Assembly (NCBI GenBank): GCA_009781495.1
Contig: WQYA01000004.1
Coordinates: 1 to 64,000 of the forward strand
From: Cystobacterineae bacterium
GTDB lineage: Bacteria; Myxococcota; Myxococcia; Myxococcales; Myxococcaceae
Direction: 5' to 3'
Length of the DNA stretch: 64,000 nucleotides
Shown piece after piece: positions 1 to 64,000 of the stretch; position 1 is the first letter of the stretch; every line of letters starts with the position of its first letter. The notes below the pieces were generated by a model. The model had not been told where the DNA came from. It worked only from the letters and a program-made list of their open reading frames with translations, and did no database searches. The translations under genes and the position numbers were made by a program.

Positions 1-77
1 AATTCCGTCCACCATCTCTCAAAATATGTGTCCACTATGTCTTAAGGATGGACAGGGCCCCGGAGGGTGTTTTTTTG

Positions 78-106
78 GTTACTTTTTTGTCACACAAAAA
101 AGTGAC
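78..106. repeat. Inverted repeat (hairpin) acttttttgt/acaaaaaagt in intergenic DNA
   Basis: 81-90 acttttttgt is the exact reverse complement of 94-103 acaaaaaagt; the stem extends to 78/106 with one G-T pair. Confidence 0.75.
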
Positions 107-150
107 TCGCCGGTAGGCGAAACCTACTGCCGCCGCGCAGCGGAAAACGG

Positions 151-231
151 CCGGGCCGCAGGCCCAGCACCCAAAACCCCGCCCGGGAGGGCAAAAAAAC
201 CGTTTTAAAAAACAGCCGGGCCGCAGGCCCA
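151..231. repeat. Two copies of palindromic CCGGGCCGCAGGCCCA element
   Basis: gggccgcaggccc at 153-165 and again at 218-230; each is itself a GGGCC/GGCCC hairpin. Confidence 0.8.
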
Positions 232-245
232 ATAACCCCCCCTCT

Positions 246-728
246 TTAACGTTCGGCGGAGTTGCGAAGCAGTGAAAGCAAGGCCTTGGCTTTTTTGTGC
301 AACTTGTCTTTGGACGGCAGCAAACGCATGGCCAACAACAAGTCTTCGGCCGCCGGCTTGCGCTGCCCCATCGCCAGCCTCACCTCTGCCCGGCCAACAA
401 AAACCGAGGCGTCTTGGGGAGCTAACCTCACGGCAATATCAAAAGCAGCCAAGGCATCTTTCGCATTGCCCGCCGCCAACTCAACCACCCCCAGCGCCTT
501 GGCAAAATAAATGTCGGTGGGGCATATGGCATAAAGCCCTTGAAACAAGGTGCGGGCTTCTTCAATTTTCCCCTGCATGAAAAATTGATGGGCCAGGCGC
601 GCAATGCTGTGGAGTTCTGCGTCGGTATAGCCGCGCACCTCCTTTAGGCTGGCTTTTCTTTCCACCCAACGTTGCAAAACTTCTTTTGGAAACACAGGGG
701 GTTGCTTCATTTTTCGCTCGTGGTTCAC
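246..728 (-). CDS. TPR protein, LcrH/SycD-like T3SS chaperone candidate
   Basis: ORF; TPR-type pattern (AHQFFMQGKIEEARTLFQGLYAICPTDIYFAKALGVVELAAGNAKDALAAFDIAVRLAP); lies at the end of the T3SS operon. Confidence 0.7.
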   Translation of the reverse strand: MNHERKMKQPPVFPKEVLQRWVERKASLKEVRGYTDAELHSIARLAHQFFMQGKIEEARTLFQGLYAICPTDIYFAKALGVVELAAGNAKDALAAFDIAVRLAPQDASVFVGRAEVRLAMGQRKPAAEDLLLAMRLLPSKDKLHKKAKALLSLLRNSAER

Positions 729-751
729 CCAACAGCCAAGCCCACAGCTGT

Positions 752-1228
752 CTAATAGCCTTCTTCCTGTTGCGCCTCTTGGCGAAGTCGCTCAATTTCT
801 TCTAGGGCTTGGCTCACTTCACCCACCAAGCGCAACATGTTTTCTTCATAGGACAGCATGGACTTGAGGCGCTCCAGGCGCTCTGCAGGCACATTCAACG
901 TCAGCAACTGTTTTTGGAGCTGGCCCAGTGCCCCGGGAGAGCCCCTCTCCAAGGCTTGCGCCAATTCTTCACGCTCTGAGGAAGCATGGGAAGATTCCTC
1001 TCCCAAAGGCATCAGCGGCGCAGGCAAACGCAACTCTTCTGAAGAATGGGCCGGGCCTATAAATTCCAACAAAGCTGCAGAAGCCAAAGGAAGCGCTTTG
1101 GGGTCCTTCTTTCGGTTTGTACGCCGAGTCTCCAATTGCGAGGAGCGGACCAGCTTCTCTTGTACATTTCTTGCCCCCCCCCATGGCCACATGGAGGACT
1201 TCGGCGCTGGAGAATTTATGTTCGGCAT
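752..1228 (-). CDS. Hypothetical protein in T3SS locus
   Basis: ORF co-directional with the sct genes; acidic coiled C-terminus; start uncertain. Confidence 0.45.
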   Translation of the reverse strand: MPNINSPAPKSSMWPWGGARNVQEKLVRSSQLETRRTNRKKDPKALPLASAALLEFIGPAHSSEELRLPAPLMPLGEESSHASSEREELAQALERGSPGALGQLQKQLLTLNVPAERLERLKSMLSYEENMLRLVGEVSQALEEIERLRQEAQQEEGY

Positions 1229-1253
1229 GTCTTTCCCATGGAGTCTTTCTTAT

Positions 1254-1535
1254 TCATTTTCGCTGCGAAGGCGCGTTTTGTTGCGTCAACGCATAGACAA
1301 AATTCAAAACCTCGGCCACAGCATCATAAAGGCTTTCAGGAATTTCTTGCCCAACTTCCACACGAAACAAAGCCTCTGCCAAACTGATGTTGCGCAACAC
1401 AGGAATGTTGTTGGCCTTTGCAATCTCTCGAATTTTATCGGCCCGAAGGTTCAAACCCTTGGCAATCACCCGGGGGGCGCTGTCCTTCTCCTTGTCATAT
1501 TTCAGCGCAATGGCAATTTCTGCGTCTTGGGCCAT
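1254..1535 (-). CDS. Stand-alone FlhB/SctU C-terminal domain protein (FlhX-like)
   Basis: IAIALKYDKEKDSAPRVIAKGL...LFRVEVGQEIPESLYDAVAEVLNFVYAL closely parallels the C-terminus of the adjacent sctU product. Confidence 0.9.
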   Translation of the reverse strand: MAQDAEIAIALKYDKEKDSAPRVIAKGLNLRADKIREIAKANNIPVLRNISLAEALFRVEVGQEIPESLYDAVAEVLNFVYALTQQNAPSQRK

Positions 1536-1578
1536 AAAAAGAAGCTAGCAAAAGCTAAGCTTGCTTGCCAACCCTCCC

Positions 1579-2643
1579 CTAGGAAGAATTTTTAGGGTGG
1601 CTTAGGCCATAGACAAAATTCAATACCTCGGCCACAGCATCATAGAGTTCCTCAGGAATTTCATGCCCCACCTCCACACGAAACAAAGCATGCGCCAAGG
1701 GTACGTTCCTTAATATCGCAATGTCATGACGGCGGGCCAGCTCCTTAATGTTTTGTGCACGACTGTCCAGGCCCTTGCAAAGGACACGCGGCGCACTGTC
1801 CTTCTCCTGGTCATACTTCAGCGCAACCGCCACATGCTCCGGGTTCGTCACCACAACCGTCGCCTCCGCAACCGACGCCATTTGGGCCCCCTCTATAATC
1901 TCTTGGTGCATTTCCTTGCGCTTGGCTTTGTTGTGGGGGTCTCCTTCGGACTGTTTATGCTCGCGTTTAACTTCATCAATGCTCATCTTCAACTTCTTGC
2001 GGTAGCTGTAGTGTTGGAACCACACATCAAAAATACCAAAGGCCAAATAGACCAAACTGACACGCACCACGAGCCGAAAAATCAACTCCCCCAACAACGC
2101 CATCGTCACATTGGCTTGCTGCGTCACCGTCAACGTAATGAGTCCCAGCGCATCCTTAATAACAAGGTAGACAACAAAACCCGTAACGCCCATCTTCACC
2201 AGAGACTTGGGCAACTCCATCAGTTGTTTCTTGGAAAATAAATTTTTTATGCCGCTCAGAGGGTTTAACTTCTCCAACTTCGGCATCAATACCTTGGGGC
2301 TAAACAGGGCCCCTACCAATAAAAAATCCGTTAGACTGCCCACCAACGCACAACTGATAACCACAGGCAACGCGAGCAACAGCACATTCCATAGGCCCAT
2401 GTTCAAGGCATCCCGCGTCGCTTGAGACAAAGTCTCCGGGTGGGCAATGGCATCAAACGTAAACAGAAACATCATGTTGATGCGCTCTTCCCAAAGCGGC
2501 CAAATCGCCTTCAATACCCCCATGGATACAACAAAGCCTAAGACGCTCTTTAAGTCCTGGCTCTTCCAAACATCGCCTTCTTTGCGCGCATCCTGAATCT
2601 TCTTGTCGGTAGGTTCTTCTGTCTTTTCTCCACCCTCAGCCAT
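1579..2643 (-). CDS. sctU: T3SS export apparatus switch protein SctU (FlhB/YscU family)
   Basis: Four N-terminal TM segments, NPEH autocleavage-type motif, conserved C-terminal domain; starts MAEGGEKTEEPTDKKIQDARKEG. Confidence 0.95.
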   Translation of the reverse strand: MAEGGEKTEEPTDKKIQDARKEGDVWKSQDLKSVLGFVVSMGVLKAIWPLWEERINMMFLFTFDAIAHPETLSQATRDALNMGLWNVLLLALPVVISCALVGSLTDFLLVGALFSPKVLMPKLEKLNPLSGIKNLFSKKQLMELPKSLVKMGVTGFVVYLVIKDALGLITLTVTQQANVTMALLGELIFRLVVRVSLVYLAFGIFDVWFQHYSYRKKLKMSIDEVKREHKQSEGDPHNKAKRKEMHQEIIEGAQMASVAEATVVVTNPEHVAVALKYDQEKDSAPRVLCKGLDSRAQNIKELARRHDIAILRNVPLAHALFRVEVGHEIPEELYDAVAEVLNFVYGLSHPKNSS

Positions 2644-2656
2644 GGACGCTCCCCCC

Positions 2657-3487
2657 TTAGCCTAAAAAACCAACAGCACGGCCAAAGCGCAAAAACATGA
2701 CGCCATATTCTTGGACGAGGCGGCCCAAAATTAAATGCAAAGAAAAAATTACCATCAACGCCGCAACAGCAGGCTTTATCTGCATCGCCATGAAAAATAC
2801 TTGGATTTGGGGAGCAGCTCGGTTGATGACCCCAAGGGCCGTCTCCGTCAAAAATATGGCAAGCAATACGGGGGAGGACAAAGCCAAACCAATGCGGAAC
2901 AAGTCGCCAAATACACGGATGACCAGCTCAAAAAAAGGCCCCATCCCCAAAGAAAACTGAGGAAACTCATTCAACGGCAATTTCAAAAAACTGTCGGCCA
3001 AATTCTCAATAACCCAATGGTGCCCATTCAACGTCAAAAACAACACCACCGCCAGTTGAAACTTCAACGAAGAATACAACGTCACTTGACGCTGTATTTG
3101 CGGCACCAACATCTGCGCCTGGGTGGCGCCCGAAAAACTGTCTATAAATGCCCCCGCCGTCCCCACTGCCTGAAAAACCAAATCCACTATGAACGCTAAA
3201 GCAAAACCAATAAAAACTTCTTTCAGCAACAACGCTAAATAGGGAATTACCGATAGCGGAATTTGAGAAATTTGATCCGTTAATGCGGGGAATAATACCA
3301 CCGCTAACACCATCCCTAAGCCCATACGCACCTGCCCCGGTATGCTTTCCCCTCCAAGAAATGGCGTGAAAATAACCACCGGCATCAGCCGCGCAAAAAT
3401 CAGCGCCATCGAAAAAACAGCCAGACTGAAGTCGACTCGAATTCCAAACTCATTGCGCGCTTGAGTCAGAATTTCATCCAAATTCAT
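2657..3487 (-). CDS. sctT: T3SS export apparatus protein SctT (FliR/YscT family)
   Basis: Membrane protein with FliR-like motifs, in syntenic position. Confidence 0.92.
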   Translation of the reverse strand: MNLDEILTQARNEFGIRVDFSLAVFSMALIFARLMPVVIFTPFLGGESIPGQVRMGLGMVLAVVLFPALTDQISQIPLSVIPYLALLLKEVFIGFALAFIVDLVFQAVGTAGAFIDSFSGATQAQMLVPQIQRQVTLYSSLKFQLAVVLFLTLNGHHWVIENLADSFLKLPLNEFPQFSLGMGPFFELVIRVFGDLFRIGLALSSPVLLAIFLTETALGVINRAAPQIQVFFMAMQIKPAVAALMVIFSLHLILGRLVQEYGVMFLRFGRAVGFLG

Positions 3488-3750
3488 GGAGCAACCAAAT
3501 TGGGAAACTGATCAAAAATTCTATAGGTAAACCGCAACAGCTGTGTCCCTATCCACGCACCTGCAAAACCCAAAGTGCCAAACACCGCTATCAGCTTGGG
3601 AGCAAAAGAAAGCGTCTGCTCTTGAATTTGCGTCGTCGCTTGCAAAACAGAAATGGTGACGCCTACCAGCAAACTGACAAGCACAGGAGGCGCTGCTGTC
3701 AACAACACCAAATATAAAGCTTGCTGCGTGAGTGAAGTCAGTTGATGCAT
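3484..3750 (-). CDS. sctS: T3SS export apparatus protein SctS (FliQ/YscS family)
   Basis: 88-aa two-TM protein with VSLLVGVTISVLQATTQIQEQTLSFAPKL motif. Confidence 0.95.
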   Translation of the reverse strand: MHQLTSLTQQALYLVLLTAAPPVLVSLLVGVTISVLQATTQIQEQTLSFAPKLIAVFGTLGFAGAWIGTQLLRFTYRIFDQFPNLVAP

Positions 3751-3765
3751 AACCTTGCTCCCTTG

Positions 3766-4560
3766 TCAGAGATAACCGGAAACCAAACCCTTGGCGATAA
3801 GATACCAACCATCCACCAATACGAAAAGCAGCAGCTTAAACGGCATGGATATGGTCGTCGGCGACAACATATGCATGCCCAACGCAAGCAAAATGTTCGC
3901 CACCAACATGTCCACCACAATGAATGGAATGAACAACAAAAAACCAATCTGAAAAGCCTGCTTCAACTCCGAAACCACAAAGGCAGGCGTCAATACCAAA
4001 AAATCATCCGGCTCAATGTCCGCCCTGTCTGCCGGCGCCCGCATCTTTCGCGCAAGGTTATAAAAAAGCGACTTGTCTTTGGCTGTAACACGCTTCTTTA
4101 AAAATACCCGCAAAGGCTCCCTCGCCCTCTGCGCCGCCTCCACCAACTGCCCCGCAGACTTCGCAGAAAGCAGCCCCTCACTGTTCTGTATGGTGGCTGG
4201 GTTCGCCTCCCGGTACATCTCTTGCAGCGTGGGCGACATGATGTAGACAGTTAGAATAATCGCTAACCCCGTTATCACCTGCGTGGGCGGAATTTGCTGC
4301 GTGCCTATGGCCGAACGTACAACAGACAAAACCACCGAAATTTTGACGAAGCTGGTCACCATCAACAACACAAAGGGCGCAAGCCCCATCGCCGCCAAAA
4401 CCAACAACAACACCATCGGCCGACTCGCATAGGAATCCGGCGCTATGGTGTCCATCGACAAAGCCTGTGGCTTGCCTCTCCCCTGCGCCAAAACCCACGT
4501 GGGAAGCCAAAACATCGTCAGCAACCCAATCTGCAAAAACCGCGCATTCCAAGTCCTCAC
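3766..4560 (-). CDS. sctR: T3SS export apparatus protein SctR (FliP/YscR family)
   Basis: FVLLMVTSFVKISVVLSVVRSAIGTQQIPPTQVITGLAIILT and C-terminal FIPFIVVDMLVANILLALGM motifs. Confidence 0.95.
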   Translation of the reverse strand: MRTWNARFLQIGLLTMFWLPTWVLAQGRGKPQALSMDTIAPDSYASRPMVLLLVLAAMGLAPFVLLMVTSFVKISVVLSVVRSAIGTQQIPPTQVITGLAIILTVYIMSPTLQEMYREANPATIQNSEGLLSAKSAGQLVEAAQRAREPLRVFLKKRVTAKDKSLFYNLARKMRAPADRADIEPDDFLVLTPAFVVSELKQAFQIGFLLFIPFIVVDMLVANILLALGMHMLSPTTISMPFKLLLFVLVDGWYLIAKGLVSGYL

Positions 4561-5006
4561 GACTCTTCCTTTTCCTTGGTCGCTTTCCTATCCAAAAGCT
4601 TCTTTAAAAACAAACCCGGCTCACCCGATGGTTTGTTGTTGCTGCTGAGCACTTGCTCCACTTCTTCTGTGTTCAGCTTCGACAAAATTGTTAAATCCTT
4701 CTCTCCGTTGGATAACAAAAAATAGTCCTTGGCTACCTTCACCAACAATAAACTTTTTCTCGCATCCACAGAAACTCGCTCAACAATGGAAATGCTTCGC
4801 TGCCCCCCCCCATCCCTGAGCTTCAATAAACGCTTCCCCCCCCAACTTAATAAAATATAGGCCAATAGAACAACCCCCGCCAAAACCAGCAAAGTCTGAA
4901 ACAACATCCACCCTAACTCCAGCGGAGGAAGCTCAGAGCCGGACTCCGGCAGGGCTTCTGCATTGGCAAGCGCAACAGCCCATCCTCGAAACAACAGGGA
5001 CAACAT
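4557..5006 (-). CDS. FliO-like single-TM protein
   Basis: One TM segment followed by RSISIVERVSVDARKSLLLVKVAKDYFLLSNGEKDLTIL, a FliO-type core; lies immediately before sctR, as fliO precedes fliP. Confidence 0.75.
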   Translation of the reverse strand: MLSLLFRGWAVALANAEALPESGSELPPLELGWMLFQTLLVLAGVVLLAYILLSWGGKRLLKLRDGGGQRSISIVERVSVDARKSLLLVKVAKDYFLLSNGEKDLTILSKLNTEEVEQVLSSNNKPSGEPGLFLKKLLDRKATKEKEES

Positions 5007-5029
5007 GCTCGCTCCTGCAAAAAATCGTT

Positions 5030-6343
5030 CTATGAACCTTCAACAGCAATCAGCCGTATGCCCAACTGCCCCTCAAACTCAACCAGCTCGCCCTGCCCAA
5101 CCGTCTTCCCATTGATAACCAAATTCAAAGGGTCCGTCGCAAGCCGACCCAGATCGATCACATGCCCTACTTTCATTTCAATCACTTCTTCTAAAGTCAC
5201 TGGAATGCGTGCAAGCTCAACAACAAGCCTTAATGGTACATCGCTCAGCAACGGCGCAGCACTTAGTTGGTTTATATCCATGGCTTCCCCTTTTCTTTCA
5301 TCCCCTCCAGAAAGATTTTGTTCCAGACTTTCTGACAACATCCCCAATACAATCTTCTCAACCTCCGCCTTATATCCTCTCCCGTCAAAACTAAGCCGAC
5401 AACCCAAATGGCCCAAAAACCCTGTGCCTATCTTTAACTCGGCCCTCCCCTCCTCCCGCTTGTCAGGCCTCAAATTCAGCTTGTCTAACAAAACCACTGC
5501 CCCGGGATGAAGTTCTCCAAATTCAGCCACGGGAATCTCTGCATAGCCAATCTCTGCACGCAAAAACAGCTCCGGCAACGCAAGACGAGACTTCGCTCGA
5601 ATCAAATTCTGCTGCATTCGATATGCGCGAACAGGCGCATCCGCATGTGGCTGCAATTTGGCCAACACTGTCGCAGGAATAAAAAACCGAAAATATCCCG
5701 TATAGCCATTGATGCTGACAGACAAGCTCATCAAAACCATCTGCGTCTCTGACGCCATTAAGGACATGATGGACTTGCTGTTGCTGAAAATATTGTCCAG
5801 GCGAACGTGAATTTTGCCGGTTTCGGCATTTACAAACATCGCCCTCAAAACCTGCAAAGCGAGAAATTGAAGAACACCCTCTTCCAACTCCGTCAATGCA
5901 CGAATTTCTATGGACTCACTGTTGGCCCCAAGCAACATCTCCACCGCTTTGTGCGCAAAACCAAGCTCAATCTCCCAAAACCCCTTCGGTTGGTATGGCC
6001 GAAAGGACAACACAGCCAGGAAAGTGGGCTCAGCAATGCAAGAGGGCAATGCAGAAACAGCCAAAAGTTGAAAATAATCCAAGGTCAGTTGAACATCACT
6101 CTGAAGACAATTTCGAAGCGCCTTGGACATGGCTGCCAACATCTCACCAGGCTCAGCAAACGTCGGGAACAACCATTCCAAACTCCGAAACAGTTGCACC
6201 TCTTGGCGAGAAACTTTGGGAAGCCCCGGAAAAAAATCCACCCTCTTCCAAGAATTCATGGAAAGCAAGTCTGTCTGCGTCACCACCATGGTGTGGTCGC
6301 CTGCTTGAGAAGAAGGCATCGCTATCTTGTTGGTATGCGTCAC
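5030..6343 (-). CDS. sctQ: SctQ (FliM/FliN-like C-ring protein)
   Basis: 437 aa with SpoA-like C-terminus (VTLEEVIEMKVGHVIDLGRLATDPLNLVINGKTVGQGELVEFEGQLGIRL). Confidence 0.85.
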   Translation of the reverse strand: MTHTNKIAMPSSQAGDHTMVVTQTDLLSMNSWKRVDFFPGLPKVSRQEVQLFRSLEWLFPTFAEPGEMLAAMSKALRNCLQSDVQLTLDYFQLLAVSALPSCIAEPTFLAVLSFRPYQPKGFWEIELGFAHKAVEMLLGANSESIEIRALTELEEGVLQFLALQVLRAMFVNAETGKIHVRLDNIFSNSKSIMSLMASETQMVLMSLSVSINGYTGYFRFFIPATVLAKLQPHADAPVRAYRMQQNLIRAKSRLALPELFLRAEIGYAEIPVAEFGELHPGAVVLLDKLNLRPDKREEGRAELKIGTGFLGHLGCRLSFDGRGYKAEVEKIVLGMLSESLEQNLSGGDERKGEAMDINQLSAAPLLSDVPLRLVVELARIPVTLEEVIEMKVGHVIDLGRLATDPLNLVINGKTVGQGELVEFEGQLGIRLIAVEGS

Positions 6344-7434
6344 AAAATCATCTCAAATTTCATATCGGTCAGAGTCAAACCTCGAACGTCCAGCGCATTG
6401 CGCAAAGCTTCGCTTTGCTCTTCAACTGTCTTTAATGCGTTCTTATTAGAACCAGAGAAAACCACGTTTATTTTTCCACCAGATGCCGAAACCCGCAAAG
6501 AAAGCCCAGACAAAATGTCCGAACGCAAATCAATCTGAAATTCTGCATTGCCTGCTTTGTTGGTCCCCACACGTACCCGCTCAACAATCTTTTGAGCAAT
6601 TTCACTCGCAATCCTTCTTAGACGCTCCGAATCGCCCGTGGATTTGGGACGAACAATGGGAGCCGGCTCCATGAAGGCGGGGTTGGTGCTCAACAATGTC
6701 CCCAACCCCTCATGCGCTTCTTTGCCCAAACGTTTGCCATCCGACGCTTGCTGCTTGTGTGCGCTCTTCTCTTCGAGATGCGCACTCCTGGCTTCTGCTT
6801 CGGCCTCTGTTTGTTTTCCCGCATCCCCTTTCGCTTGAGCAGAACGCGCCCCTAATTGGCTCTCCGTCTGTGAAGCAGACTTTTGGCCCACTTCTGCCTG
6901 CTCCCGAGCTTCTGCCTTGGAAAGCTCCCTGTCACTTTGCTGAAGCTTGGTCGCCTGCTCTGAATGTTTCCTCGCCTGCTCTTGGTTCTCCAATACGGCT
7001 TGACGAGCCCCCTGCTCCTCTAACTGCTTCCTTGAAATCGTCTTGTTGCGCTCTGCAAATAATTTTGCAGACTCAGCCTCCTCGGGACTTTGACCCATTA
7101 ACTCGCGCAATACAGCATGGGTTTCCCTGTCTCCAGGACGTTTGGCCAATACACCATATCTGCCAAGCATCCGCTCCCTGTCTTCTTTCGCCCGCTCAGA
7201 TGAAGAAGGATCTGCCTTCTCCAAAAACTTTGTATCGGCCTCTGAATCATGTCCACGGTTGATGCTTTGCCGTTGAACCTGCCCCTGCTGTTGCTGAGCA
7301 TCGCTCACAAGTCGAGAAAAAGCAGAGTCCCCTGCCTGCCTGTCCACTCGACGCCTGTCTTCCATACGCCTTTGCTCGGCAACACGTTCAGCTTGGCGAA
7401 CTGCTTCACGGTCATCATCAATTCTGCTCATCAT
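6340..7434 (-). CDS. SctP/FliK-like needle-length regulator candidate
   Basis: Long charged low-complexity N-terminus; FliK-like C-terminus (LRSDILSGLSLRVSASGGKINVVFSGSNKNALKTVEEQSEALRNALDVRGL). Confidence 0.65.
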   Translation of the reverse strand: MMSRIDDDREAVRQAERVAEQRRMEDRRRVDRQAGDSAFSRLVSDAQQQQGQVQRQSINRGHDSEADTKFLEKADPSSSERAKEDRERMLGRYGVLAKRPGDRETHAVLRELMGQSPEEAESAKLFAERNKTISRKQLEEQGARQAVLENQEQARKHSEQATKLQQSDRELSKAEAREQAEVGQKSASQTESQLGARSAQAKGDAGKQTEAEAEARSAHLEEKSAHKQQASDGKRLGKEAHEGLGTLLSTNPAFMEPAPIVRPKSTGDSERLRRIASEIAQKIVERVRVGTNKAGNAEFQIDLRSDILSGLSLRVSASGGKINVVFSGSNKNALKTVEEQSEALRNALDVRGLTLTDMKFEMIL

Positions 7435-7925
7435 CTCCCTCCCCTCTGCTTCTGTAAATGCAAAGTATTCCCTATCTCCTCCTGCAAAAGCTCCTCACGC
7501 ATTTGCCGCTCATAACGCACTTGTTTAACCCATTGCTCCTTGTGCTTCTCAATGGCTTTCTTCTCTTTGGCTGCCTCTGCCATCTCCATCCTCCTTTGCT
7601 CCATCCGCTGCCTGGCACGCTCCACATTCCCCTCCTGCGCTCCTATCTCCAACTCCAACTTCGCCTCCTCGTCCCTCAGCCTTTGCTCAAAACGTTCAAT
7701 TTGCTCAAATGCATTGGACGAAACCGCACGCGATAAAACAGATGTACGATAGGCGAGCACCTTCTCTTTGCGTTCCTGCTGCCGCCTTGTCAAATCAGAA
7801 CGCATGGTTTCTAAAATTTCCTTCTGATCGTGAAAAAACCGCATCGCTTCAGAAAAAGCCTGCTTCGCGGCTTCCTCAGCTCGTTCTCGCATTTCCAGCA
7901 GCGTTTGCAGTCGATAAGCCGGCAT
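7431..7925 (-). CDS. SctO/FliJ-like coiled-coil protein
   Basis: 164-aa charged coiled coil directly after the ATPase gene. Confidence 0.75.
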   Translation of the reverse strand: MPAYRLQTLLEMRERAEEAAKQAFSEAMRFFHDQKEILETMRSDLTRRQQERKEKVLAYRTSVLSRAVSSNAFEQIERFEQRLRDEEAKLELEIGAQEGNVERARQRMEQRRMEMAEAAKEKKAIEKHKEQWVKQVRYERQMREELLQEEIGNTLHLQKQRGGR

Positions 7926-7940
7926 ATGCTCTGCCTTCTA

Positions 7941-9263
7941 TCACTCTTCAAACAACGCGACGAGTGCTTCTGCTGTTTCTTCAAAACTCACGTTGCTGGC
8001 TGTAGACTGCTTTAGAAAGTCAATGATGGCGTCATATTTGTCTATGGCATAGTCCGTTCGAGGATCTGTCCCATATTGATAGGCACCCAACAGAATTAAA
8101 TCCCTTTGTTTTTCATAGGTTGCAAGGGCCTCCCGAAGTTTTCCCGCCGCCACTTTGTGCTCCTTGCTGACCACCTGGCTCATGACGCGCGACAACGAAG
8201 CCAAAACATCCATCGCAGGCCATTGGTTGCGCTCTGCAAGCGTGCGGTTGAGAATGAAGTGTCCATCCAAAATACCGCGCACTTCGTCCGCAATGGGCTC
8301 TTCCATGTCGCCACCGGCAACCAAAACCGTATAAATGGCCGTACATTTGCCCTTCTCTGAATTCCCAGTCCTCTCAAGAATTTTGGGGAGCATGGAAAAT
8401 ACCGAAGGGGGATATCCCTGGCGTGCAGGGGGTTCTCCTATGGCCAAACCAATTTCACGCTGCGCTCTTGCAAGACGCGTTACCGTATCCAACATGAACA
8501 AAACATTGCCTCCACGCTCGCGAAAGTATTCTGCAATGGAGGTCGCAACAAAACCGGCGCGCAAACGTACCAAAGAAGGCTGGTCCGAAGTCGCGCAAAC
8601 CACAATGGAACGTTTCAGCCCCTCTCCTAAAGCGTCTTCAACAAACTCTAAAACCTCACGGCCACGCTCCCCAATCAGCGCAATAACGGCCAACTCGGCA
8701 GCTGTGTTGCGCGCAATCTGCCCCATCAACGTGGACTTCCCAACACCGGAGCCTGCAAAAAGCCCAATGCGTTGCCCTTCTCCTACCGTCAGCAATCCAT
8801 CAATGCAACGTACACCCAAAGGCAGCGGCCTCAAAATACGTTGGCGCTTGAATGGATCTGGACAATCTCTGTCAACCGACCACTCCATCAACCCCTCTTG
8901 AGGCAAAGGACGGCCATCAATGGGCTCCCCTAAACCATTGAGTACGCGCCCCAACAAGGCATCTCCTACCCGAATGCTCAAAGGACGGCCTGTGGGAAGC
9001 ACTTCGCTGTCTGGACCTATGCCCCGCAACTCCCCTAGGGGCATCAGCATCACCTCATCCCCTTGAAAACCGACTACCTCAGATCTAATGGCTGCACGTC
9101 CACGCCCCTTAATATAGCATAACTCGCCTACACGCACGTTGGGTACAGCAGCTTTAATCACCAAACCCGTCAGCTCCGTCACCCGCCCACGAATGCTGCA
9201 CAATTGCGCATTCTTCAGCAAATTTTGATAGCGCCCCCATGAGACGGCAAGGCCCATGCTCAA
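7941..9263 (-). CDS. sctN: T3SS ATPase SctN
   Basis: Walker A GLFAGSGVGKSTLMGQIARN; ALIGERGREVLEFVEDALG; FMLDTVTRLARAQREIGLAIGEPPARQGYPPSVFSMLPKILERTG. Confidence 0.97.
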   Translation of the reverse strand: MSMGLAVSWGRYQNLLKNAQLCSIRGRVTELTGLVIKAAVPNVRVGELCYIKGRGRAAIRSEVVGFQGDEVMLMPLGELRGIGPDSEVLPTGRPLSIRVGDALLGRVLNGLGEPIDGRPLPQEGLMEWSVDRDCPDPFKRQRILRPLPLGVRCIDGLLTVGEGQRIGLFAGSGVGKSTLMGQIARNTAAELAVIALIGERGREVLEFVEDALGEGLKRSIVVCATSDQPSLVRLRAGFVATSIAEYFRERGGNVLFMLDTVTRLARAQREIGLAIGEPPARQGYPPSVFSMLPKILERTGNSEKGKCTAIYTVLVAGGDMEEPIADEVRGILDGHFILNRTLAERNQWPAMDVLASLSRVMSQVVSKEHKVAAGKLREALATYEKQRDLILLGAYQYGTDPRTDYAIDKYDAIIDFLKQSTASNVSFEETAEALVALFEE

Positions 9264-9979
9264 TCTGCCTTTCCAGAAGCGTTGGCCTCAAACAACGTGC
9301 GCAAAGCTTTGAATTGGGTTTCGAGTTGAGCATCAATAACTCCAAACTCGGTTTGCACAATGCAACCCCCTGGCTGTACCTCAGCATCGTCACGAATGGC
9401 TATGTCAACGCTGCGTCCAATCAGCTCTATCAATTCAGAACGCTTCTCTCTGAGCAACTTGGCATCCTTCGGATGAACACGCACAAGCATGGCCTTGGCT
9501 GTTCGCAAATTTTCAATGGCGTTTGCACAAATTTCCAAAAGCAGCTTTGGATCGCGTTCCAAATCTCTGCCTATCACTTTCTCAGCAATTCGGCAGGCCA
9601 ACTCAATGAGCTCTGGTTCGGCCTCTGCCAACATCATTCCCACCTGCATCTTCGCCTTGGCCAACTCCGTGGCTGCCTGGGTTGCAACTTCTGCCAAAGC
9701 TTCTTCGCGTGTTTCCTGAAAAATAACTGCTCGCTGGCGCTCAGCCTCAGCCAACAATTCTTGAGCTTTTTGTTGGGCCTCTTCAATAATCTCTTCGGCT
9801 TTCGAGCGCGCTTCTATCTCTTTCACCGTTACAAGACGGGAAGGCACAACAGGAGGGCGCGTAGCGGAGGGAAACCGGGGCGAGGCTATAGATTCAAGAC
9901 CAGACACACTGTTCACCAAATCCTCGCGAATGATTTTCCCTAGGCTTCTGGGCGGGCCTTTGTTGTCAGTATCTGCCAT
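9260..9979 (-). CDS. sctL: T3SS stator SctL (FliH/YscL family)
   Basis: Coiled N-terminus, C-terminal FliH-like domain (KVIGRDLERDPKLLLEICANAIENLRTAKAMLVRVHPKD); overlaps sctN by 4 nt. Confidence 0.88.
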   Translation of the reverse strand: MADTDNKGPPRSLGKIIREDLVNSVSGLESIASPRFPSATRPPVVPSRLVTVKEIEARSKAEEIIEEAQQKAQELLAEAERQRAVIFQETREEALAEVATQAATELAKAKMQVGMMLAEAEPELIELACRIAEKVIGRDLERDPKLLLEICANAIENLRTAKAMLVRVHPKDAKLLREKRSELIELIGRSVDIAIRDDAEVQPGGCIVQTEFGVIDAQLETQFKALRTLFEANASGKAD

Positions 9980-9998
9980 GCTTTATCTCCACAACATT

Positions 9999-11828
9999 CT
10001 AGCTCTTGCGATTTGGTTTTTCTCCAATATCTTTCTGAACACGGTAACCCTGTGTAGCGTTATCACCTTCTTGTCTTATGGAGCCTACCCCTTCTGCTGT
10101 ACGCTTGCGAGGAACAGACTGCAGTGCCGGCACACGAACCACCGACGATTTGCCGATAAAACCTTTGTGGTCCGTCCGTTCCTCTTTGTGTGCCGACACA
10201 CGAGCAACAGCTGATTTGTCGGTGAAACCTTTGTGGTCCGTTCGCTCCTCTTTGTGTGCCGGCATACGAGCAACAGACGATTTGCCAGCGGTCTCATGCT
10301 GGCCTGTTGTTCTGAACGACGGCAGAGGCAACACCGGCCGCTCTGTGCTGGCGGTTACCGTCACATCTTGAACTTTTGTTTTGGACGGAGGTGGGGGCGG
10401 CAATCGCTTTGCTCTCACTTCAGACGGAGGCACGGCCAACTGCTTTGCACTGGCTGCTTGAGACGAAGGTGGGGGCAACAATCGCTTCACTCTCACTTCA
10501 GACGGGGGCACGGCCAACTGCTTTGCACTGGCCGCTTGAGACGAAGACGGGGGCGGCAATCGCTTCGCTCTCACTTCAGACGGGGGCAAGGCCAACTGCT
10601 TTGCACTGGCTGCTTGAGGCGGGGGAGAGGAACCCAAGCGTTCCGGTATCTGCGGTTTTGGCAGTCGATTGGGGTGGCTGCGCGGCTGAGAAACCGCTGC
10701 GACATTTTCTCTCTGACTGCCAGGACGCACAAGCTTTGAAGGCGTAGGTTCAGGAAGCTTTCGGGCCGACAAACGAGAGGGCTTTATATTTGGCGGCGCC
10801 GGCAAACGCGCAGAAGCCATACCTAGGGAAGAACTGGGGGCAAGTCTCTTTTGGCCAGGCAGCTGAGCGATGGATACTTCAGGGCTGGGCAAAATAAATG
10901 GACGTTCAAGAAATCCTCGTTTTGCCAAAAACTCAAGTTGTTCAAGAAGATCCTCCTTCCCACCATCCGCGCGAATTTTCTTTTCTTTTTCTTTTTCAAA
11001 CCAGTTGGCCAACAACTTGCCCAACTCTCCTTCATATCGCCGTGTCATTTTAGAGGCAAAATCGACGGATTCCGCCAAACAAGCTTTTATAATACGCCGT
11101 GCACCCGCGCTCCGAATCGCCGAAGAAGGACTTTCCATGGCACCATATAATTCCAACAATCTACGCGCATCGTTGGCTTGCAAATGGCGCGTCCCGGCCG
11201 CTTCACAAGCTTTTTGAGCAAGCATTCTTTGGTCGGGTGGAAGCACGTCGAAAAAATTCTGACGTTCGCCGCTGGGCAATCCTGCCAATGCCGTGGCAAA
11301 CACACGAACGCCCATTCGGTCACAAACGGTAATCAGTTCCCCAGGTTGCAGGCCCATCACATCTTCAAACCTAAAGTGAGCGCTGACAGAAGCATTCTGA
11401 AGTTTTTCTTCAAGTTTCCAACGTACAATGGAAAGGACCTCTGCTCTGGGCTCCCTGTGCATCTGCGTTTCTTGAAAACCAGGAAGTGCAGCTTGAACGG
11501 AATGCGCCAAAGCAGAAGGCAACGTGCGCAAAACAACTTCAGCAACAACAGGTTTTTCTTTGCTCAACAATTCAGCCAGGTGTTTTGGATCTGCTGTGGC
11601 AAGCCTCTTGCGCCGCATGCTGAGCATACGACGCATCTTCTGCACCAAAAAAGGAATCCTCTGCTCCTTGGGAATGGCGCGAAAAGCTCCAGAGCGATGC
11701 TTCAAAAGCTCTGCTTCTTCTTCAGGTAAAAACTGAAATGCCTCATCGGCCCAAGCGCCACCAAAAACAACGGAGGCCAAAAGCAACATGGTCTGTCGCT
11801 TGGAAAGTGAAGCAAAGTAGTGTTCCAC
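9999..11828 (-). CDS. FliG-like protein in the sctK position with long repetitive Pro-rich C-terminal tail
   Basis: Segments resembling FliG-N, FliG-M (LAELLSKEKPVVAEVVLRTLPSALAHSVQAALPG) and FliG-C (FRFEDVMGLQPGELITVCDRMGVRVFATALAGLPSGERQNFFDVLPPDQRML); tail holds 26-aa and 22-aa repeats. Confidence 0.65.
   Translation of the reverse strand: MEHYFASLSKRQTMLLLASVVFGGAWADEAFQFLPEEEAELLKHRSGAFRAIPKEQRIPFLVQKMRRMLSMRRKRLATADPKHLAELLSKEKPVVAEVVLRTLPSALAHSVQAALPGFQETQMHREPRAEVLSIVRWKLEEKLQNASVSAHFRFEDVMGLQPGELITVCDRMGVRVFATALAGLPSGERQNFFDVLPPDQRMLAQKACEAAGTRHLQANDARRLLELYGAMESPSSAIRSAGARRIIKACLAESVDFASKMTRRYEGELGKLLANWFEKEKEKKIRADGGKEDLLEQLEFLAKRGFLERPFILPSPEVSIAQLPGQKRLAPSSSLGMASARLPAPPNIKPSRLSARKLPEPTPSKLVRPGSQRENVAAVSQPRSHPNRLPKPQIPERLGSSPPPQAASAKQLALPPSEVRAKRLPPPSSSQAASAKQLAVPPSEVRVKRLLPPPSSQAASAKQLAVPPSEVRAKRLPPPPPSKTKVQDVTVTASTERPVLPLPSFRTTGQHETAGKSSVARMPAHKEERTDHKGFTDKSAVARVSAHKEERTDHKGFIGKSSVVRVPALQSVPRKRTAEGVGSIRQEGDNATQGYRVQKDIGEKPNRKS
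10115..10290 (-). repeat. Intragenic tandem repeat, ~66-bp period (22-aa unit KSxVARxxAHKEERTDHKGF)
   Basis: cctttgtggtccgtycgytcctctttgtgtgcc recurs; visible in the translation. Confidence 0.85.
10380..10620 (-). repeat. Intragenic tandem repeat, 78-bp period (26-aa unit QAASAKQLAxPPSEVRxKRLPPPSSS)
   Basis: Three consecutive near-identical units in DNA and translation. Confidence 0.9.
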
Positions 11829-11859
11829 GGAAAGAAAACAACCTTTCTAAGAAAAAAGC

Positions 11860-12627
11860 CTATTTCGCTCTCGCTGCCGCACGGCTTTTAAAAACAATCC
11901 ATATGCAAATACCCAGCATGAGCAAAATCAACGAACCACCTACGGCAACGATGATACGAAATTGATCCGCACTGTCCTTGGTCATCTGCAAACCCAACAC
12001 CGCCTTCAAACGCTGATGTATATCCAACTCTGCTTGGGGAGGAGCTGCTCGCACCATGAGAACTTGGACTGCCCCCGGCGCCAATTGCGGCACCGCTGCC
12101 GCCACAAAACGCTGTATGGCGGCTTCTTCTATGGGTGGCTTCTCTTCTCCCGGCACGCGATATTTCATAAACACCGACGCTGAAGGCCTGGGCTTATCTG
12201 CTTCAGGCACCAAGTCATTCGCTTCCGGCAACATCACCAAAGTCCTGACTTCCAAAATTCCAGGAATTCGATTGAGCGCATTCGAAATCTCCCCACCCAA
12301 AGCCTCCAGCAACATCGCCCGCTCCTCCACCTGCGTCGGAATCATCCCCTTGTTCTTCTTAAACAAAGAAAGCCCGTCTGCACGAACGCGAGGCAAAGAA
12401 TTGTCCGTCAACAACTGTACAGCATTCACCAGGTCTGCTTTTGCAACGCTGATGATATAGGTAGGATCATCCCCTTCACTGCGCTGCTTCGACGCCGAAA
12501 TACCGTTACGCTGCAACAATACATAAATCTCGTTGGCTTCTTCCTCAGACAAGTCGTGTTGCAAATCTTCCGTGCAAGCAAGCAAACCCATAGCCAATAA
12601 GACAACAAACCCATATTTTCGAAACAT
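11860..12627 (-). CDS. sctJ: T3SS inner-ring lipoprotein SctJ (YscJ/PrgK family)
   Basis: Lipobox GLLAC, YscJ core (NEIYVLLQRNGISASKQ...ARAMLLEALGGEISNALNRIPGILEVRTLVMLP), C-terminal TM. Confidence 0.95.
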   Translation of the reverse strand: MFRKYGFVVLLAMGLLACTEDLQHDLSEEEANEIYVLLQRNGISASKQRSEGDDPTYIISVAKADLVNAVQLLTDNSLPRVRADGLSLFKKNKGMIPTQVEERAMLLEALGGEISNALNRIPGILEVRTLVMLPEANDLVPEADKPRPSASVFMKYRVPGEEKPPIEEAAIQRFVAAAVPQLAPGAVQVLMVRAAPPQAELDIHQRLKAVLGLQMTKDSADQFRIIVAVGGSLILLMLGICIWIVFKSRAAARAK

Positions 12628-12654
12628 AAGCCCTCAAAGCCTATATGAAACCCC

Positions 12655-12680
12655 CAAAAAAAGCGGCTCAAAAGAGCCGC
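12655..12680 (-). terminator. Intrinsic terminator between sctI and sctJ
   Basis: gcggctc-aaaa-gagccgc stem, followed on the minus strand by a T7 run. Confidence 0.75.
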
Positions 12681-12773
12681 CTTCCAAAAAAAAATACCCC
12701 GACGAGCCAAGCTTTAAAAAAATCACTTCCCTAAAGAAAACCCTTGTCCATGGCTGATGCGAAAAAACCAAAA

Positions 12774-13328
12774 TTAAACTTGCGTCTTCAAGGTGTCTTT
12801 TAGGCCCGAGGTTGTCTTTTCTACTATTTTGCTCGTTAAGTCCATTTCTTGGCTGTATTTATACATGCTGGCCTGCAAGCCTAACAATTCTGTATTGGAA
12901 AACTTCTTCCCCTGCAATGCAGAGCCAATCAGCTTGTCTAAGGACGCTTGCCCCTTTTCAACACCATCCATCAAACTCGTCAAATTGCGAGTCGTCAGCG
13001 AAGAAGCCGCTGCTTGCGTGGTGGATTCTGTTGTCCGCGCTTTGCCCGTCTCGCTCAATGCCTGGGTCCGTATTTTGCCCATGCGCGCCTTGTCCGTTTT
13101 GGCAATTTCACCCGCATCTCTCACAATATCCGCTTTGTTCAGTGCATGGGCTGCCTGAACCTGTGAAACCGACTGCACCTGACGAATATGGCCAACTTTG
13201 CTTTCTGTCTGCGCGCTCAATGCCTCGTCAAATTTGCTTGGGCCCTGTTTGGCCTGTTGGGTCACTTGCTCTGGAAGCTTTTGCTGCGCCGCCTGCGCTG
13301 CTGCTACCCCCGTGAGTGGTTCCGCCAT
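12774..13328 (-). CDS. sctI: SctI-like inner rod protein
   Basis: C-terminus FSNTELLGLQASMYKYSQEMDLTSKIVEKTTSGLKDTLKTQ matches the YscI/PrgJ pattern; directly upstream of sctJ; SD gaggag. Confidence 0.72.
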   Translation of the reverse strand: MAEPLTGVAAAQAAQQKLPEQVTQQAKQGPSKFDEALSAQTESKVGHIRQVQSVSQVQAAHALNKADIVRDAGEIAKTDKARMGKIRTQALSETGKARTTESTTQAAASSLTTRNLTSLMDGVEKGQASLDKLIGSALQGKKFSNTELLGLQASMYKYSQEMDLTSKIVEKTTSGLKDTLKTQV

Positions 13329-14061
13329 GGTTCTCTCTCCTCTTTAAAGTTGTCTCATCTGATTGTCGTGTATCCTCCACCAAAAGTTGCTTCAATTTTT
13401 CAATTGCACGCGCATGTAACCGAGAAGCCCAGCTTTTGGATTGCCCTATCGCTGCACCCGCCTCCTCCAAAGTCTTCGAATCAAAATAATAAGCCTGCAA
13501 CAATCTGCGTTCCTTCTCGGCCAACATCCCCATCGCTTTGCGAATACGCTTCTTGGTCTCTTCAAACTCCAAACGCTCTTCTATAGAAAATCGATCGCTG
13601 GCTATCTGCAGGCTTTCTGCCGCATCCAAGCTCGTCGCATAAATAATGGCCAAACCTGAAACAGCACTCGAAATTTCTCCCACATCTTCCGCAAATGAGC
13701 TGTGCACACCCGCATCTCTGTCTGAAAGATTGCTCAAATAGGCATTCGAACGCTCGGCGCCTAAAGCGTGTACGTCTGAGCTGAGTATGCCCATCTTCCT
13801 TAGCCCATCAAAAATAGCCCCCTTCACCCTATAATGTGCAAAAGTTAGAAAGTTCGCCCCCATGCTCGGATCAAATCGCTCCGCTGCCTCCAATAACCCC
13901 ATGTGCCCATAGGCCATCAGCTCATCTAAATCTACTTGGAAACGAAATTGCCTGCATATACCTGTAGCAATGGACCTCACATAGGGTCCATATTTTTCTA
14001 GGAGCTGATTTTTGTTCTCCCCGAATTTTTCCAAAACGACTCCTATTCCGCCTTCGACCAA
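13228..14061 (-). CDS. FliA-like sigma-70 family factor
   Basis: Region 2 (VDLDELMAYGHMGLLEAAERFDPSMGANFLTFAHYRVKGAIFDGLRKMG) and region 4 (LAEKERRLLQAYYFDSKTLEEAGAAIGQSKSWASRLHARAIEKLK). Confidence 0.88.
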   Translation of the reverse strand: MVEGGIGVVLEKFGENKNQLLEKYGPYVRSIATGICRQFRFQVDLDELMAYGHMGLLEAAERFDPSMGANFLTFAHYRVKGAIFDGLRKMGILSSDVHALGAERSNAYLSNLSDRDAGVHSSFAEDVGEISSAVSGLAIIYATSLDAAESLQIASDRFSIEERLEFEETKKRIRKAMGMLAEKERRLLQAYYFDSKTLEEAGAAIGQSKSWASRLHARAIEKLKQLLVEDTRQSDETTLKRRENHGGTTHGGSSSAGGAAKASRASDPTGQTGPKQI

Positions 14062-14432
14062 ATTCTTTCAAGCGTCTCTTGCAGCCGAGGATCTCCCTCT
14101 ATATCCTGGGTTATCTTCTGCGTGAGCGTCTTTGAATTCGTGCGAACGATTTCACGAAGAATGTTGGCAACCAAGTGCCGCGTCGCCTCTTCTTTCGTTT
14201 TGATGGCCCCATCTCTAAACTGCCGAGCAATTTCCGCAGCCTGCGCAACAACAGGATCGCCTCTGCCCACCACAGCCCCTACCTCCCCTAGTGAAATGGT
14301 AGGCGCTATCCGCTCTACCTTTGCCTGAAACGCAGAACCTTCCGCCTTCTTCGCAGAAGCCAACCCTCGGGCTGCACCCGCTCCTCTTTTGCCACCTATC
14401 TTGCCAACTGCCATGGGAACTCCACAAACCAT
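14043..14432 (-). CDS. Hypothetical protein in T3SS locus
   Basis: ORF; overlaps sigma gene start by 19 nt; probable start at internal MAVGKIGG. Confidence 0.6.
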   Translation of the reverse strand: MVCGVPMAVGKIGGKRGAGAARGLASAKKAEGSAFQAKVERIAPTISLGEVGAVVGRGDPVVAQAAEIARQFRDGAIKTKEEATRHLVANILREIVRTNSKTLTQKITQDIEGDPRLQETLERIWSKAE

Positions 14433-14446
14433 TCAAAATATGACAC

Positions 14447-14947
14447 TCAACTCTGACCCCTGGGCTTCGCCTTCACAAACAAACCCTTCTCTCTGCAATC
14501 CAACAGCGAATCCGCAAACTTCGCCGCATCACTGTCAGGCTCCATCACCTTCGCCTGCTGCAACTCCTTGAGGGCAGCTGCTTCCTTGCCCATAAACAAC
14601 AGGGCCTCCCCTACATGCACATGCGGCAATGCAGACTTGGGCGCCAACCGCTGCGCCACTCTAAATGTCTGCAAAGCCTTCTCGAATTTCCCCTGCACCA
14701 AATCCAACGTCCCCAGCGCAAGTTGCGGAACTTCACTCTTGGGCATCAAAAGCGCTGCCCCTGTAAACACTTCTTGCGCCTCCCCAAAACGCCCCATGTC
14801 CATCCATAAATAGCCTGTCTCCAACAGGATTCTCGCCTGAATCTTTGTCGTGGGCACCAGACTGCCTAAAATTCCTGAGGACGTTTCTGTTGTCATAACT
14901 CCAAACCTATTCCAAACACATGGGCTTAAACAAGCAAAGCCAACCAT
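14447..14947 (-). CDS. TPR protein, T3SS chaperone candidate
   Basis: TPR pattern GYLWMDMGRFGEAQEVFTGAALLMPKSEVPQLALGTLDLVQGKFEKALQTFRVAQRLAPKSALPHVHVGEALLFMGKEAAAL. Confidence 0.7.
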   Translation of the reverse strand: MVGFACLSPCVWNRFGVMTTETSSGILGSLVPTTKIQARILLETGYLWMDMGRFGEAQEVFTGAALLMPKSEVPQLALGTLDLVQGKFEKALQTFRVAQRLAPKSALPHVHVGEALLFMGKEAAALKELQQAKVMEPDSDAAKFADSLLDCREKGLFVKAKPRGQS

Positions 14948-15029
14948 CGCCTAGCCCTTTTTTGAAACCTCCCCCTGGAAAATATGTATGCCTATGCCTC
15001 CCAACACGCCTTCGCCTCATATACTCCAG

Positions 15030-15057
15030 AAAAAAGGCGACCCCTTTCGAAGCCGCC
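15030..15057 (-). terminator. Intrinsic terminator downstream of the 15081-15635 gene
   Basis: Minus strand ggcggcttcgaaaggggtcgcc followed by tttttt. Confidence 0.65.
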
Positions 15058-15080
15058 TCTTGCTCCAACCCAATCCATCA

Positions 15081-15635
15081 CTAGCGCAAGTTGGAAATGC
15101 TGTTCTTCGCCGTGTCGTGCCGCGTCTTCATCGCGTTGGAAAGTGAGGAAAATACCAGGTTCTCACGCTGAAGCGCCGCCTGCATGCTCAACAATTGCTT
15201 GTTCTCGTCTTGCTGCGTCTTCAGGTTGGCATCAAAACCGGCCATATCTGAGGTGCCAGCAACCGAAGAGGTGCTTGATCCTGAAGGCACCCCCCCGGTT
15301 GTCGCCACACCCGGAGTCGTCACCGTCGTGCCCAATGTATTGCTCGTAAAGCCTGCATAGGTGGCGTTGACTGCACCCGGAGCATAGGAAACAGCTCCCG
15401 AAGATTGCTGATTGTTCAACGTGTTCACAGAAGAAACCGCTGCACTGACAATGGCAGGCCCTCCTACGAAAGCATTGCCGGCAATGCCCAACCCTGAGCC
15501 TACCACACCCGCCGCAGCACCCAGCCCCGCTTGAATCCGGTTCCCAAACGATAAATCCGGCGTCTGCCGGCCTACTGAAATGTTGGTCGACAAAGGCAAT
15601 GCCGAACCTGTGTTGATACGATTGACCCCTGACAT
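15081..15635 (-). CDS. Gly-rich protein with SctF-needle-like C-terminus
   Basis: C-terminus LLSMQAALQRENLVFSSLSNAMKTRHDTAKNSISNLR resembles PrgI/YscF C-termini; SD ggagg upstream of the start. Confidence 0.5.
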   Translation of the reverse strand: MSGVNRINTGSALPLSTNISVGRQTPDLSFGNRIQAGLGAAAGVVGSGLGIAGNAFVGGPAIVSAAVSSVNTLNNQQSSGAVSYAPGAVNATYAGFTSNTLGTTVTTPGVATTGGVPSGSSTSSVAGTSDMAGFDANLKTQQDENKQLLSMQAALQRENLVFSSLSNAMKTRHDTAKNSISNLR

Positions 15636-15823
15636 AAAAAACCTCCAAAAATTAAGTTTAAATCTTTCTAACTGCTACCTTCAAAACCCGACCATCTCGA
15701 ACTCGCCCTTCCTGCAGAAATTATCGCCCAAAACCCTAAAAGGTTGCTCCCTTCTCAACATTATTTCAAAAAAACAACCCCCATATGCCCAAACACCTGC
15801 TAACCCCCCCCCCATACAAAACC

Positions 15824-16099
15824 TCAGCGCGGCGGCGAATTCTTGGCCGCTTCACCCTCCAACCGCGTGCGTACGTCAACTAAAATTCTCAATAACTCCA
15901 TTGATTTGTCTATCGCTACCCCAATCTTCTTGGCCTTGTCTGCCTGCGGCCCCTTCAATTCAGCCAATGCTTCCAACAAAGGCTCATAGAGCACTTCAAG
16001 CTCTGCCTCCGTCGCTGTCTCTATGAAAGACTCTAGGGCGGGATAGGAGGGGGGCGGCAGCCCAGGCTCTTCTGGCTTTCTCTCAGAGGGCGATTTCAT
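15824..16099 (-). CDS. Small acidic hypothetical protein, first gene of T3SS locus
   Basis: 91-aa co-directional ORF. Confidence 0.55.
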   Translation of the reverse strand: MKSPSERKPEEPGLPPPSYPALESFIETATEAELEVLYEPLLEALAELKGPQADKAKKIGVAIDKSMELLRILVDVRTRLEGEAAKNSPPR

Positions 16100-16292
16100 G
16101 GGCCATAAGTCTAGTGTATATCCCCCTTCACTTCAAGAGCCTCCTCTTGCTAAACCTCACCTTCGACTACCCCTACCCTCTCCTGTTAACATAGAAAAGA
16201 GGGCCTGCCCTACCCAGGAGAAGGGGCCTCGTTCCTTGCCCCCCCCCTCATGAGCAGGGACTTTTAAGGGGCTACCCCCAGGAGAGGACACC

Positions 16293-17462
16293 CTAGCCCT
16301 CAGAGGAGGGGGGCGTGTAGGGCACTTTCCACCTCCTGTGCACCCACATCCATTGCTCCGGACAACGCCGAATGTGCGCTTCCAAGGCCGCCGTCAATTG
16401 CCCCAGGTGCCGGCTTAGCTCAGCCTTGCTGTCGGCCTTCGCTTCCACAACAAAAGGGCCTTCTACCAAAATCCGCATGCCGTCGCGCGTACGCTCGGAC
16501 AATACCAAATAGGTGGGCGCCTTGGACACAACGGCCGCCATCGACAAGGCCGGCGCCGTCGCCGTCATACGCCCAAAAAAAGGAACAAATATGGCCTTCT
16601 CGGCAGCTAGAGACTGGTCTATCAACTGGACGACGACCTTCCCCTCCCTTAATGCCCTTAACATATGCCTCAATGCCCCCCGCGGGTGAATTAACGCCAT
16701 CCCCGCCTCATAACGCGCCTTAAACAACTGCGCGTTAAACGCCCCCGCCAAAGGACGGACCACCGCTGCTAGACGCATACCACGGGCCGCCATTAACTCC
16801 GCCATTAACTCCCAACTGCCAAAATGTGCAGAAGCGACGAGTATACCCCCGCCACCCTCCCTCTCTAAGGCCTCCTCTAAATCATGCCAATTCCCTAACT
16901 CTAGAGAGATATCCCCCTCCAGAATATGGCCGCATACCCCCTCCAGCGCACTTAAAAACATATGTCCATAGGAGGCGCGGGCAATACGGCGGCACGCTTT
17001 GGGGCTATGTTCGGGAAAAGCACGGCGCAAATTCTCCAAGGCAATGCGGCGGCGAATTCCAAGGGCAAAGGCCAAGCTTCCCAAACCAAAAGCCAAAACC
17101 CGGCGTAACCGGGGGCCAAGCCTGCGAAGTGCTGCAACCCATATACGCGCGTTGAGCGCTGCTGGGCGAGAAACCGGACGGGCGAGGAAACGCTCCAAGG
17201 ACACCTCCAGGGGCTTAGCCGCTTTTGCGGCAGAGCGCAAATGCCCTCGCGGCGTTGTATTTTTTGTGAAGGCCCCATGCCTCTTTTCTTGCTTTTTTTT
17301 CAAAGCTTCGGCAAAAGCAGCGTCCTTGGCAACTCCAACAACAAAAAGGAGGTGATGTAGAATGACAACCATCCGTGTCAAAGACGGCGAATCCATTGAA
17401 GGCGCTCTCAAACGCTTCAAAAAAGCAACGGAAAAAGCCGGCATCCTCTCCGAAATACGCAA
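16293..17462 (-). CDS. Lipid A lauroyl/palmitoyl acyltransferase (LpxL/HtrB family)
   Basis: [34 protein letters not shown] and [21 protein letters not shown]; true start probably internal because the ORF overlaps rpsU. Confidence 0.85.
17345..17356 (+). promoter_or_regulatory. Extended 12-nt Shine-Dalgarno AAAGGAGGTGAT for rpsU
   Basis: Matches the canonical complement of the 16S 3' end, 5 nt before ATG 17362. Confidence 0.85.
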
Positions 17463-17556
17463 GAGGGAGCACTACGAAAAACCCTCCGTCAAGAAGAAGA
17501 AAAAATCACTGGCCGCAAAGAAGCGTGCGGTGAAAAAACTGCGCAAGGTATATTAG
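17362..17556 (+). CDS. rpsU: 30S ribosomal protein bS21
   Basis: [48 protein letters not shown]. Confidence 0.97.
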
Positions 17557-17647
17557 CCTTGGGCGTTGTTTTGGCCAAACCAGCCAAGAGTCTCTTCTCT
17601 TGGTTGGTTCTCTCTTGGTTGTTTCTCCTTATATAAAGAGGTCTTTT

Positions 17648-18097
17648 GTGAGCACATTAAGAGAACAATTGGAGGCGGATTTAAAGCAGGCCATGCGGGC
17701 CCAAAATGCTTTGGAGCTTTCTGTCCTGCGTATGGCCAAAAGCGCTATCCAATACAAAGCGGTGGAGCCCAATGCCAAACCGCTGGTCGACATGGACATT
17801 GTTGCCGTGTTGCGCAAGCTGATCAACCAGCGCAAGGACGCTGCAGAGCAGTTTCGCCAAGGAAACCGCGAGGAGCTTGCTGCCAAAGAGGAAAGCGAAA
17901 TTCTCATCTTGCAGCGCTATTTGCCAAAACCCTTGAGCGCAGAAGAATTGAGCCAAGTCGTTCGTCAAACCATTGCAGAGTTGGGTATTTCGGGACCCAA
18001 AAGCTTTGGTGTCGTCATGAAAAAAGTCGTCGAGCAAGTCCAAGCTCGCGCCGAAGGAAAAGCCATTTCAGAAGAAGTCAAGAAACAACTGGTTTGA
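17648..18097 (+). CDS. yqeY: GatB/YqeY domain protein
   Basis: GTG start; LKQAMRAQNALELSVLRMAKSAIQYK...VLRKLINQRKDAAEQFRQGNREELAAKEESEILILQRYLPKPLS. Confidence 0.95.
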   Translation: MSTLREQLEADLKQAMRAQNALELSVLRMAKSAIQYKAVEPNAKPLVDMDIVAVLRKLINQRKDAAEQFRQGNREELAAKEESEILILQRYLPKPLSAEELSQVVRQTIAELGISGPKSFGVVMKKVVEQVQARAEGKAISEEVKKQLV

Positions 18098-18109
18098 ACA
18101 ACACTGCCT

Positions 18110-19921
18110 GTGTCCATATCAGAAAACAAAATCGCTGAAATACGGGAGCGCGTTGACTTTCTGGCTCTGGTTCGGCGCCATGGCGTCGAGCTGAAAAAGT
18201 CTGGACGCAGCTATGTCGGCCTATGCCCTTTTCACGCGGAAAAAACCGGTTCCTTCCACGTCTGGCCGGAGGACGAGCGCTTCAAATGTTTTGGCTGCCA
18301 CGCCTCCGGAGACGTCTTCGGTTTCGTTCAGCGGATTTCAGGGCAAGGTTTCTTGGAGGTGCTGCGTTTGCTCGCCGAGGAGTGCGGTGTGGCATTGAAT
18401 GAGGGGGCAAATGCGGAGCACAAACAAAAAGCCATGCAACGCGAAGCAACGGCCCTTGCCCAGGCACACTTTTTCTCCAACCTTTGGGAAAACCCCAAAG
18501 GCCATTCTGCCCAAACCTATCTGCTGGAGCGTGGCGTCAGCAAAGCCAACGCCCAGGACTTTGGCCTGGGTTTTGCCCTCGACGACTGGACAGCGCTTTC
18601 TTCACTTTTGCGAGAGCGTGGTTTGTTGGCTTTTGCAGAGCAAGCGGGACTGGTTGCCCCAAGCCCTCGCGGGCAGGGTTTCTTTGACGTCTTTAGAAAC
18701 CGACTCATGTTTCCCATCCGCACCGCCAACGGGAAAACCGTCGGCTTCGGTGGACGAAAGCTGGGCGGGGAGGGCCCCAAATATCTCAACTCCCGCGAGT
18801 CTGCCCTCTATAACAAGAGTGAGTTGCTCTATGGGCTCGACAGGGCAAGAGAGCCCATGCGCAAACGACAGACGGCCGTTTTGTGCGAAGGCTATTTTGA
18901 CTGTCTCGCCTTGCACCGGGCCGGCTTTGCCCATTCCGTCGCTCTGTGCTCAACGCAACTGACACCCAAACAGCTGGCTGTGCTCCAAAAACAAGAGGTG
19001 CGCCAACTCTGTCTCTTGTTGGACGGAGACGCTGCGGGCCGCGACGCCGTGCTGCGCCTGGCTGCCTCACTGCTGATTTCCGGTTTCAAAGTCCACGTGG
19101 CTTTGCTGCCTGACAATGAAGACCCTGACACCTTCCTGCTGGCCAAAGGGCCAGAGGCTTTGACACAACTGCTATCTCAAGCCCCCCCTCTAAGCCACTT
19201 CCTCTTGCAGTTTTGTTTTCCCAATGGGCGCAGCGCTTCTTTCGAAGAAACTCTGGAAGGCATCCAACGCATTCGGCCCGTCCTCTCCAAACTGCCCCCC
19301 AGCATTGAGCGCTCCGCCTTCCTGAAGGCTATTGCAGAATATACTCAGCTGCCCATATCTGAATTGAATACCAAACTACAACCCTCGGGCCACCCTCCCC
19401 CCCTTGCTTCCTCCTTGCCGCAAATACCTGCCTCTACCTCTACCTCTGCTCCTGCCCTCTCCCCCCCCCAGCCGCAGGAGTTGCGCTATGTCGGTATCGC
19501 CCTGGCTCAACCTTCCCTGCTCAACAGCCCTAAAGCCATTCCTTCTTGCGAACTTGAACACCTTGGTCTACGTGCTGCTGTTGAAGCCCTCCTGCAAAAC
19601 CAAACCCCAGAGGAAGCCCTCTCTTTGTTAAACCACGCAACCCAACAAGCGCTTGAGCACTTGCTCTTGCCCGCGGAAACGGCCACTTTGGCCCAGGAAT
19701 TTGAATACCTTTCGGGCGAGTTGCACCTGAAAGCCATTGAGCGCGCATTAACGGAAATACGAAAGCAAAGCCGCGAACTCCAAGAGGAGGGGGAACTTTC
19801 TGAACAGTCCCAGCAACTTTTAACAGAGTATGGCCGATTGTTAACTATGAAGCAGACGGTTTTGCGCCAGCGCAAATTTTATGGAAGCCAGAAGTCGATT
19901 GAGAAGGTTAATGAAATATAG
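18110..19921 (+). CDS. dnaG: DNA primase
   Basis: CHC2 zinc finger CPFHAEKTGSFHVWPEDERFKCFGCHASGDVFGF; Toprim LCEGYFDCLALHRAGF; GTG start. Confidence 0.97.
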   Translation: MSISENKIAEIRERVDFLALVRRHGVELKKSGRSYVGLCPFHAEKTGSFHVWPEDERFKCFGCHASGDVFGFVQRISGQGFLEVLRLLAEECGVALNEGANAEHKQKAMQREATALAQAHFFSNLWENPKGHSAQTYLLERGVSKANAQDFGLGFALDDWTALSSLLRERGLLAFAEQAGLVAPSPRGQGFFDVFRNRLMFPIRTANGKTVGFGGRKLGGEGPKYLNSRESALYNKSELLYGLDRAREPMRKRQTAVLCEGYFDCLALHRAGFAHSVALCSTQLTPKQLAVLQKQEVRQLCLLLDGDAAGRDAVLRLAASLLISGFKVHVALLPDNEDPDTFLLAKGPEALTQLLSQAPPLSHFLLQFCFPNGRSASFEETLEGIQRIRPVLSKLPPSIERSAFLKAIAEYTQLPISELNTKLQPSGHPPPLASSLPQIPASTSTSAPALSPPQPQELRYVGIALAQPSLLNSPKAIPSCELEHLGLRAAVEALLQNQTPEEALSLLNHATQQALEHLLLPAETATLAQEFEYLSGELHLKAIERALTEIRKQSRELQEEGELSEQSQQLLTEYGRLLTMKQTVLRQRKFYGSQKSIEKVNEI

Positions 19922-19969
19922 AAGGTAAAATTTTTAAGAAAGCCGCACCCCCAGGAGACAGCCGTAGCC

Positions 19970-22111
19970 ATGTCTAAAACCAAGTCCAAAGCCAAGCCCA
20001 AAACCAACACCAAAGCCTCCGCGCGAAAAAAATCCGCCGAGACCGCTGGAGCAAAAAAGGCTGGCAAAGGCAAAACGAAAAAACCTGTTAAACGTTCAAA
20101 AAATACACCCTCTGAAGCGGATATTGCCAAACTCGCACGGGAAAAACTCAAAAAACGCGGCAAAGGCATCCATGAGGTCGACAATGACGAAATAGAAGCG
20201 CTGGCAGAAGCGCAAATGCTTGAAGCGGATGTCGATCCAAACGCTGAAAAGGAAGAACTCAAAGAGGAAGTCTTCCCTGAACGAAAAGAGCTCAAAGAGC
20301 TTTTGGATGCAGGGCGCCAAAAAGGTTTCCTTACCTATGATGAAGTCAACGACAACCTGCCTGCAGACGTCGTCTCGCCAGATCAGATTGACGACGTCAT
20401 GAGCATGTTCGGCGACAACGACATTGAAATTGTCGATGTCCACAAAGACAGCGAAACAGCAGAAACCAAACCCGCTGTTTCTTCCAATGAGGACGAAACT
20501 CAAGAAAGCGAAGGGGAAGAGGAAGAAGAAACAGAACAAGAGGAAACCCCGGGTACTTCGAACGACCCCGTACGCCTCTATTTGCGCAAAATGGGCTCTG
20601 TCTCTTTGCTCACCCGCGAAGGGGAAGTCGAAATTGCCAAGCGTATTGAAGAAGGCGAAAAAGCAACCTTGCGCGCTCTCTTGGCTTGCAAAGTCGCCAT
20701 CAACGAAATTCTCGACATTGGCCCCAAACTCAAAAACGGAAAACTTCGTGTGCGCGAAGTTGTCAAAGATGCCTCTGAAGAATTGCAAGAAAATGAAGAG
20801 GCGGACATGGACAGCGAAACGGACGTCGAAGGTGAAGAGCCTCAAGAGATTAAACTTAACCAAGGCGAGCTCAATCGCATTGAGCAGATTTTGAAGGCCA
20901 TTGAAAAAATTCGCAAACACGCACGCGAATGCGAACGCCTTGAAGAAATACTCCATTCAAAGAGAAAGCTGTCCGAAGCCAAAAAGCGTGAGATTAAAAA
21001 GACCTTTGAAGAAAATCAGATGCAGATGATGGAAGTGCTCGATGAAATGCGGCTCAACAAAAAGCAAATTGACCGCATCGTCATTCACCTTAAACAAATG
21101 ATAGAGGATGCAACGCGCGCAGAGACAGAGCTTGTCCACCTGGAGCGGACTTTCGGCTTCTCCCTGGCGGCATTCAGGACACAGTTTCAAGAAACCAAAG
21201 AAGTTCCCACTTTCTCGAAACAATCCCTTCGAAAGCTTCATGCCCCACCGGAACAACTCGACACTCTGGAGCGCGACATTCGCAATGCCTTCAAACGCAT
21301 TCACAAAATTGAAAGCGAAGCCAACCTGCCCATTCACACGCTCCGAAAAAACTATGAGGCCATACGCCGAGGGGAACGCAGTGCAGAGTTGGCCAAAAGC
21401 GAGTTGGTTGAAGCCAACTTGCGTTTGGTGGTTTCCATTGCGAAGAAATATACAAACCGGGGATTACAATTTTTAGATTTAATCCAAGAAGGCAATATCG
21501 GCCTCATGAAGGCTGTTGATAAATTTGAATATAAGCGCGGGTATAAATTCTCCACCTATGCGACTTGGTGGATTCGTCAGGCCATTACGCGCGCCATTGC
21601 CGACCAGGCGCGTACCATCCGCATCCCCGTGCATATGATTGAAACCATCAACAAACTCATTCGCACAAGCCGCTATCTCGTCCAGGAAATCGGCCGGGAG
21701 CCTACGCCTGAAGAAATTGCGGACAAAATGGAGTTGCCTTTGGACAAAGTCCGCAAAGTCCTCAAAATCGCCAAGGAGCCCATTTCTCTGGAAACACCCA
21801 TCGGCGAGGAAGAGGATTCGCACCTGGGAGACTTCATCGAAGACAAGACTTTGGTTTCTCCTTCGGACGCCGTCATCAGCATGAATCTCGCGGAGCAGAC
21901 TCGAAAAGTTTTGGCGACACTGACGCCACGCGAAGAGAAAGTCTTGCGCATGCGTTTCGGCATCGGCGAAAAGAGCGACCATACGCTTGAAGAGGTGGGG
22001 CAGGACTTTGAAGTTACCCGTGAGCGCATACGCCAAATTGAGGCCAAGGCTTTGCGCAAACTCCGCCACCCTTCCAGAAACAAACGCCTGCGCAGTTTTG
22101 TCGATAGCTAG
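19970..22111 (+). CDS. rpoD: RNA polymerase primary sigma factor
   Basis: [74 protein letters not shown] and region 4. Confidence 0.98.
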
Positions 22112-22160
22112 TTAGTCCTTGAATTCCCAAAAAGCTTTGGGCATATTGGCGCGGCAAAAA

Positions 22161-22232
22161 GGGCTCTTAGCTCAGCGGTAGAGCTGTCGGCTCATAACCG
22201 ATTGGTCCCAGGTTCGAATCCTGGAGGGCCCA
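22161..22232 (+). tRNA. tRNA-Met (CAU anticodon)
   Basis: Acceptor gggctct/agggccc, anticodon loop CTCATAA, T arm ggttcgaatcc; CCA not encoded. Confidence 0.93.
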
Positions 22233-22250
22233 TAAGCAGAAGGTTTGAAA

Positions 22251-22294
22251 AAGTCCGTCAAAGCTCGCAACGCCTTGACGGGCTTTGTTTTTTT
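22251..22294 (+). terminator. Intrinsic terminator downstream of tRNA-Met
   Basis: aagtccgtcaaagc / gccttgacgggctt stem followed by a T run. Confidence 0.7.
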
Positions 22295-22401
22295 AGTGTC
22301 TTTGCGTTTGGATGGGCTTTGAGCTTTGGGTGCTAACGGGACAATGGATCTAACACCCAACAATCTTGACCCGAACATCCCATGGTCTTACTTCTGCAAA
22401 G

Positions 22402-23880
22402 CTAAGGGATCTCTTCATCGTGTTCATGTCTTGATGTATGCGGATATATTTGTCTAAGAAGATAGGCTTTTTTCAAGTGCTCTTGAACAAAGGGCAAGAC
22501 TTCCGTCATGATGACATGAACACCATCTGTTCCTGTCAAAAATAGTCGTAGCTGATGGTCCGTCAAGGGCCCTTCCTCAAGCTTTCTGGCAATCGCAGAG
22601 GCCAAGAGGAATAGGCCCTCCTCCATTGTGCCGCGGGCAAGCTCACTCAATCCGTCGTCTTCATTTAGCTCCGGGGCAAACAGTTCTTCAACACAATCTG
22701 CAAGGAATTGAGTTGCCTCGTCTTGAGCAGACTCTCGGAGCAGCCGCACTCCCGCTCTTCCAAGCCAAAGGACATAACCTCGATGTGGCCTCAAGAGTTC
22801 GATGATTGCTAATGTGCGCTCGACCATTTTGTGTGAACTTGTTGAATTGAGCGCATCTAATAAGCCTTCGGTGTTCGAAGTCCACCACTTGGCTTCAATC
22901 TTCTCCTGTAAGTCTAGACGCCGCGAACGAAGAAGTTCGACATGTCCAGAGACATCATCTGTGCTGGGCGGAAGTAGCCTGGCAGGGTATTCCAACGGTG
23001 AAGTTTGTATTACGTTTTTTTGTGGCGAATCTTCTAGAGGATTGATGTCGAACAGGAATGCTTCTACCTCATCCGTAGGCAGACGCCCAAAATCTACACA
23101 AAGATCGAAGGTGGAGAAGAACCTCACTCGCGCGTATGAACCAGCAGGGTCAGCCACAATCAAAACTTGGTGCCCGAATTGTGTTTTAGCGGGCGGCATT
23201 GAAGGAGCATTCGTGGGAGCAAACCATACACTGCGCGGCTCGCCCTGTTTTAGCAATAGCTTGCCCTTGACGTAGCATTTGAAGTTTTGCAATTCACCTG
23301 TTCTTGCCAATTTGGGCCATTTAAAGGCCAAGAAGTTCAATGCTATTAGAGCTGTTGCTCGAAGCATCTTACTTCCTCCAAATCCCACGCAAAACTGTGC
23401 TTCAGGAACGAAGACATCAAACTCACCAACTTTTTTGGATTTGATGGGAACGATTCCTGAAGCTCGTTTCTCTTCAAGCCATTTTTGATACGCCTTCATG
23501 CTGCCAAAAGAGGTCGTGGCTTGAACATTGCCGTTAGACAGAGCTTCTTTTTTCTTTAACCGTGGCCCGACCAGCGATGGTTTCCCTTTGGCGTCCACGG
23601 TGATTTTTCCCAGCGCCGAATCTCCTTCGGCTGGTCGTGGCCCCTTCCTTTTGGGGGTATGATCCGAACGAACCCCAAGCATGCCATTGATGACAGCAAA
23701 CTGAGTCGCCAGAGCTTGGATAATGTCAAAAAAGCTATTATTGCAAGCTCCGCATGACACGCCCTTGTGAGTCAGCCTCCCTCCCAAACTTGCCGGGAAT
23801 AGGTGCTCCTCTGAGCCCGTGTCCTGACCACAATATATGCAATCCCGATAACGGGTTGTTTGAGCGTTTAATGGGTTCAT
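22402..23880 (-). CDS. HNH endonuclease-like protein
   Basis: N-terminal CIYCGQDTGSEEHLFPASLGGRLTHKGVSCGACNNSFF (CxxC...EH...CxxCN). Confidence 0.7.
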   Translation of the reverse strand: MNPLNAQTTRYRDCIYCGQDTGSEEHLFPASLGGRLTHKGVSCGACNNSFFDIIQALATQFAVINGMLGVRSDHTPKRKGPRPAEGDSALGKITVDAKGKPSLVGPRLKKKEALSNGNVQATTSFGSMKAYQKWLEEKRASGIVPIKSKKVGEFDVFVPEAQFCVGFGGSKMLRATALIALNFLAFKWPKLARTGELQNFKCYVKGKLLLKQGEPRSVWFAPTNAPSMPPAKTQFGHQVLIVADPAGSYARVRFFSTFDLCVDFGRLPTDEVEAFLFDINPLEDSPQKNVIQTSPLEYPARLLPPSTDDVSGHVELLRSRRLDLQEKIEAKWWTSNTEGLLDALNSTSSHKMVERTLAIIELLRPHRGYVLWLGRAGVRLLRESAQDEATQFLADCVEELFAPELNEDDGLSELARGTMEEGLFLLASAIARKLEEGPLTDHQLRLFLTGTDGVHVIMTEVLPFVQEHLKKAYLLRQIYPHTSRHEHDEEIP

Positions 23881-24128
23881 GCTCGCCTTCCTCTCTTTGG
23901 TGTGGCTCCTGTGAATGATGTTCGGCGCACCATAGCTTGCGCAGCGCTGACAACACTATAACCAGCTATTGCAGTCTGGCTTTTTTATATCTGTTCACCC
24001 CCTCCCTGTTACCAGCCCTTGCCAAGTCTTCTTTAGTACCGACCCCACCTAAGACAGCGAGGGCCTCCATGCTCACGGTAGACATAGTTGCGAGCAAGTA
24101 AAGCTTGCCTCAAAAAAGCCAACTCGCC

Positions 24129-24503
24129 TTAGCGTTTGTGGAAGCTCTCCCGCGCCGCGCCGCAAAAGAGAAAAAGCCCCAGCAAACCAAATAGAATTCC
24201 CAAACCCGACACATGCATTTCGCCGAGAGTCCGGATGACTCGTGCAGCAACAACATGACGCCCATGGTAGTCCCACGAGGAGGCGTCCGTTGCCTTGGCG
24301 GCAAAATATTCATCCCATCCGGCAACAAAACTAAGGATGCCGAACAGCGACAAGCTCACTATGCCACCAATAAATTGCGTGAGGATTCGTGAGCGCCTGG
24401 CCGCAGCGCTTGTGCCTTTTGAGCACGCGCCGAAAATCCCCAATGATAGAAGGACGCCAGCTATGAGATAGCCACGAAGTAGATCAACCTGCTCTAAGGT
24501 CAC
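24129..24503 (-). CDS. Small multi-TM hypothetical protein
   Basis: Several hydrophobic segments; starts 3 nt after the end of the GIY-YIG gene. Confidence 0.55.
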   Translation of the reverse strand: MTLEQVDLLRGYLIAGVLLSLGIFGACSKGTSAAARRSRILTQFIGGIVSLSLFGILSFVAGWDEYFAAKATDASSWDYHGRHVVAARVIRTLGEMHVSGLGILFGLLGLFLFCGAARESFHKR

Positions 24504-24506
24504 TGT

Positions 24507-25253
24507 TTAGCGCCTAGGGTTTGGGTCCAAGGGAGCACCACTGATAGGTGGAGCGTTTGAAAGTTTAGCATGGGGATTGAAGCTCGGATTATTGCCTATT
24601 TCCACGCATGCATCATAATGAAATAGATCCGTTGTCATAATAATGGAATACGGGTCCCACCTCTCAACAAACTTGGCCGCATTCATGGAAACTAAATCGT
24701 CCGGACTGAAGTATCTGTTTTGGGGGTCGTCACCAAAACAGAAGGCCAGGTCACTGCGTTTAATGGTCTGATCAACGAGATAGCCGCCCCTGCTCTCTTC
24801 CTCCTCGGTAATCTCCAACCAGACCCGCTCCTGTGTTTGGACAATCCGAACGTCGACGATGGTTGGCTTAAGCCATGCTTTGTATTTTGACGCCAACTCG
24901 TAAAATATGCTTTCCGCGTAGTAGGCGGACGATGATTCCTTTGGTGGCACAGAAAGTTCTTGCAGTTGCTGAATCGCCAGTTGAAGTGGATACCGAAAAA
25001 ATTCGCGGTTTTCAGAAACTCTAAATTCGCTGATCTGTTCGTGAAACCTTTGTTCAAGGCCCTTGTGATCTTCGGAAAACAGTTCAAACGCTACCTCGAA
25101 CGGTGTTGGAACGCCGGTCGATCGCAACTCACGCGCCCTGGCCTTGGAATCTCGAAACGTCCGCCCAACTTTAATGAGTCCCGGCATGGATGGGTTGATG
25201 AGTATGTAAACGTACCCAGCGGACACGCTGACTCCTAATTTAGAACTAACCAA
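24507..25253 (-). CDS. GIY-YIG (T5orf172/MUG113-like) domain protein
   Basis: GYVYILINPSMPGLIKVGRTFRDSKARARELRSTGVPTPFEVAFELFSEDHKGLEQRFHEQI. Confidence 0.85.
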   Translation of the reverse strand: MVSSKLGVSVSAGYVYILINPSMPGLIKVGRTFRDSKARARELRSTGVPTPFEVAFELFSEDHKGLEQRFHEQISEFRVSENREFFRYPLQLAIQQLQELSVPPKESSSAYYAESIFYELASKYKAWLKPTIVDVRIVQTQERVWLEITEEEESRGGYLVDQTIKRSDLAFCFGDDPQNRYFSPDDLVSMNAAKFVERWDPYSIIMTTDLFHYDACVEIGNNPSFNPHAKLSNAPPISGAPLDPNPRR

Positions 25254-25965
25254 CTTTGCGCAGCTTCATCCAGAGATCAAAGGGAGTTCTGATCTCCCAA
25301 AAGAAACTCAGCCTGGCCATGCTATCAGAAATTTCGTACCACCCAATGACACCGTTTTCAAATTGGATGCAACCGACAATCTAAGCTTTTTCGCTGCCGA
25401 TATGAAAATCTTCCGACACACTACGTTCTCACCATACCCCCATTTGAAAACAGATTTTTTTATGTTTTGCTGGTCGTGGAGAATGAAGCTCCTACCTCAC
25501 TTATGAACAATTGCCTGGGCTGGCTGCCTTTTGATAAGAATGGTAGGCAGCGAAAAATGACCTCACTCACAGCTCAGCCAAAAACATATTGGGGTAACTT
25601 TGTGGGTAATGCAACAAATGATGCCAGGAAATCTTATTTTAAATTAGCCTGTTGAGCTATCTGTTCTATGGCTGGAGGGCCAAGTGTAGGCTTTAGCAGC
25701 TACCCTAAAACCTCCATCCCCGAAGCCAAACGACAGCACGCCGCCGCCAGAGAAAAACTGGAGCAAGGAAGCATTACAATTAGTTCCAAGAACGCAGACA
25801 AGCTCGAAGATTGAGAGGGGTTCATGGGGGACCGAGTGGCTAGGTGGACTGCAAAAGCCGAACGTGGCATGGACAAAACAGCAAACATGCTTAGATTCGA
25901 ACAATATAGAATTTTGGCTATGTTTTACTTATCCATACTTGCTAACCCAGGAAAAGAAGAGGAAC

Positions 25966-26238
25966 ATGAGTGAATTTACTGTGGGCGATTTAAAGCGCGA
26001 ACTTGAAGAGCTGAGCGATGATGTAAAGCTGTCCTTCTCCGGCGGACTGACCTTCTATAGGCTTAAGCGCTGGGGCGACAATGAATTCGTTGTGCTGTTC
26101 AACGAGGCGGAGGCTTTTCTATTGAACTCATTCAAAAAAAGAAACCCGCATGTGAAGGTTGCATTCATTGACACCAGCAATGTCGAGTTTGATGAACAAG
26201 GTCTCGTCGGTGGGCCAATAGACGTAGAGGTGCGGTAA
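25966..26238 (+). CDS. Small acidic hypothetical protein
   Basis: MSEFTVGDLKRELEELSDDVKLSFSGGLTFYRLKRWGDNEFVVLF; SD gaagagg. Confidence 0.6.
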   Translation: MSEFTVGDLKRELEELSDDVKLSFSGGLTFYRLKRWGDNEFVVLFNEAEAFLLNSFKKRNPHVKVAFIDTSNVEFDEQGLVGGPIDVEVR

Positions 26239-26304
26239 AGCAAGCGTAGGCTGGGACGATGCAACAACAACCTCTAACCTGTTTTGGCACAATAATAAAA
26301 AGCA

Positions 26305-27174
26305 TTACGGCTTAACAATTACTTCTGCAAAACCATCGTGTTTTGCGTTTAGGTCATTCATAATCCCTGCCGGATTCTCCAATTTGCCTTCTGGGTCATA
26401 AATGAAACATAAGAGACGGTTGCAATCAGGATGTCTTTTGTATTTTTCAATATCTACAATAAGCTCTTCCCCCAATTTTCTGTCGCCAAGCCTTTCTCGG
26501 ATTCTTTTTACCTCAATAACAACTTGTTCGTTTTTTAGTAGAAAATCCATTCTAGAGCTACCACCGGCATAGTCTGGTGTCCATTTCTCTGGACGAATAT
26601 CATCAAAATACAATTGCAAAATAGCGTGAAGCAAGTCTTGCATATCATATTCATCTTCAACATCCAATGTGTTCCTGTTTTTATGCCTAGTTCGTAATTG
26701 TTTTACGACCTTATGAAACCGAGAAAAGATATTGTTAAGAATAGACAAACAGTCTATGTCTGACTTTTTTGAGCCAATTGAAATATAGTCTTTTTCAAGA
26801 TCTTCAATCAAATTTTCCAAAAGCTTTACGCAGGAATTTACACACGTGGGGTTGTTTCCACATTGGGATCTAAATCCAGAAACATATTGATTGTCAGGCA
26901 GCAAAACATGGTTCAAAAATGACAATGTTTGGGTATGCCAAGGGAAATAACTATCGAAGTTTACAGATTTCCTTGCAAACCTTGAAGTTCCGCTCTCACC
27001 CCAAACTGTGCTCCTAGATACGGGTATTTCATATTCGGTTTTCAATACCTCCTTACCCTTGGTCGCTAAGTCTTTCAGTCGCTCAAGAACTTGTTCTTTG
27101 GTCATCTTCATTTTGCCCCTTTGCCATATTGCTCTATCAACACCCGATACTGTCTCATCAGATCTGCCACACAC
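26305..27174 (-). CDS. PD-(D/E)XK nuclease, DpnII/MboI restriction endonuclease-like
   Basis: AGGSSRMDFLLKNEQVVIEVKRIRERLGDRKLGEELIVDIEKYKRHPDCNRLLCFIYDPEGKLENPAGIMNDL; AT-rich; start may be internal (MKMTKEQ). Confidence 0.8.
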   Translation of the reverse strand: MCGRSDETVSGVDRAIWQRGKMKMTKEQVLERLKDLATKGKEVLKTEYEIPVSRSTVWGESGTSRFARKSVNFDSYFPWHTQTLSFLNHVLLPDNQYVSGFRSQCGNNPTCVNSCVKLLENLIEDLEKDYISIGSKKSDIDCLSILNNIFSRFHKVVKQLRTRHKNRNTLDVEDEYDMQDLLHAILQLYFDDIRPEKWTPDYAGGSSRMDFLLKNEQVVIEVKRIRERLGDRKLGEELIVDIEKYKRHPDCNRLLCFIYDPEGKLENPAGIMNDLNAKHDGFAEVIVKP

Positions 27175-27638
27175 TTACCATTTGTCGCTGTAAACGTTCT
27201 TTACAGCATTATTCAGCGACTTATGCACCTTGGCAAGTTCCGGTGGCATAAACGTAGATAAATACAAGCCAGCATAGCTTAGCGTGAGTTTACAAAAAGA
27301 AACCGGCAACCCCCAGCCAAAGAAGTTGAGCGCCCCACCCCTCCAACTGAAAAACCTCTCTTGACACCTTCGCAAAAGGGAGGCTTAATCTCCGGCGCTG
27401 CAAGAGATTGTGGCTGGGCCTGCGAAGCCCATTTATTAGACAAACGAACGGAGAGAGCCTGCCGGTGGACCTTAGCTCTTCGTTCTGCGTGCCCTGCCTT
27501 GGCGACTCAGGCGTGGAATCGCAAGGTTCACCGGTTTTCGTTTGTCTATGCCGGTCTTCGCAGCTCGTTTGAGTCGCCATTTTTTTGGCCTTCAAGCAAC
27601 ATTGCCCAGCCTCCTTCAAGTGCAGCGGGGAGCCGGTC

Positions 27639-27968
27639 ATGCCTGAAGAAGGAAAGCTGCGCGAAGATGAGAAAAATGCATTGCTCGCCATCCACGAGCA
27701 TTTGGCTTGCCTTAAACAAAGCGGTTATTCTCACGCAAACATTGTTGTGGAGCAGGTACTGGTTTTGCTGGAGCTTGCAAATGTTAAAACCTACCTTGAA
27801 AGCATTTCTGCGGCGCTTGGAGGGGTTGTTGAATGTATTCATCAAAAACGCAGAGGCGCAGCTTGGCAGATTGGCGTCATTATTCGCGACTTGGAGAGGC
27901 TCACCACCAACCTTCAGCATAGCCAGGCAGACTACATGTCAGGCCAAGACACTCTAGACCGGTTTTAG
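27639..27968 (+). CDS. Hypothetical protein whose 3' end runs into a CTAGACCGGTT repeat
   Basis: ATG 27639; last residues LDRF and stop are encoded by ctagaccggttttag. Confidence 0.5.
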   Translation: MPEEGKLREDEKNALLAIHEHLACLKQSGYSHANIVVEQVLVLLELANVKTYLESISAALGGVVECIHQKRRGAAWQIGVIIRDLERLTTNLQHSQADYMSGQDTLDRF

Positions 27969-28040
27969 GTTGAAGTGAGCGTGACGAGACACAAGGTTTT
28001 GGAGCAGCTGAGACGAGCAAAGCTACGTCGAGGACTGCTG
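27954..28040 (+). repeat. Partial copy of MITE-like element
   Basis: ctagaccggttttaggttgaagtgagcgtgacgaga resembles the reverse complement of 33780-33815. Confidence 0.6.
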
Positions 28041-28319
28041 AGGGAGACATTCGTTTAGTCCCGGCAATTGGTGGCGCAATACAAGGCCCTCTGCCTCCCA
28101 TTGAACAGGGCCTCGTATTGCAATGGCTGAAAGTGGCTCACCCCATTGTATCCGTCCAATGGAAAAAGCGCCTATAAAGTGCGGAGTTTCATGGTTATTG
28201 TAGGTGTTTGCATTTTTATGTCATGGCACTTACGTATCAGTGAGTATTATGCCACAGAACCCACAGTTAAAACCTAAGAGGCTACATTAGGAAAAGAAAA
28301 CACAGAGGAGAAAAACCCG

Positions 28320-31300
28320 ATGAAAGCATGGAAGTTGTGGAGCGCGTGTGTATTTGTATCCATAAACATGTCCTGTGGGGGTGGGGACAACTTGGGGGAA
28401 GCTGGAAGCGGCTATGCCTTAGGCGACAAAAACACCCATGAGTTTGGGGAGCTGGTCCAATCTGTGGGGACGCCGCCGGTTTCAATGCAGGCCTGTGTCT
28501 CGGATGCGCCCTGCACCATGCCGCTCATTTCCGCTGGCGGCAGTCACACAGTGGCGTTGAAAAGTGACGGCACGGTTCGGGGGTGGGGAGGCAACTATAG
28601 TGGCGAGCTTGGGGACGGGACGAACACGGACCGCAGTCAGCCAGTGCGGGCCGAAATTTCCTCCGGCGCGGCGCTCGCCAATGTGAGTGCCGTCGCTGCT
28701 GGTAGAAATGGCTACACGGTCGCGCTCAGGGCGGACGGGACAGTTTGGGCATGGGGACGGAACATCTTTGGCCAGCTTGGGGATGGGACGAACACGGACC
28801 GCAGTCGGCCAATACAGGTCGAAATTTTTTCTGGCGTGGCGTTCTCCAATGTTGTCGCGGTCTCTGCTGGCGGCGAGCACACGGTCGCACTCAGGGCGGA
28901 CGGGACAGTTTGGACGTGGGGAAACAGCACAGCCGGCCTTTTCGCGGGCGGGGTGGACCGGAATAGCACGGGCAACAACCGTCCCGTGCAGGTCAGGCTT
29001 TCTTCTGGTGGGGCGTTCTCCAATATGATTGCGGTCGCCGCTGGCGAATACCACACCGTTGCACTCAGGGCGGACGGGACAGTTTGGACATGGGGATACA
29101 ACTTCGATGGCCAGCTTGGAGACGGGACAACGACAAGCAGTGCTTGGCCAATACAAGTTGTGGCGCCCTCCGGCACAGGCCATCTCTCCAATGTGATTGC
29201 AGTCGCTGCGGGTGGAATTGGCAACACGGTCGCGCTCAGAGCGGACGGGACCGTTTGGGCATGGGGACGCAACAGCGATGGCCAGCTTGGGGACGGGACA
29301 CGGACAAACAGGACTAGGCCAGTACAAGTTCTGGCACCCTCCTCCGACACAGGCTATCTCTCCAATATTATTGCAATCGCCGCTGGTAGCAATAACCACA
29401 CGGTCGCGCTCAGGGAGGACGGGACAGTCTGGGCATGGGGAAGCAATATGAGCAGCAAGCTTGTTGGGTATGGGACGATGACAAACAGCCTTCGGCCAGT
29501 GCAAGTCAGACGCTCTGCCAGCGAGGCGCTCGTCAATATTGTTGCAGTTGCTGCCGGTTCTGAGCACACAGTTGCGCTCGATGTGAACGGGACAGTCTGG
29601 GCATGGGGACGCAATATGAACGGCCAGCTTGGGAATGGGACGATGACAGACAGCCCTTGGCCAGTGCAAAGCAACCACTCCTGGCTGAGCAATGCCTGTG
29701 CGAGCATACCCATCTGTTCCGGCGGCGCCTGTATCTTCTCCCGTGCCGACCGTTATGGCTACCCCGCTTGCACAACGTCCTGCCAATCCTCAACAACGTG
29801 CAGCGGCCACGGCACCTGCAACGCCTCAGGAGGCTGTTCCTGTGACACGGGCTTTGGCGGAGCAAACTGCAACCAATGCGCAGCCGGTTTCTCCGGATAC
29901 CCAAGCTGCTGCCAGGACGCCACAACCTGCAACGGCAACGGAACCTGCAGCACAACAGGGGACTGCATATGCAACCCCGGCTTCCTGGGACCCAAGTGCC
30001 AATACAGCGATGCGATAACCTGCAACGGCCATGGCACAGTAGATAAAAACGGAAGCTGCTCCTGCAATACGGGTTTTGAGGGGATGAGATGCGATCGGTG
30101 TATGATCCGTTTCATCGGCTACCCGAGTTGCAGCCAGTGCGCGACCGATTATTATAACTACCCAGCCTGCACTTTTTGTTGGGCGTCATCAACGTGCAAC
30201 GGCGAGGGCACCTGCAACGCCTCAGGAATCTGTGAATGCCGCTCTGGGCTTTTGGGGCCCAATTGCCAATATAGCAATGCGACGACATGCAACGACCACG
30301 GCACCGTGGACAACAACGGAAACTGCACGTGCTATTCCGACCATAGCGGGCCGGCATGCCAATATAGCAACGCGACAACCTGCAGCGGCCACGGCAGTGT
30401 CCAGGCCACCGGAATCTGCGTGTGCGATTTCGGCTATGGTGGGTCAAGGTGCCAGTGCAACGAGGCAACAGGCGTTTGCGCGTGCGAGGCCCAGACAAGC
30501 TGCAACGGCCATGGGGATTGCGATGCAAGGGGAGAGTGCGTGTGTGCTCCGAGCTTTGGCGGAATAAGCTGCAATCAGTGTGCGACCCACTGCTATAACT
30601 ACCCAAGCTGCACTTATTGCCAGGACTCAACAACCTGCAACGGCCATGGGAGTTGCAATGCAAGGGGAGGTTGCACGTGTGCCTCAAGCTTTGCCGGTAC
30701 AAATTGCAATCAGTGTGCGAACAACCACTATAACTACCCAAGTTGCACTTATTGCCAGGCCTTAACAACCTGCAACGGCCACGGCATCTGCAATGCCTCA
30801 GGAGGCTGTGCGTGCAGCTCTGGGTTTGTTGGGGCCAACTGCCAATACAGCGACGTCTATACCTGCAGCGGCCATGGCAGTGCCCAGGCTACCGGAAGCT
30901 GCACGTGCCTTCCTGGCTATGGTGGAGAAAGGTGCCAGTGCAGCGAGGCGACAGGCGGGTGCGCATGCGAGGACTCAGCAACGTGCAACGACAATGGGCG
31001 TTGCGATGCGAAGGGAAGCTGCGTGTGTGCCTCAGGCTTTGGTGGCCCAAACTGCAACGAATGTGCCGCTGGTTATTCCGGCTATCCAAACTGCACCTAT
31101 GACGACCCGCCCTCAACAACGTGCAGCGGCCACGGCACAGTGGACAGCAACGGAAAATGCGTGTGCACCAAAGGTTTTGGTGGCCTCAATTGCAACGAAT
31201 GCGCCGCTGGTTATTCCGGCTATCCAAACTGCACCTATGACGACCCGCCCTCAACAACGTGCAACGGCCACGGCACAGTGGACAGCAACGGGAGCTGCGT

Positions 31301-31514
31301 GTGCAATGAAGGTTTTGGTGGCCTCAATTGCAACGAATGCGCCGCTGGTTATTCCGGCTATCCAAACTGCACGCAAGGAGACGGAGAGACGAAGGAGCCT
31401 CTCAAACAAAAGAAAGGAGGCTGCGCGGCCAGTGGAAACACACCGTCCGTCGGGCTTGGCCTTGCACTCTCCCTGCTGCTGCTCGCCCGGCTTCGCCGAC
31501 GGGCGCTTGACTAA
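28320..31514 (+). CDS. Large surface protein: RCC1-type beta-propeller + EGF-like repeats + MYXO-CTERM-like C-terminus
   Basis: Seven HTVALRADGTVWAWGxNxxGQLGDGT units, many CxGHGTCxxxGxCxC units, C-terminal GGCAASGNTPSVGLGLALSLLLLARLRRRALD. Confidence 0.9.
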   Translation: MKAWKLWSACVFVSINMSCGGGDNLGEAGSGYALGDKNTHEFGELVQSVGTPPVSMQACVSDAPCTMPLISAGGSHTVALKSDGTVRGWGGNYSGELGDGTNTDRSQPVRAEISSGAALANVSAVAAGRNGYTVALRADGTVWAWGRNIFGQLGDGTNTDRSRPIQVEIFSGVAFSNVVAVSAGGEHTVALRADGTVWTWGNSTAGLFAGGVDRNSTGNNRPVQVRLSSGGAFSNMIAVAAGEYHTVALRADGTVWTWGYNFDGQLGDGTTTSSAWPIQVVAPSGTGHLSNVIAVAAGGIGNTVALRADGTVWAWGRNSDGQLGDGTRTNRTRPVQVLAPSSDTGYLSNIIAIAAGSNNHTVALREDGTVWAWGSNMSSKLVGYGTMTNSLRPVQVRRSASEALVNIVAVAAGSEHTVALDVNGTVWAWGRNMNGQLGNGTMTDSPWPVQSNHSWLSNACASIPICSGGACIFSRADRYGYPACTTSCQSSTTCSGHGTCNASGGCSCDTGFGGANCNQCAAGFSGYPSCCQDATTCNGNGTCSTTGDCICNPGFLGPKCQYSDAITCNGHGTVDKNGSCSCNTGFEGMRCDRCMIRFIGYPSCSQCATDYYNYPACTFCWASSTCNGEGTCNASGICECRSGLLGPNCQYSNATTCNDHGTVDNNGNCTCYSDHSGPACQYSNATTCSGHGSVQATGICVCDFGYGGSRCQCNEATGVCACEAQTSCNGHGDCDARGECVCAPSFGGISCNQCATHCYNYPSCTYCQDSTTCNGHGSCNARGGCTCASSFAGTNCNQCANNHYNYPSCTYCQALTTCNGHGICNASGGCACSSGFVGANCQYSDVYTCSGHGSAQATGSCTCLPGYGGERCQCSEATGGCACEDSATCNDNGRCDAKGSCVCASGFGGPNCNECAAGYSGYPNCTYDDPPSTTCSGHGTVDSNGKCVCTKGFGGLNCNECAAGYSGYPNCTYDDPPSTTCNGHGTVDSNGSCVCNEGFGGLNCNECAAGYSGYPNCTQGDGETKEPLKQKKGGCAASGNTPSVGLGLALSLLLLARLRRRALD
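31053..31370 (+). repeat. 138-bp in-frame tandem repeat in the EGF region
   Basis: tgcaacgaatg[tc]gccgctggttattccggctatccaaactgcac at 31053, 31191 and 31329. Confidence 0.9.
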
Positions 31515-31537
31515 ACCAAAGCCTAAACAGCCACCCA

Positions 31538-32047
31538 ATGGGGAAAGCCAAAAGACTTCAGTACCCCATTGAACGGACCGCTACCCCCGAGGCCCTCTGG
31601 ACTGCATGGGACGGGGATGAGGGTGTTTTTGCCGCCAGGCATAAACGTCCTCACCCCCAGCTATGCTACGCAACTGCCAGCGCTCGTTGGACAAGAAAGG
31701 GCATTCGTCAGAGCGCTGCAACCAAGGCCCCCCTCGTTGAACGGAATGCAAAGTGTGGCAAACTCGCAACCCATAGCCCACTGCGGCTGCGCATGTTGCA
31801 CGCTCTGGCTGCAGGTGAAAAATATCTGGGCAGGCTGGCGCGCATTTGTGGCACGCACGGAAGCACCGTTTCTCAGCACCTCGCCTTGCTGAAGGCGTCA
31901 GGGTGGGTAGAGCACAGGGAAAGGAGCCTGCCAAACTTCTATCGCTACCCCGTTTCCGCCAAACCGCCCGTTAGAGGCTGGTTATTTTTTGCGTTTCAAG
32001 CAAAACATATCGCACCCAATAGGGTGTTGCTTGTATTATTTTTTTGA
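31538..32047 (+). pseudogene. ArsR-like winged-helix fragment fused by the ORF to repeat DNA
   Basis: HSPLRLRMLHALAAGEKYLGRLARICGTHGSTVSQHLALLKASGWVEHRERSLPNFYRYPV resembles ArsR HTH; N-terminal part overlaps a dispersed hairpin repeat. Confidence 0.4.
31611..31659. repeat. Dispersed hairpin repeat, copy 1
   Basis: acggggatgagggtgtttttgccgccaggcataaacgtcctcaccccc. Confidence 0.7.
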
Positions 32048-32618
32048 CACGCAATGTGTATTCAAACCCATGCTCATAATCAAAACCCTCTATTTCTTTC
32101 AATACCAACCAATTGTTTGAGTTTGTGTCTTTGACATGCAATGCATCATAAACTTCTGGGCCTTCGTCTTCGTCCTTGGTGGAAAACTTCGGAGCGTATT
32201 TCACCAACTCTGACGAGACAAACACCACCATCTCTTCCTCACTGTCTTCGGTGATTACTTTTTTCTTCCTGAGAGGACCTATAAATTGATATTTAATAGA
32301 AGAAACGTCCAGTGGTGGATTCGACATCCATACTTTCTTTGCCTTGAAAGTATATTCATATCCTCTTTCATAGTCGAAATCGAACCCTTCTGTAATTATA
32401 TCCACTAAAAGCTGTTTTTGATTGTCATCCGTATCGGAAAAAACCAATGCATCTATCACAATGTCACTCAACCAAGGCGTCCCATAACCTGTTTCGGGAT
32501 ATATTGTCACTTCGACAATCTTTGTTTTGTCGTTGTCCTTATCAGGACAACCAAGAAAGCTCATACATAAAAAAGCCAACCCCAAAAATGAATATTTTCT
32601 TTTCATTTTACCATCCAT
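31971..32618 (-). CDS. Lipoprotein with internally duplicated domain (DUF4377-like)
   Basis: Lipobox MSFLGC; GFDFDYERGYEYTFKAKKV and GFDYEHGFEYTLRVKKI halves. Confidence 0.7.
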   Translation of the reverse strand: MDGKMKRKYSFLGLAFLCMSFLGCPDKDNDKTKIVEVTIYPETGYGTPWLSDIVIDALVFSDTDDNQKQLLVDIITEGFDFDYERGYEYTFKAKKVWMSNPPLDVSSIKYQFIGPLRKKKVITEDSEEEMVVFVSSELVKYAPKFSTKDEDEGPEVYDALHVKDTNSNNWLVLKEIEGFDYEHGFEYTLRVKKIIQATPYWVRYVLLETQKITSL

Positions 32619-32834
32619 TTTGCGTGTCTGTTCTGTTGTCGCCTAGGGCGGCAGAACGACTTATAATAGCTTATGACAACAACATAAACCTAAAACACTG
32701 CTCTATACGCCTAGATCAATTCTCTCACGAAGAAAAAAATGTCTCACAAATTATAGCATTTCTTTCATTCCAAAACAATCTCTCCTGGACAATGGACACT
32801 TTTGTTGTCAGTTTTAGCGATAACTTTGCAAAAG

Positions 32835-33320
32835 TTACACTGTCGGCGTGCGTGTCACCCACTTTTCCAAATAGACGAGTCGAAGCGTGGGACGGCCAGC
32901 TTCTTCTTTGAAGCGCACATAGCCGCATCTTTCATAAAGCGCTAGGTTTTTTATACTTTTATGGCCTGTGTGCAACTCAAACCTGGGGCTGGGAAAAGCA
33001 TTTTCGGCCGCTTCCAAAAGCCGTTTTCCCAGGCCTTGGTTTTGGTGCTCAGGGGCCACAATCAGCTTGTGGATATAGGTGGTGTCGTTTTCTGCATAGG
33101 CACGAACGGAACCGATGAGCTTGCCTGCTTCGTCTAGGGCTTTGAAAACCACACTCCGGGCACACTCCTGGCGCAACTCCTCCAAGGTTTGCCGGAGCGG
33201 TTGAATGCCAAAGTCCTCATAAATGCGTGCCTCACTTTGGTAGGCCAGGCGCTGCAAAGCAAGGATGGCTTCCAAATCCGCCGGCGTGGCTTTTGTCAAA
33301 ATAACGTTTTTCTTTTGCAT
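32835..33320 (-). CDS. GNAT family N-acetyltransferase
   Basis: YIHKLIVAPEHQNQGLGKRLLEAAENAFP and ALYERCGYVRFKEE. Confidence 0.9.
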   Translation of the reverse strand: MQKKNVILTKATPADLEAILALQRLAYQSEARIYEDFGIQPLRQTLEELRQECARSVVFKALDEAGKLIGSVRAYAENDTTYIHKLIVAPEHQNQGLGKRLLEAAENAFPSPRFELHTGHKSIKNLALYERCGYVRFKEEAGRPTLRLVYLEKWVTRTPTV

Positions 33321-33550
33321 GCAACTTTTGCTCCCCTGGCTTTTGTAAAATACCTTTTAGCCGCCCAGCTTCTGTTTGAGAATGTATTCTTCATCGACGC
33401 CTGGGGTGTGTTTGCCGGCCGCTGCGGATAAGGAAGGGAGACGCTAGCCCAAAACATAGGGGGGTAATTTGGGGGGTAATCCAAAAAAGGATACTAGAAA
33501 ATTTTCTGTTAAATGAGTCGCCTAAGCCATCCATTCTATAACTGGAGGGC

Positions 33551-33687
33551 GGATGCCGAACAGCGATAAGCCCGCTATGCCGCCAATAAGTTGTGCGAGG
33601 ATTCATAAGAGCCTGGCCGCAGTGCTCGTGCCTTTTGAGCACGCACCGGCAGGAGGACGCCAGCCACGAAGTAGATTAAACTGCTCT
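33551..33687 (+). repeat. Degenerate duplicate of 24335-24497
   Basis: ggatgccgaacagcgataagc...gcctggccgcagtgctcgtgccttttgagcacgc...ggacgccag...cacgaagtagat aligns colinearly with 24335-24497, with deletions. Confidence 0.9.
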
Positions 33688-33815
33688 AGACCGGTTCCAC
33701 TTTGACACTTTCTCTTCGTTGGACTCGTTTTTGCTCAGCTGAAGCCCACTTAAGTGCACTCCCTTCACAAAAGCCTCGTCCGCGCCAAGCTCATTTCAAC
33801 TTTGAACCGGTCTAG
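33686..33815. repeat. ~130-bp MITE-like element with terminal inverted repeats ctagaccggttc
   Basis: 33686 ctagaccggttc and 33804-33815 gaaccggtctag are exact reverse complements; imperfect homology extends inward. Confidence 0.75.
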
Positions 33816-33839
33816 CCCCCCACACGGAGGGTATCTCTT

Positions 33840-34319
33840 TTAGCCTCCTAATTGGTAGACCGTCTCTTCCAGGCCATCTTGCATGCTGGCTTGGGTAAGT
33901 CCCGAGAGCACATCCGCATTTTTGAAAAATCTGTCGGTGATGGATTTGTTCTCGTCCTTGAGGAAAAACTGGCAGGCATCGCGCAAGGCTTTGGGGGCGC
34001 CTGCATCGTTCGCAAGCGTGGTGAGCCTGCCCTTGAGAATGCTGTTGTTGCCCTCCCCGGCAGCCAAGTTAAAATTCTTCTGCAGCTGGCCGACGGCGCC
34101 TTGAAGCCCTTTCAGCGCTGAAAAATGTGGGGATTTGGATGATATATTTACCGATGCCGCACCCCCTTCAAACGTATCCGCTTGAAGGTTGGGAGTTGTA
34201 GGCTTGGATAAACTGCCCACCCCACTTGCTTCCTTGTTGACAGCGTTGGGAACATTGTTGGTTAATTGCATGCCTACATTGAGGTTGCCAGCTTGAAAAA
34301 CTTTCATGATTTCAAACAC
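33840..34319 (-). CDS. Hypothetical protein, Ser/Asn-rich N-terminus and helical C-terminus
   Basis: ORF FEIMKVFQAGNLNVGMQLTNN...VLSGLTQASMQDGLEETVYQLGG. Confidence 0.6.
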   Translation of the reverse strand: MFEIMKVFQAGNLNVGMQLTNNVPNAVNKEASGVGSLSKPTTPNLQADTFEGGAASVNISSKSPHFSALKGLQGAVGQLQKNFNLAAGEGNNSILKGRLTTLANDAGAPKALRDACQFFLKDENKSITDRFFKNADVLSGLTQASMQDGLEETVYQLGG

Positions 34320-34519
34320 CTAGAGAGAATATGAGGGTTGAATGCCTACCTGCCAACAGCCCTTAGCAACACCTACCCAAGAATACCTCTCTTGGATTAT
34401 CCATTTTTCAGAGCAAAAGTTGCTCAACCTTCCTAAAAAAAGTGTAAATTTTATAATATATTGAAAATATTAGGGGTTATTTTTTAGCAAAGAAAACATT
34501 TTACGGCGGACGCAAAGCT

Positions 34520-35599
34520 ATGGTGCGCTCTATCCCTCTATCATCAACGGGAAGTCAACTCATAGAAGGTATGCATACAAACCCGCGTTTTTGGCTTATT
34601 TCCGCCTATTCCTTGGCGCATTTTCTGGTTGATTTTGCCTGTGCCTTTGGGGTGTTCCGCAACATTCTCCAAACGCCGGACGCGCATTTTTGCGTGTTGC
34701 TCTATAATTTCTGCGCTTTCGCCATGCAAATGCCGCTGGGCATTTTGGCCGACAAGTGGAACCGCAACGCCTTGCTGGCCATTTTCGGCTGCCTCCTCGT
34801 GGGCATGGCCTATGGTTTTTCGTCCATACCCCTTGTGGCCGTCGTTGTCGCCGGAATGGGCAATGCCCTGTTTCACATAGGCGGCGGCGTGGACGTGCTG
34901 AATGTCAGCGAGAAGAAGCTGGCCGCTTTGGGCGTGTTTGTTTCGCCCGGCGCCTTTGGCATTTATTTGGGGGCCCTATTGGGCAGGGGGAATGCGTTGT
35001 CGAGTCTTCCCATTCTGCTGGCGCTTGTTGGGGTGGCCGGCTTCATTTTCATGGCCCACAGAATGCAGGGCGGCGCCTATCCGAAGAATGCTGCTTTTTC
35101 GTTGGACAACGCGCGCGCTTCCAAAATGCTTTTGGCCGCTGTCTGTTTGTTTCTGGTTGTAGGCCTACGTTCCTATGTGGGGCTTAGCCTAAATTTTCCG
35201 TGGAAGGGCATAGGCCATTGGGGGGTGGCCCTGGTATGCGCCGTGGTTTTAGGGAAGACGGCCGGTGGTTTTTTGGCAGACAGCTTGGGCATGGGGAGGA
35301 CGCTCTTCTTCTCTTTGTCCCTGGCCGCGCTGTTGTTCCTCTTCCCCCAAACACCGCTTTTAGGAGTTGTAGCGGTATTGCTGTTTAATATGACCATGCC
35401 CCTCACGCTGTTCCTCATGGCCAAACTTTTTCCGGGCGCAAAAGGCTTCTCCTTTGGTTTGCTGACTTTTGCTTTGTTTCTCGGTTTTTTGCCCATACAC
35501 CTGGGCCTGCCCTCCCCCACTGCGGGCTGGCCTTTCGCTTTGGCGACGGCCCTCTCCTTGGCGCTCCTCGCCCTCGCATGGAGAAACGCAAAAGCATGA
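34520..35599 (+). CDS. MFS-like multi-TM transporter
   Basis: About 12 hydrophobic segments, GILADKWNRNALL loop; start may be 34571. Confidence 0.7.
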   Translation: MVRSIPLSSTGSQLIEGMHTNPRFWLISAYSLAHFLVDFACAFGVFRNILQTPDAHFCVLLYNFCAFAMQMPLGILADKWNRNALLAIFGCLLVGMAYGFSSIPLVAVVVAGMGNALFHIGGGVDVLNVSEKKLAALGVFVSPGAFGIYLGALLGRGNALSSLPILLALVGVAGFIFMAHRMQGGAYPKNAAFSLDNARASKMLLAAVCLFLVVGLRSYVGLSLNFPWKGIGHWGVALVCAVVLGKTAGGFLADSLGMGRTLFFSLSLAALLFLFPQTPLLGVVAVLLFNMTMPLTLFLMAKLFPGAKGFSFGLLTFALFLGFLPIHLGLPSPTAGWPFALATALSLALLALAWRNAKA

Positions 35600-35934
35600 C
35601 TACGCCCCTTTTGGCCGCTCTGGGCATTTCTCTTGTGGCGACACTTGTGTTGGAAGCCGGTTTTTTCTGGCTTGTGGGCAAGCGTCACTTGGGGGACTTG
35701 CGTTTGCTTGTGCTGGTGAATGTGCTGACCAACCCTATGGTGGTATTGTTATATTGGCTGGCACGTTTATATACGGAGTTTAACCCTATTTTATGGCTGG
35801 AGCTTTTTGCCATTATCACCGAGGGGTGCTACTATAAAAAATATGGGAGGGAGTTTCAAAAGCCCTTTTTATTTTCTGCAGCTGCGAATGCTTTTTCATT
35901 TGGTATGGGCGTTTTGTTTCAACGCCTTTTCTAG
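35596..35934 (+). CDS. Small integral membrane protein
   Basis: ATGA overlap with the MFS stop; 4 hydrophobic segments. Confidence 0.65.
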   Translation: MTTPLLAALGISLVATLVLEAGFFWLVGKRHLGDLRLLVLVNVLTNPMVVLLYWLARLYTEFNPILWLELFAIITEGCYYKKYGREFQKPFLFSAAANAFSFGMGVLFQRLF

Positions 35935-35947
35935 GAGGTTTGGCGCT

Positions 35948-36166
35948 ATGAAACGTTTTAGAATGCTTTTGCTGGCCAGTTTTCTGCTGGCGCCTTTCTC
36001 GGTGGTTTATGCTGACGTTGTTAGCGAGCCCCCCTCCAAGGAGGAAAGCAGCAACGAGCAGTCCTGCAGGACAACCGGCGGACCTTCCCTTTTGGTTGCC
36101 TTGGCAACAGCAAGCACCGCCCTGCTCATAGGGACATTTGCGAAGCGGAAAAAAAACGACGCATAG
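35948..36166 (+). CDS. Small exported/anchored protein
   Basis: Signal peptide MKRFRMLLLASFLLAPFSVVYA; C-terminal hydrophobic segment plus KRKKNDA. Confidence 0.6.
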   Translation: MKRFRMLLLASFLLAPFSVVYADVVSEPPSKEESSNEQSCRTTGGPSLLVALATASTALLIGTFAKRKKNDA

Positions 36167-36731
36167 GCTCTTTCCCTCCCGTGGAAATTCCCCTCCGGGA
36201 GGGGGCTGTTTCCCCCTGCAGCGGGCTTGCATAAAAAATTCCCCTCCACTTCATGAGTCGTGAAAACTTCGCTTTCCTGCCTCATCCGTTCCACTCCGTT
36301 CCGCCTCCCGGCGAGTTGGTTTCTTTTCCGTAACTCGCCCCCACCCAAGCGCTGTTTTCCTTCACGGCACCCGTGGGGCAGCAATCCCGAAGGGGCGCTC
36401 AAGAAACCCACTCTGCGAGGCGGCTACCCTCCACCCTTTGGCCTCCCTGCTCTGCCCATTAAGCAGGCCGTACACCCCCCTGCTTAGGTATTGGGTCCTG
36501 ACACAAGGTGATATGTTTGTATACGGTACGCTGGGTTCATAAGTGTGGGTTGTTTGTGGACAGCTGCATTGAAAAATAAGCGGCTTTCTCAACAAAAACT
36601 TGCATTCTAGGGGCCCAGTGGCAAAACACTCCGCGCTTCAGCGGACCCCCTCAACAGCTTTGCTCGCATGCAGGAAGCTGTGTGTTAAAATATTTTCAAA
36701 ACATTTTCACAATTCTTATGAGGCTAGAGAA

Positions 36732-39700
36732 ATGAGTATTTCAAGCGTCACCATCGACGCCAATGAAGCCGTTGCGTCGGTTGCCCATCGGCTCTCTGAG
36801 GTTATCGCCATCTACCCCATTACCCCTTCCTCCTCTATGGGGGAGCTTGCGGACGAATGGTCCGCCGCCGGGAAGAAAAACATTTGGGGACAAGTCCCCT
36901 CTGTGGCCCAATTCCAGTCCGAAGGCGGCGCTGCCGGCGCTGCGCACGGCGCTTTGCAGGCGGGGGCGCTGTGCACGACGTTTACGGCTTCGCAGGGCCT
37001 TCTTCTCATGGTTCCCAACCTCTATAAAATCGCCGGCGAGTTGACGCCCTTCTGCATGCATGTTGCCGCCCGCAGCCTCGCCACCCATGCCCTCTCCATT
37101 TTCGGCGACCACTCCGACGTCATGGCCTGCCGCCAAACCGGCTTTGCCATGCTGTGCTCCAGCTCCGTGCAACAAGCCCAGGACTTTGCCGCCATCGCCC
37201 ACGTGGCCAGCCTCAAAACCCGCGTGCCCTTCCTCCACTTCTTCGACGGCTTTCGCACCTCCCATGAGGTGGCCAAAATTGTTCCGCTGCCGGACGAGGT
37301 GCTGCTGAAGCTGATGCCGGAGCAGGAAATTGCCGCCTTCCGCAAACACGCGCTCACGCCGGATGCGCCCCTCATCCGCGGCACGGCGCAAAACCCCGAC
37401 ACCTTCTTCCAAGCGCGTGAGGCCGTTAACCACTTCTATGAGGCTTGCCCCAACACCGTCCAGGAAACCATGGACGCTTTCGCGAAGCTGACAGGACGCC
37501 ATTATAAACTCTTCCAATATGAGGGGGACGCTGAGGCGGAGCGCGTCATCGTCGTTATGGGCTCCGGCGCAGAGTCCACGCATGAAATGGTGGACTGGCT
37601 GCGCGCTAGAGGCGAGCGCGTCGGCGTCCTCAAAGTCCACCTCTACCGGCCCCTGGACGCCAAGGCCCTCCTCCAGGCCCTCCCCAAAACCACCCGCGCC
37701 CTTGCTGTCCTGGACAGGACGAAGGAGCCGGGCGCACTCGGGGAGCCCCTCTGGCAGGACGTGCTGGCCGCACTCGCCGAAAACCCCGACATCCTCCCCC
37801 AAACCCCTCGCCTCATCGGCGGACGCTTTGGTTTGTCTTCCAAGGAATATACGCCGGCCATGGCCAAGGCCGTTTTTGACGAGCTTCAAAAGGAAACGCC
37901 CAAAAACCACTTCACCGTCGGCATTTTTGACGACGTGACGCACCACTCTTTGCCCTTTGACGCTTCTTTGGACATTGAGCCGAAGGAAGTCGTGCGCGCC
38001 ATGTTTTTTGGACTGGGCTCCGACGGCACCGTCGGCAGCAATAAAAATTCTATTAAAATTATCGGCGACGGCACCCCCTTCTTCGCCCAGGCTTATTTTG
38101 TTTATGACTCCAAAAAGTCGGGGGCTGTTACCATTTCACATTTGCGCTTTGGGCCTAAGCCCATACGCTCGTCCTATCTCATCGGTCAGGCCAATTTCGT
38201 CGCTTGTCATGCGCCTCAACTCATGGAGAAACTCGACGTGCTGGGCAAGGCCGCTGTGGGCGCCAGCTTCTTGCTGAATACACATTGGGGCCCGGAGGAA
38301 ATTTGGGACAAGCTGCCTGTGGAAGTCCAACAACAACTTATTCAAAAACAACTTAAGTTTTATGTCATCGACGGCTTCAAAGTCGCTGCCGAGGCCGGGC
38401 TTGACAAACGCATCAGCACCGTCATGCAGTCCTGCTTCTTCGCCCTCTCGGGCGTCCTCCCCAGAGAAGAGGCCATTGCGGCTATGAAGCATGCCGTGCG
38501 CAAAACCTATGGCAAACGCGGAGAGCATGTCGTCCTCAAAAACTTCGCCGCTATAGACGCTTCGCTGGCGCACCTCTATGAGGTAAAAGTACCCTCCCAC
38601 ACCACCACCTCCCGAAAAAAGCCCCCTGCTGTCCCCCCCGAAGCCCCCCCCTTCGTCCAAAAAGTGACGGCGGCCATGCTGGCCGGCGACGGAGACTTGC
38701 TGCCCGTCAGCGCCTTCCCCGTCGACGGGACTTGGCCCACGGGCACAACCCGCTGGGAGAAACGCGCCATCGCCTTGGAAATACCCATTTGGGAGCCGGG
38801 CCTCTGCATTCAATGCAACAAGTGCGCCCTCGTCTGCCCCCATGCGGCCATACGCGTCAAAGCCTATGGGGCGGAGCGCAATACGCAGGCGCCCTCCAGT
38901 TTCCGCAGCCAGGACTATAAGGGCAACGAGTTGGGCAAAGCCGAAAACGGCCAGCCTTGGAAATATGTCGTCCAGGTGGCGCCGGACGACTGCACCGGTT
39001 GCAGCATTTGCGTCGCCGTCTGCCCCGCCAAGGACAAGGCCAACCCCCAACGCAAGGCCCTCAACATGCAGCCCGTGGAACAACACCGCGAGGCGGAGCA
39101 GGAAAATTTCAAATTCTTCCTCGACATTCCGCCTTTCGAGCGCAGCCGCGTGCGTTTGGACGTCAAAGGCTCCCAATTCTTTGAGCCTCTCTTCGAGTTT
39201 TCAGGCGCCTGCACGGGCTGCGGTGAAACTCCCTATGTCAAACTGCTCAGCCAAATGTTTGGCGACCGCGCCCTCATCGCCAATGCGACGGGATGCTCCT
39301 CCATTTATGGGGCCAACCTTCCCACCTCGCCCTATTGTACCAATGCGCAGGGACGGGGGCCGGCTTGGTCCAACTCCTTGTTTGAGGACAATGCCGAATT
39401 CGGCGCAGGCATGCGTCTGGCTTTGGATGCACGCGCGGAGCAGGCGCGCGCTTTGCTCGTCGCCCTCAAGGACAAGTTGGGAGACGCCCTCGTCGACGCT
39501 CTGCTGAAGGCCCCACAAAACAACGAGGCCGAAATCCAACAGCAGCGCTGCCACGTCGCGGAACTCAAAAAACGGTTGCCCGCCATGGAAGGGCCTTTGG
39601 CACGGCGTTTGGAGCTTTTGGCGGATGCGCTGGTGAAAAAGTCCCTGTGGATATTGGGGGGAGACGGGTGGGCTTATGACATCGGCTATGGTGGGGTGGA

Positions 39701-40298
39701 CCACATCCTCGCCTCCACCCTGGACGTCAACATTCTCGTCCTCGACACCGAAGTCTATTCCAATACGGGCGGCCAACAGTCCAAAGCCACCCCCCTCGGC
39801 GCCGCCGCCAAATTCGCCGCCGCCGGCAAAACCACCGCCAAAAAAGACTTGGGACTCATGGCGATGACTTATGGCACGGCCTATGTCGCCAGCGTGGCGC
39901 TGGGGGCGCGCGACGCGCAAACGATTAAAGCTTTCCAGGAAGCCGAAAGCCACGCGGGGCCTTCTCTCATTGTCGCTTTGAGTCCTTGCATCGCCCACGG
40001 CTATGACTTGGCCAGCTCCCTGGAGCAGCAACGCCTGGCCGTTGAGGCCGGCGCCTGGCCGCTCTACCGCTATAATCCACAGCGACGCCAAACAGGCGAA
40101 AACCCCCTGCAACTGGACAGCGGCGCTTTGAAGGCCTCCATGAGCGACTACCTCCAAAACGAAAACCGCTTCCGTGTTATTCAAGCGAGCCACCCGGAGC
40201 GCTATGCCCATTTCGCCACCCACGCCCAGGAACAAGCCACGCAGCGGCGCAAACTCTATGAGCACCTGGCGCAATTCGGAAAGGCCGACCCAAAGTAG
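36732..40298 (+). CDS. nifJ: Pyruvate:ferredoxin (flavodoxin) oxidoreductase, single chain
   Basis: IAIYPITPSSSMGELADEW; two 4Fe-4S motifs CIQCNKCALVCPH, CTGCSICVAVCP; TPP-binding GDGWAYDIGYGGVDH, LDTEVYSNTGGQQSKATPLGAAAKF. Confidence 0.97.
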   Translation: MSISSVTIDANEAVASVAHRLSEVIAIYPITPSSSMGELADEWSAAGKKNIWGQVPSVAQFQSEGGAAGAAHGALQAGALCTTFTASQGLLLMVPNLYKIAGELTPFCMHVAARSLATHALSIFGDHSDVMACRQTGFAMLCSSSVQQAQDFAAIAHVASLKTRVPFLHFFDGFRTSHEVAKIVPLPDEVLLKLMPEQEIAAFRKHALTPDAPLIRGTAQNPDTFFQAREAVNHFYEACPNTVQETMDAFAKLTGRHYKLFQYEGDAEAERVIVVMGSGAESTHEMVDWLRARGERVGVLKVHLYRPLDAKALLQALPKTTRALAVLDRTKEPGALGEPLWQDVLAALAENPDILPQTPRLIGGRFGLSSKEYTPAMAKAVFDELQKETPKNHFTVGIFDDVTHHSLPFDASLDIEPKEVVRAMFFGLGSDGTVGSNKNSIKIIGDGTPFFAQAYFVYDSKKSGAVTISHLRFGPKPIRSSYLIGQANFVACHAPQLMEKLDVLGKAAVGASFLLNTHWGPEEIWDKLPVEVQQQLIQKQLKFYVIDGFKVAAEAGLDKRISTVMQSCFFALSGVLPREEAIAAMKHAVRKTYGKRGEHVVLKNFAAIDASLAHLYEVKVPSHTTTSRKKPPAVPPEAPPFVQKVTAAMLAGDGDLLPVSAFPVDGTWPTGTTRWEKRAIALEIPIWEPGLCIQCNKCALVCPHAAIRVKAYGAERNTQAPSSFRSQDYKGNELGKAENGQPWKYVVQVAPDDCTGCSICVAVCPAKDKANPQRKALNMQPVEQHREAEQENFKFFLDIPPFERSRVRLDVKGSQFFEPLFEFSGACTGCGETPYVKLLSQMFGDRALIANATGCSSIYGANLPTSPYCTNAQGRGPAWSNSLFEDNAEFGAGMRLALDARAEQARALLVALKDKLGDALVDALLKAPQNNEAEIQQQRCHVAELKKRLPAMEGPLARRLELLADALVKKSLWILGGDGWAYDIGYGGVDHILASTLDVNILVLDTEVYSNTGGQQSKATPLGAAAKFAAAGKTTAKKDLGLMAMTYGTAYVASVALGARDAQTIKAFQEAESHAGPSLIVALSPCIAHGYDLASSLEQQRLAVEAGAWPLYRYNPQRRQTGENPLQLDSGALKASMSDYLQNENRFRVIQASHPERYAHFATHAQEQATQRRKLYEHLAQFGKADPK

Positions 40299-40384
40299 TG
40301 GGGCAGAGTTTTAAATAGACGGGGGTGAGGGGGCACCGCGGTTCATTGCGAATGGCGTGCGGAGGTTTCTTTGTCCCATTGGAC

Positions 40385-40431
40385 GGGGGTGAGGGGGTTT
40401 TTGCCGGTCAGGCATAAACCCCCTCGCCCCC
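40385..40431. repeat. Dispersed hairpin repeat, copy 2
   Basis: gggggtgagggggtttttgccggtcaggcataaaccccctcgccccc, long near-perfect stem. Confidence 0.85.
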
Positions 40432-40490
40432 AGCTCTCTGGCTTCCAAAACGCCTCCCACCAAAGTGTATAAACTTAAGCTAAACCCGCC

Positions 40491-41492
40491 CTAAAACACA
40501 GCATCCAACCCCAGAGACAAAGCTGTGTCGAGCTTCTTCACAGCAACGTCGGCCGGCTGACTGTCATATTTGAATGTCAAAGCGGTACTTACGGAGAAAA
40601 TGTGGGTGAGGCGTACGGAAATTTTGGTGGTGGAATTTATCCAAAAACGTTGCACCTCCAGCACATTCAACAACACTTCAAAATCTTCCCCAAAGCTGAT
40701 GCCCTCTGTCAGCATATAGCGAAAACTCAAAGCCGCACGCGGCGCGATAATGTTGACATTGGACAGGTTTCTGGATCCATCGGGAATGTCGGCCGGGTCC
40801 AACAGGGGAATTTCAGCGTTGGTCGGGTAATAGCGAAAACGGGACTCATAGGCATAACGAAGACCGAAGTCCGTTGTCAGCAGCATTTTGGGGGCGCTGC
40901 CCACTTTGCTGTCCAACCAAATAACACCCGTTCCAATTTCAGCAAAAGGTCGCGACTCTATGGATTTGATATGATCGAAGTCTATACCCCCAAGCACATA
41001 GCCGCTCAGCATAGGGTTAAACCTCCTGTCGATACGCAAGTCCACACCCCCCTGCATCGCTATGTCAGAATAATTCTCCGCCGTCCCTAAACGTGCCCGC
41101 CCATAGGCGCCATAAACCTGGCCCCCAAAAATCCAATCCGCCGTCTTATAGGAAACGGCTACCTTCCCATTCAACGTAATGCTGCTCGCATTCCCATAAA
41201 GGAACATGAGGTTTAAATTGGCAGAAGTCGTCCAAGGGGAGGGGGGCGGCGCATTTTCGTCCACCACAGCAACCGCTTGCGCCTCCGAAGGCTTCAGCGC
41301 GTTTTCCATCAGCTCAACAGCTTTCTGCGCAGCTTCAGCAGCAGCCTGGGCGGCCTTGGCTGCTTGCAAAGCCGCCTCTGCCGTCTGCTCTGCTGAAGGT
41401 GCTGCAGGCGTTTCCTGAGCAGCAGGCGCCAAAGCAGCTTCCTGCGGAGCTTGAGAAAAAAGCAAAGCTGCAACAGCGACTCCAATCCACAT
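40491..41492 (-). CDS. DUF481-like outer membrane protein with Ala-rich coiled N-terminus
   Basis: Signal peptide; NLMFLYGNASSITLNGKVAVSYKTADWIFGGQVYGAYGRARL; C-terminal F. Confidence 0.8.
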   Translation of the reverse strand: MWIGVAVAALLFSQAPQEAALAPAAQETPAAPSAEQTAEAALQAAKAAQAAAEAAQKAVELMENALKPSEAQAVAVVDENAPPPSPWTTSANLNLMFLYGNASSITLNGKVAVSYKTADWIFGGQVYGAYGRARLGTAENYSDIAMQGGVDLRIDRRFNPMLSGYVLGGIDFDHIKSIESRPFAEIGTGVIWLDSKVGSAPKMLLTTDFGLRYAYESRFRYYPTNAEIPLLDPADIPDGSRNLSNVNIIAPRAALSFRYMLTEGISFGEDFEVLLNVLEVQRFWINSTTKISVRLTHIFSVSTALTFKYDSQPADVAVKKLDTALSLGLDAVF

Positions 41493-41622
41493 ATGAATGT
41501 CCTTTCTTGTGTTTTCTCAAAACGAGAAAAAACCATGCTGAAAAAATTTTTCAAACCAAAGTGCGTTTTTTTTGCAGTCTCCCTATGGAAACCAACCCCT
41601 CTCCCATAATCCCCTTGGACGG

Positions 41623-41638
41623 GGTTTTCATGAAAACC
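41623..41638. promoter_or_regulatory. Perfect 16-bp palindrome ggttttcatgaaaacc
   Basis: Self-complementary, in the intergenic region upstream of the DUF481-like gene. Confidence 0.5.
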
Positions 41639-41698
41639 CTCTGGAAAATTTGTTCGCTGCCCTGTCGCCTTCTCCCCTTCGGCCTTTGTGTGCAAACC

Positions 41699-43126
41699 TC
41701 ATGCGGGTTTGTGGGTCTGTATGTCGTATTGCTGTAACTTGCGGTAGAGCGTCGTTCGGTCAAAACCCAAAATTTGCGCTGCACGCCGCTTGTTCCCGCC
41801 GACATATTCCAGCACCTTTAAAATATAGCGGCGCTCCACCTCATCCATGGGAAGCCAAGTGGCCGGCTCAGCAACATCTATGGTTTCGAGTTTGTCCTTG
41901 TGACGAATCCTCTCCGGAAAATCCTCCAGAGACAAAACCTCTCCCTGGCTGATGGCAATGGCGCGCTCAATGCAATTTTGCAGCTCGCGTATGTTGCCGG
42001 GCCATGGGTAGGCCAACAGACGCTCCATTACCTCGGGGCTGAATCCACGGACGGGTTTCTGGCCTTTGCGTTTTCCAAAACGCTCTACAAAATGCTGCGC
42101 AAGCAACAAAACGTCGTTGCCCCGCGCACGCAGCGGAGGCAATTCAATGGGAATCACATTGAGACGGTAATAGAGGTCTTCACGAAACTTCTTCGTCTTC
42201 ACCGCCTCCTCTAAATCCACATTGGTCGCCGCTACTATGCGCGTCTCAAAACCCACCTCACGGTTGCCCCCTACCGGACGTACCTTCCTCTCCTGCAACG
42301 CACGCAACAACTTGGGTTGCATGCTCAAAGGAAGCTCCCCCACTTCATCCAAAAACAAAGTCCCCTCATTCGCTTCGCGGAATACCCCCATCCTGTCGGA
42401 GTGCGCATCCGTAAACGCCCCCTTCACATGCCCAAATAACTCACTCTCCAACAAAGTCTCCGGCATCGCCCCACAGTTAATCGCAACAAAGGCCCCCTCC
42501 TTAAACTCACTTAAACGGTGCAATGCCCGCGCTACCAACTCCTTTCCTGTCCCACTCTCCCCCGTAATGAGAATGGAAGAGGACAACGCCGCCACACGCT
42601 CAATGAGACGAAACACTTCTCTCATGGCGGCGCCTTCACCAATCAACTCACCAAACCCCTGCGTCGACGCAATGGCTTTGCGCAAATGCGTCAACTCCTC
42701 GCGCATGCTGTAGTGCTGCACAGCCCTGTCCAACGTCAACGCCAAAGCATCAAACTCAAGCGGCTTGGTAATAAAGTCATAGGCGCCGGCTCGCACAGAA
42801 GAAATGGCCGTCTCTATGCTTCCATAGGCCGTAATAATAATCACCGGTAACCCGGGCCTTAGTTTGCCTATCTCCAAACATAAGTCGATGCCGGAGCTTT
42901 GGTTGAGGTTGAGGTCCGTCACCACCACGTCAAATTTCTTGTCGGCAGCCCCCATACGCTCAAGCGCCTGCTTGGCCGAAGAGCACCAGTCTACTTTGAA
43001 ATTGCGCGCCTTCAAATGCAGCCGAATCAGCTCGCCCAACGGCACATCATCATCCACCACCAAAACACGCCCGCGTGGACGCTTCGGCAAAGGCAAAACC
43101 GCTTCTGTTCCTGCGGGTTCTTTCAT
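41699..43126 (-). CDS. NtrC-family sigma-54-dependent response regulator
   Basis: REC; GESGTGKELVARALH; GAFTDA; C-terminal Fis HTH NKRRAAQILGFDRTTLYRKLQQY. Confidence 0.97.
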   Translation of the reverse strand: MKEPAGTEAVLPLPKRPRGRVLVVDDDVPLGELIRLHLKARNFKVDWCSSAKQALERMGAADKKFDVVVTDLNLNQSSGIDLCLEIGKLRPGLPVIIITAYGSIETAISSVRAGAYDFITKPLEFDALALTLDRAVQHYSMREELTHLRKAIASTQGFGELIGEGAAMREVFRLIERVAALSSSILITGESGTGKELVARALHRLSEFKEGAFVAINCGAMPETLLESELFGHVKGAFTDAHSDRMGVFREANEGTLFLDEVGELPLSMQPKLLRALQERKVRPVGGNREVGFETRIVAATNVDLEEAVKTKKFREDLYYRLNVIPIELPPLRARGNDVLLLAQHFVERFGKRKGQKPVRGFSPEVMERLLAYPWPGNIRELQNCIERAIAISQGEVLSLEDFPERIRHKDKLETIDVAEPATWLPMDEVERRYILKVLEYVGGNKRRAAQILGFDRTTLYRKLQQYDIQTHKPA

Positions 43127-43286
43127 GAAACTCCCACTCCATTATAGCCAAGCTCCCCGGCCCGGGAAAGCCCCTCCTTCCCCTTCTCTTGCCGCTTCCC
43201 TTTTTCTCGGCCCCCCTCTCTCCACTTCTTTGTATGTGCGCACGCATGAGCACGTCTTCTTCTTTACACGGCATTGAGGGCTGCCT

Positions 43287-44591
43287 TCAAGCCTTCGCTG
43301 AAGGCTGTTTCCCGTGGCGGCGGAGAATACGCGCCACTTTGCGCGCAACGTCGGTAGGGTCCAAGGGCAGGGGAATATAGTCATGTATGCCAACGCCAAT
43401 GGAGGTGGTCATCAGCTCCAAATCATCTTCGGGCCCACAAAGCACAATGGGGGGGGCCTGCGGGGTTGCCAGCAACTTCTTGCAAACAGCCAAACCTTGC
43501 CGGCCGTCTTGCGCAAGCACCATCACCAATCCATAGCCAATGAGGTTGTCGCCTTGCTGAATGCGGACACTTTTGACAGCAGAAGCCCCAAGCGTTGTCA
43601 GCAAAGTGTCGCGCGAAGCTGCATCCATATTCAACTCCAACAGGGCAACCGGCGGCGCATCCGCATCGCTTAGCCAACACTCAGAAACGGGGCCTGGGAC
43701 GGGAGTCCTCGGTGGGCGAGCTGTTTTTAGCCCGCTTTCTTTATAGGCTCGAATCAACTCCTTGCGCATTTCATCTGCTGAAGAAAACCGCGCGCTCCTT
43801 TGTTTGGCAAGGGCACGCATGACAAAGGCTTCCATCGCTACCGGCACCTCCCGCTCAGGAAAAGCTTGACGCAAGGACATGGGCTCACGGTAGAGGTGCG
43901 CCGACAATGTCTCAATGCTGCCATCCGAAACAAAGGGAGGCTGTCCGGAAATTAACTCATATACCACACACCCTAGAGAATATAAATCACTGCGCGCATC
44001 CAAATCCACACCACGACATTGCTCAGGAGACATATAGGCAGCCGTGCCGTGTACATGCCCCTGCTGCGTCACACGCGGCTCATCCTCGTCGCGCAAAAAA
44101 GCAATGCCAAAATCCACCACCCTCACAAAATCTTCCCTGGACTCTGTCTTGTTTTCCTCCGTGTTGCAGAGCATAATGTTGGCCGGTTTCAAGTCTCTGT
44201 GAATAATGCCCAGTTTGTGAGCAGAAGAAAGCACATCCAAAATCTGCTCCGTCATGTTGACAATTCGAGGAAGCGACAAAAAACCTTGCACCGCCAATAC
44301 ATCCGTTAGCTCTATGCCATTAATAAACTCCATCGCAATATAAGGCATCCCCTGGTGAATACCAAAATCATAAATCCGTACGGCATGAGGGTTGTCCAGC
44401 TTCGCCAACACAATGGCTTCCCGGCGAAAACGCTCCATGGCGTTGTCTTTTTTTACCAAGTGGGCATGCAAAATCTTCAACGCCACCTTGCGCTTCAAAT
44501 GAAGGTGGGTGCCCTCATAGACAACACCCATGCCTCCCTTCGCAATGACACGTTCCACCCTAAACTTTCCTGAAATAACCTCTCCTATCAC
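43287..44591 (-). CDS. Ser/Thr protein kinase with C-terminal degenerate receiver-like domain
   Basis: AKGGMGVVYEGTHL, IIHRDLKPANIML, VDFGIAFL; C-terminal VALLELNMD...GIHDYIPLPLDPTDVARKVARILRRH. Confidence 0.92.
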   Translation of the reverse strand: MIGEVISGKFRVERVIAKGGMGVVYEGTHLHLKRKVALKILHAHLVKKDNAMERFRREAIVLAKLDNPHAVRIYDFGIHQGMPYIAMEFINGIELTDVLAVQGFLSLPRIVNMTEQILDVLSSAHKLGIIHRDLKPANIMLCNTEENKTESREDFVRVVDFGIAFLRDEDEPRVTQQGHVHGTAAYMSPEQCRGVDLDARSDLYSLGCVVYELISGQPPFVSDGSIETLSAHLYREPMSLRQAFPEREVPVAMEAFVMRALAKQRSARFSSADEMRKELIRAYKESGLKTARPPRTPVPGPVSECWLSDADAPPVALLELNMDAASRDTLLTTLGASAVKSVRIQQGDNLIGYGLVMVLAQDGRQGLAVCKKLLATPQAPPIVLCGPEDDLELMTTSIGVGIHDYIPLPLDPTDVARKVARILRRHGKQPSAKA

Positions 44592-44650
44592 CCCCCTAGC
44601 TTATGTATGAAACCTTAGCAGAGACCAGTGAAAACGCCTAAGGAGCCCCC

Positions 44651-46438
44651 ATGTCTCAACTCAATAAGCTCATCCAAACTTTGTTTCCAAGGCTTTTTCA
44701 CCGCCTCGTCGCTCTTATTTTTCTCATTACCCTGCCGTTGGCGCTGGGCTTGGCCTGGGCAAATGCCACAGGCTTTTGGGACAGAATCAAACTCTATGTC
44801 TTCCGCTTGGACAGCGCCTTGTCAGAGCATGCAGCTTCTGAAGTCCTCCACCACCTTGAGCAAGCCCAAAGCCAACTTACCGCTATGGGCATCGCCTTGC
44901 TTGAAGGCGGCGAAACTTCGGATGAGGAGCGCCTCAACCTCGTCGGAAATGTTTTGGCCGAGTCCAAGTTGCTGGACTTCATCGCCGTCTATGGCCCCGA
45001 CATGCAACGCCGCCTCGTCGCCAAAGCCCTCGGCTCCATGGACCCGCTTACCCTCCCGGAAAACCTGTCGGAGTTCCGCTTCATTGAAAACAAGGCCGAA
45101 CGCCTCGGGCTTGGCAATATTGTGGCCGGGAGCAACGGCCCCATGCTGGAAATCGTCCTGAGGATTTCTGAGCCTACAGAAAACCAAGCCCGCGCCTGGC
45201 TCTATTCCCAAATGAACCTCAGTGTCTTTTGCAAACTCACCGCGGACTTGCAGGAAAAACTCCCCTTCCGCCCCAACTCGGTTTTTATCATCGACAACGA
45301 GGGACGCTTGCTTGCCCACCCCAATGCCCAACTCCTGGACAAAAAAGAAAACTTCTCCCCCGGCAACCTCTTCGAAACCCTCGGTGGGGTGGCCAGCATC
45401 GCCAACTATAAGGGGGCGGCCGAATTCGAAGAGGGGGGGGTATCCATGATGGGGGCCGTTCTGCCCATCGCCGAGCTCGGTTGGGGTGTGGTGGTAACCC
45501 ACCCCAGTGAGGATGCTTTTAGAGACCTTAAATCCGCCCTCACCTGGACTTTGCGCAGCCTTGTCGCCTGCCTCGCGCTGGCGCTGGTTGCCGGTATTTT
45601 TTTGGCCAGGCGCATCAGCAAGCCCTTGCAATCGCTGAATTTGTCCACACAACTTTTGGCCAAGCGCCAGTTTGAAAACGTCGAGCCCGCCCTCTGTGCG
45701 CGCTCGGACGAGTTTGGACAGCTTGCCAGGTCCTTCGAGCAGATGTTTCTAGAGCTCAAAGCTTATGAGCATCAGTTAATTCAGGAGACCCAAGTCCGTG
45801 CGGCGCTCTCGCGCTATCTGCCTGCCGACATTGTCGAAAACCTCATTCAAAACCCCGGCGCACTCAAACTGGGAGGGGAGCGGCGCTTTGTAACGGTATT
45901 ATTTTGCGACATTATTGGATTTACCTATATTTCGGAGGCCCTGCCCCCTGAAACCGTTGTCTCTTTGCTCAATGAACTTTTCAGTATAGCTACGGAGATT
46001 ATTCACAAACGTAAAGGAATTATTGACAAATTTATAGGAGATTGCATTATGGCCGTATGGGGTGTCCCGGAGTCTCGGCCGAACGATGCGGAGATGGCTC
46101 TGTTGGCAGCTGAAGATTTGCGGCGTTGGTTGGAGGTAGGCAACCGGCGGTGGCGTCAAAAATGGGGCGTGGAAATACAGCTGGCAATGGGAATGCACTC
46201 CGGGATGGCCGTGGCCGGTAACATTGGCAGTGAAAAACGTATGGACTATACCGTCATTGGAGACACCGTCAACATCGCAGCCCGTCTTGAAAACTCTGCC
46301 CAGGCAGGACAAATTTTGGTGAGCGAAGCCACACGCGCCCTCATTAAAGAAGACACTTCCCCCTCTTTCAAACGCGTCGGCGACAAAACCTTGCGCGGAA
46401 AGTCCATGACGACACTCGTCTATGAGGTGCTGGAATGA
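44651..46438 (+). CDS. Class III adenylate/guanylate cyclase with extracytoplasmic sensor and HAMP domain
   Basis: RFVTVLFCDIIGFTYISEALPPETVVSLLNELFSIATEIIHKRKGIIDKFIGDCIMAVWG; YTVIGDTVNIAARLEN. Confidence 0.95.
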   Translation: MSQLNKLIQTLFPRLFHRLVALIFLITLPLALGLAWANATGFWDRIKLYVFRLDSALSEHAASEVLHHLEQAQSQLTAMGIALLEGGETSDEERLNLVGNVLAESKLLDFIAVYGPDMQRRLVAKALGSMDPLTLPENLSEFRFIENKAERLGLGNIVAGSNGPMLEIVLRISEPTENQARAWLYSQMNLSVFCKLTADLQEKLPFRPNSVFIIDNEGRLLAHPNAQLLDKKENFSPGNLFETLGGVASIANYKGAAEFEEGGVSMMGAVLPIAELGWGVVVTHPSEDAFRDLKSALTWTLRSLVACLALALVAGIFLARRISKPLQSLNLSTQLLAKRQFENVEPALCARSDEFGQLARSFEQMFLELKAYEHQLIQETQVRAALSRYLPADIVENLIQNPGALKLGGERRFVTVLFCDIIGFTYISEALPPETVVSLLNELFSIATEIIHKRKGIIDKFIGDCIMAVWGVPESRPNDAEMALLAAEDLRRWLEVGNRRWRQKWGVEIQLAMGMHSGMAVAGNIGSEKRMDYTVIGDTVNIAARLENSAQAGQILVSEATRALIKEDTSPSFKRVGDKTLRGKSMTTLVYEVLE

Positions 46439-48732
46439 GGCGTGTCGTTTTGCTCGGCCTCCTTTTGGGTTCTGCTGCATTCGCTCAACAGCCCAGCATT
46501 CCTGAAACCTATGTCGTTCAACCCGGCGACACCTGCATGGGCATCGCCAAAAAGTTTTTCGGCAGCGCTTCGGAATACCCGCGCCTCCATCTGTATAACG
46601 ATATGGGCCCCCTCCCCCATAACCATAAGCCAGGTTCCATTCTCCGCCTGCGTGCTGTTACACCAGAAGATGCCAAGGGGACGGCTTTGAAGTCCGATGC
46701 CCTCCTCACCATGTTGCGCGCTACGGTCAACATGCGCGGCGCTAAAATGCGCGAATGGAAATCGGCTGAGCGCAACCAGCCCTTGTTCCGCCTCGACGAG
46801 GTGCATACGCTTTCCAACGCCTCCGCGGACATCCTCTTTAGGGACCACTCCACCTTGCAAATGAAGCAAAATGCCCTCATTGTCATTTATGGCGGAAGCA
46901 GCTCCAAAGTCCGCTCCAAAAAAGCCGGCGGCGTCAAATTGCTGCAAGGAGAATTGGGCGTCTCCCTCGCGGACTTGCGCAAACCCCCCGCAGAAATTGT
47001 CACACCTTCCGTGGAAGTTTCTGTGCGCGCTACCCAGGCCATTGTCGAGGTGGACTCGGAGCAAACCAGCCGCATCAGCGTCCAACAAGGCGAAGCCAAA
47101 ATAACCGCTCAAGGCAAATCCGTGCGCCTGAAGTCCGGCCAGGGCATACGCGTTAAAAAAAATACCCCACCGGGGGCCCCTGCGCGACTCCCTTCCCCCC
47201 CTACTTGGGAAAATTCCCAAATGCATGAGCTCTACCTCGCCTGCGGCACCCAAAAAATCGCCTCCAACCTCCAGTGGAGACCCTCCCCTTTATCCGGTAA
47301 CCGCTACCGCGTTGAGGTGGCCCAGGACAGCCAATTCCAAGGCCCTGTACATGAAAAAATAACCGAACACCCGGAATTCCCCCTCTCCGAATTGCCGCCC
47401 GGTACGTTCTATGTGCGTATGCGCACCCTCAATAAAACAGGCCTCATCAGCCCCCCCTCACCAGCCAAACGCTTGGATATTTTGCAAATAAACGCTACGG
47501 ATGATTTTCCCTCGCAACCCCTTGAAACGGAAGACTCCATATCCAAAGTTCCCCTCAGCCTGGCGCTGAATTTGCCCGAAGACATCCAGGTTTTCGTCGA
47601 CGGAAAACCCGCTTCGCTGCCTCTGGCGTTTCAACAACCCGGCAACTACCTCCTCGAATTTAGAACCCTGGATGGACAACTGGCCATGCGTAGAGAGGTG
47701 GAGGCCATGCCACCCAAATCTACCCTGGACATCCACCCCACTCCGACAGGAGAGCCCGAATTGTGGCTGCGCTTCGAAACCCCTGTCCCCGAAGACGCCC
47801 AACTTCAGGCCCTGGGCCTGGGCCAAACCCAAGTCGGCCCCTTCATACGCCAGGACGCGCAGACTTTTAGGGCCGCTGTCTTTGGCCAAAACCCCCATGT
47901 CCATGTCCTGTGGGGGGACTACCCCCTGGGCAGCTTCCAGGAAGAGATGAAAACGCCTCCTCTACCCCCCTCCTCTGATGGGCTACCCCCCTCCCCCCAA
48001 CCCTCCGCTCGGGAAAAAACTTCCTTCCCTGAATATGCTCAGTCCACAGCCATCCTCCGCGAGCGTCGGCTGGGAAGCCTGGCTTTGCCCAGCACTTATC
48101 TCCCTCAACGCTTCCAGCTGAACACCGCCATGGACATGGACTTCGTCAAAGAAGCGGATACCCCCCTGCGCCTGGCCGCACGCGTGGATGCCCCTTTCCG
48201 GAAAGGCAGTGCTTTTGCAAACCTAACTCTTGTAAATTCCATAGGAAAAAATAAAACCTTCGCCTATCCAGAATTGGCCATCGGCACACAAATGCAGTTT
48301 CCCCTAACCCAACACCCCTCCGAGGGGTGGACAGCGGGGTTTGCGGTTGACCTTTCGGGCAACCTCAACATCTACCGCCTCAGCCAAGAAACGCTCTTGC
48401 GTTTGCGCGCCATGGGGACTTTCGGCTATCAAACGGGAGGGTTTTCTGTGTCCACAACTCAGGGTGTTGCAACAGAATACGCCAATTCCTTGCGTGCGGC
48501 TTGGATTGGTTCTATTTCGGCTTCATGGCGTATATGGCCAAAATTTCTCTTGGCCGCCCAATTGGACGGCCAGAAGACAACCAGCAGGGGCTTTGCCTCG
48601 GCTGCGGCAGTGGGCTTTCGTCTGCTGGTTGGACCTGTGGAGCTTGGGCTGGCGGGCCACGCAGGACTTACTGCAGAAGGAAGGAGCCAATGGGGGGATT
48701 ATGGTGCTAGTCTAAGTCTCGGCATTCGATAA
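46435..48732 (+). CDS. LysM + FecR-domain envelope protein
   Basis: YVVQPGDTCMGIAKKFFGSASEYPRLHLYN; FecR-like VKLLQGELGVSLADLRKPPAEIVTPSVEVSVRATQAIVEVDSEQTSRISVQQGEA. Confidence 0.85.
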   Translation: MRRVVLLGLLLGSAAFAQQPSIPETYVVQPGDTCMGIAKKFFGSASEYPRLHLYNDMGPLPHNHKPGSILRLRAVTPEDAKGTALKSDALLTMLRATVNMRGAKMREWKSAERNQPLFRLDEVHTLSNASADILFRDHSTLQMKQNALIVIYGGSSSKVRSKKAGGVKLLQGELGVSLADLRKPPAEIVTPSVEVSVRATQAIVEVDSEQTSRISVQQGEAKITAQGKSVRLKSGQGIRVKKNTPPGAPARLPSPPTWENSQMHELYLACGTQKIASNLQWRPSPLSGNRYRVEVAQDSQFQGPVHEKITEHPEFPLSELPPGTFYVRMRTLNKTGLISPPSPAKRLDILQINATDDFPSQPLETEDSISKVPLSLALNLPEDIQVFVDGKPASLPLAFQQPGNYLLEFRTLDGQLAMRREVEAMPPKSTLDIHPTPTGEPELWLRFETPVPEDAQLQALGLGQTQVGPFIRQDAQTFRAAVFGQNPHVHVLWGDYPLGSFQEEMKTPPLPPSSDGLPPSPQPSAREKTSFPEYAQSTAILRERRLGSLALPSTYLPQRFQLNTAMDMDFVKEADTPLRLAARVDAPFRKGSAFANLTLVNSIGKNKTFAYPELAIGTQMQFPLTQHPSEGWTAGFAVDLSGNLNIYRLSQETLLRLRAMGTFGYQTGGFSVSTTQGVATEYANSLRAAWIGSISASWRIWPKFLLAAQLDGQKTTSRGFASAAAVGFRLLVGPVELGLAGHAGLTAEGRSQWGDYGASLSLGIR

Positions 48733-48824
48733 GTTGAAACAATTCAGTATTGATTCCTTTTTTTACCTATGTTTCACTAAGGCATTTCCGGCCAGCAGCA
48801 AGGGACCGGCGACAAGGAGAACGC

Positions 48825-50603
48825 ATGAAGCACAAACGTTTGTTGTTATTGTTGGCTGGCTGTATAGGGCTTACGGCCTTTGGCCAGAGCCCTGTAAAGT
48901 CGTTTGAGCTCGAACAGCTGACGCTCAACCCTGGAGCTCGAAGCAACTTGCTGCTCAGCACGGGCGATTTGTTGCCGGAGCGCTCATTTAGGGTGAGCTT
49001 GGTTGGTCATTATCAAAGTCAGCCCTTGGCTGTTTATAATGAGAACGACGACAAGGTTGGCTATATCGTCGACGCACGCACCACAGGACATGTCACCATG
49101 GCCATTTCCGTGGCGAGATGGCTGGAAATCGGCGCTCAGGTGCCCTATGTCTTCAGCCAAACAGGAGACGCCGACCCGGGTAGGGACGGATCGATTCAAG
49201 CCGTAGGCAAAAAGGGCCTGGGCACTCCCTATTTCCAATTCCGCTTCGGGATTTTGTCGGAATATTATGGCGACGTCATCGACTTGGGCTTGCACTTGGG
49301 CGCCTCATTGCCCCTGGGCTCCGAGAAGGCGCTGACCAAAGACTTGGACTATGGCTTCAACCCCCGCATCGGTATTGGCCGCAGCTTGGGAGACTATTTC
49401 CGTTTGGGCGCAGAAGTGGGCGCTCTCTTCCGCACCAAGCAAGTGTTGACCGAGACAGCAATAGAGAGCGAAGTAGGCAACTATATGACGGCGGGCCTTG
49501 TCTTGTCCTCCACCAACGAAGGCCTGCGCTTTGAGTTGGGCGGTCGCGCTTTCATTCCACTCGTGGATGCGCCGCTGGCGGGCGAAGCCTTTGCCGGCCT
49601 GCGCTGGGGGCTCCCCAACAACGTTTTTGAAATCTTCGCTATGGGCGCCAAAGGCTTTGGCAAAAACCCGGGCACACCCAACTGGCGCGTCCTCGGCGGC
49701 ATTGCCGTGTCCACCCCAGGACTGCCTCCCTGCATTGAAGGCAAACCTTATGAGATAGCCAGTTGCCCTGATTTGGACAAAGACGGCGATGGCGTCAAAA
49801 ATGGTGTGGACCAATGCCCCGATGTGGCAGGACCGGCTGAAAACAACGGCTGCCCCGACACAGACGCCGATGGTGACGGTGTTGTGGATCGCCTCGACAA
49901 GTGCCCAGACGTGCCGGGCTTGCCTGAATATGACGGTTGCCCGCCGCCTGACACCGACGGCGACGGCATCCCCGACAACGAGGACGAATGCCCCTATGAG
50001 CCAGGGCCTGCTTCCAACAAGGGTTGCCCCATCAAAGACTCCGACGGCGATGGCATTCCTGACGACGAGGATGCTTGCCCCAACGAGCCAGGCATTCCTG
50101 AGTTGAAGGGCTGCCCCGACAAAGACACCGACGGTGACGGCATTCCTGACCGCTTCGACAGTTGTCCGTTCCAGCCAGGGCCTCCTGAAAACAACGGCTG
50201 CCCCAAGAAGAGCGCTATCACCATTACGAAAGAGCGACTCGTCATCAGCGACAAAGTCTATTTCAACACCGGCAAGGCCACCATTCAGAAGCGCTCCAAT
50301 GTCCTCCTGAATGACATTGCCCGCGTCATTAAGGAGCACCCGGAAATTCCGAAGGTGGTGATTGAAGGACATACCGACTCTACCGGAAAATATGAAACCA
50401 ACCTCAAACTCTCTGAGCGCCGCGCAGAAGCTGTCCGCACCTACCTCCTCAAGAAAGGCGTCGAGAAGGACCGCCTTGAGGCCAAGGGCTTCGGACCTGA
50501 CAGGCCCATCGAAAGCAACGACACCGCTGCTGGACGTGAGACCAACCGTCGCGTTGAATTCGTCATTGTCCAACCTGCCGACAAAGTCGAAACCGCTGAA
50601 TAA
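48825..50603 (+). CDS. OmpA-family protein with thrombospondin type 3 repeats
   Basis: DxDGDGxxDxxDxCPxxPG repeats; C-terminal VVIEGHTDSTGKYETNLKLSERRAEAVRTYLLKKGV. Confidence 0.95.
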   Translation: MKHKRLLLLLAGCIGLTAFGQSPVKSFELEQLTLNPGARSNLLLSTGDLLPERSFRVSLVGHYQSQPLAVYNENDDKVGYIVDARTTGHVTMAISVARWLEIGAQVPYVFSQTGDADPGRDGSIQAVGKKGLGTPYFQFRFGILSEYYGDVIDLGLHLGASLPLGSEKALTKDLDYGFNPRIGIGRSLGDYFRLGAEVGALFRTKQVLTETAIESEVGNYMTAGLVLSSTNEGLRFELGGRAFIPLVDAPLAGEAFAGLRWGLPNNVFEIFAMGAKGFGKNPGTPNWRVLGGIAVSTPGLPPCIEGKPYEIASCPDLDKDGDGVKNGVDQCPDVAGPAENNGCPDTDADGDGVVDRLDKCPDVPGLPEYDGCPPPDTDGDGIPDNEDECPYEPGPASNKGCPIKDSDGDGIPDDEDACPNEPGIPELKGCPDKDTDGDGIPDRFDSCPFQPGPPENNGCPKKSAITITKERLVISDKVYFNTGKATIQKRSNVLLNDIARVIKEHPEIPKVVIEGHTDSTGKYETNLKLSERRAEAVRTYLLKKGVEKDRLEAKGFGPDRPIESNDTAAGRETNRRVEFVIVQPADKVETAE

Positions 50604-50635
50604 CAACGCCTAGGGCTTTTTTAGCCCGGCTTAGA

Positions 50636-50668
50636 AAGGCCGCCCAAACCTGGGCGGCCTTTTTTTTC
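50636..50668 (+). terminator. Intrinsic terminator after the OmpA-family gene
   Basis: aaggccgcccaaacctgggcggcctttttttt. Confidence 0.9.
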
Positions 50669-50703
50669 TATTTCTACCGTCGGCAGCACGTTAGACTTAG
50701 GCT

Positions 50704-52098
50704 ATGCCCTTCCCCTCTGAATTTTGGAATACCCTTAAAACAGAATTCCCCGAAAACTTTTTCAGTACCGAAGAAGCGCTTCTGCAAAGCCACAGCGTGG
50801 ACTGGACAACCGCTTTCTCCCCCCAAGCTTCCCTCGTCGTTTTTCCTCGGACAACAGAAGAAATTTCTCGCTATATGGCCCTGTGTACGCGCTTTGCCGT
50901 CCCCGTCGTCCCTTCCGGGGGCCGCACAGGGCTTGCCGGCGGCGCTGTCGCAACCCAAGGCGAAACCATTCTGTCCCTCGAAAAAATGCGCGCCCTGGGC
51001 GCCGTCGACGTGCTTGGACAAACGCTGGAAGTGGAAGCCGGCGTCCCAACAGAAGCGGTGCATGAGCATTGCGCCCAACACGGCCTCTTCTGGCCCATTG
51101 ACTTGGCCGCCAAAGGCTCCAGCCAAATCGGCGGCAACCTCGCCACCAATGTCGGCGGCGTGCGCGTCATCCGCTATGGGCTGGCGCGCCAGTGGGTGCT
51201 GGGCATGGAAGTCGTTCTCCCCAACGGTACGGTTTTGCAACTCAACAACGCCTTGGAAAAAAACAACACAGGCATTGACTTGCGCCAACTCTTCATCGGC
51301 AGCGAAGGCATCCTGGGAATCATCTCCAAAGCCACCCTTAAACTCGTGCGCATTCCCCCTAAACCCCAAGTCCTTTTGCTGGCTACACATAGCCTTGAGA
51401 ATATCCTCTCCCTCTTCCTACGCGCACGCCAAGCCCCCTTCACCCTCTGCGCCTTTGAGTTTTTTACCAGCCAGTGCTTGGCCCGCGTACAACAACACCG
51501 TAAACGGTATATGCCCCTCGAAACCCCCGCCAGCCACTATGCCCTCCTCGAAGTCGAAACCGAAAACCCAGAGGCCTTGGAAGCCTGGGTAGGCCAATGC
51601 ATGGAGGACGTCGTCGTGGACGGCATATTGGCCCAAGGCGGTCAACAAGCCCGCCAACTTTGGGAGCTTCGCGAGTCCATCAGCGAAAGCTTGTCCGCAA
51701 CCGGTATGCCCCACAAAAACGACATCGCCTTGCCCATCGCCCATCTCCTGGACTTCTGCAAAGGCTTGGAAGCTTTCTTCGCTGACAAATACCCCGGGTG
51801 GGAGGTTTGCCTCTTCGGACACATCGGCGACGGCAACCTCCACGTCAATGTCCTCAAACCTCCAGACATGGACAAATCTACCTTCCTCGCTAAAACCAGC
51901 GAAGTCGATAACGACGTCTTCTCCCTCGTGAAACAACACCACGGCAGCATCAGCGCGGAGCACGGCATCGGGCTTCTTAAACGCCCCTATCTGCATTATT
52001 CGCGTACGCCTGAAGAGTTAAACTTGATGCGTATGCTTAAAAAAGCGGTAGACCCCCTGGGTATCCTTAACCCTGGGAAAGTCCTGCCCCCGCTTTAA
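50704..52098 (+). CDS. FAD-linked oxidase (GlcD/D-2-hydroxyacid dehydrogenase family)
   Basis: VPVVPSGGRTGLAGGAVATQGETILSLEKM; FGHIGDGNLHVNVL; SAEHGIGLLKRPYL. Confidence 0.95.
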   Translation: MPFPSEFWNTLKTEFPENFFSTEEALLQSHSVDWTTAFSPQASLVVFPRTTEEISRYMALCTRFAVPVVPSGGRTGLAGGAVATQGETILSLEKMRALGAVDVLGQTLEVEAGVPTEAVHEHCAQHGLFWPIDLAAKGSSQIGGNLATNVGGVRVIRYGLARQWVLGMEVVLPNGTVLQLNNALEKNNTGIDLRQLFIGSEGILGIISKATLKLVRIPPKPQVLLLATHSLENILSLFLRARQAPFTLCAFEFFTSQCLARVQQHRKRYMPLETPASHYALLEVETENPEALEAWVGQCMEDVVVDGILAQGGQQARQLWELRESISESLSATGMPHKNDIALPIAHLLDFCKGLEAFFADKYPGWEVCLFGHIGDGNLHVNVLKPPDMDKSTFLAKTSEVDNDVFSLVKQHHGSISAEHGIGLLKRPYLHYSRTPEELNLMRMLKKAVDPLGILNPGKVLPPL

Positions 52099-52113
52099 AT
52101 ATGCCCCCTACCC

Positions 52114-52956
52114 TTAAAAACGGTAGGAAATGCCGCTTTTCACTTCGGCTACGAAAACCACATCCCCCCCGTGGACGCTCTGCCAGGCGCTCCCAACAAC
52201 GTTAATGGCGGGGCCCATCGTTAGAGCAGCATGCAGCAAAAAATTGGGGGTGAAAAAAATGTCTACGCCCGCACCCAGGAGTATGGGCAACAAAAAGCTG
52301 TCCTTCCTCCCCTGCTTCCCAAACTCCAATACCATCGGCATGTCCAAAAGAATCCCCAAACTCACCCGGCGCGAAAGCGCCAAACCCAGTTGGAAACCCA
52401 CCGGAAGCGCCAGCCCCATGACGGTGTTTCCAGAATAGAAATCCGCTAGAAAACCCGGCTCCACCTTCATCGCCAAAGACAAAAAACCCGTGTCGAAAAA
52501 ACCGACTTTCAACAAAGCTTGGACTTTAACCCCGGGGACCGTGTCGGTAGGGGTGGTTCTAACGTAAGTATAGCCCCTGTAGTAGTCTTGAATCTCCCCC
52601 CACCCTAAGTTGAAGGTGAAACGCAGCCCTAAGTCCAAACCTGAAAAAAGGCCATAGGAAAAGCCTGCCCTAAACCCAATCCGGTCGTCCTCATAGCTTC
52701 TGTTCGCAATGCTGCCCAAATAGGCAAACGCGCCTTCCATGCCGCCTTCAATCGCAAAGGAGCCTCCTCCCAGGGTTTTGCCCCCTACCACACCCCAATC
52801 CTGCCCCCTAGGGCCCCTCTTCTTGGAGCCAGGCTGCCTCCCCGCATTCTCCTGCTGCTCTGCCCCATCCTCCTCTTCCATATCCCCCCGCCCCTGGGCT
52901 AAAATGTCTGCACTCCATAAAAAGAAACCCAATACCCAAAACGCTTTTTTGCTCAT
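52114..52956 (-). CDS. Outer membrane protein (hypothetical)
   Basis: Signal peptide, amphipathic strands, C-terminal YRF. Confidence 0.65.
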   Translation of the reverse strand: MSKKAFWVLGFFLWSADILAQGRGDMEEEDGAEQQENAGRQPGSKKRGPRGQDWGVVGGKTLGGGSFAIEGGMEGAFAYLGSIANRSYEDDRIGFRAGFSYGLFSGLDLGLRFTFNLGWGEIQDYYRGYTYVRTTPTDTVPGVKVQALLKVGFFDTGFLSLAMKVEPGFLADFYSGNTVMGLALPVGFQLGLALSRRVSLGILLDMPMVLEFGKQGRKDSFLLPILLGAGVDIFFTPNFLLHAALTMGPAINVVGSAWQSVHGGDVVFVAEVKSGISYRF

Positions 52957-53281
52957 AGGCTGATACTCCCGCTTTAAACCCGTCTCCCGTTAAAATAAAA
53001 CTCCATAATACCCTCTATTTTCGACCGACTTCTCTCATAATACAACCTTTAAAACCCAAGTATAAACCCTGTGCTGCCCAGGGCTTGGGGCTTTTCCTAA
53101 TGGCGATTTTCCCTCGGGTTTGTTTCAAACTTCCTGCCTCACACACGGATTATCTGCCGTGTTCGAATTTTGTTGCGGCTGGGGGGCAAGGGAAAGGCGG
53201 GGGGCTAACCCATTCCGATATGGTTAAAATGTTGGGTTTTCATTGACTATTGGCCCGTCATTACCTACGAAGCTCGCAGCC

Positions 53282-53770
53282 ATGTCGGATCCCTTGTTCA
53301 CCCAAGAAGAATACCGAAAGTTCGACGAGGGTATCGCCGAACTCCTCCTCCATTACCCCAGTGACAGAAAAAGCGCGGCCATGCTGCCCGCCCTGCGCCT
53401 CCTGCAAACGATGAAAGGCTGGCTCCCCCCAGAGGGCATGGAGCTTGTCGCTCAAAGGCTGGAGACTCACAAGGAGCATGCTTATGAGGTCGCTACCTTC
53501 TATGTCATGTACCATACCCAAAAGCCCGCCACCTATGTCATCGACGTCTGCACCAGCCTCTCCTGCTCCCTGCGCGGCGCCGAAAGCCTGCTGGCCTTCC
53601 TGGAGAAAAAATTGGACACCTGCGCAGGCGTCAACGGGGAACGCTATTTTGTGCGCGAAGCGGAATGCCTGGCTTCTTGCAGCACGGCCCCCTGCTTCCA
53701 AATCAACGAGGACCACTTTGAGAGCCTCACCCCTCAAAAGGTGGAGCAAATCCTGGAGAACCTCAAATGA
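53282..53770 (+). CDS. nuoE: NADH-quinone oxidoreductase subunit E
   Basis: 2Fe-2S motif CTSLSC...CLASCSTAPC. Confidence 0.95.
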   Translation: MSDPLFTQEEYRKFDEGIAELLLHYPSDRKSAAMLPALRLLQTMKGWLPPEGMELVAQRLETHKEHAYEVATFYVMYHTQKPATYVIDVCTSLSCSLRGAESLLAFLEKKLDTCAGVNGERYFVREAECLASCSTAPCFQINEDHFESLTPQKVEQILENLK

Positions 53771-55098
53771 GCGTGCCCTTCGAAAAAGTCATCTCCCGCG
53801 ACTGGGACAAGCCCGCACAAAGTACCCTCGTCGGCTATAAACGTTCCGGCGGCTATAAAAACCTTCAGAAGGTCCTCTCCCTCTCCCCCCAACAAATCAT
53901 TGACGAGGTCAAAAAATCCAACCTGCGCGGGCGCGGCGGCGCAGGCTTTCCGACGGGCGTCAAGTGGGGGTTTGTCCCCAAGGACAGCCCCAAACCCAAA
54001 TACCTCTGCGTCAACGCCGACGAGTCGGAGCCGGGCACCGCGAAGGACCGCTATATCCTCGAAAGAGACCCGCACCTGCTGCTCGAAGGCATCGCCATCG
54101 CTTGCTGGGCGCTGGGTGCGCATACGTGCTATATTTATGCACGCGGCGAATTTAAATACCCTTCCAGCGTGCTCGACAGGGCTATTGCCGAAGCCTATGC
54201 CGACGGCATTTTCGGCCGTAGGCTTATGGACACCCCCTTCGCCCTCGACGTCTATCAGGTGCGCGGCGCAGGGGCCTATATCTGCGGCGAAGAAACCGCT
54301 TTGCTGGAGTCGCTCGAAGGCAAAAAAGGCTGGCCCCGCCTCAAACCCCCCTTCCCCGCCGTCGTGGGCCTCTTCGGTTGCCCTACCGTCGTTAACAACG
54401 TCGAAACCATCGCCGCCTTGCCGCGTATTTTTGAAAAAGGCGCCGAGTGGTTTGCCGGCCTCGGCACCGAAAAATCCGGCGGTACACGCCTTGTTACCCT
54501 ATCGGGCAGCGTTAACCGCCCCGGCACCTATGAAGCCCCCATGCAGGCCACCGTTGAGGAGATGATTTATTCCCAGGAATATGGCCAGGGTATGCCTGAA
54601 GGACGCAAACCCAAAGCCGTTATTCCCGGCGGCTCCTCCGCCCCCGTCCTCACCGCCTCCGAAATCGGCGTCTCGCTGGACTTTGACGCCTATCGCCCAC
54701 TCCATTCCATGGCCGGCTCCGGCGGCATTATTGTTATTGATGACGCTACCTGCATCGTCCGCGCACTGTGGCGCGTGACGCGCTTCTATGCCGAAGAGTC
54801 CTGTGGGCAATGCACGCCCTGTCGCGAGGGGCAACCGTGGATGACGCGCCTTCTGCGCAAAATAGAAGAGGGCCATGGGCAGCCCGGGGACTTGGACACT
54901 TTGATGGATGTGGCTTCGGCCATCGCCCCCTGGCCCCCCGTCGGTTTGGGGAATACGGTGTGCGCTTTGGGTGACGCCGGCGCTTTGCCTGTGCAGTCTT
55001 TTGTGACAAAATTCCGCGAGGAGTTTGAGCAACACATTTCTGAACAACGCTGCCCCTATGGCGACAAACCCTGGGGCGCTTTTGGAGACTTCAAGTGA
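53767..55098 (+). CDS. nuoF: NADH-quinone oxidoreductase subunit F
   Basis: LRGRGGAGFPTGVKWGFVPK; NADESEPGTAKDRYIL; ESCGQCTPCREG. Confidence 0.97.
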   Translation: MSVPFEKVISRDWDKPAQSTLVGYKRSGGYKNLQKVLSLSPQQIIDEVKKSNLRGRGGAGFPTGVKWGFVPKDSPKPKYLCVNADESEPGTAKDRYILERDPHLLLEGIAIACWALGAHTCYIYARGEFKYPSSVLDRAIAEAYADGIFGRRLMDTPFALDVYQVRGAGAYICGEETALLESLEGKKGWPRLKPPFPAVVGLFGCPTVVNNVETIAALPRIFEKGAEWFAGLGTEKSGGTRLVTLSGSVNRPGTYEAPMQATVEEMIYSQEYGQGMPEGRKPKAVIPGGSSAPVLTASEIGVSLDFDAYRPLHSMAGSGGIIVIDDATCIVRALWRVTRFYAEESCGQCTPCREGQPWMTRLLRKIEEGHGQPGDLDTLMDVASAIAPWPPVGLGNTVCALGDAGALPVQSFVTKFREEFEQHISEQRCPYGDKPWGAFGDFK

Positions 55099-55607
55099 GT
55101 GTTGAAATCATCTTGTTCTTCGTCTTCTCGGTGTGCACGCTCGCAGGGGCCAGTCTCGTCATCTTCGCGAAAAGCCCCCTCACCAGCGCCATGTCCCTCG
55201 TCGCTACCTTCTTCTTCCTCGCCGGTATTTATGTGCTGCTGTTCGCCCATGCCATCGCCGCACTCCAAATTATGGTGTATGCGGGCGCCGTTATGGTGCT
55301 GTTCCTCCTCGTTATTATGCTCCTCCCCCTGAAGGATGCCCCTCCTCCCCTACGCCTCTCCCCTGCCCGGTGGATAGGCGCCCTCTCTAGCGCCACTGTC
55401 CTAAGCATCCTCATCTATGCCTCCCTCCAATGGCATAACTCCCTGGAAACCAATACCACGGGCCAGAATGCCCTCATGTATTTCGGTAACCTGGAAGACA
55501 TCGGCATCTCCATTTATACCCAGTGGCTGTTCCCCTTTGAGGCACTTTCTCTGCTGTTGCTTGCAGCCATTTTGGGCGCTGTCGTCATCGCTAAGAAACG
55601 AATTTAG
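55095..55607 (+). CDS. nuoJ: NADH-quinone oxidoreductase subunit J
   Basis: HAIAALQIMVYAGAVMVLFLLVIMLL; GTG start overlapping the nuoF stop. Confidence 0.93.
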   Translation: MSVEIILFFVFSVCTLAGASLVIFAKSPLTSAMSLVATFFFLAGIYVLLFAHAIAALQIMVYAGAVMVLFLLVIMLLPLKDAPPPLRLSPARWIGALSSATVLSILIYASLQWHNSLETNTTGQNALMYFGNLEDIGISIYTQWLFPFEALSLLLLAAILGAVVIAKKRI

Positions 55608-55619
55608 GAGAAAGCTCGA

Positions 55620-55922
55620 ATGATTCCTGTCACCGCCTGTCTCTTGTTGTCGGCCATGCTGTTTTGCCTGGGAATGTTGGGCTTCCTTCTGCGCAAAAAT
55701 GCCCTCATCGTCTTCATGAGTGTGGAGCTGATGCTCAATGCGGCCAACCTGGCCTTCATTGGGTTCGCACGTGTACATGGCGACATTACAGGCCACGTCT
55801 CTGTATTCTTCGTCATCGCTGTCGCAGCCGCCGAGGCAGCTGTGGGGTTGGCCATCATCATCGCCTTGTATAGAAACCGAAAGACTTTGGACGTTGACGA
55901 AGTGCGGTTCATGAAACATTGA
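55620..55922 (+). CDS. nuoK: NADH-quinone oxidoreductase subunit K
   Basis: MLGFLLRKNALIVFMSVELMLNAANLAFIGF...VAAAEAAVGLAIIIALYRNRKTLDVDE. Confidence 0.95.
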   Translation: MIPVTACLLLSAMLFCLGMLGFLLRKNALIVFMSVELMLNAANLAFIGFARVHGDITGHVSVFFVIAVAAAEAAVGLAIIIALYRNRKTLDVDEVRFMKH

Positions 55923-55960
55923 ATTTGACTGAACTTGACTGAACTCAAAAAGCGAAAACC

Positions 55961-58183
55961 ATGGAAAAGCTCTTCCCGGAATATCCATTCCCGCTTCAGA
56001 CCCTAGAAAACGGCTTGTGGCTCATCATCGCCTTGCCTCTTTTGGGCGCCTTCATCAACGGCGTCTTCGGCAAAGCGCTCAGCCGCAAGAGTGTCCATTG
56101 GGTGGCTTGCGCCTCCGTGGGCGGCTCCTTCTTGCTGTCGCTTCTCGTCATATGGGCACTCGGCAGTGCGAGCGCCTTTGTCCCCAACCCCTTCTCTTCA
56201 GATACCGCACGCTATGCACTGTCCGCAGACTATGGCACTTGGTTTTCTGCCGGGGGTTTCAAAGTCAACTTCGGCCTCTTGGCGGACAGACTCTCCGCCA
56301 GCATGTTGCTGGTGATTACGGGGGTAGGTTTCCTTATCCACCTCTATTCCACCTCCTATATGGAGCATGACAAAGGTTATGCGAAATATTTTTGCTTCCT
56401 TAACCTCTTTGTCGCGATGATGTTAACGTTGGTGTTGGCCGACTCCCTGGTCCTCCTCTTCGTCGGCTGGGAGGGCGTGGGCCTTTGCAGCTACCTGCTC
56501 ATCGGCTTCTGGTATGACGACAACGCCAAAGCATGGGCGGGCCGTAAAGCCTTCATTACCAACCGAATCGGCGACTTCGGCTTCCTGGTCGCCAGCTTCC
56601 TCCTGGTTCTGCTGGTCGCCGCCGCCGTCAAAGAGGCTCCCCAAGGCACCCCCGCCACCTCCTATCGGTTTTCTGTGGGCCTCCATGAAAAAGGCCCCCT
56701 GGCTTTCCAAAGCCTGTCCGCCTTGGCTACCACCCTGGTGGCCCAGGATAGCAGCTTAGAGCCCAGCGAGAATGTACCCCCCCTGTTCATCCATCGACAC
56801 ATTGAGACAGGCCCCCTCAAGGGCTATAGCTATGCGGGGGTAATGACGGTGGTCCTGCTCTTCTTCTTGCTGGGCGCCGCAGGCAAAAGCGCCCAACTGC
56901 CCCTCTATGTCTGGCTGCCCGACGCGATGGCAGGCCCTACGCCGGTCTCTGCCCTTATCCACGCGGCTACCATGGTAACGGCCGGCGTCTATCTCTTCTG
57001 CCGCATCTCCTATCTGGTGGTGCTCTCCCCCTTCGCTATGGCTACCATCGCTGTCGTGGGGTGCCTTACGGCCCTCATCGCCGCCCTTATCGCCTTCGCC
57101 CAGGATGATATTAAGAAAATTTTAGCCTATTCTACCGTCTCCCAACTGGGCTTTATGTTTATGGGCATAGGCTGCGGCCTCTTCTGGGCCGCTTTCCTGC
57201 ATGTCGTGACGCATGCCTTCTTCAAAGCCTGCATGTTCTTGGGCGCAGGCTCCGTCATGCATGGCAACGGCGACGAAACCAATATTAAACGCCTGGGCGG
57301 CTTGCGCAAAGAAATGCCTTGGACGGCTTGGACTTTCCTCATCGGCACCTTGGCCATTACCGGCATCGTCCCCCTGTCGGGTTTCTTCTCCAAAGACGCC
57401 ATTCTCTTCGGACTCGAAACACAGCAACTGGCGGATGTCCATGTGCTGCATACGCTCTATTACCTGGGCCTTGTCGCTGCGGCTTGTACCGCTTTCTATA
57501 TGGTACGCCTCTATGTGCTGACTTTTGAGGGCCAACGCTCCCCCCTCGCTAAACTCCCCCATGCCCATGAAAGCGCATGGCCTATGACGCTGCCCCTCGG
57601 TGTCCTGGCTGTCCTCTCTATTGTAGCCATTCTCCACGGCTTCCCCTATCTGCTGCCTGCCCCTAACGCCTCCCCTAACCAAACCCTTATGGAATTCTAT
57701 TTGACGCCGGTGTTCGGTTTGGCCAACCGAATCGGCTTTCACGCTCAAACACTGCTGGGAAACGGGCTCGACAAAGCTTCTTGGGAGAGCTTGCTCTGGA
57801 CAGGTTGGCTTAAAGCCTGGCTCATCGCTTTGGCAAGCGGTGGAATTTCTGCCTTCCTCTATCTCAAGCTGTGGAGGGGGGAGCGCAAGTTCCCTGCCAT
57901 TTTGGAGCCCTTGCGTCGCTTCGCACAAAACAAATTCTTCGTGGATGAGCTTTATGAGCTTTTGTTCATTGAGCGGGCAAAGGGCCTGGCCAAGGGGCTC
58001 TATCGCTATATAGACGCCTTCCTCGTTGACCGCGTCGCCGTACACGGTACTGCGCAAACCGTGGGCTTTGTGGGCAAGGTGTTGTGCTGGTTCCAAAACG
58101 GCAACGTCCAGGCTTATGCATCCGCCATCGCCCTGGCGCTGGCAGTTGGCTTGACTTACGCATTGCTTCAGGTGCTCTCGTGA
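55961..58183 (+). CDS. nuoL: NADH-quinone oxidoreductase subunit L
   Basis: FVGWEGVGLCSYLLIGFWY; PLYVWLPDAMAGPTPVSALIHAATMVTAGVYL. Confidence 0.97.
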   Translation: MEKLFPEYPFPLQTLENGLWLIIALPLLGAFINGVFGKALSRKSVHWVACASVGGSFLLSLLVIWALGSASAFVPNPFSSDTARYALSADYGTWFSAGGFKVNFGLLADRLSASMLLVITGVGFLIHLYSTSYMEHDKGYAKYFCFLNLFVAMMLTLVLADSLVLLFVGWEGVGLCSYLLIGFWYDDNAKAWAGRKAFITNRIGDFGFLVASFLLVLLVAAAVKEAPQGTPATSYRFSVGLHEKGPLAFQSLSALATTLVAQDSSLEPSENVPPLFIHRHIETGPLKGYSYAGVMTVVLLFFLLGAAGKSAQLPLYVWLPDAMAGPTPVSALIHAATMVTAGVYLFCRISYLVVLSPFAMATIAVVGCLTALIAALIAFAQDDIKKILAYSTVSQLGFMFMGIGCGLFWAAFLHVVTHAFFKACMFLGAGSVMHGNGDETNIKRLGGLRKEMPWTAWTFLIGTLAITGIVPLSGFFSKDAILFGLETQQLADVHVLHTLYYLGLVAAACTAFYMVRLYVLTFEGQRSPLAKLPHAHESAWPMTLPLGVLAVLSIVAILHGFPYLLPAPNASPNQTLMEFYLTPVFGLANRIGFHAQTLLGNGLDKASWESLLWTGWLKAWLIALASGGISAFLYLKLWRGERKFPAILEPLRRFAQNKFFVDELYELLFIERAKGLAKGLYRYIDAFLVDRVAVHGTAQTVGFVGKVLCWFQNGNVQAYASAIALALAVGLTYALLQVLS

Positions 58184-59904
58184 ATGCCTCCTCCACGCTG
58201 CTGAATTATGTCGTCTTCCTCCCCATGGCTTTCGCTTTGCTCCTCCTCCTCCTCCCGGGCAACGAGAAGGGACAAATACGCTTCGCCACCCTCTTGGGTA
58301 TGCTGGTTAACCTCGTTACCGGTATTTGGGCCTTTGCTGCTTTCAAGCCTGGAGGCCCTGAGTTCCAACTGGAATACCGCTTGTCCTGGCTGTCGGATTT
58401 GGGAATCAGCTATCACCTCGGCGTGGACGGCTTGGCTGTCGCGCTCGTCTTGCTGACGGCTGTGCTGGGACCCTTGGTGGTGTTGTCTTCGTGGCGCTTT
58501 GTCGAGGAGCGCGTCAAAGAGTTCCACGTTTGTTTGCTCATCCTCCAAACGGCGATGATGGGGGCCCTGTGTTCTCTGGACGTCATGTTGTTCTATATCT
58601 TCTTCGAGGCCATGCTCATCCCCATGTATTTCCTCATTGGGGTGTTCGGCTCCGAGGAGCGTCAAAAGGCCGCCCTTAAATTCTTCCTTTATACCCTTGT
58701 GGGCTCCCTGCTCATGCTGCTCGCCTTGCTGTGGGTCTTCTTCTTGTCGGGCCCCGAAGGCACACGCAGCTTTGACTATGCCGCCCTCTATAACAGCCTC
58801 ATGGATGCCAACCGCGAGGTCAGCCTCTGCATGCAAAACAACGCGCATTGCTCCAACCTCTCCGCCACCGCCGCTGCCTTGCTCCAATGGGGGCCGTGGA
58901 TGTTTGGGGCCTTCGCTTTGGCCTTCGCTATTAAAGTCCCCATGTTTCCTGTGCACACCTGGTTGCCGGACGCCCACGTGCAAGCGCCGGTTGCAGGTTC
59001 CATGGTGTTGGCAGGCGTCCTGCTCAAAATGGGGACTTTCGGTTTCTGGCGCTATGCCATGCCCCTGTTTCCAGCACAGGCCTGGGCCTATCAAAATGTC
59101 CTCGTCGCCTTGTCGCTCATCGGCATCGTCTATGGCGCGCTCATGTGCTTGGCACAAAAAGACATCAAAAAACTCATCGCCTATAGCTCCGTCTCGCACA
59201 TGGGCTTTTGCATGCTGGGCATGCTGACTTTCCAAGCAGAAGGCACCATGGGCGCGGCCTATCAAATGCTCAACCACGGCGTTTCTACGGGTGCGCTCTT
59301 CTTGCTGTTCGGCATGCTCTATGAGCGTCGCCACCTGCGTAACATGGCAGACTATGGTGGTATCGCTAAGGCTATGCCTATCTTTACGGTTTTCTTTATC
59401 ATCATTACCTTCTCCTCCATTGCGGTACCCGGCACCAACGGGTTTGTGGGCGAGTTTCTGGTGCTGTTGGGCACCTTCAAAAGCAACTTGCCGATGTGGG
59501 CAGGCATTCTCGCAACCACGGGCGTTATTTTCGGTGCGGCCTATATGTTGTGGGTGGTGCAGCGCGTCTTCTTTGGCCCTGTGACACAACAAGCCAACGC
59601 AAGTTTGAAAGACATCAACTTCCGCGAGTTTGTCACTGCGCTGCCCCTCGTGCTTCTCGTCTTCTTCATGGGACTCAGGCCCCAACCCATTTTGGAAGTG
59701 CTTTCTCCTTCTGTGGAGCGCTATGTGGCGCGGGTACACCAAGCAAGGCCTAACCCTGAAGCTAAAACCCTCTCCCCCCAAAGGGAAAAGGAAGCTCTTT
59801 GGATGCATGTCAGTGCCTTGCCCCCCCCCCAGCCACTACACGTACAACAAGTGGATGATTCTCAACCCCTTCTTGCCAACAACCAACCAGGAGAGCGGCC
59901 ATGA
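58180..59904 (+). CDS. nuoM: NADH-quinone oxidoreductase subunit M
   Basis: FEAMLIPMYFLIGVFG; VPMFPVHTWLPDAHVQAPVAGSMVLAGVLLKMG; likely GTG start overlapping the nuoL stop. Confidence 0.95.
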   Translation: MNASSTLLNYVVFLPMAFALLLLLLPGNEKGQIRFATLLGMLVNLVTGIWAFAAFKPGGPEFQLEYRLSWLSDLGISYHLGVDGLAVALVLLTAVLGPLVVLSSWRFVEERVKEFHVCLLILQTAMMGALCSLDVMLFYIFFEAMLIPMYFLIGVFGSEERQKAALKFFLYTLVGSLLMLLALLWVFFLSGPEGTRSFDYAALYNSLMDANREVSLCMQNNAHCSNLSATAAALLQWGPWMFGAFALAFAIKVPMFPVHTWLPDAHVQAPVAGSMVLAGVLLKMGTFGFWRYAMPLFPAQAWAYQNVLVALSLIGIVYGALMCLAQKDIKKLIAYSSVSHMGFCMLGMLTFQAEGTMGAAYQMLNHGVSTGALFLLFGMLYERRHLRNMADYGGIAKAMPIFTVFFIIITFSSIAVPGTNGFVGEFLVLLGTFKSNLPMWAGILATTGVIFGAAYMLWVVQRVFFGPVTQQANASLKDINFREFVTALPLVLLVFFMGLRPQPILEVLSPSVERYVARVHQARPNPEAKTLSPQREKEALWMHVSALPPPQPLHVQQVDDSQPLLANNQPGERP

Positions 59905-61499
59905 GTGCTTTTCCCAGCCTGGCTTTCTCCTCCATGCTTTTGCCCGCCATGCCAGCTTCCACTGTCTCTCCTCCAAGCTTTGTCCAGACTCTGTTGCCTG
60001 CGGCCATCCTTGCTGTCACAGCCATGTTGCTGATGTTGACAGAAGCTTTTTCGGTTTCAAAGTCACGCAGCTATCAGGCCATTCTTGCAGCCGGGGCATC
60101 GGCGGTTGCAGGCTTTCTGGCTTTCCAAAACACCCAGCTTCCCGCTGGATTTATTCTGAATGACCGCGGTGTCGCAGACGGTTTTTCAAGTTGGATAACC
60201 CTCATTGCCTGCCTCGCTGCAGGCATGTCTTCGCTGCTGGCTTTGGGTTTTTTCCGCCAACGCAATGCGGAGCGTGGCGAATTTTATGCCTTGCTGTTGT
60301 TTGCCGCTGCAGGCATGAGCCTTCTGGCCGTTTCCAATGAGTTGATTACCCTCTTCGTTAACCTAGAGCTTATGTCGGTAGCCACTTATGCCCTGGCAGC
60401 TTTCTGGCGACGCGGCAACCGCTCCGTGGAATCCGCTTTCAAATATTTTATTTTGGGCGCCTTCGCCTCGGCCATTCTCATTTATGGCGTCGCCCTTCTC
60501 TATGGGGCTACGGGTACTACCCAACTGAACCTATTGCATACCGCTTTGCCCAATGCCCTTAAAACCACCCCATGGCTTAGTTGGCCTGGACTCATTCTGG
60601 TGCTGACAGGGCTTTCTTTCAAAATTGCAGCGGTGCCTTTGCACATGTGGACGCCGGATGTTTATGAAGGCGCACCTACGCCTGTTACGGCACTCATGGG
60701 CGCTGGGATTAAGGCAGCGGCTTTCGTGGCTTTGGTCCGCGTCGTTCTCCATGTGGGCGACAGCTCCGCCGTGCTTTTGCACATTCTGTCTTTCCTGGCC
60801 GCCATTACCATGGTGGTCGGCAACCTCATGGCCATTGCACAACGCAACGTCAAACGCATGCTCGCCTATTCTTCTATTGCGCACGCAGGCTATATCCTCA
60901 TCGGCGTTGCGGCCCTGTTCACCACAAGCCATTGGGGCAATGACGTCGGCGTGCTCAGTGTCACAAAGGTTGCTACCCCAACCATCGAAACGCTGCGTCC
61001 CGCAGCTTTGCAAGGCATTCTCTTCTATCTGCTCTCTTATGCCATTACTGTTGTTGGGGCTTTCGGAGTCCTCGCCGCCATAGAGAAACGCGAAGACGAT
61101 GGCGCAGCCGATGCTTGGGATTTGAACAGACTTTCTGGGCTTGCAACGCGACGTCCGGGGTGGGCCTTGGCAATGGCCTTGTTCATGTTCTCCATGGGAG
61201 GCATCCCATCCACCATTGGCTTCTTGGGAAAACTCTATTTGTTTAAGGTCGGCATCAGCGCAGGCCTCATCGGCTTGTCTGTTTTGGGTGTCTTAGCCAG
61301 TGCAGCAGGCATGTATTATTATTTGCGCGTCATAGTTTATATGTACATGAAACCCTCCCCTGAAACAGAAATAGGCCTACGCCACTGGTCCACCGAGTTT
61401 GTCCTGGCTGTCTCTGCTGTGGCCGTCATTCTGCTGGGCCTCCTCCCAGGCCCATTGCTGGACTGGTTGAGCCAGGCAGCTTTGTTTATCCCCAACTAA
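59901..61499 (+). CDS. nuoN: NADH-quinone oxidoreductase subunit N
   Basis: FVNLELMSVATYALAAFWRRGNRSVESAFKYFILGAFASAILIYG; KIAAVPLHMWTPDVYEGAPTPVTALM. Confidence 0.96.
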   Translation: MSAFPSLAFSSMLLPAMPASTVSPPSFVQTLLPAAILAVTAMLLMLTEAFSVSKSRSYQAILAAGASAVAGFLAFQNTQLPAGFILNDRGVADGFSSWITLIACLAAGMSSLLALGFFRQRNAERGEFYALLLFAAAGMSLLAVSNELITLFVNLELMSVATYALAAFWRRGNRSVESAFKYFILGAFASAILIYGVALLYGATGTTQLNLLHTALPNALKTTPWLSWPGLILVLTGLSFKIAAVPLHMWTPDVYEGAPTPVTALMGAGIKAAAFVALVRVVLHVGDSSAVLLHILSFLAAITMVVGNLMAIAQRNVKRMLAYSSIAHAGYILIGVAALFTTSHWGNDVGVLSVTKVATPTIETLRPAALQGILFYLLSYAITVVGAFGVLAAIEKREDDGAADAWDLNRLSGLATRRPGWALAMALFMFSMGGIPSTIGFLGKLYLFKVGISAGLIGLSVLGVLASAAGMYYYLRVIVYMYMKPSPETEIGLRHWSTEFVLAVSAVAVILLGLLPGPLLDWLSQAALFIPN

Positions 61500-62043
61500 A
61501 AAACCAAGCCGGTGTCCCCCCCTTTGGAAGGATTGAAACCCCAGACTCCCCCCCTGCATTGCGGTTGGAGCCGGCGTGCTTAAGCATGCTTGTGTTGCAG
61601 GCAGCAGAGCCCAACCCGTGGAGCATTTCGCAAGTGTCTCCAAAATGAGTGGCGCCCATTCTATGCGGGAAAAAAGAAGGCGGCCCGATGCGTAGCACCA
61701 GGCCGCGGATACGTCTGAAATGCAGCGAGACTGCTGAAATGGTGGGGGGAAACCAGTTCAGCTCGAATGCACTGCTGATCCCTACATGAAGCATATTATG
61801 CTCCATGTCAAGCCGAAACGAATCGGCTTTTAAAAAAACAACTAAGCATTCATTTTTTATGCGTATTTTTATGCACATTTTTTGTGCAACCCGCACATTG
61901 CACCTAGGCTCTTCCCTTCTCAGGAGCTGACTTTTGAAGGCCAAAGCCCCCTTTGGTTTCCAAGGGCTTCCTTGGGGCCGTCACTTGGGGAGTGGGGGTT
62001 TATGTTGCGCGCAGCTTTGGGCGTTTGCGGCTATACAAACGCC

Positions 62044-63789
62044 ATGGCCGCTTCTCCTTCTGAATTCAACCTGCGCAGCATGGCTGTTGGCCTTCTCGTC
62101 GCAGCGCTCATCGGTTGCGCCTATCCCTATATTGTTTTGAGAATCGGCTTTGGCCCTACCATTTCTGTCGTCAGCGCTTTTTTGGCTTTCCTCTTTTTGC
62201 AGGGCATTGGCCTCGTTACCGGGAAAGCCAGCAATTGCCGAGAATATAATTTGGTGCAAACCGCCGGCACAGCCTCTGCACAATCCGCCTTCATGTGCGT
62301 GGTATGGGCGGCTTTTGACTTGCTCAACTCAAAACCCGAGTTGGGCTTTCATCTTTCTCCAACGCCTCTGCAAGTTTTCATTTGGATGACTTTGGCCGGC
62401 ATGCTGGGCGTGCTGCTTGCAGTGCCTTTGAGAAAACATTTTATTGACGAGGAAAACCTGCCTTTCCCGGATGGAATCGCCGCAGGGGAAACCCTCAAAA
62501 TATTGGACGAGGACAGCCTGCAAGCCAAAAGCAAGCTGCGCATGCTTGGCGTTGGAGGAGGTATCGGAATTCTCTCAACATGGTTTCGCGACGGCAAACC
62601 CGCGTGGATTCCTGAAACACTGTTTTTTGGAAGCGCCCTAAAATCCCTCAACGTCGGTTTCGCCTTCAGTTCCCTCTCCTTCGGCTCCGGCCTCATTATC
62701 GGCATGCGCGTCGCAGCCGCCATGGGCATAGGCGCCCTGCTGGGTTGGTTTGTGTTGCCTTTTGTCCTGCTTCGTCAAGGGTGGATTGCATCCGCTACTT
62801 TTGCCGAAACCCTCAAATGGACCATGTGGCCGGCCACAGGACTTATGGTATCCGGCGGAATCACCACTCTGTTGTTGCATGCCCCCAAACTTGCCAAAAC
62901 TTTCAGAGAGCTTTATCGCGCACCTCTTTCTGTACGCAATGAGGTTCCACTCCTATGGGTTTTCGTCGGCTCCCTGGGGCTGGCCAGCGCTTTGGCTGTG
63001 GCCCAGCATTTCTTCTTCGGCATAGCCTTTTGGGAGTCTGCCTTGGCCATAGGTGTTTCTGTCTTGCTCATGTTGGTGGGGACTCGCGTCTTGGGCGAAA
63101 CCAACTGGGCGCCCATTTCTGTCATGGCCAACCTTGTCCAGGCGCTTTTCGCGTTCTTCTCACCCCATTCCATCGCCACCAACATGGTGGCCTCCGGCAT
63201 GTCAGGCAGTATTGCCGGCGGCGGCGAGCACCTGATGCAGGACTACCGTGCGGGGAAAATTGTGGGCGCTAACAACCGCTCGCTGACATTCATGCAACTT
63301 TTGGCAACACCTGTGGGCGCTTTGGCCATCTCCATCGTCTACCCCCTGCTCAAAGCCCAATACGGCATTGGGCCCAACCAATTTGGGCTTGCACCCGAGT
63401 TGCTTCCTTCCTCCACAACGGGCCTCACTTCCCCCATCAGCGTCAAATGGGCCGGCTTTGCTGAGTTGCTGTCGGGCGGCATTCAACACCTCCCCCCCTA
63501 TGCCCTACACGCCCTCTTCATAGGGGCCCTGCTGGGCCTATTGCTAAGCCTCCTCCAAAAATATGCCTCCGCCAATACCCCCTCCGCGACAAGCTTGGCC
63601 TTGGGCTTCCTCATTCCGGCCCAATACATATTGCCCATGCTATTGGGCGGGGCCTGCCAATATGTATGGAAACGACAATCCCCCCGACAAGAAGCCGCGC
63701 TTTGTGTGCCGCTTGCGTCCGGGCTCATTGTGGGAGAGGCTTTGCTTGCACTTGCTATCCCCCTGTTACACCTTATCAACCTATTTTAG
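62044..63789 (+). CDS. OPT family transporter
   Basis: Multi-TM; REYNLVQTAGTASAQSAF, LPFPDGIAAGETLKIL; start chosen at MAASPSEFN, upstream starts possible. Confidence 0.88.
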   Translation: MAASPSEFNLRSMAVGLLVAALIGCAYPYIVLRIGFGPTISVVSAFLAFLFLQGIGLVTGKASNCREYNLVQTAGTASAQSAFMCVVWAAFDLLNSKPELGFHLSPTPLQVFIWMTLAGMLGVLLAVPLRKHFIDEENLPFPDGIAAGETLKILDEDSLQAKSKLRMLGVGGGIGILSTWFRDGKPAWIPETLFFGSALKSLNVGFAFSSLSFGSGLIIGMRVAAAMGIGALLGWFVLPFVLLRQGWIASATFAETLKWTMWPATGLMVSGGITTLLLHAPKLAKTFRELYRAPLSVRNEVPLLWVFVGSLGLASALAVAQHFFFGIAFWESALAIGVSVLLMLVGTRVLGETNWAPISVMANLVQALFAFFSPHSIATNMVASGMSGSIAGGGEHLMQDYRAGKIVGANNRSLTFMQLLATPVGALAISIVYPLLKAQYGIGPNQFGLAPELLPSSTTGLTSPISVKWAGFAELLSGGIQHLPPYALHALFIGALLGLLLSLLQKYASANTPSATSLALGFLIPAQYILPMLLGGACQYVWKRQSPRQEAALCVPLASGLIVGEALLALAIPLLHLINLF

Positions 63790-63890
63790 CTAAACTGTTC
63801 TAGGCAAAAAATACCCTTTGCGTCTAACCTAGAGGCCAGGGGTATTCTGTTTAACAAGACACGTTATGCTCGTTTCTCATGAGGATTGAC

Positions 63891-64000
63891 ATGAAAACTC
63901 ACTTTTTTAGTTGGGCCGGAGTGTTGGTTGCAGCGTCAATGGTTTTGTCCTTGGGGTGCGCCTCTCAAAAAGCAGCAAAAAGCGCACCTGCTGTCTCTCA
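63891..64000 (+). CDS. Lipoprotein, truncated by window end
   Basis: MKTHFFSWAGVLVAASMVLSLGCASQKAAKSAP; lipobox LSLGC; SD gagga. Confidence 0.75.
   Translation, partial: MKTHFFSWAGVLVAASMVLSLGCASQKAAKSAPAVS

What the first reader, a model, noticed from the sequence alone, without database searches (positions are those of the whole stretch)
9999..11828. FliG-like switch protein in the sctK slot of a T3SS
The first ~330 aa show three successive segments resembling FliG-N, FliG-M and FliG-C, followed by ~270 aa of basic Pro-rich tail. In injectisomes this gene position is SctK, which is not generally recognised as FliG-like. A real FliG homologue here would help connect SctK to FliG and raise the question of what a rotor-type protein does without a flagellum.
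Basis: inference. Interest (0 to 1): 0.8.

Follow-up and report, generated by a model that had tools for sequence, protein, structure and literature searches.

The report
FliG relative inside myxobacterial needleless T3SS
In myxobacteria, the secretion machine of the type that predatory species use to lyse prey carries a true relative of FliG, the flagellar rotor protein, in the position where injectisomes carry SctK; it has lost the charged residues that turn a flagellum, so it probably works as a fixed connector, and it makes the old guess that SctK descends from FliG testable.

Summary
Confirmed: the minus-strand gene 9999-11828 (609 aa, GTG start) encodes a divergent FliG homologue. Its family profile finds FliG structures in the PDB at 3.5e-14. 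Pfam FliG_C matches 27 of 28 family members and FliG_M 20 of 28; the FliG_N-like start is only weakly supported. Architecture differs from FliG: N-like, one middle armadillo domain, FliG_C and probably a second FliG_C-like repeat; ARM_C is missing. Myxococcaceae add a Pro-rich tail. The motor charges (E. coli K264, R281, D288, D289) are replaced in all or nearly all of 28 members, whereas flagellar FliGs of the same phylum keep them. The gene lies between sctJ and sctL in an operon colinear with fliFGHIJKMNOPQR-flhB. It occurs in 90 of 96 family genomes searched, M. xanthus included, and in 22 genomes of 16 other families. Abby & Rocha 2012 stated that Myxo systems lack FliG; a 2023 review lists no SctK for the M. 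xanthus T3SS*, which is needed for prey lysis. Most likely a non-rotating adaptor joining the SctJ/SctD ring to SctQ. A direct sequence link to SctK is suggestive only. The myxobacterial short T3SS has a truncated relative in the same slot.

The parts
9999..11828 (-). FliG-like gene (609 aa, GTG start), in the sctK/fliG slot
11610..11828 (-). aa 1-73: FliG_N-like segment (weak)
   Evidence: hhalign best at FliG_N 32-67, score 23.8 vs shuffle max 16.9; AF2 helices 10-22, 27-33, 36-50, 54-77
11388..11609 (-). aa 74-147: FliG middle domain (ARM_M); E of EHPQ kept (E91)
   Evidence: family FliG_M 2e-8, 20/28; hhalign 1.1e-9
11139..11387 (-). aa 148-230: FliG C-terminal (torque) domain with FxFED motif, motor charges lost
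   Evidence: Pfam FliG_C 5.3e-5, 27/28 members; residue test
10899..11138 (-). aa 231-310: probable second FliG_C-like repeat (C')
   Evidence: Pfam FliG_C at the corresponding segment in L106, L108, L113; hhalign best at FliG 266-340, score 25.4 vs shuffle max 16.3; AF2 pLDDT 95
10002..10865 (-). aa 322-609: basic Pro-rich tail, present in the Myxococcaceae-type proteins, absent or short in most relatives elsewhere in the phylum
11860..12627 (-). sctJ (inner-ring lipoprotein, FliF homologue), directly upstream
   Evidence: PF01514 2.4e-20; TIGR02544 7e-37
9260..9979 (-). sctL (FliH homologue), directly downstream
   Evidence: PF02108 9e-22; TIGR02499
7941..9263 (-). sctN ATPase
   Evidence: TIGR02546 1e-188
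7431..7925 (-). sctO (FliJ-type stalk)
   Evidence: PF16789 5.7e-31
6340..7434 (-). sctP/FliK-like
   Evidence: PF02120 3.6e-6, below cut-off
5030..6343 (-). sctQ with recognisable FliM middle domain plus FliN domain: likely partner
   Evidence: PF02154 2.6e-12, PF01052 2.5e-22
4557..5006 (-). fliO homologue
   Evidence: PF04347 1.9e-10
3766..4560 (-). sctR (FliP)
   Evidence: sequence and gene order; not scanned separately
3484..3750 (-). sctS (FliQ)
   Evidence: sequence and gene order; not scanned separately
2657..3487 (-). sctT (FliR)
   Evidence: sequence and gene order; not scanned separately
1579..2643 (-). sctU (FlhB)
   Evidence: PF01312 1.1e-114
12774..13328 (-). sctI-like inner rod
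   Evidence: NF038054 0.0096; ortholog L105 PF17001 0.0069; both weak
13228..14061 (-). sigma-70-family factor of the operon
   Evidence: PF04542, PF04545

Best explanation
The gene encodes a motor-less FliG homologue that is a fixed structural part of the myxobacterial non-flagellar T3SS (the 'needleless' T3SS* type). Shown by sequence: it is homologous to FliG over the middle and C-terminal domains; it sits at fliG's place in an operon colinear with the flagellar fliF-to-flhB order; it lacks ARM_C and the residues that take torque from MotA; it very probably carries a second FliG_C-like repeat. Inferred: it sits under the inner-membrane ring (SctJ, perhaps also the FHA protein SctD), its middle and C domains hold the FliM-like half of SctQ, and SctQ holds SctL and the SctN ATPase. 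It thus anchors the sorting platform as SctK does in injectisomes, without rotating. The Pro-rich tail is probably a flexible tether or docking arm added in Myxococcaceae.
For: Homology. Position and linkage: one search shows the gene next to sctJ in 15 of 18 loci outside the family (of the other three, one lies on a 3.4-kb contig, one at a contig end, and one shows no recognisable sctJ), and before sctL wherever that gene is contiguous; searches show the same in Myxococcus, Archangium and the own genus. Conservation: 90 of 96 family genomes and 22 genomes in 16 other families. Motor residues lost while flagellar FliGs keep them. No MotB plug and no flagellar FliG in the own genus. SctQ keeps a FliM middle domain in these systems (E 1.7e-8 to 5e-14) but shows none in the rhizobial and Leisingera injectisomes tested. 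SctN of these systems is one clade apart from FliI and from injectisome SctN. SctK is known to link SctQ to SctD. T3SS* is needed for prey lysis and is listed without SctK.
Against: No interaction or complex was modelled or measured. The single protein's Pfam score is only just above cut-off. Foldseek with the models ranks FliG first but with weak scores (best E 8.8e-3 for the whole model, 0.29 for C-C') and low TM, so the fold test is supportive, not independent proof. The FliF-binding tail and the HPQ of EHPQ are missing, so the contacts cannot be the flagellar ones in detail. In several genomes sctJ and this gene lie alone, away from other T3SS genes.
Confidence: 0.75

Rival explanations
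1. It is a working rotor/switch protein: the machine turns, driven by MotAB- or ExbBD/AglRQS-type stators.
For: FliG_C homology; some relatives with this gene also have MotB; myxobacteria use MotA/TolQ-type motors for gliding (general knowledge).
Against: K264, R281, D288 and D289 equivalents are replaced in all or nearly all of 28 members. No MotB plug in the own genus, in Myxococcus G024 or in several other carriers. ARM_C, which takes part in flagellar ring stacking, is missing.
Confidence: 0.06
2. It is SctK: canonical SctK proteins are FliG descendants and this is the undegraded form, so SctK and this gene are orthologues. (Compatible with the best explanation; a claim about descent.)
For: Same J-K-L position. 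NolU, a rhizobial SctK, aligns with the middle domain above all shuffles (31.3 vs max 26.0; 24.2 vs max 18.8 with more distant members), and FliG's M domain falls on the same NolU stretch at about shuffle level. The short T3SS of Myxococcaceae has a 145-180-aa slot protein matching the N+M part (33.3 vs shuffle max 15.4). A FliG-like role for SctK was proposed earlier.
Against: HrpB4 and the Leisingera SctK show nothing above shuffles. The NolU score falls when diverse sequences are added. No YscK match in the phylum. SctK is about 210 aa, with no detectable FliG_C.
Confidence: 0.4
3. A flagellar FliG was recruited secondarily into an existing T3SS that had no FliG.
For: FliG is not described in injectisomes; many Myxococcota also own a flagellar fliG.
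Against: The whole operon follows flagellar gene order including fliO. The gene is present throughout this T3SS type in 17 families and is far more diverged from flagellar FliGs of the same genomes (20-27 bits) than from its own family.
Confidence: 0.1

Closest known systems
Flagellar FliG (Pfam FliG_N, FliG_M, FliG_C; structures 1lkv, 3hjl, 8umd)
   Same: Middle and C-terminal domain homology, FxF(E)D motif, E of EHPQ, place between FliF/SctJ and FliH/SctL
   Different: No ARM_C, probable extra FliG_C-like repeat, motor charges lost, no FliF tail partner, Pro-rich tail in Myxococcaceae, not in a flagellum
SctK (YscK / OrgA / MxiK / HrpB4 / NolU)
   Same: Gene position J-K-L; expected adaptor role between inner ring and SctQ
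   Different: Core of about 310-360 aa instead of about 210; no Pfam SctK match; direct sequence link not established
Myxococcus xanthus T3SS* (MXAN_2434-2464; Abby & Rocha 'Myxo' systems)
   Same: Same gene set and lineage; the homologue is present in M. xanthus AM003 in such a locus. That this locus is MXAN_2434-2464 is inferred from gene content
   Different: The descriptions read here name no FliG or SctK component; the window belongs to a small-genome relative known from MAGs

Membership tests
FliG | Sequence homology to FliG_M and FliG_C | tested here: met
FliG | FliG_N domain | tested here: inconclusive
   hhalign 23.8 vs shuffle max 16.9; the strongest Pfam FliG_N hit in the family lies in the C region
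FliG | N - ARM_M - ARM_C - C1-6 architecture | tested here: not met
   ARM_C missing from the alignment; second C-like repeat instead
FliG | Charged torque residues K264, R281, D288, D289 (E. coli) | tested here: not met
   A182, D199, K206, A207 in the window protein; replaced in all or nearly all of 28 members, kept in 15 flagellar FliGs apart from a few D/E swaps
FliG | EHPQ FliM-binding motif | tested here: not met
   E invariant, P mostly kept outside Myxococcaceae, H and Q lost
FliG | Partner FliM middle domain present | tested here: met
   PF02154 2.6e-12 in window SctQ
FliG | FliF partner with C-terminal FliG-binding tail | tested here: not met
   SctJ is a 255-aa lipoprotein ending shortly after one C-terminal membrane helix
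FliG | Gene order fliF-fliG-fliH-fliI | tested here: met
   sctJ-gene-sctL-sctN
FliG | Cooperation with MotAB stators | tested here: not met
   No MotB_plug match in the three genomes of the own genus, in a search with positive controls; own genome 88% complete
SctK | Gene between sctJ and sctL | tested here: met
   canonical order seen in L121, L122, L123
SctK | Sequence similarity to an SctK family | tested here: inconclusive
   NolU above shuffles, HrpB4 and Leisingera SctK not; no YscK in the phylum, where the search had no positive control
SctK | Binds SctQ and SctD, localises the sorting platform | not testable with these tools
   needs experiment or complex prediction

The most novel reading that the evidence does not exclude
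SctK of all injectisomes descends from FliG. The myxobacterial long T3SS keeps a nearly whole, motor-less FliG, the short T3SS keeps an N+M remnant, and canonical SctK is the end of the same erosion, so the injectisome kept a complete but non-rotating switch complex (G, M, N).
Probability: 0.42. Interest if true: 0.8.

Novelty: new variant of a known kind. Interest (0 to 1): 0.62.

Why it matters
The reference study of T3SS evolution states that Myxo systems, its earliest-branching non-flagellar T3SS, lack FliG. Finding a FliG relative there changes the inferred order of losses: the torque-bearing residues were lost before the protein was. It proposes the missing adaptor of the M. xanthus predation T3SS*, a genetically tractable system. 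It also gives the open 'SctK = FliG (?)' entry a concrete test.

Tried and rejected
Single-sequence PDB search found nothing relevant. NCBIfam has no match for it. Foldseek with the whole model and with C-C' ranks FliG first but is too weak to stand alone, probably because small armadillo domains and domain flexibility limit it. The YscK search in the phylum gave nothing, but nothing rang in the controls either, so absence is not proven. SctK comparison with the Leisingera protein and HrpB4 was null. The long SctJ ORFs first looked FliF-like; they are run-on frames of ordinary SctJ lipoproteins. The Pfam FliG_N hit at 2.2e-4 lies in the C region, not at the N-terminus, so it was not counted for FliG_N.

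Full report
WHAT IS THERE. The ORF at 9999-11828 lies on the minus strand and encodes 609 aa from a GTG start whose position is conserved in relatives. Its neighbours on the same strand are, in order, a sigma factor (13228-14061), an SctI-like protein, SctJ, this gene, SctL, SctN, SctO, an SctP/FliK-like protein, SctQ, FliO, SctR, SctS, SctT and SctU. SctV lies on another contig of the same genome. This is the flagellar order fliF-G-H-I-J-K-M/N-O-P-Q-R-flhB, including FliO, which a recent preprint reports as frequent in Myxococcota T3SS.

HOMOLOGY TO FLIG. The single protein passes the Pfam FliG_C cut-off narrowly. A 22-sequence alignment from the family finds FliG as its best PDB hits. A 28-sequence alignment that spans the phylum finds FliG at 3.5e-14 with the middle and C-terminal domains in order. 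Pfam matches FliG_C in 27 of 28 and FliG_M in 20 of 28 members. Profile-profile comparison with 15 flagellar FliGs (14 from Myxococcota, one from E. coli) scores 96.6 against a maximum of 19.7 in 30 column shuffles. Domain by domain, M and C fall on their own FliG counterparts (1.1e-9, 4.5e-8); the N segment falls on FliG_N with modest support. The AlphaFold model (pLDDT 83.9; 95.2 for C-C') is almost entirely helical, and its first 13 PDB matches are FliG-containing entries, but none reaches E 0.001 and TM-scores are low. I treat the fold evidence as consistent only.

WHAT IS DIFFERENT FROM FLIG. First, the alignment jumps from the M domain to the C domain: ARM_C is missing. Second, the extra helical segment after C looks like a second FliG_C: Pfam reports FliG_C there in three relatives, its best place on FliG is the C domain, and it has a similar helix pattern. 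Third, the residues that carry torque are gone. E. coli K264, R281, D288 and D289 correspond to A182, D199, K206 and A207; the first is replaced in all 28 and the others in all or nearly all, whereas flagellar FliGs of the same phylum keep them apart from a few D/E swaps. Fourth, SctJ is a short lipoprotein without a FliF tail. Fifth, the own genus has no MotB plug match and no second FliG_C match. The Pro-rich basic tail occurs in the Myxococcaceae-type proteins; the relatives elsewhere in the phylum are mostly 330-400 aa.

DISTRIBUTION. With E below 1e-100 the gene is in 90 of 96 family genomes searched, counted from the table; 22 genomes in 16 other families of the phylum have it more diverged (about 45-370 bits). 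Flagellar FliGs of the same genomes score only 20-27 bits with the same profile, so the two kinds separate cleanly. Named carriers include Myxococcus xanthus, Corallococcus, Archangium, Hyalangium and Pyxidicoccus. The nearest named records are MAGs Co191P4bin16 and Th196P3bin117. In 15 of the 18 more distant loci fetched the gene is next to sctJ; in several, sctJ and this gene stand alone. SctN of these systems forms one clade, separate from FliI and from injectisome SctN; the tree is unrooted.

THE SCTK QUESTION. Position makes it SctK-like: rhizobial, Leisingera and Mycetohabitans T3SS show J-K-L with a SctK of about 210-230 aa there. Sequence does not yet prove the link. NolU aligns with the M domain above all shuffles, more weakly once divergent SctKs are added; HrpB4 and the Leisingera SctK do not. 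The second ('short') T3SS of Myxococcaceae lacks this gene, but a conserved 145-180-aa protein sits between its sctJ and sctQ and matches the N+M part of the family (33.3 against at most 15.4 in 40 shuffles). It looks like a truncated relative. SctQ follows the same gradient: its FliM middle domain is clear in the long systems, weaker or lost in the short ones, and undetected in the rhizobial and Leisingera injectisomes tested. This is the pattern expected if SctK is what remains of FliG, but it is circumstantial.

FUNCTION. In injectisomes SctK anchors SctQ to SctD. T3SS* (MXAN_2434-2464) is recruited to prey contact sites and is needed for prey lysis; it is described as having SctD, J, I, Q, R-V, N and L, with no SctK. 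The M. xanthus homologue lies in a locus of that content, so I infer that it is the missing adaptor. The own genome has an FHA/YscD-like protein with a C-terminal membrane helix close to sctV, with relatives at the same place in two complete genomes, which could be the membrane partner beside SctJ. The adaptor role is inferred, not shown.

PUBLISHED STATE. Abby & Rocha 2012 (PMC3459982) list FliG among proteins that Myxo systems lack. A 2014 review (PMC4045390) gives 'FliG (?)' for SctK and says that a FliG-like role could be hypothesised. Searches for papers with SctK and FliG, or myxobacteria, T3SS and FliG, found no report of this protein; only open-licence papers were searched, so prior mention elsewhere is possible.

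Noticed in passing
L169:6988-11678 (G192:C44); also L200, L201, L202, L203, L204; divergent copy L168:9315-12454: A five-gene operon with no flagellar or T3SS export gene found next to it: a membrane protein that joins a FliF-C-like part to FliG_M/FliG_C, a TPR protein, MotA-like, and two MotB-like proteins. The fused protein matches over most of its length in 7 genomes of the phylum, plus a partial match in an eighth. It looks like a rotor-stator module without a flagellum.
   Followed up: partly
L167:6409-6900, L186:6369-6893, L187:6333-6794, L188, L189, L190: Short T3SS of Myxococcaceae: a conserved 145-180-aa protein between sctJ and sctQ resembles the N+M part of the FliG-like family.
   Followed up: yes
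L101, L102, L103, L110, L113: sctJ and the FliG-like gene stand together without other recognisable T3SS genes in the stretches read.
   Followed up: partly
window 15081-15635; L170:13763-14626 and 17146-17847: Proteins with weak C-terminal matches to the T3SS needle family (E 0.062, 0.0054, 0.99, all below cut-off) in a system called needleless.
   Followed up: no
window 1254-1535: A 93-aa second copy of the SctU/FlhB cytoplasmic domain beside sctU, conserved in the family.
   Followed up: no
L170:11983-12948 (G000:C14), L139:11506-12591, L141:13000-14070: SctD-like protein: FHA plus YscD cytoplasmic domain, Pro-rich linker and one C-terminal membrane helix with no periplasmic part, close to sctV.
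   Followed up: partly
G000, G001, G002: 2.1-2.7 Mb genomes in a family whose other members are mostly 4-14 Mb keep the long T3SS.
   Followed up: no
L181:5385-5894 (Undibacterium sp. YM2 plasmid): Plasmid flagellar gene cluster with a 169-aa hypothetical protein where fliG and fliH would be expected.
   Followed up: no
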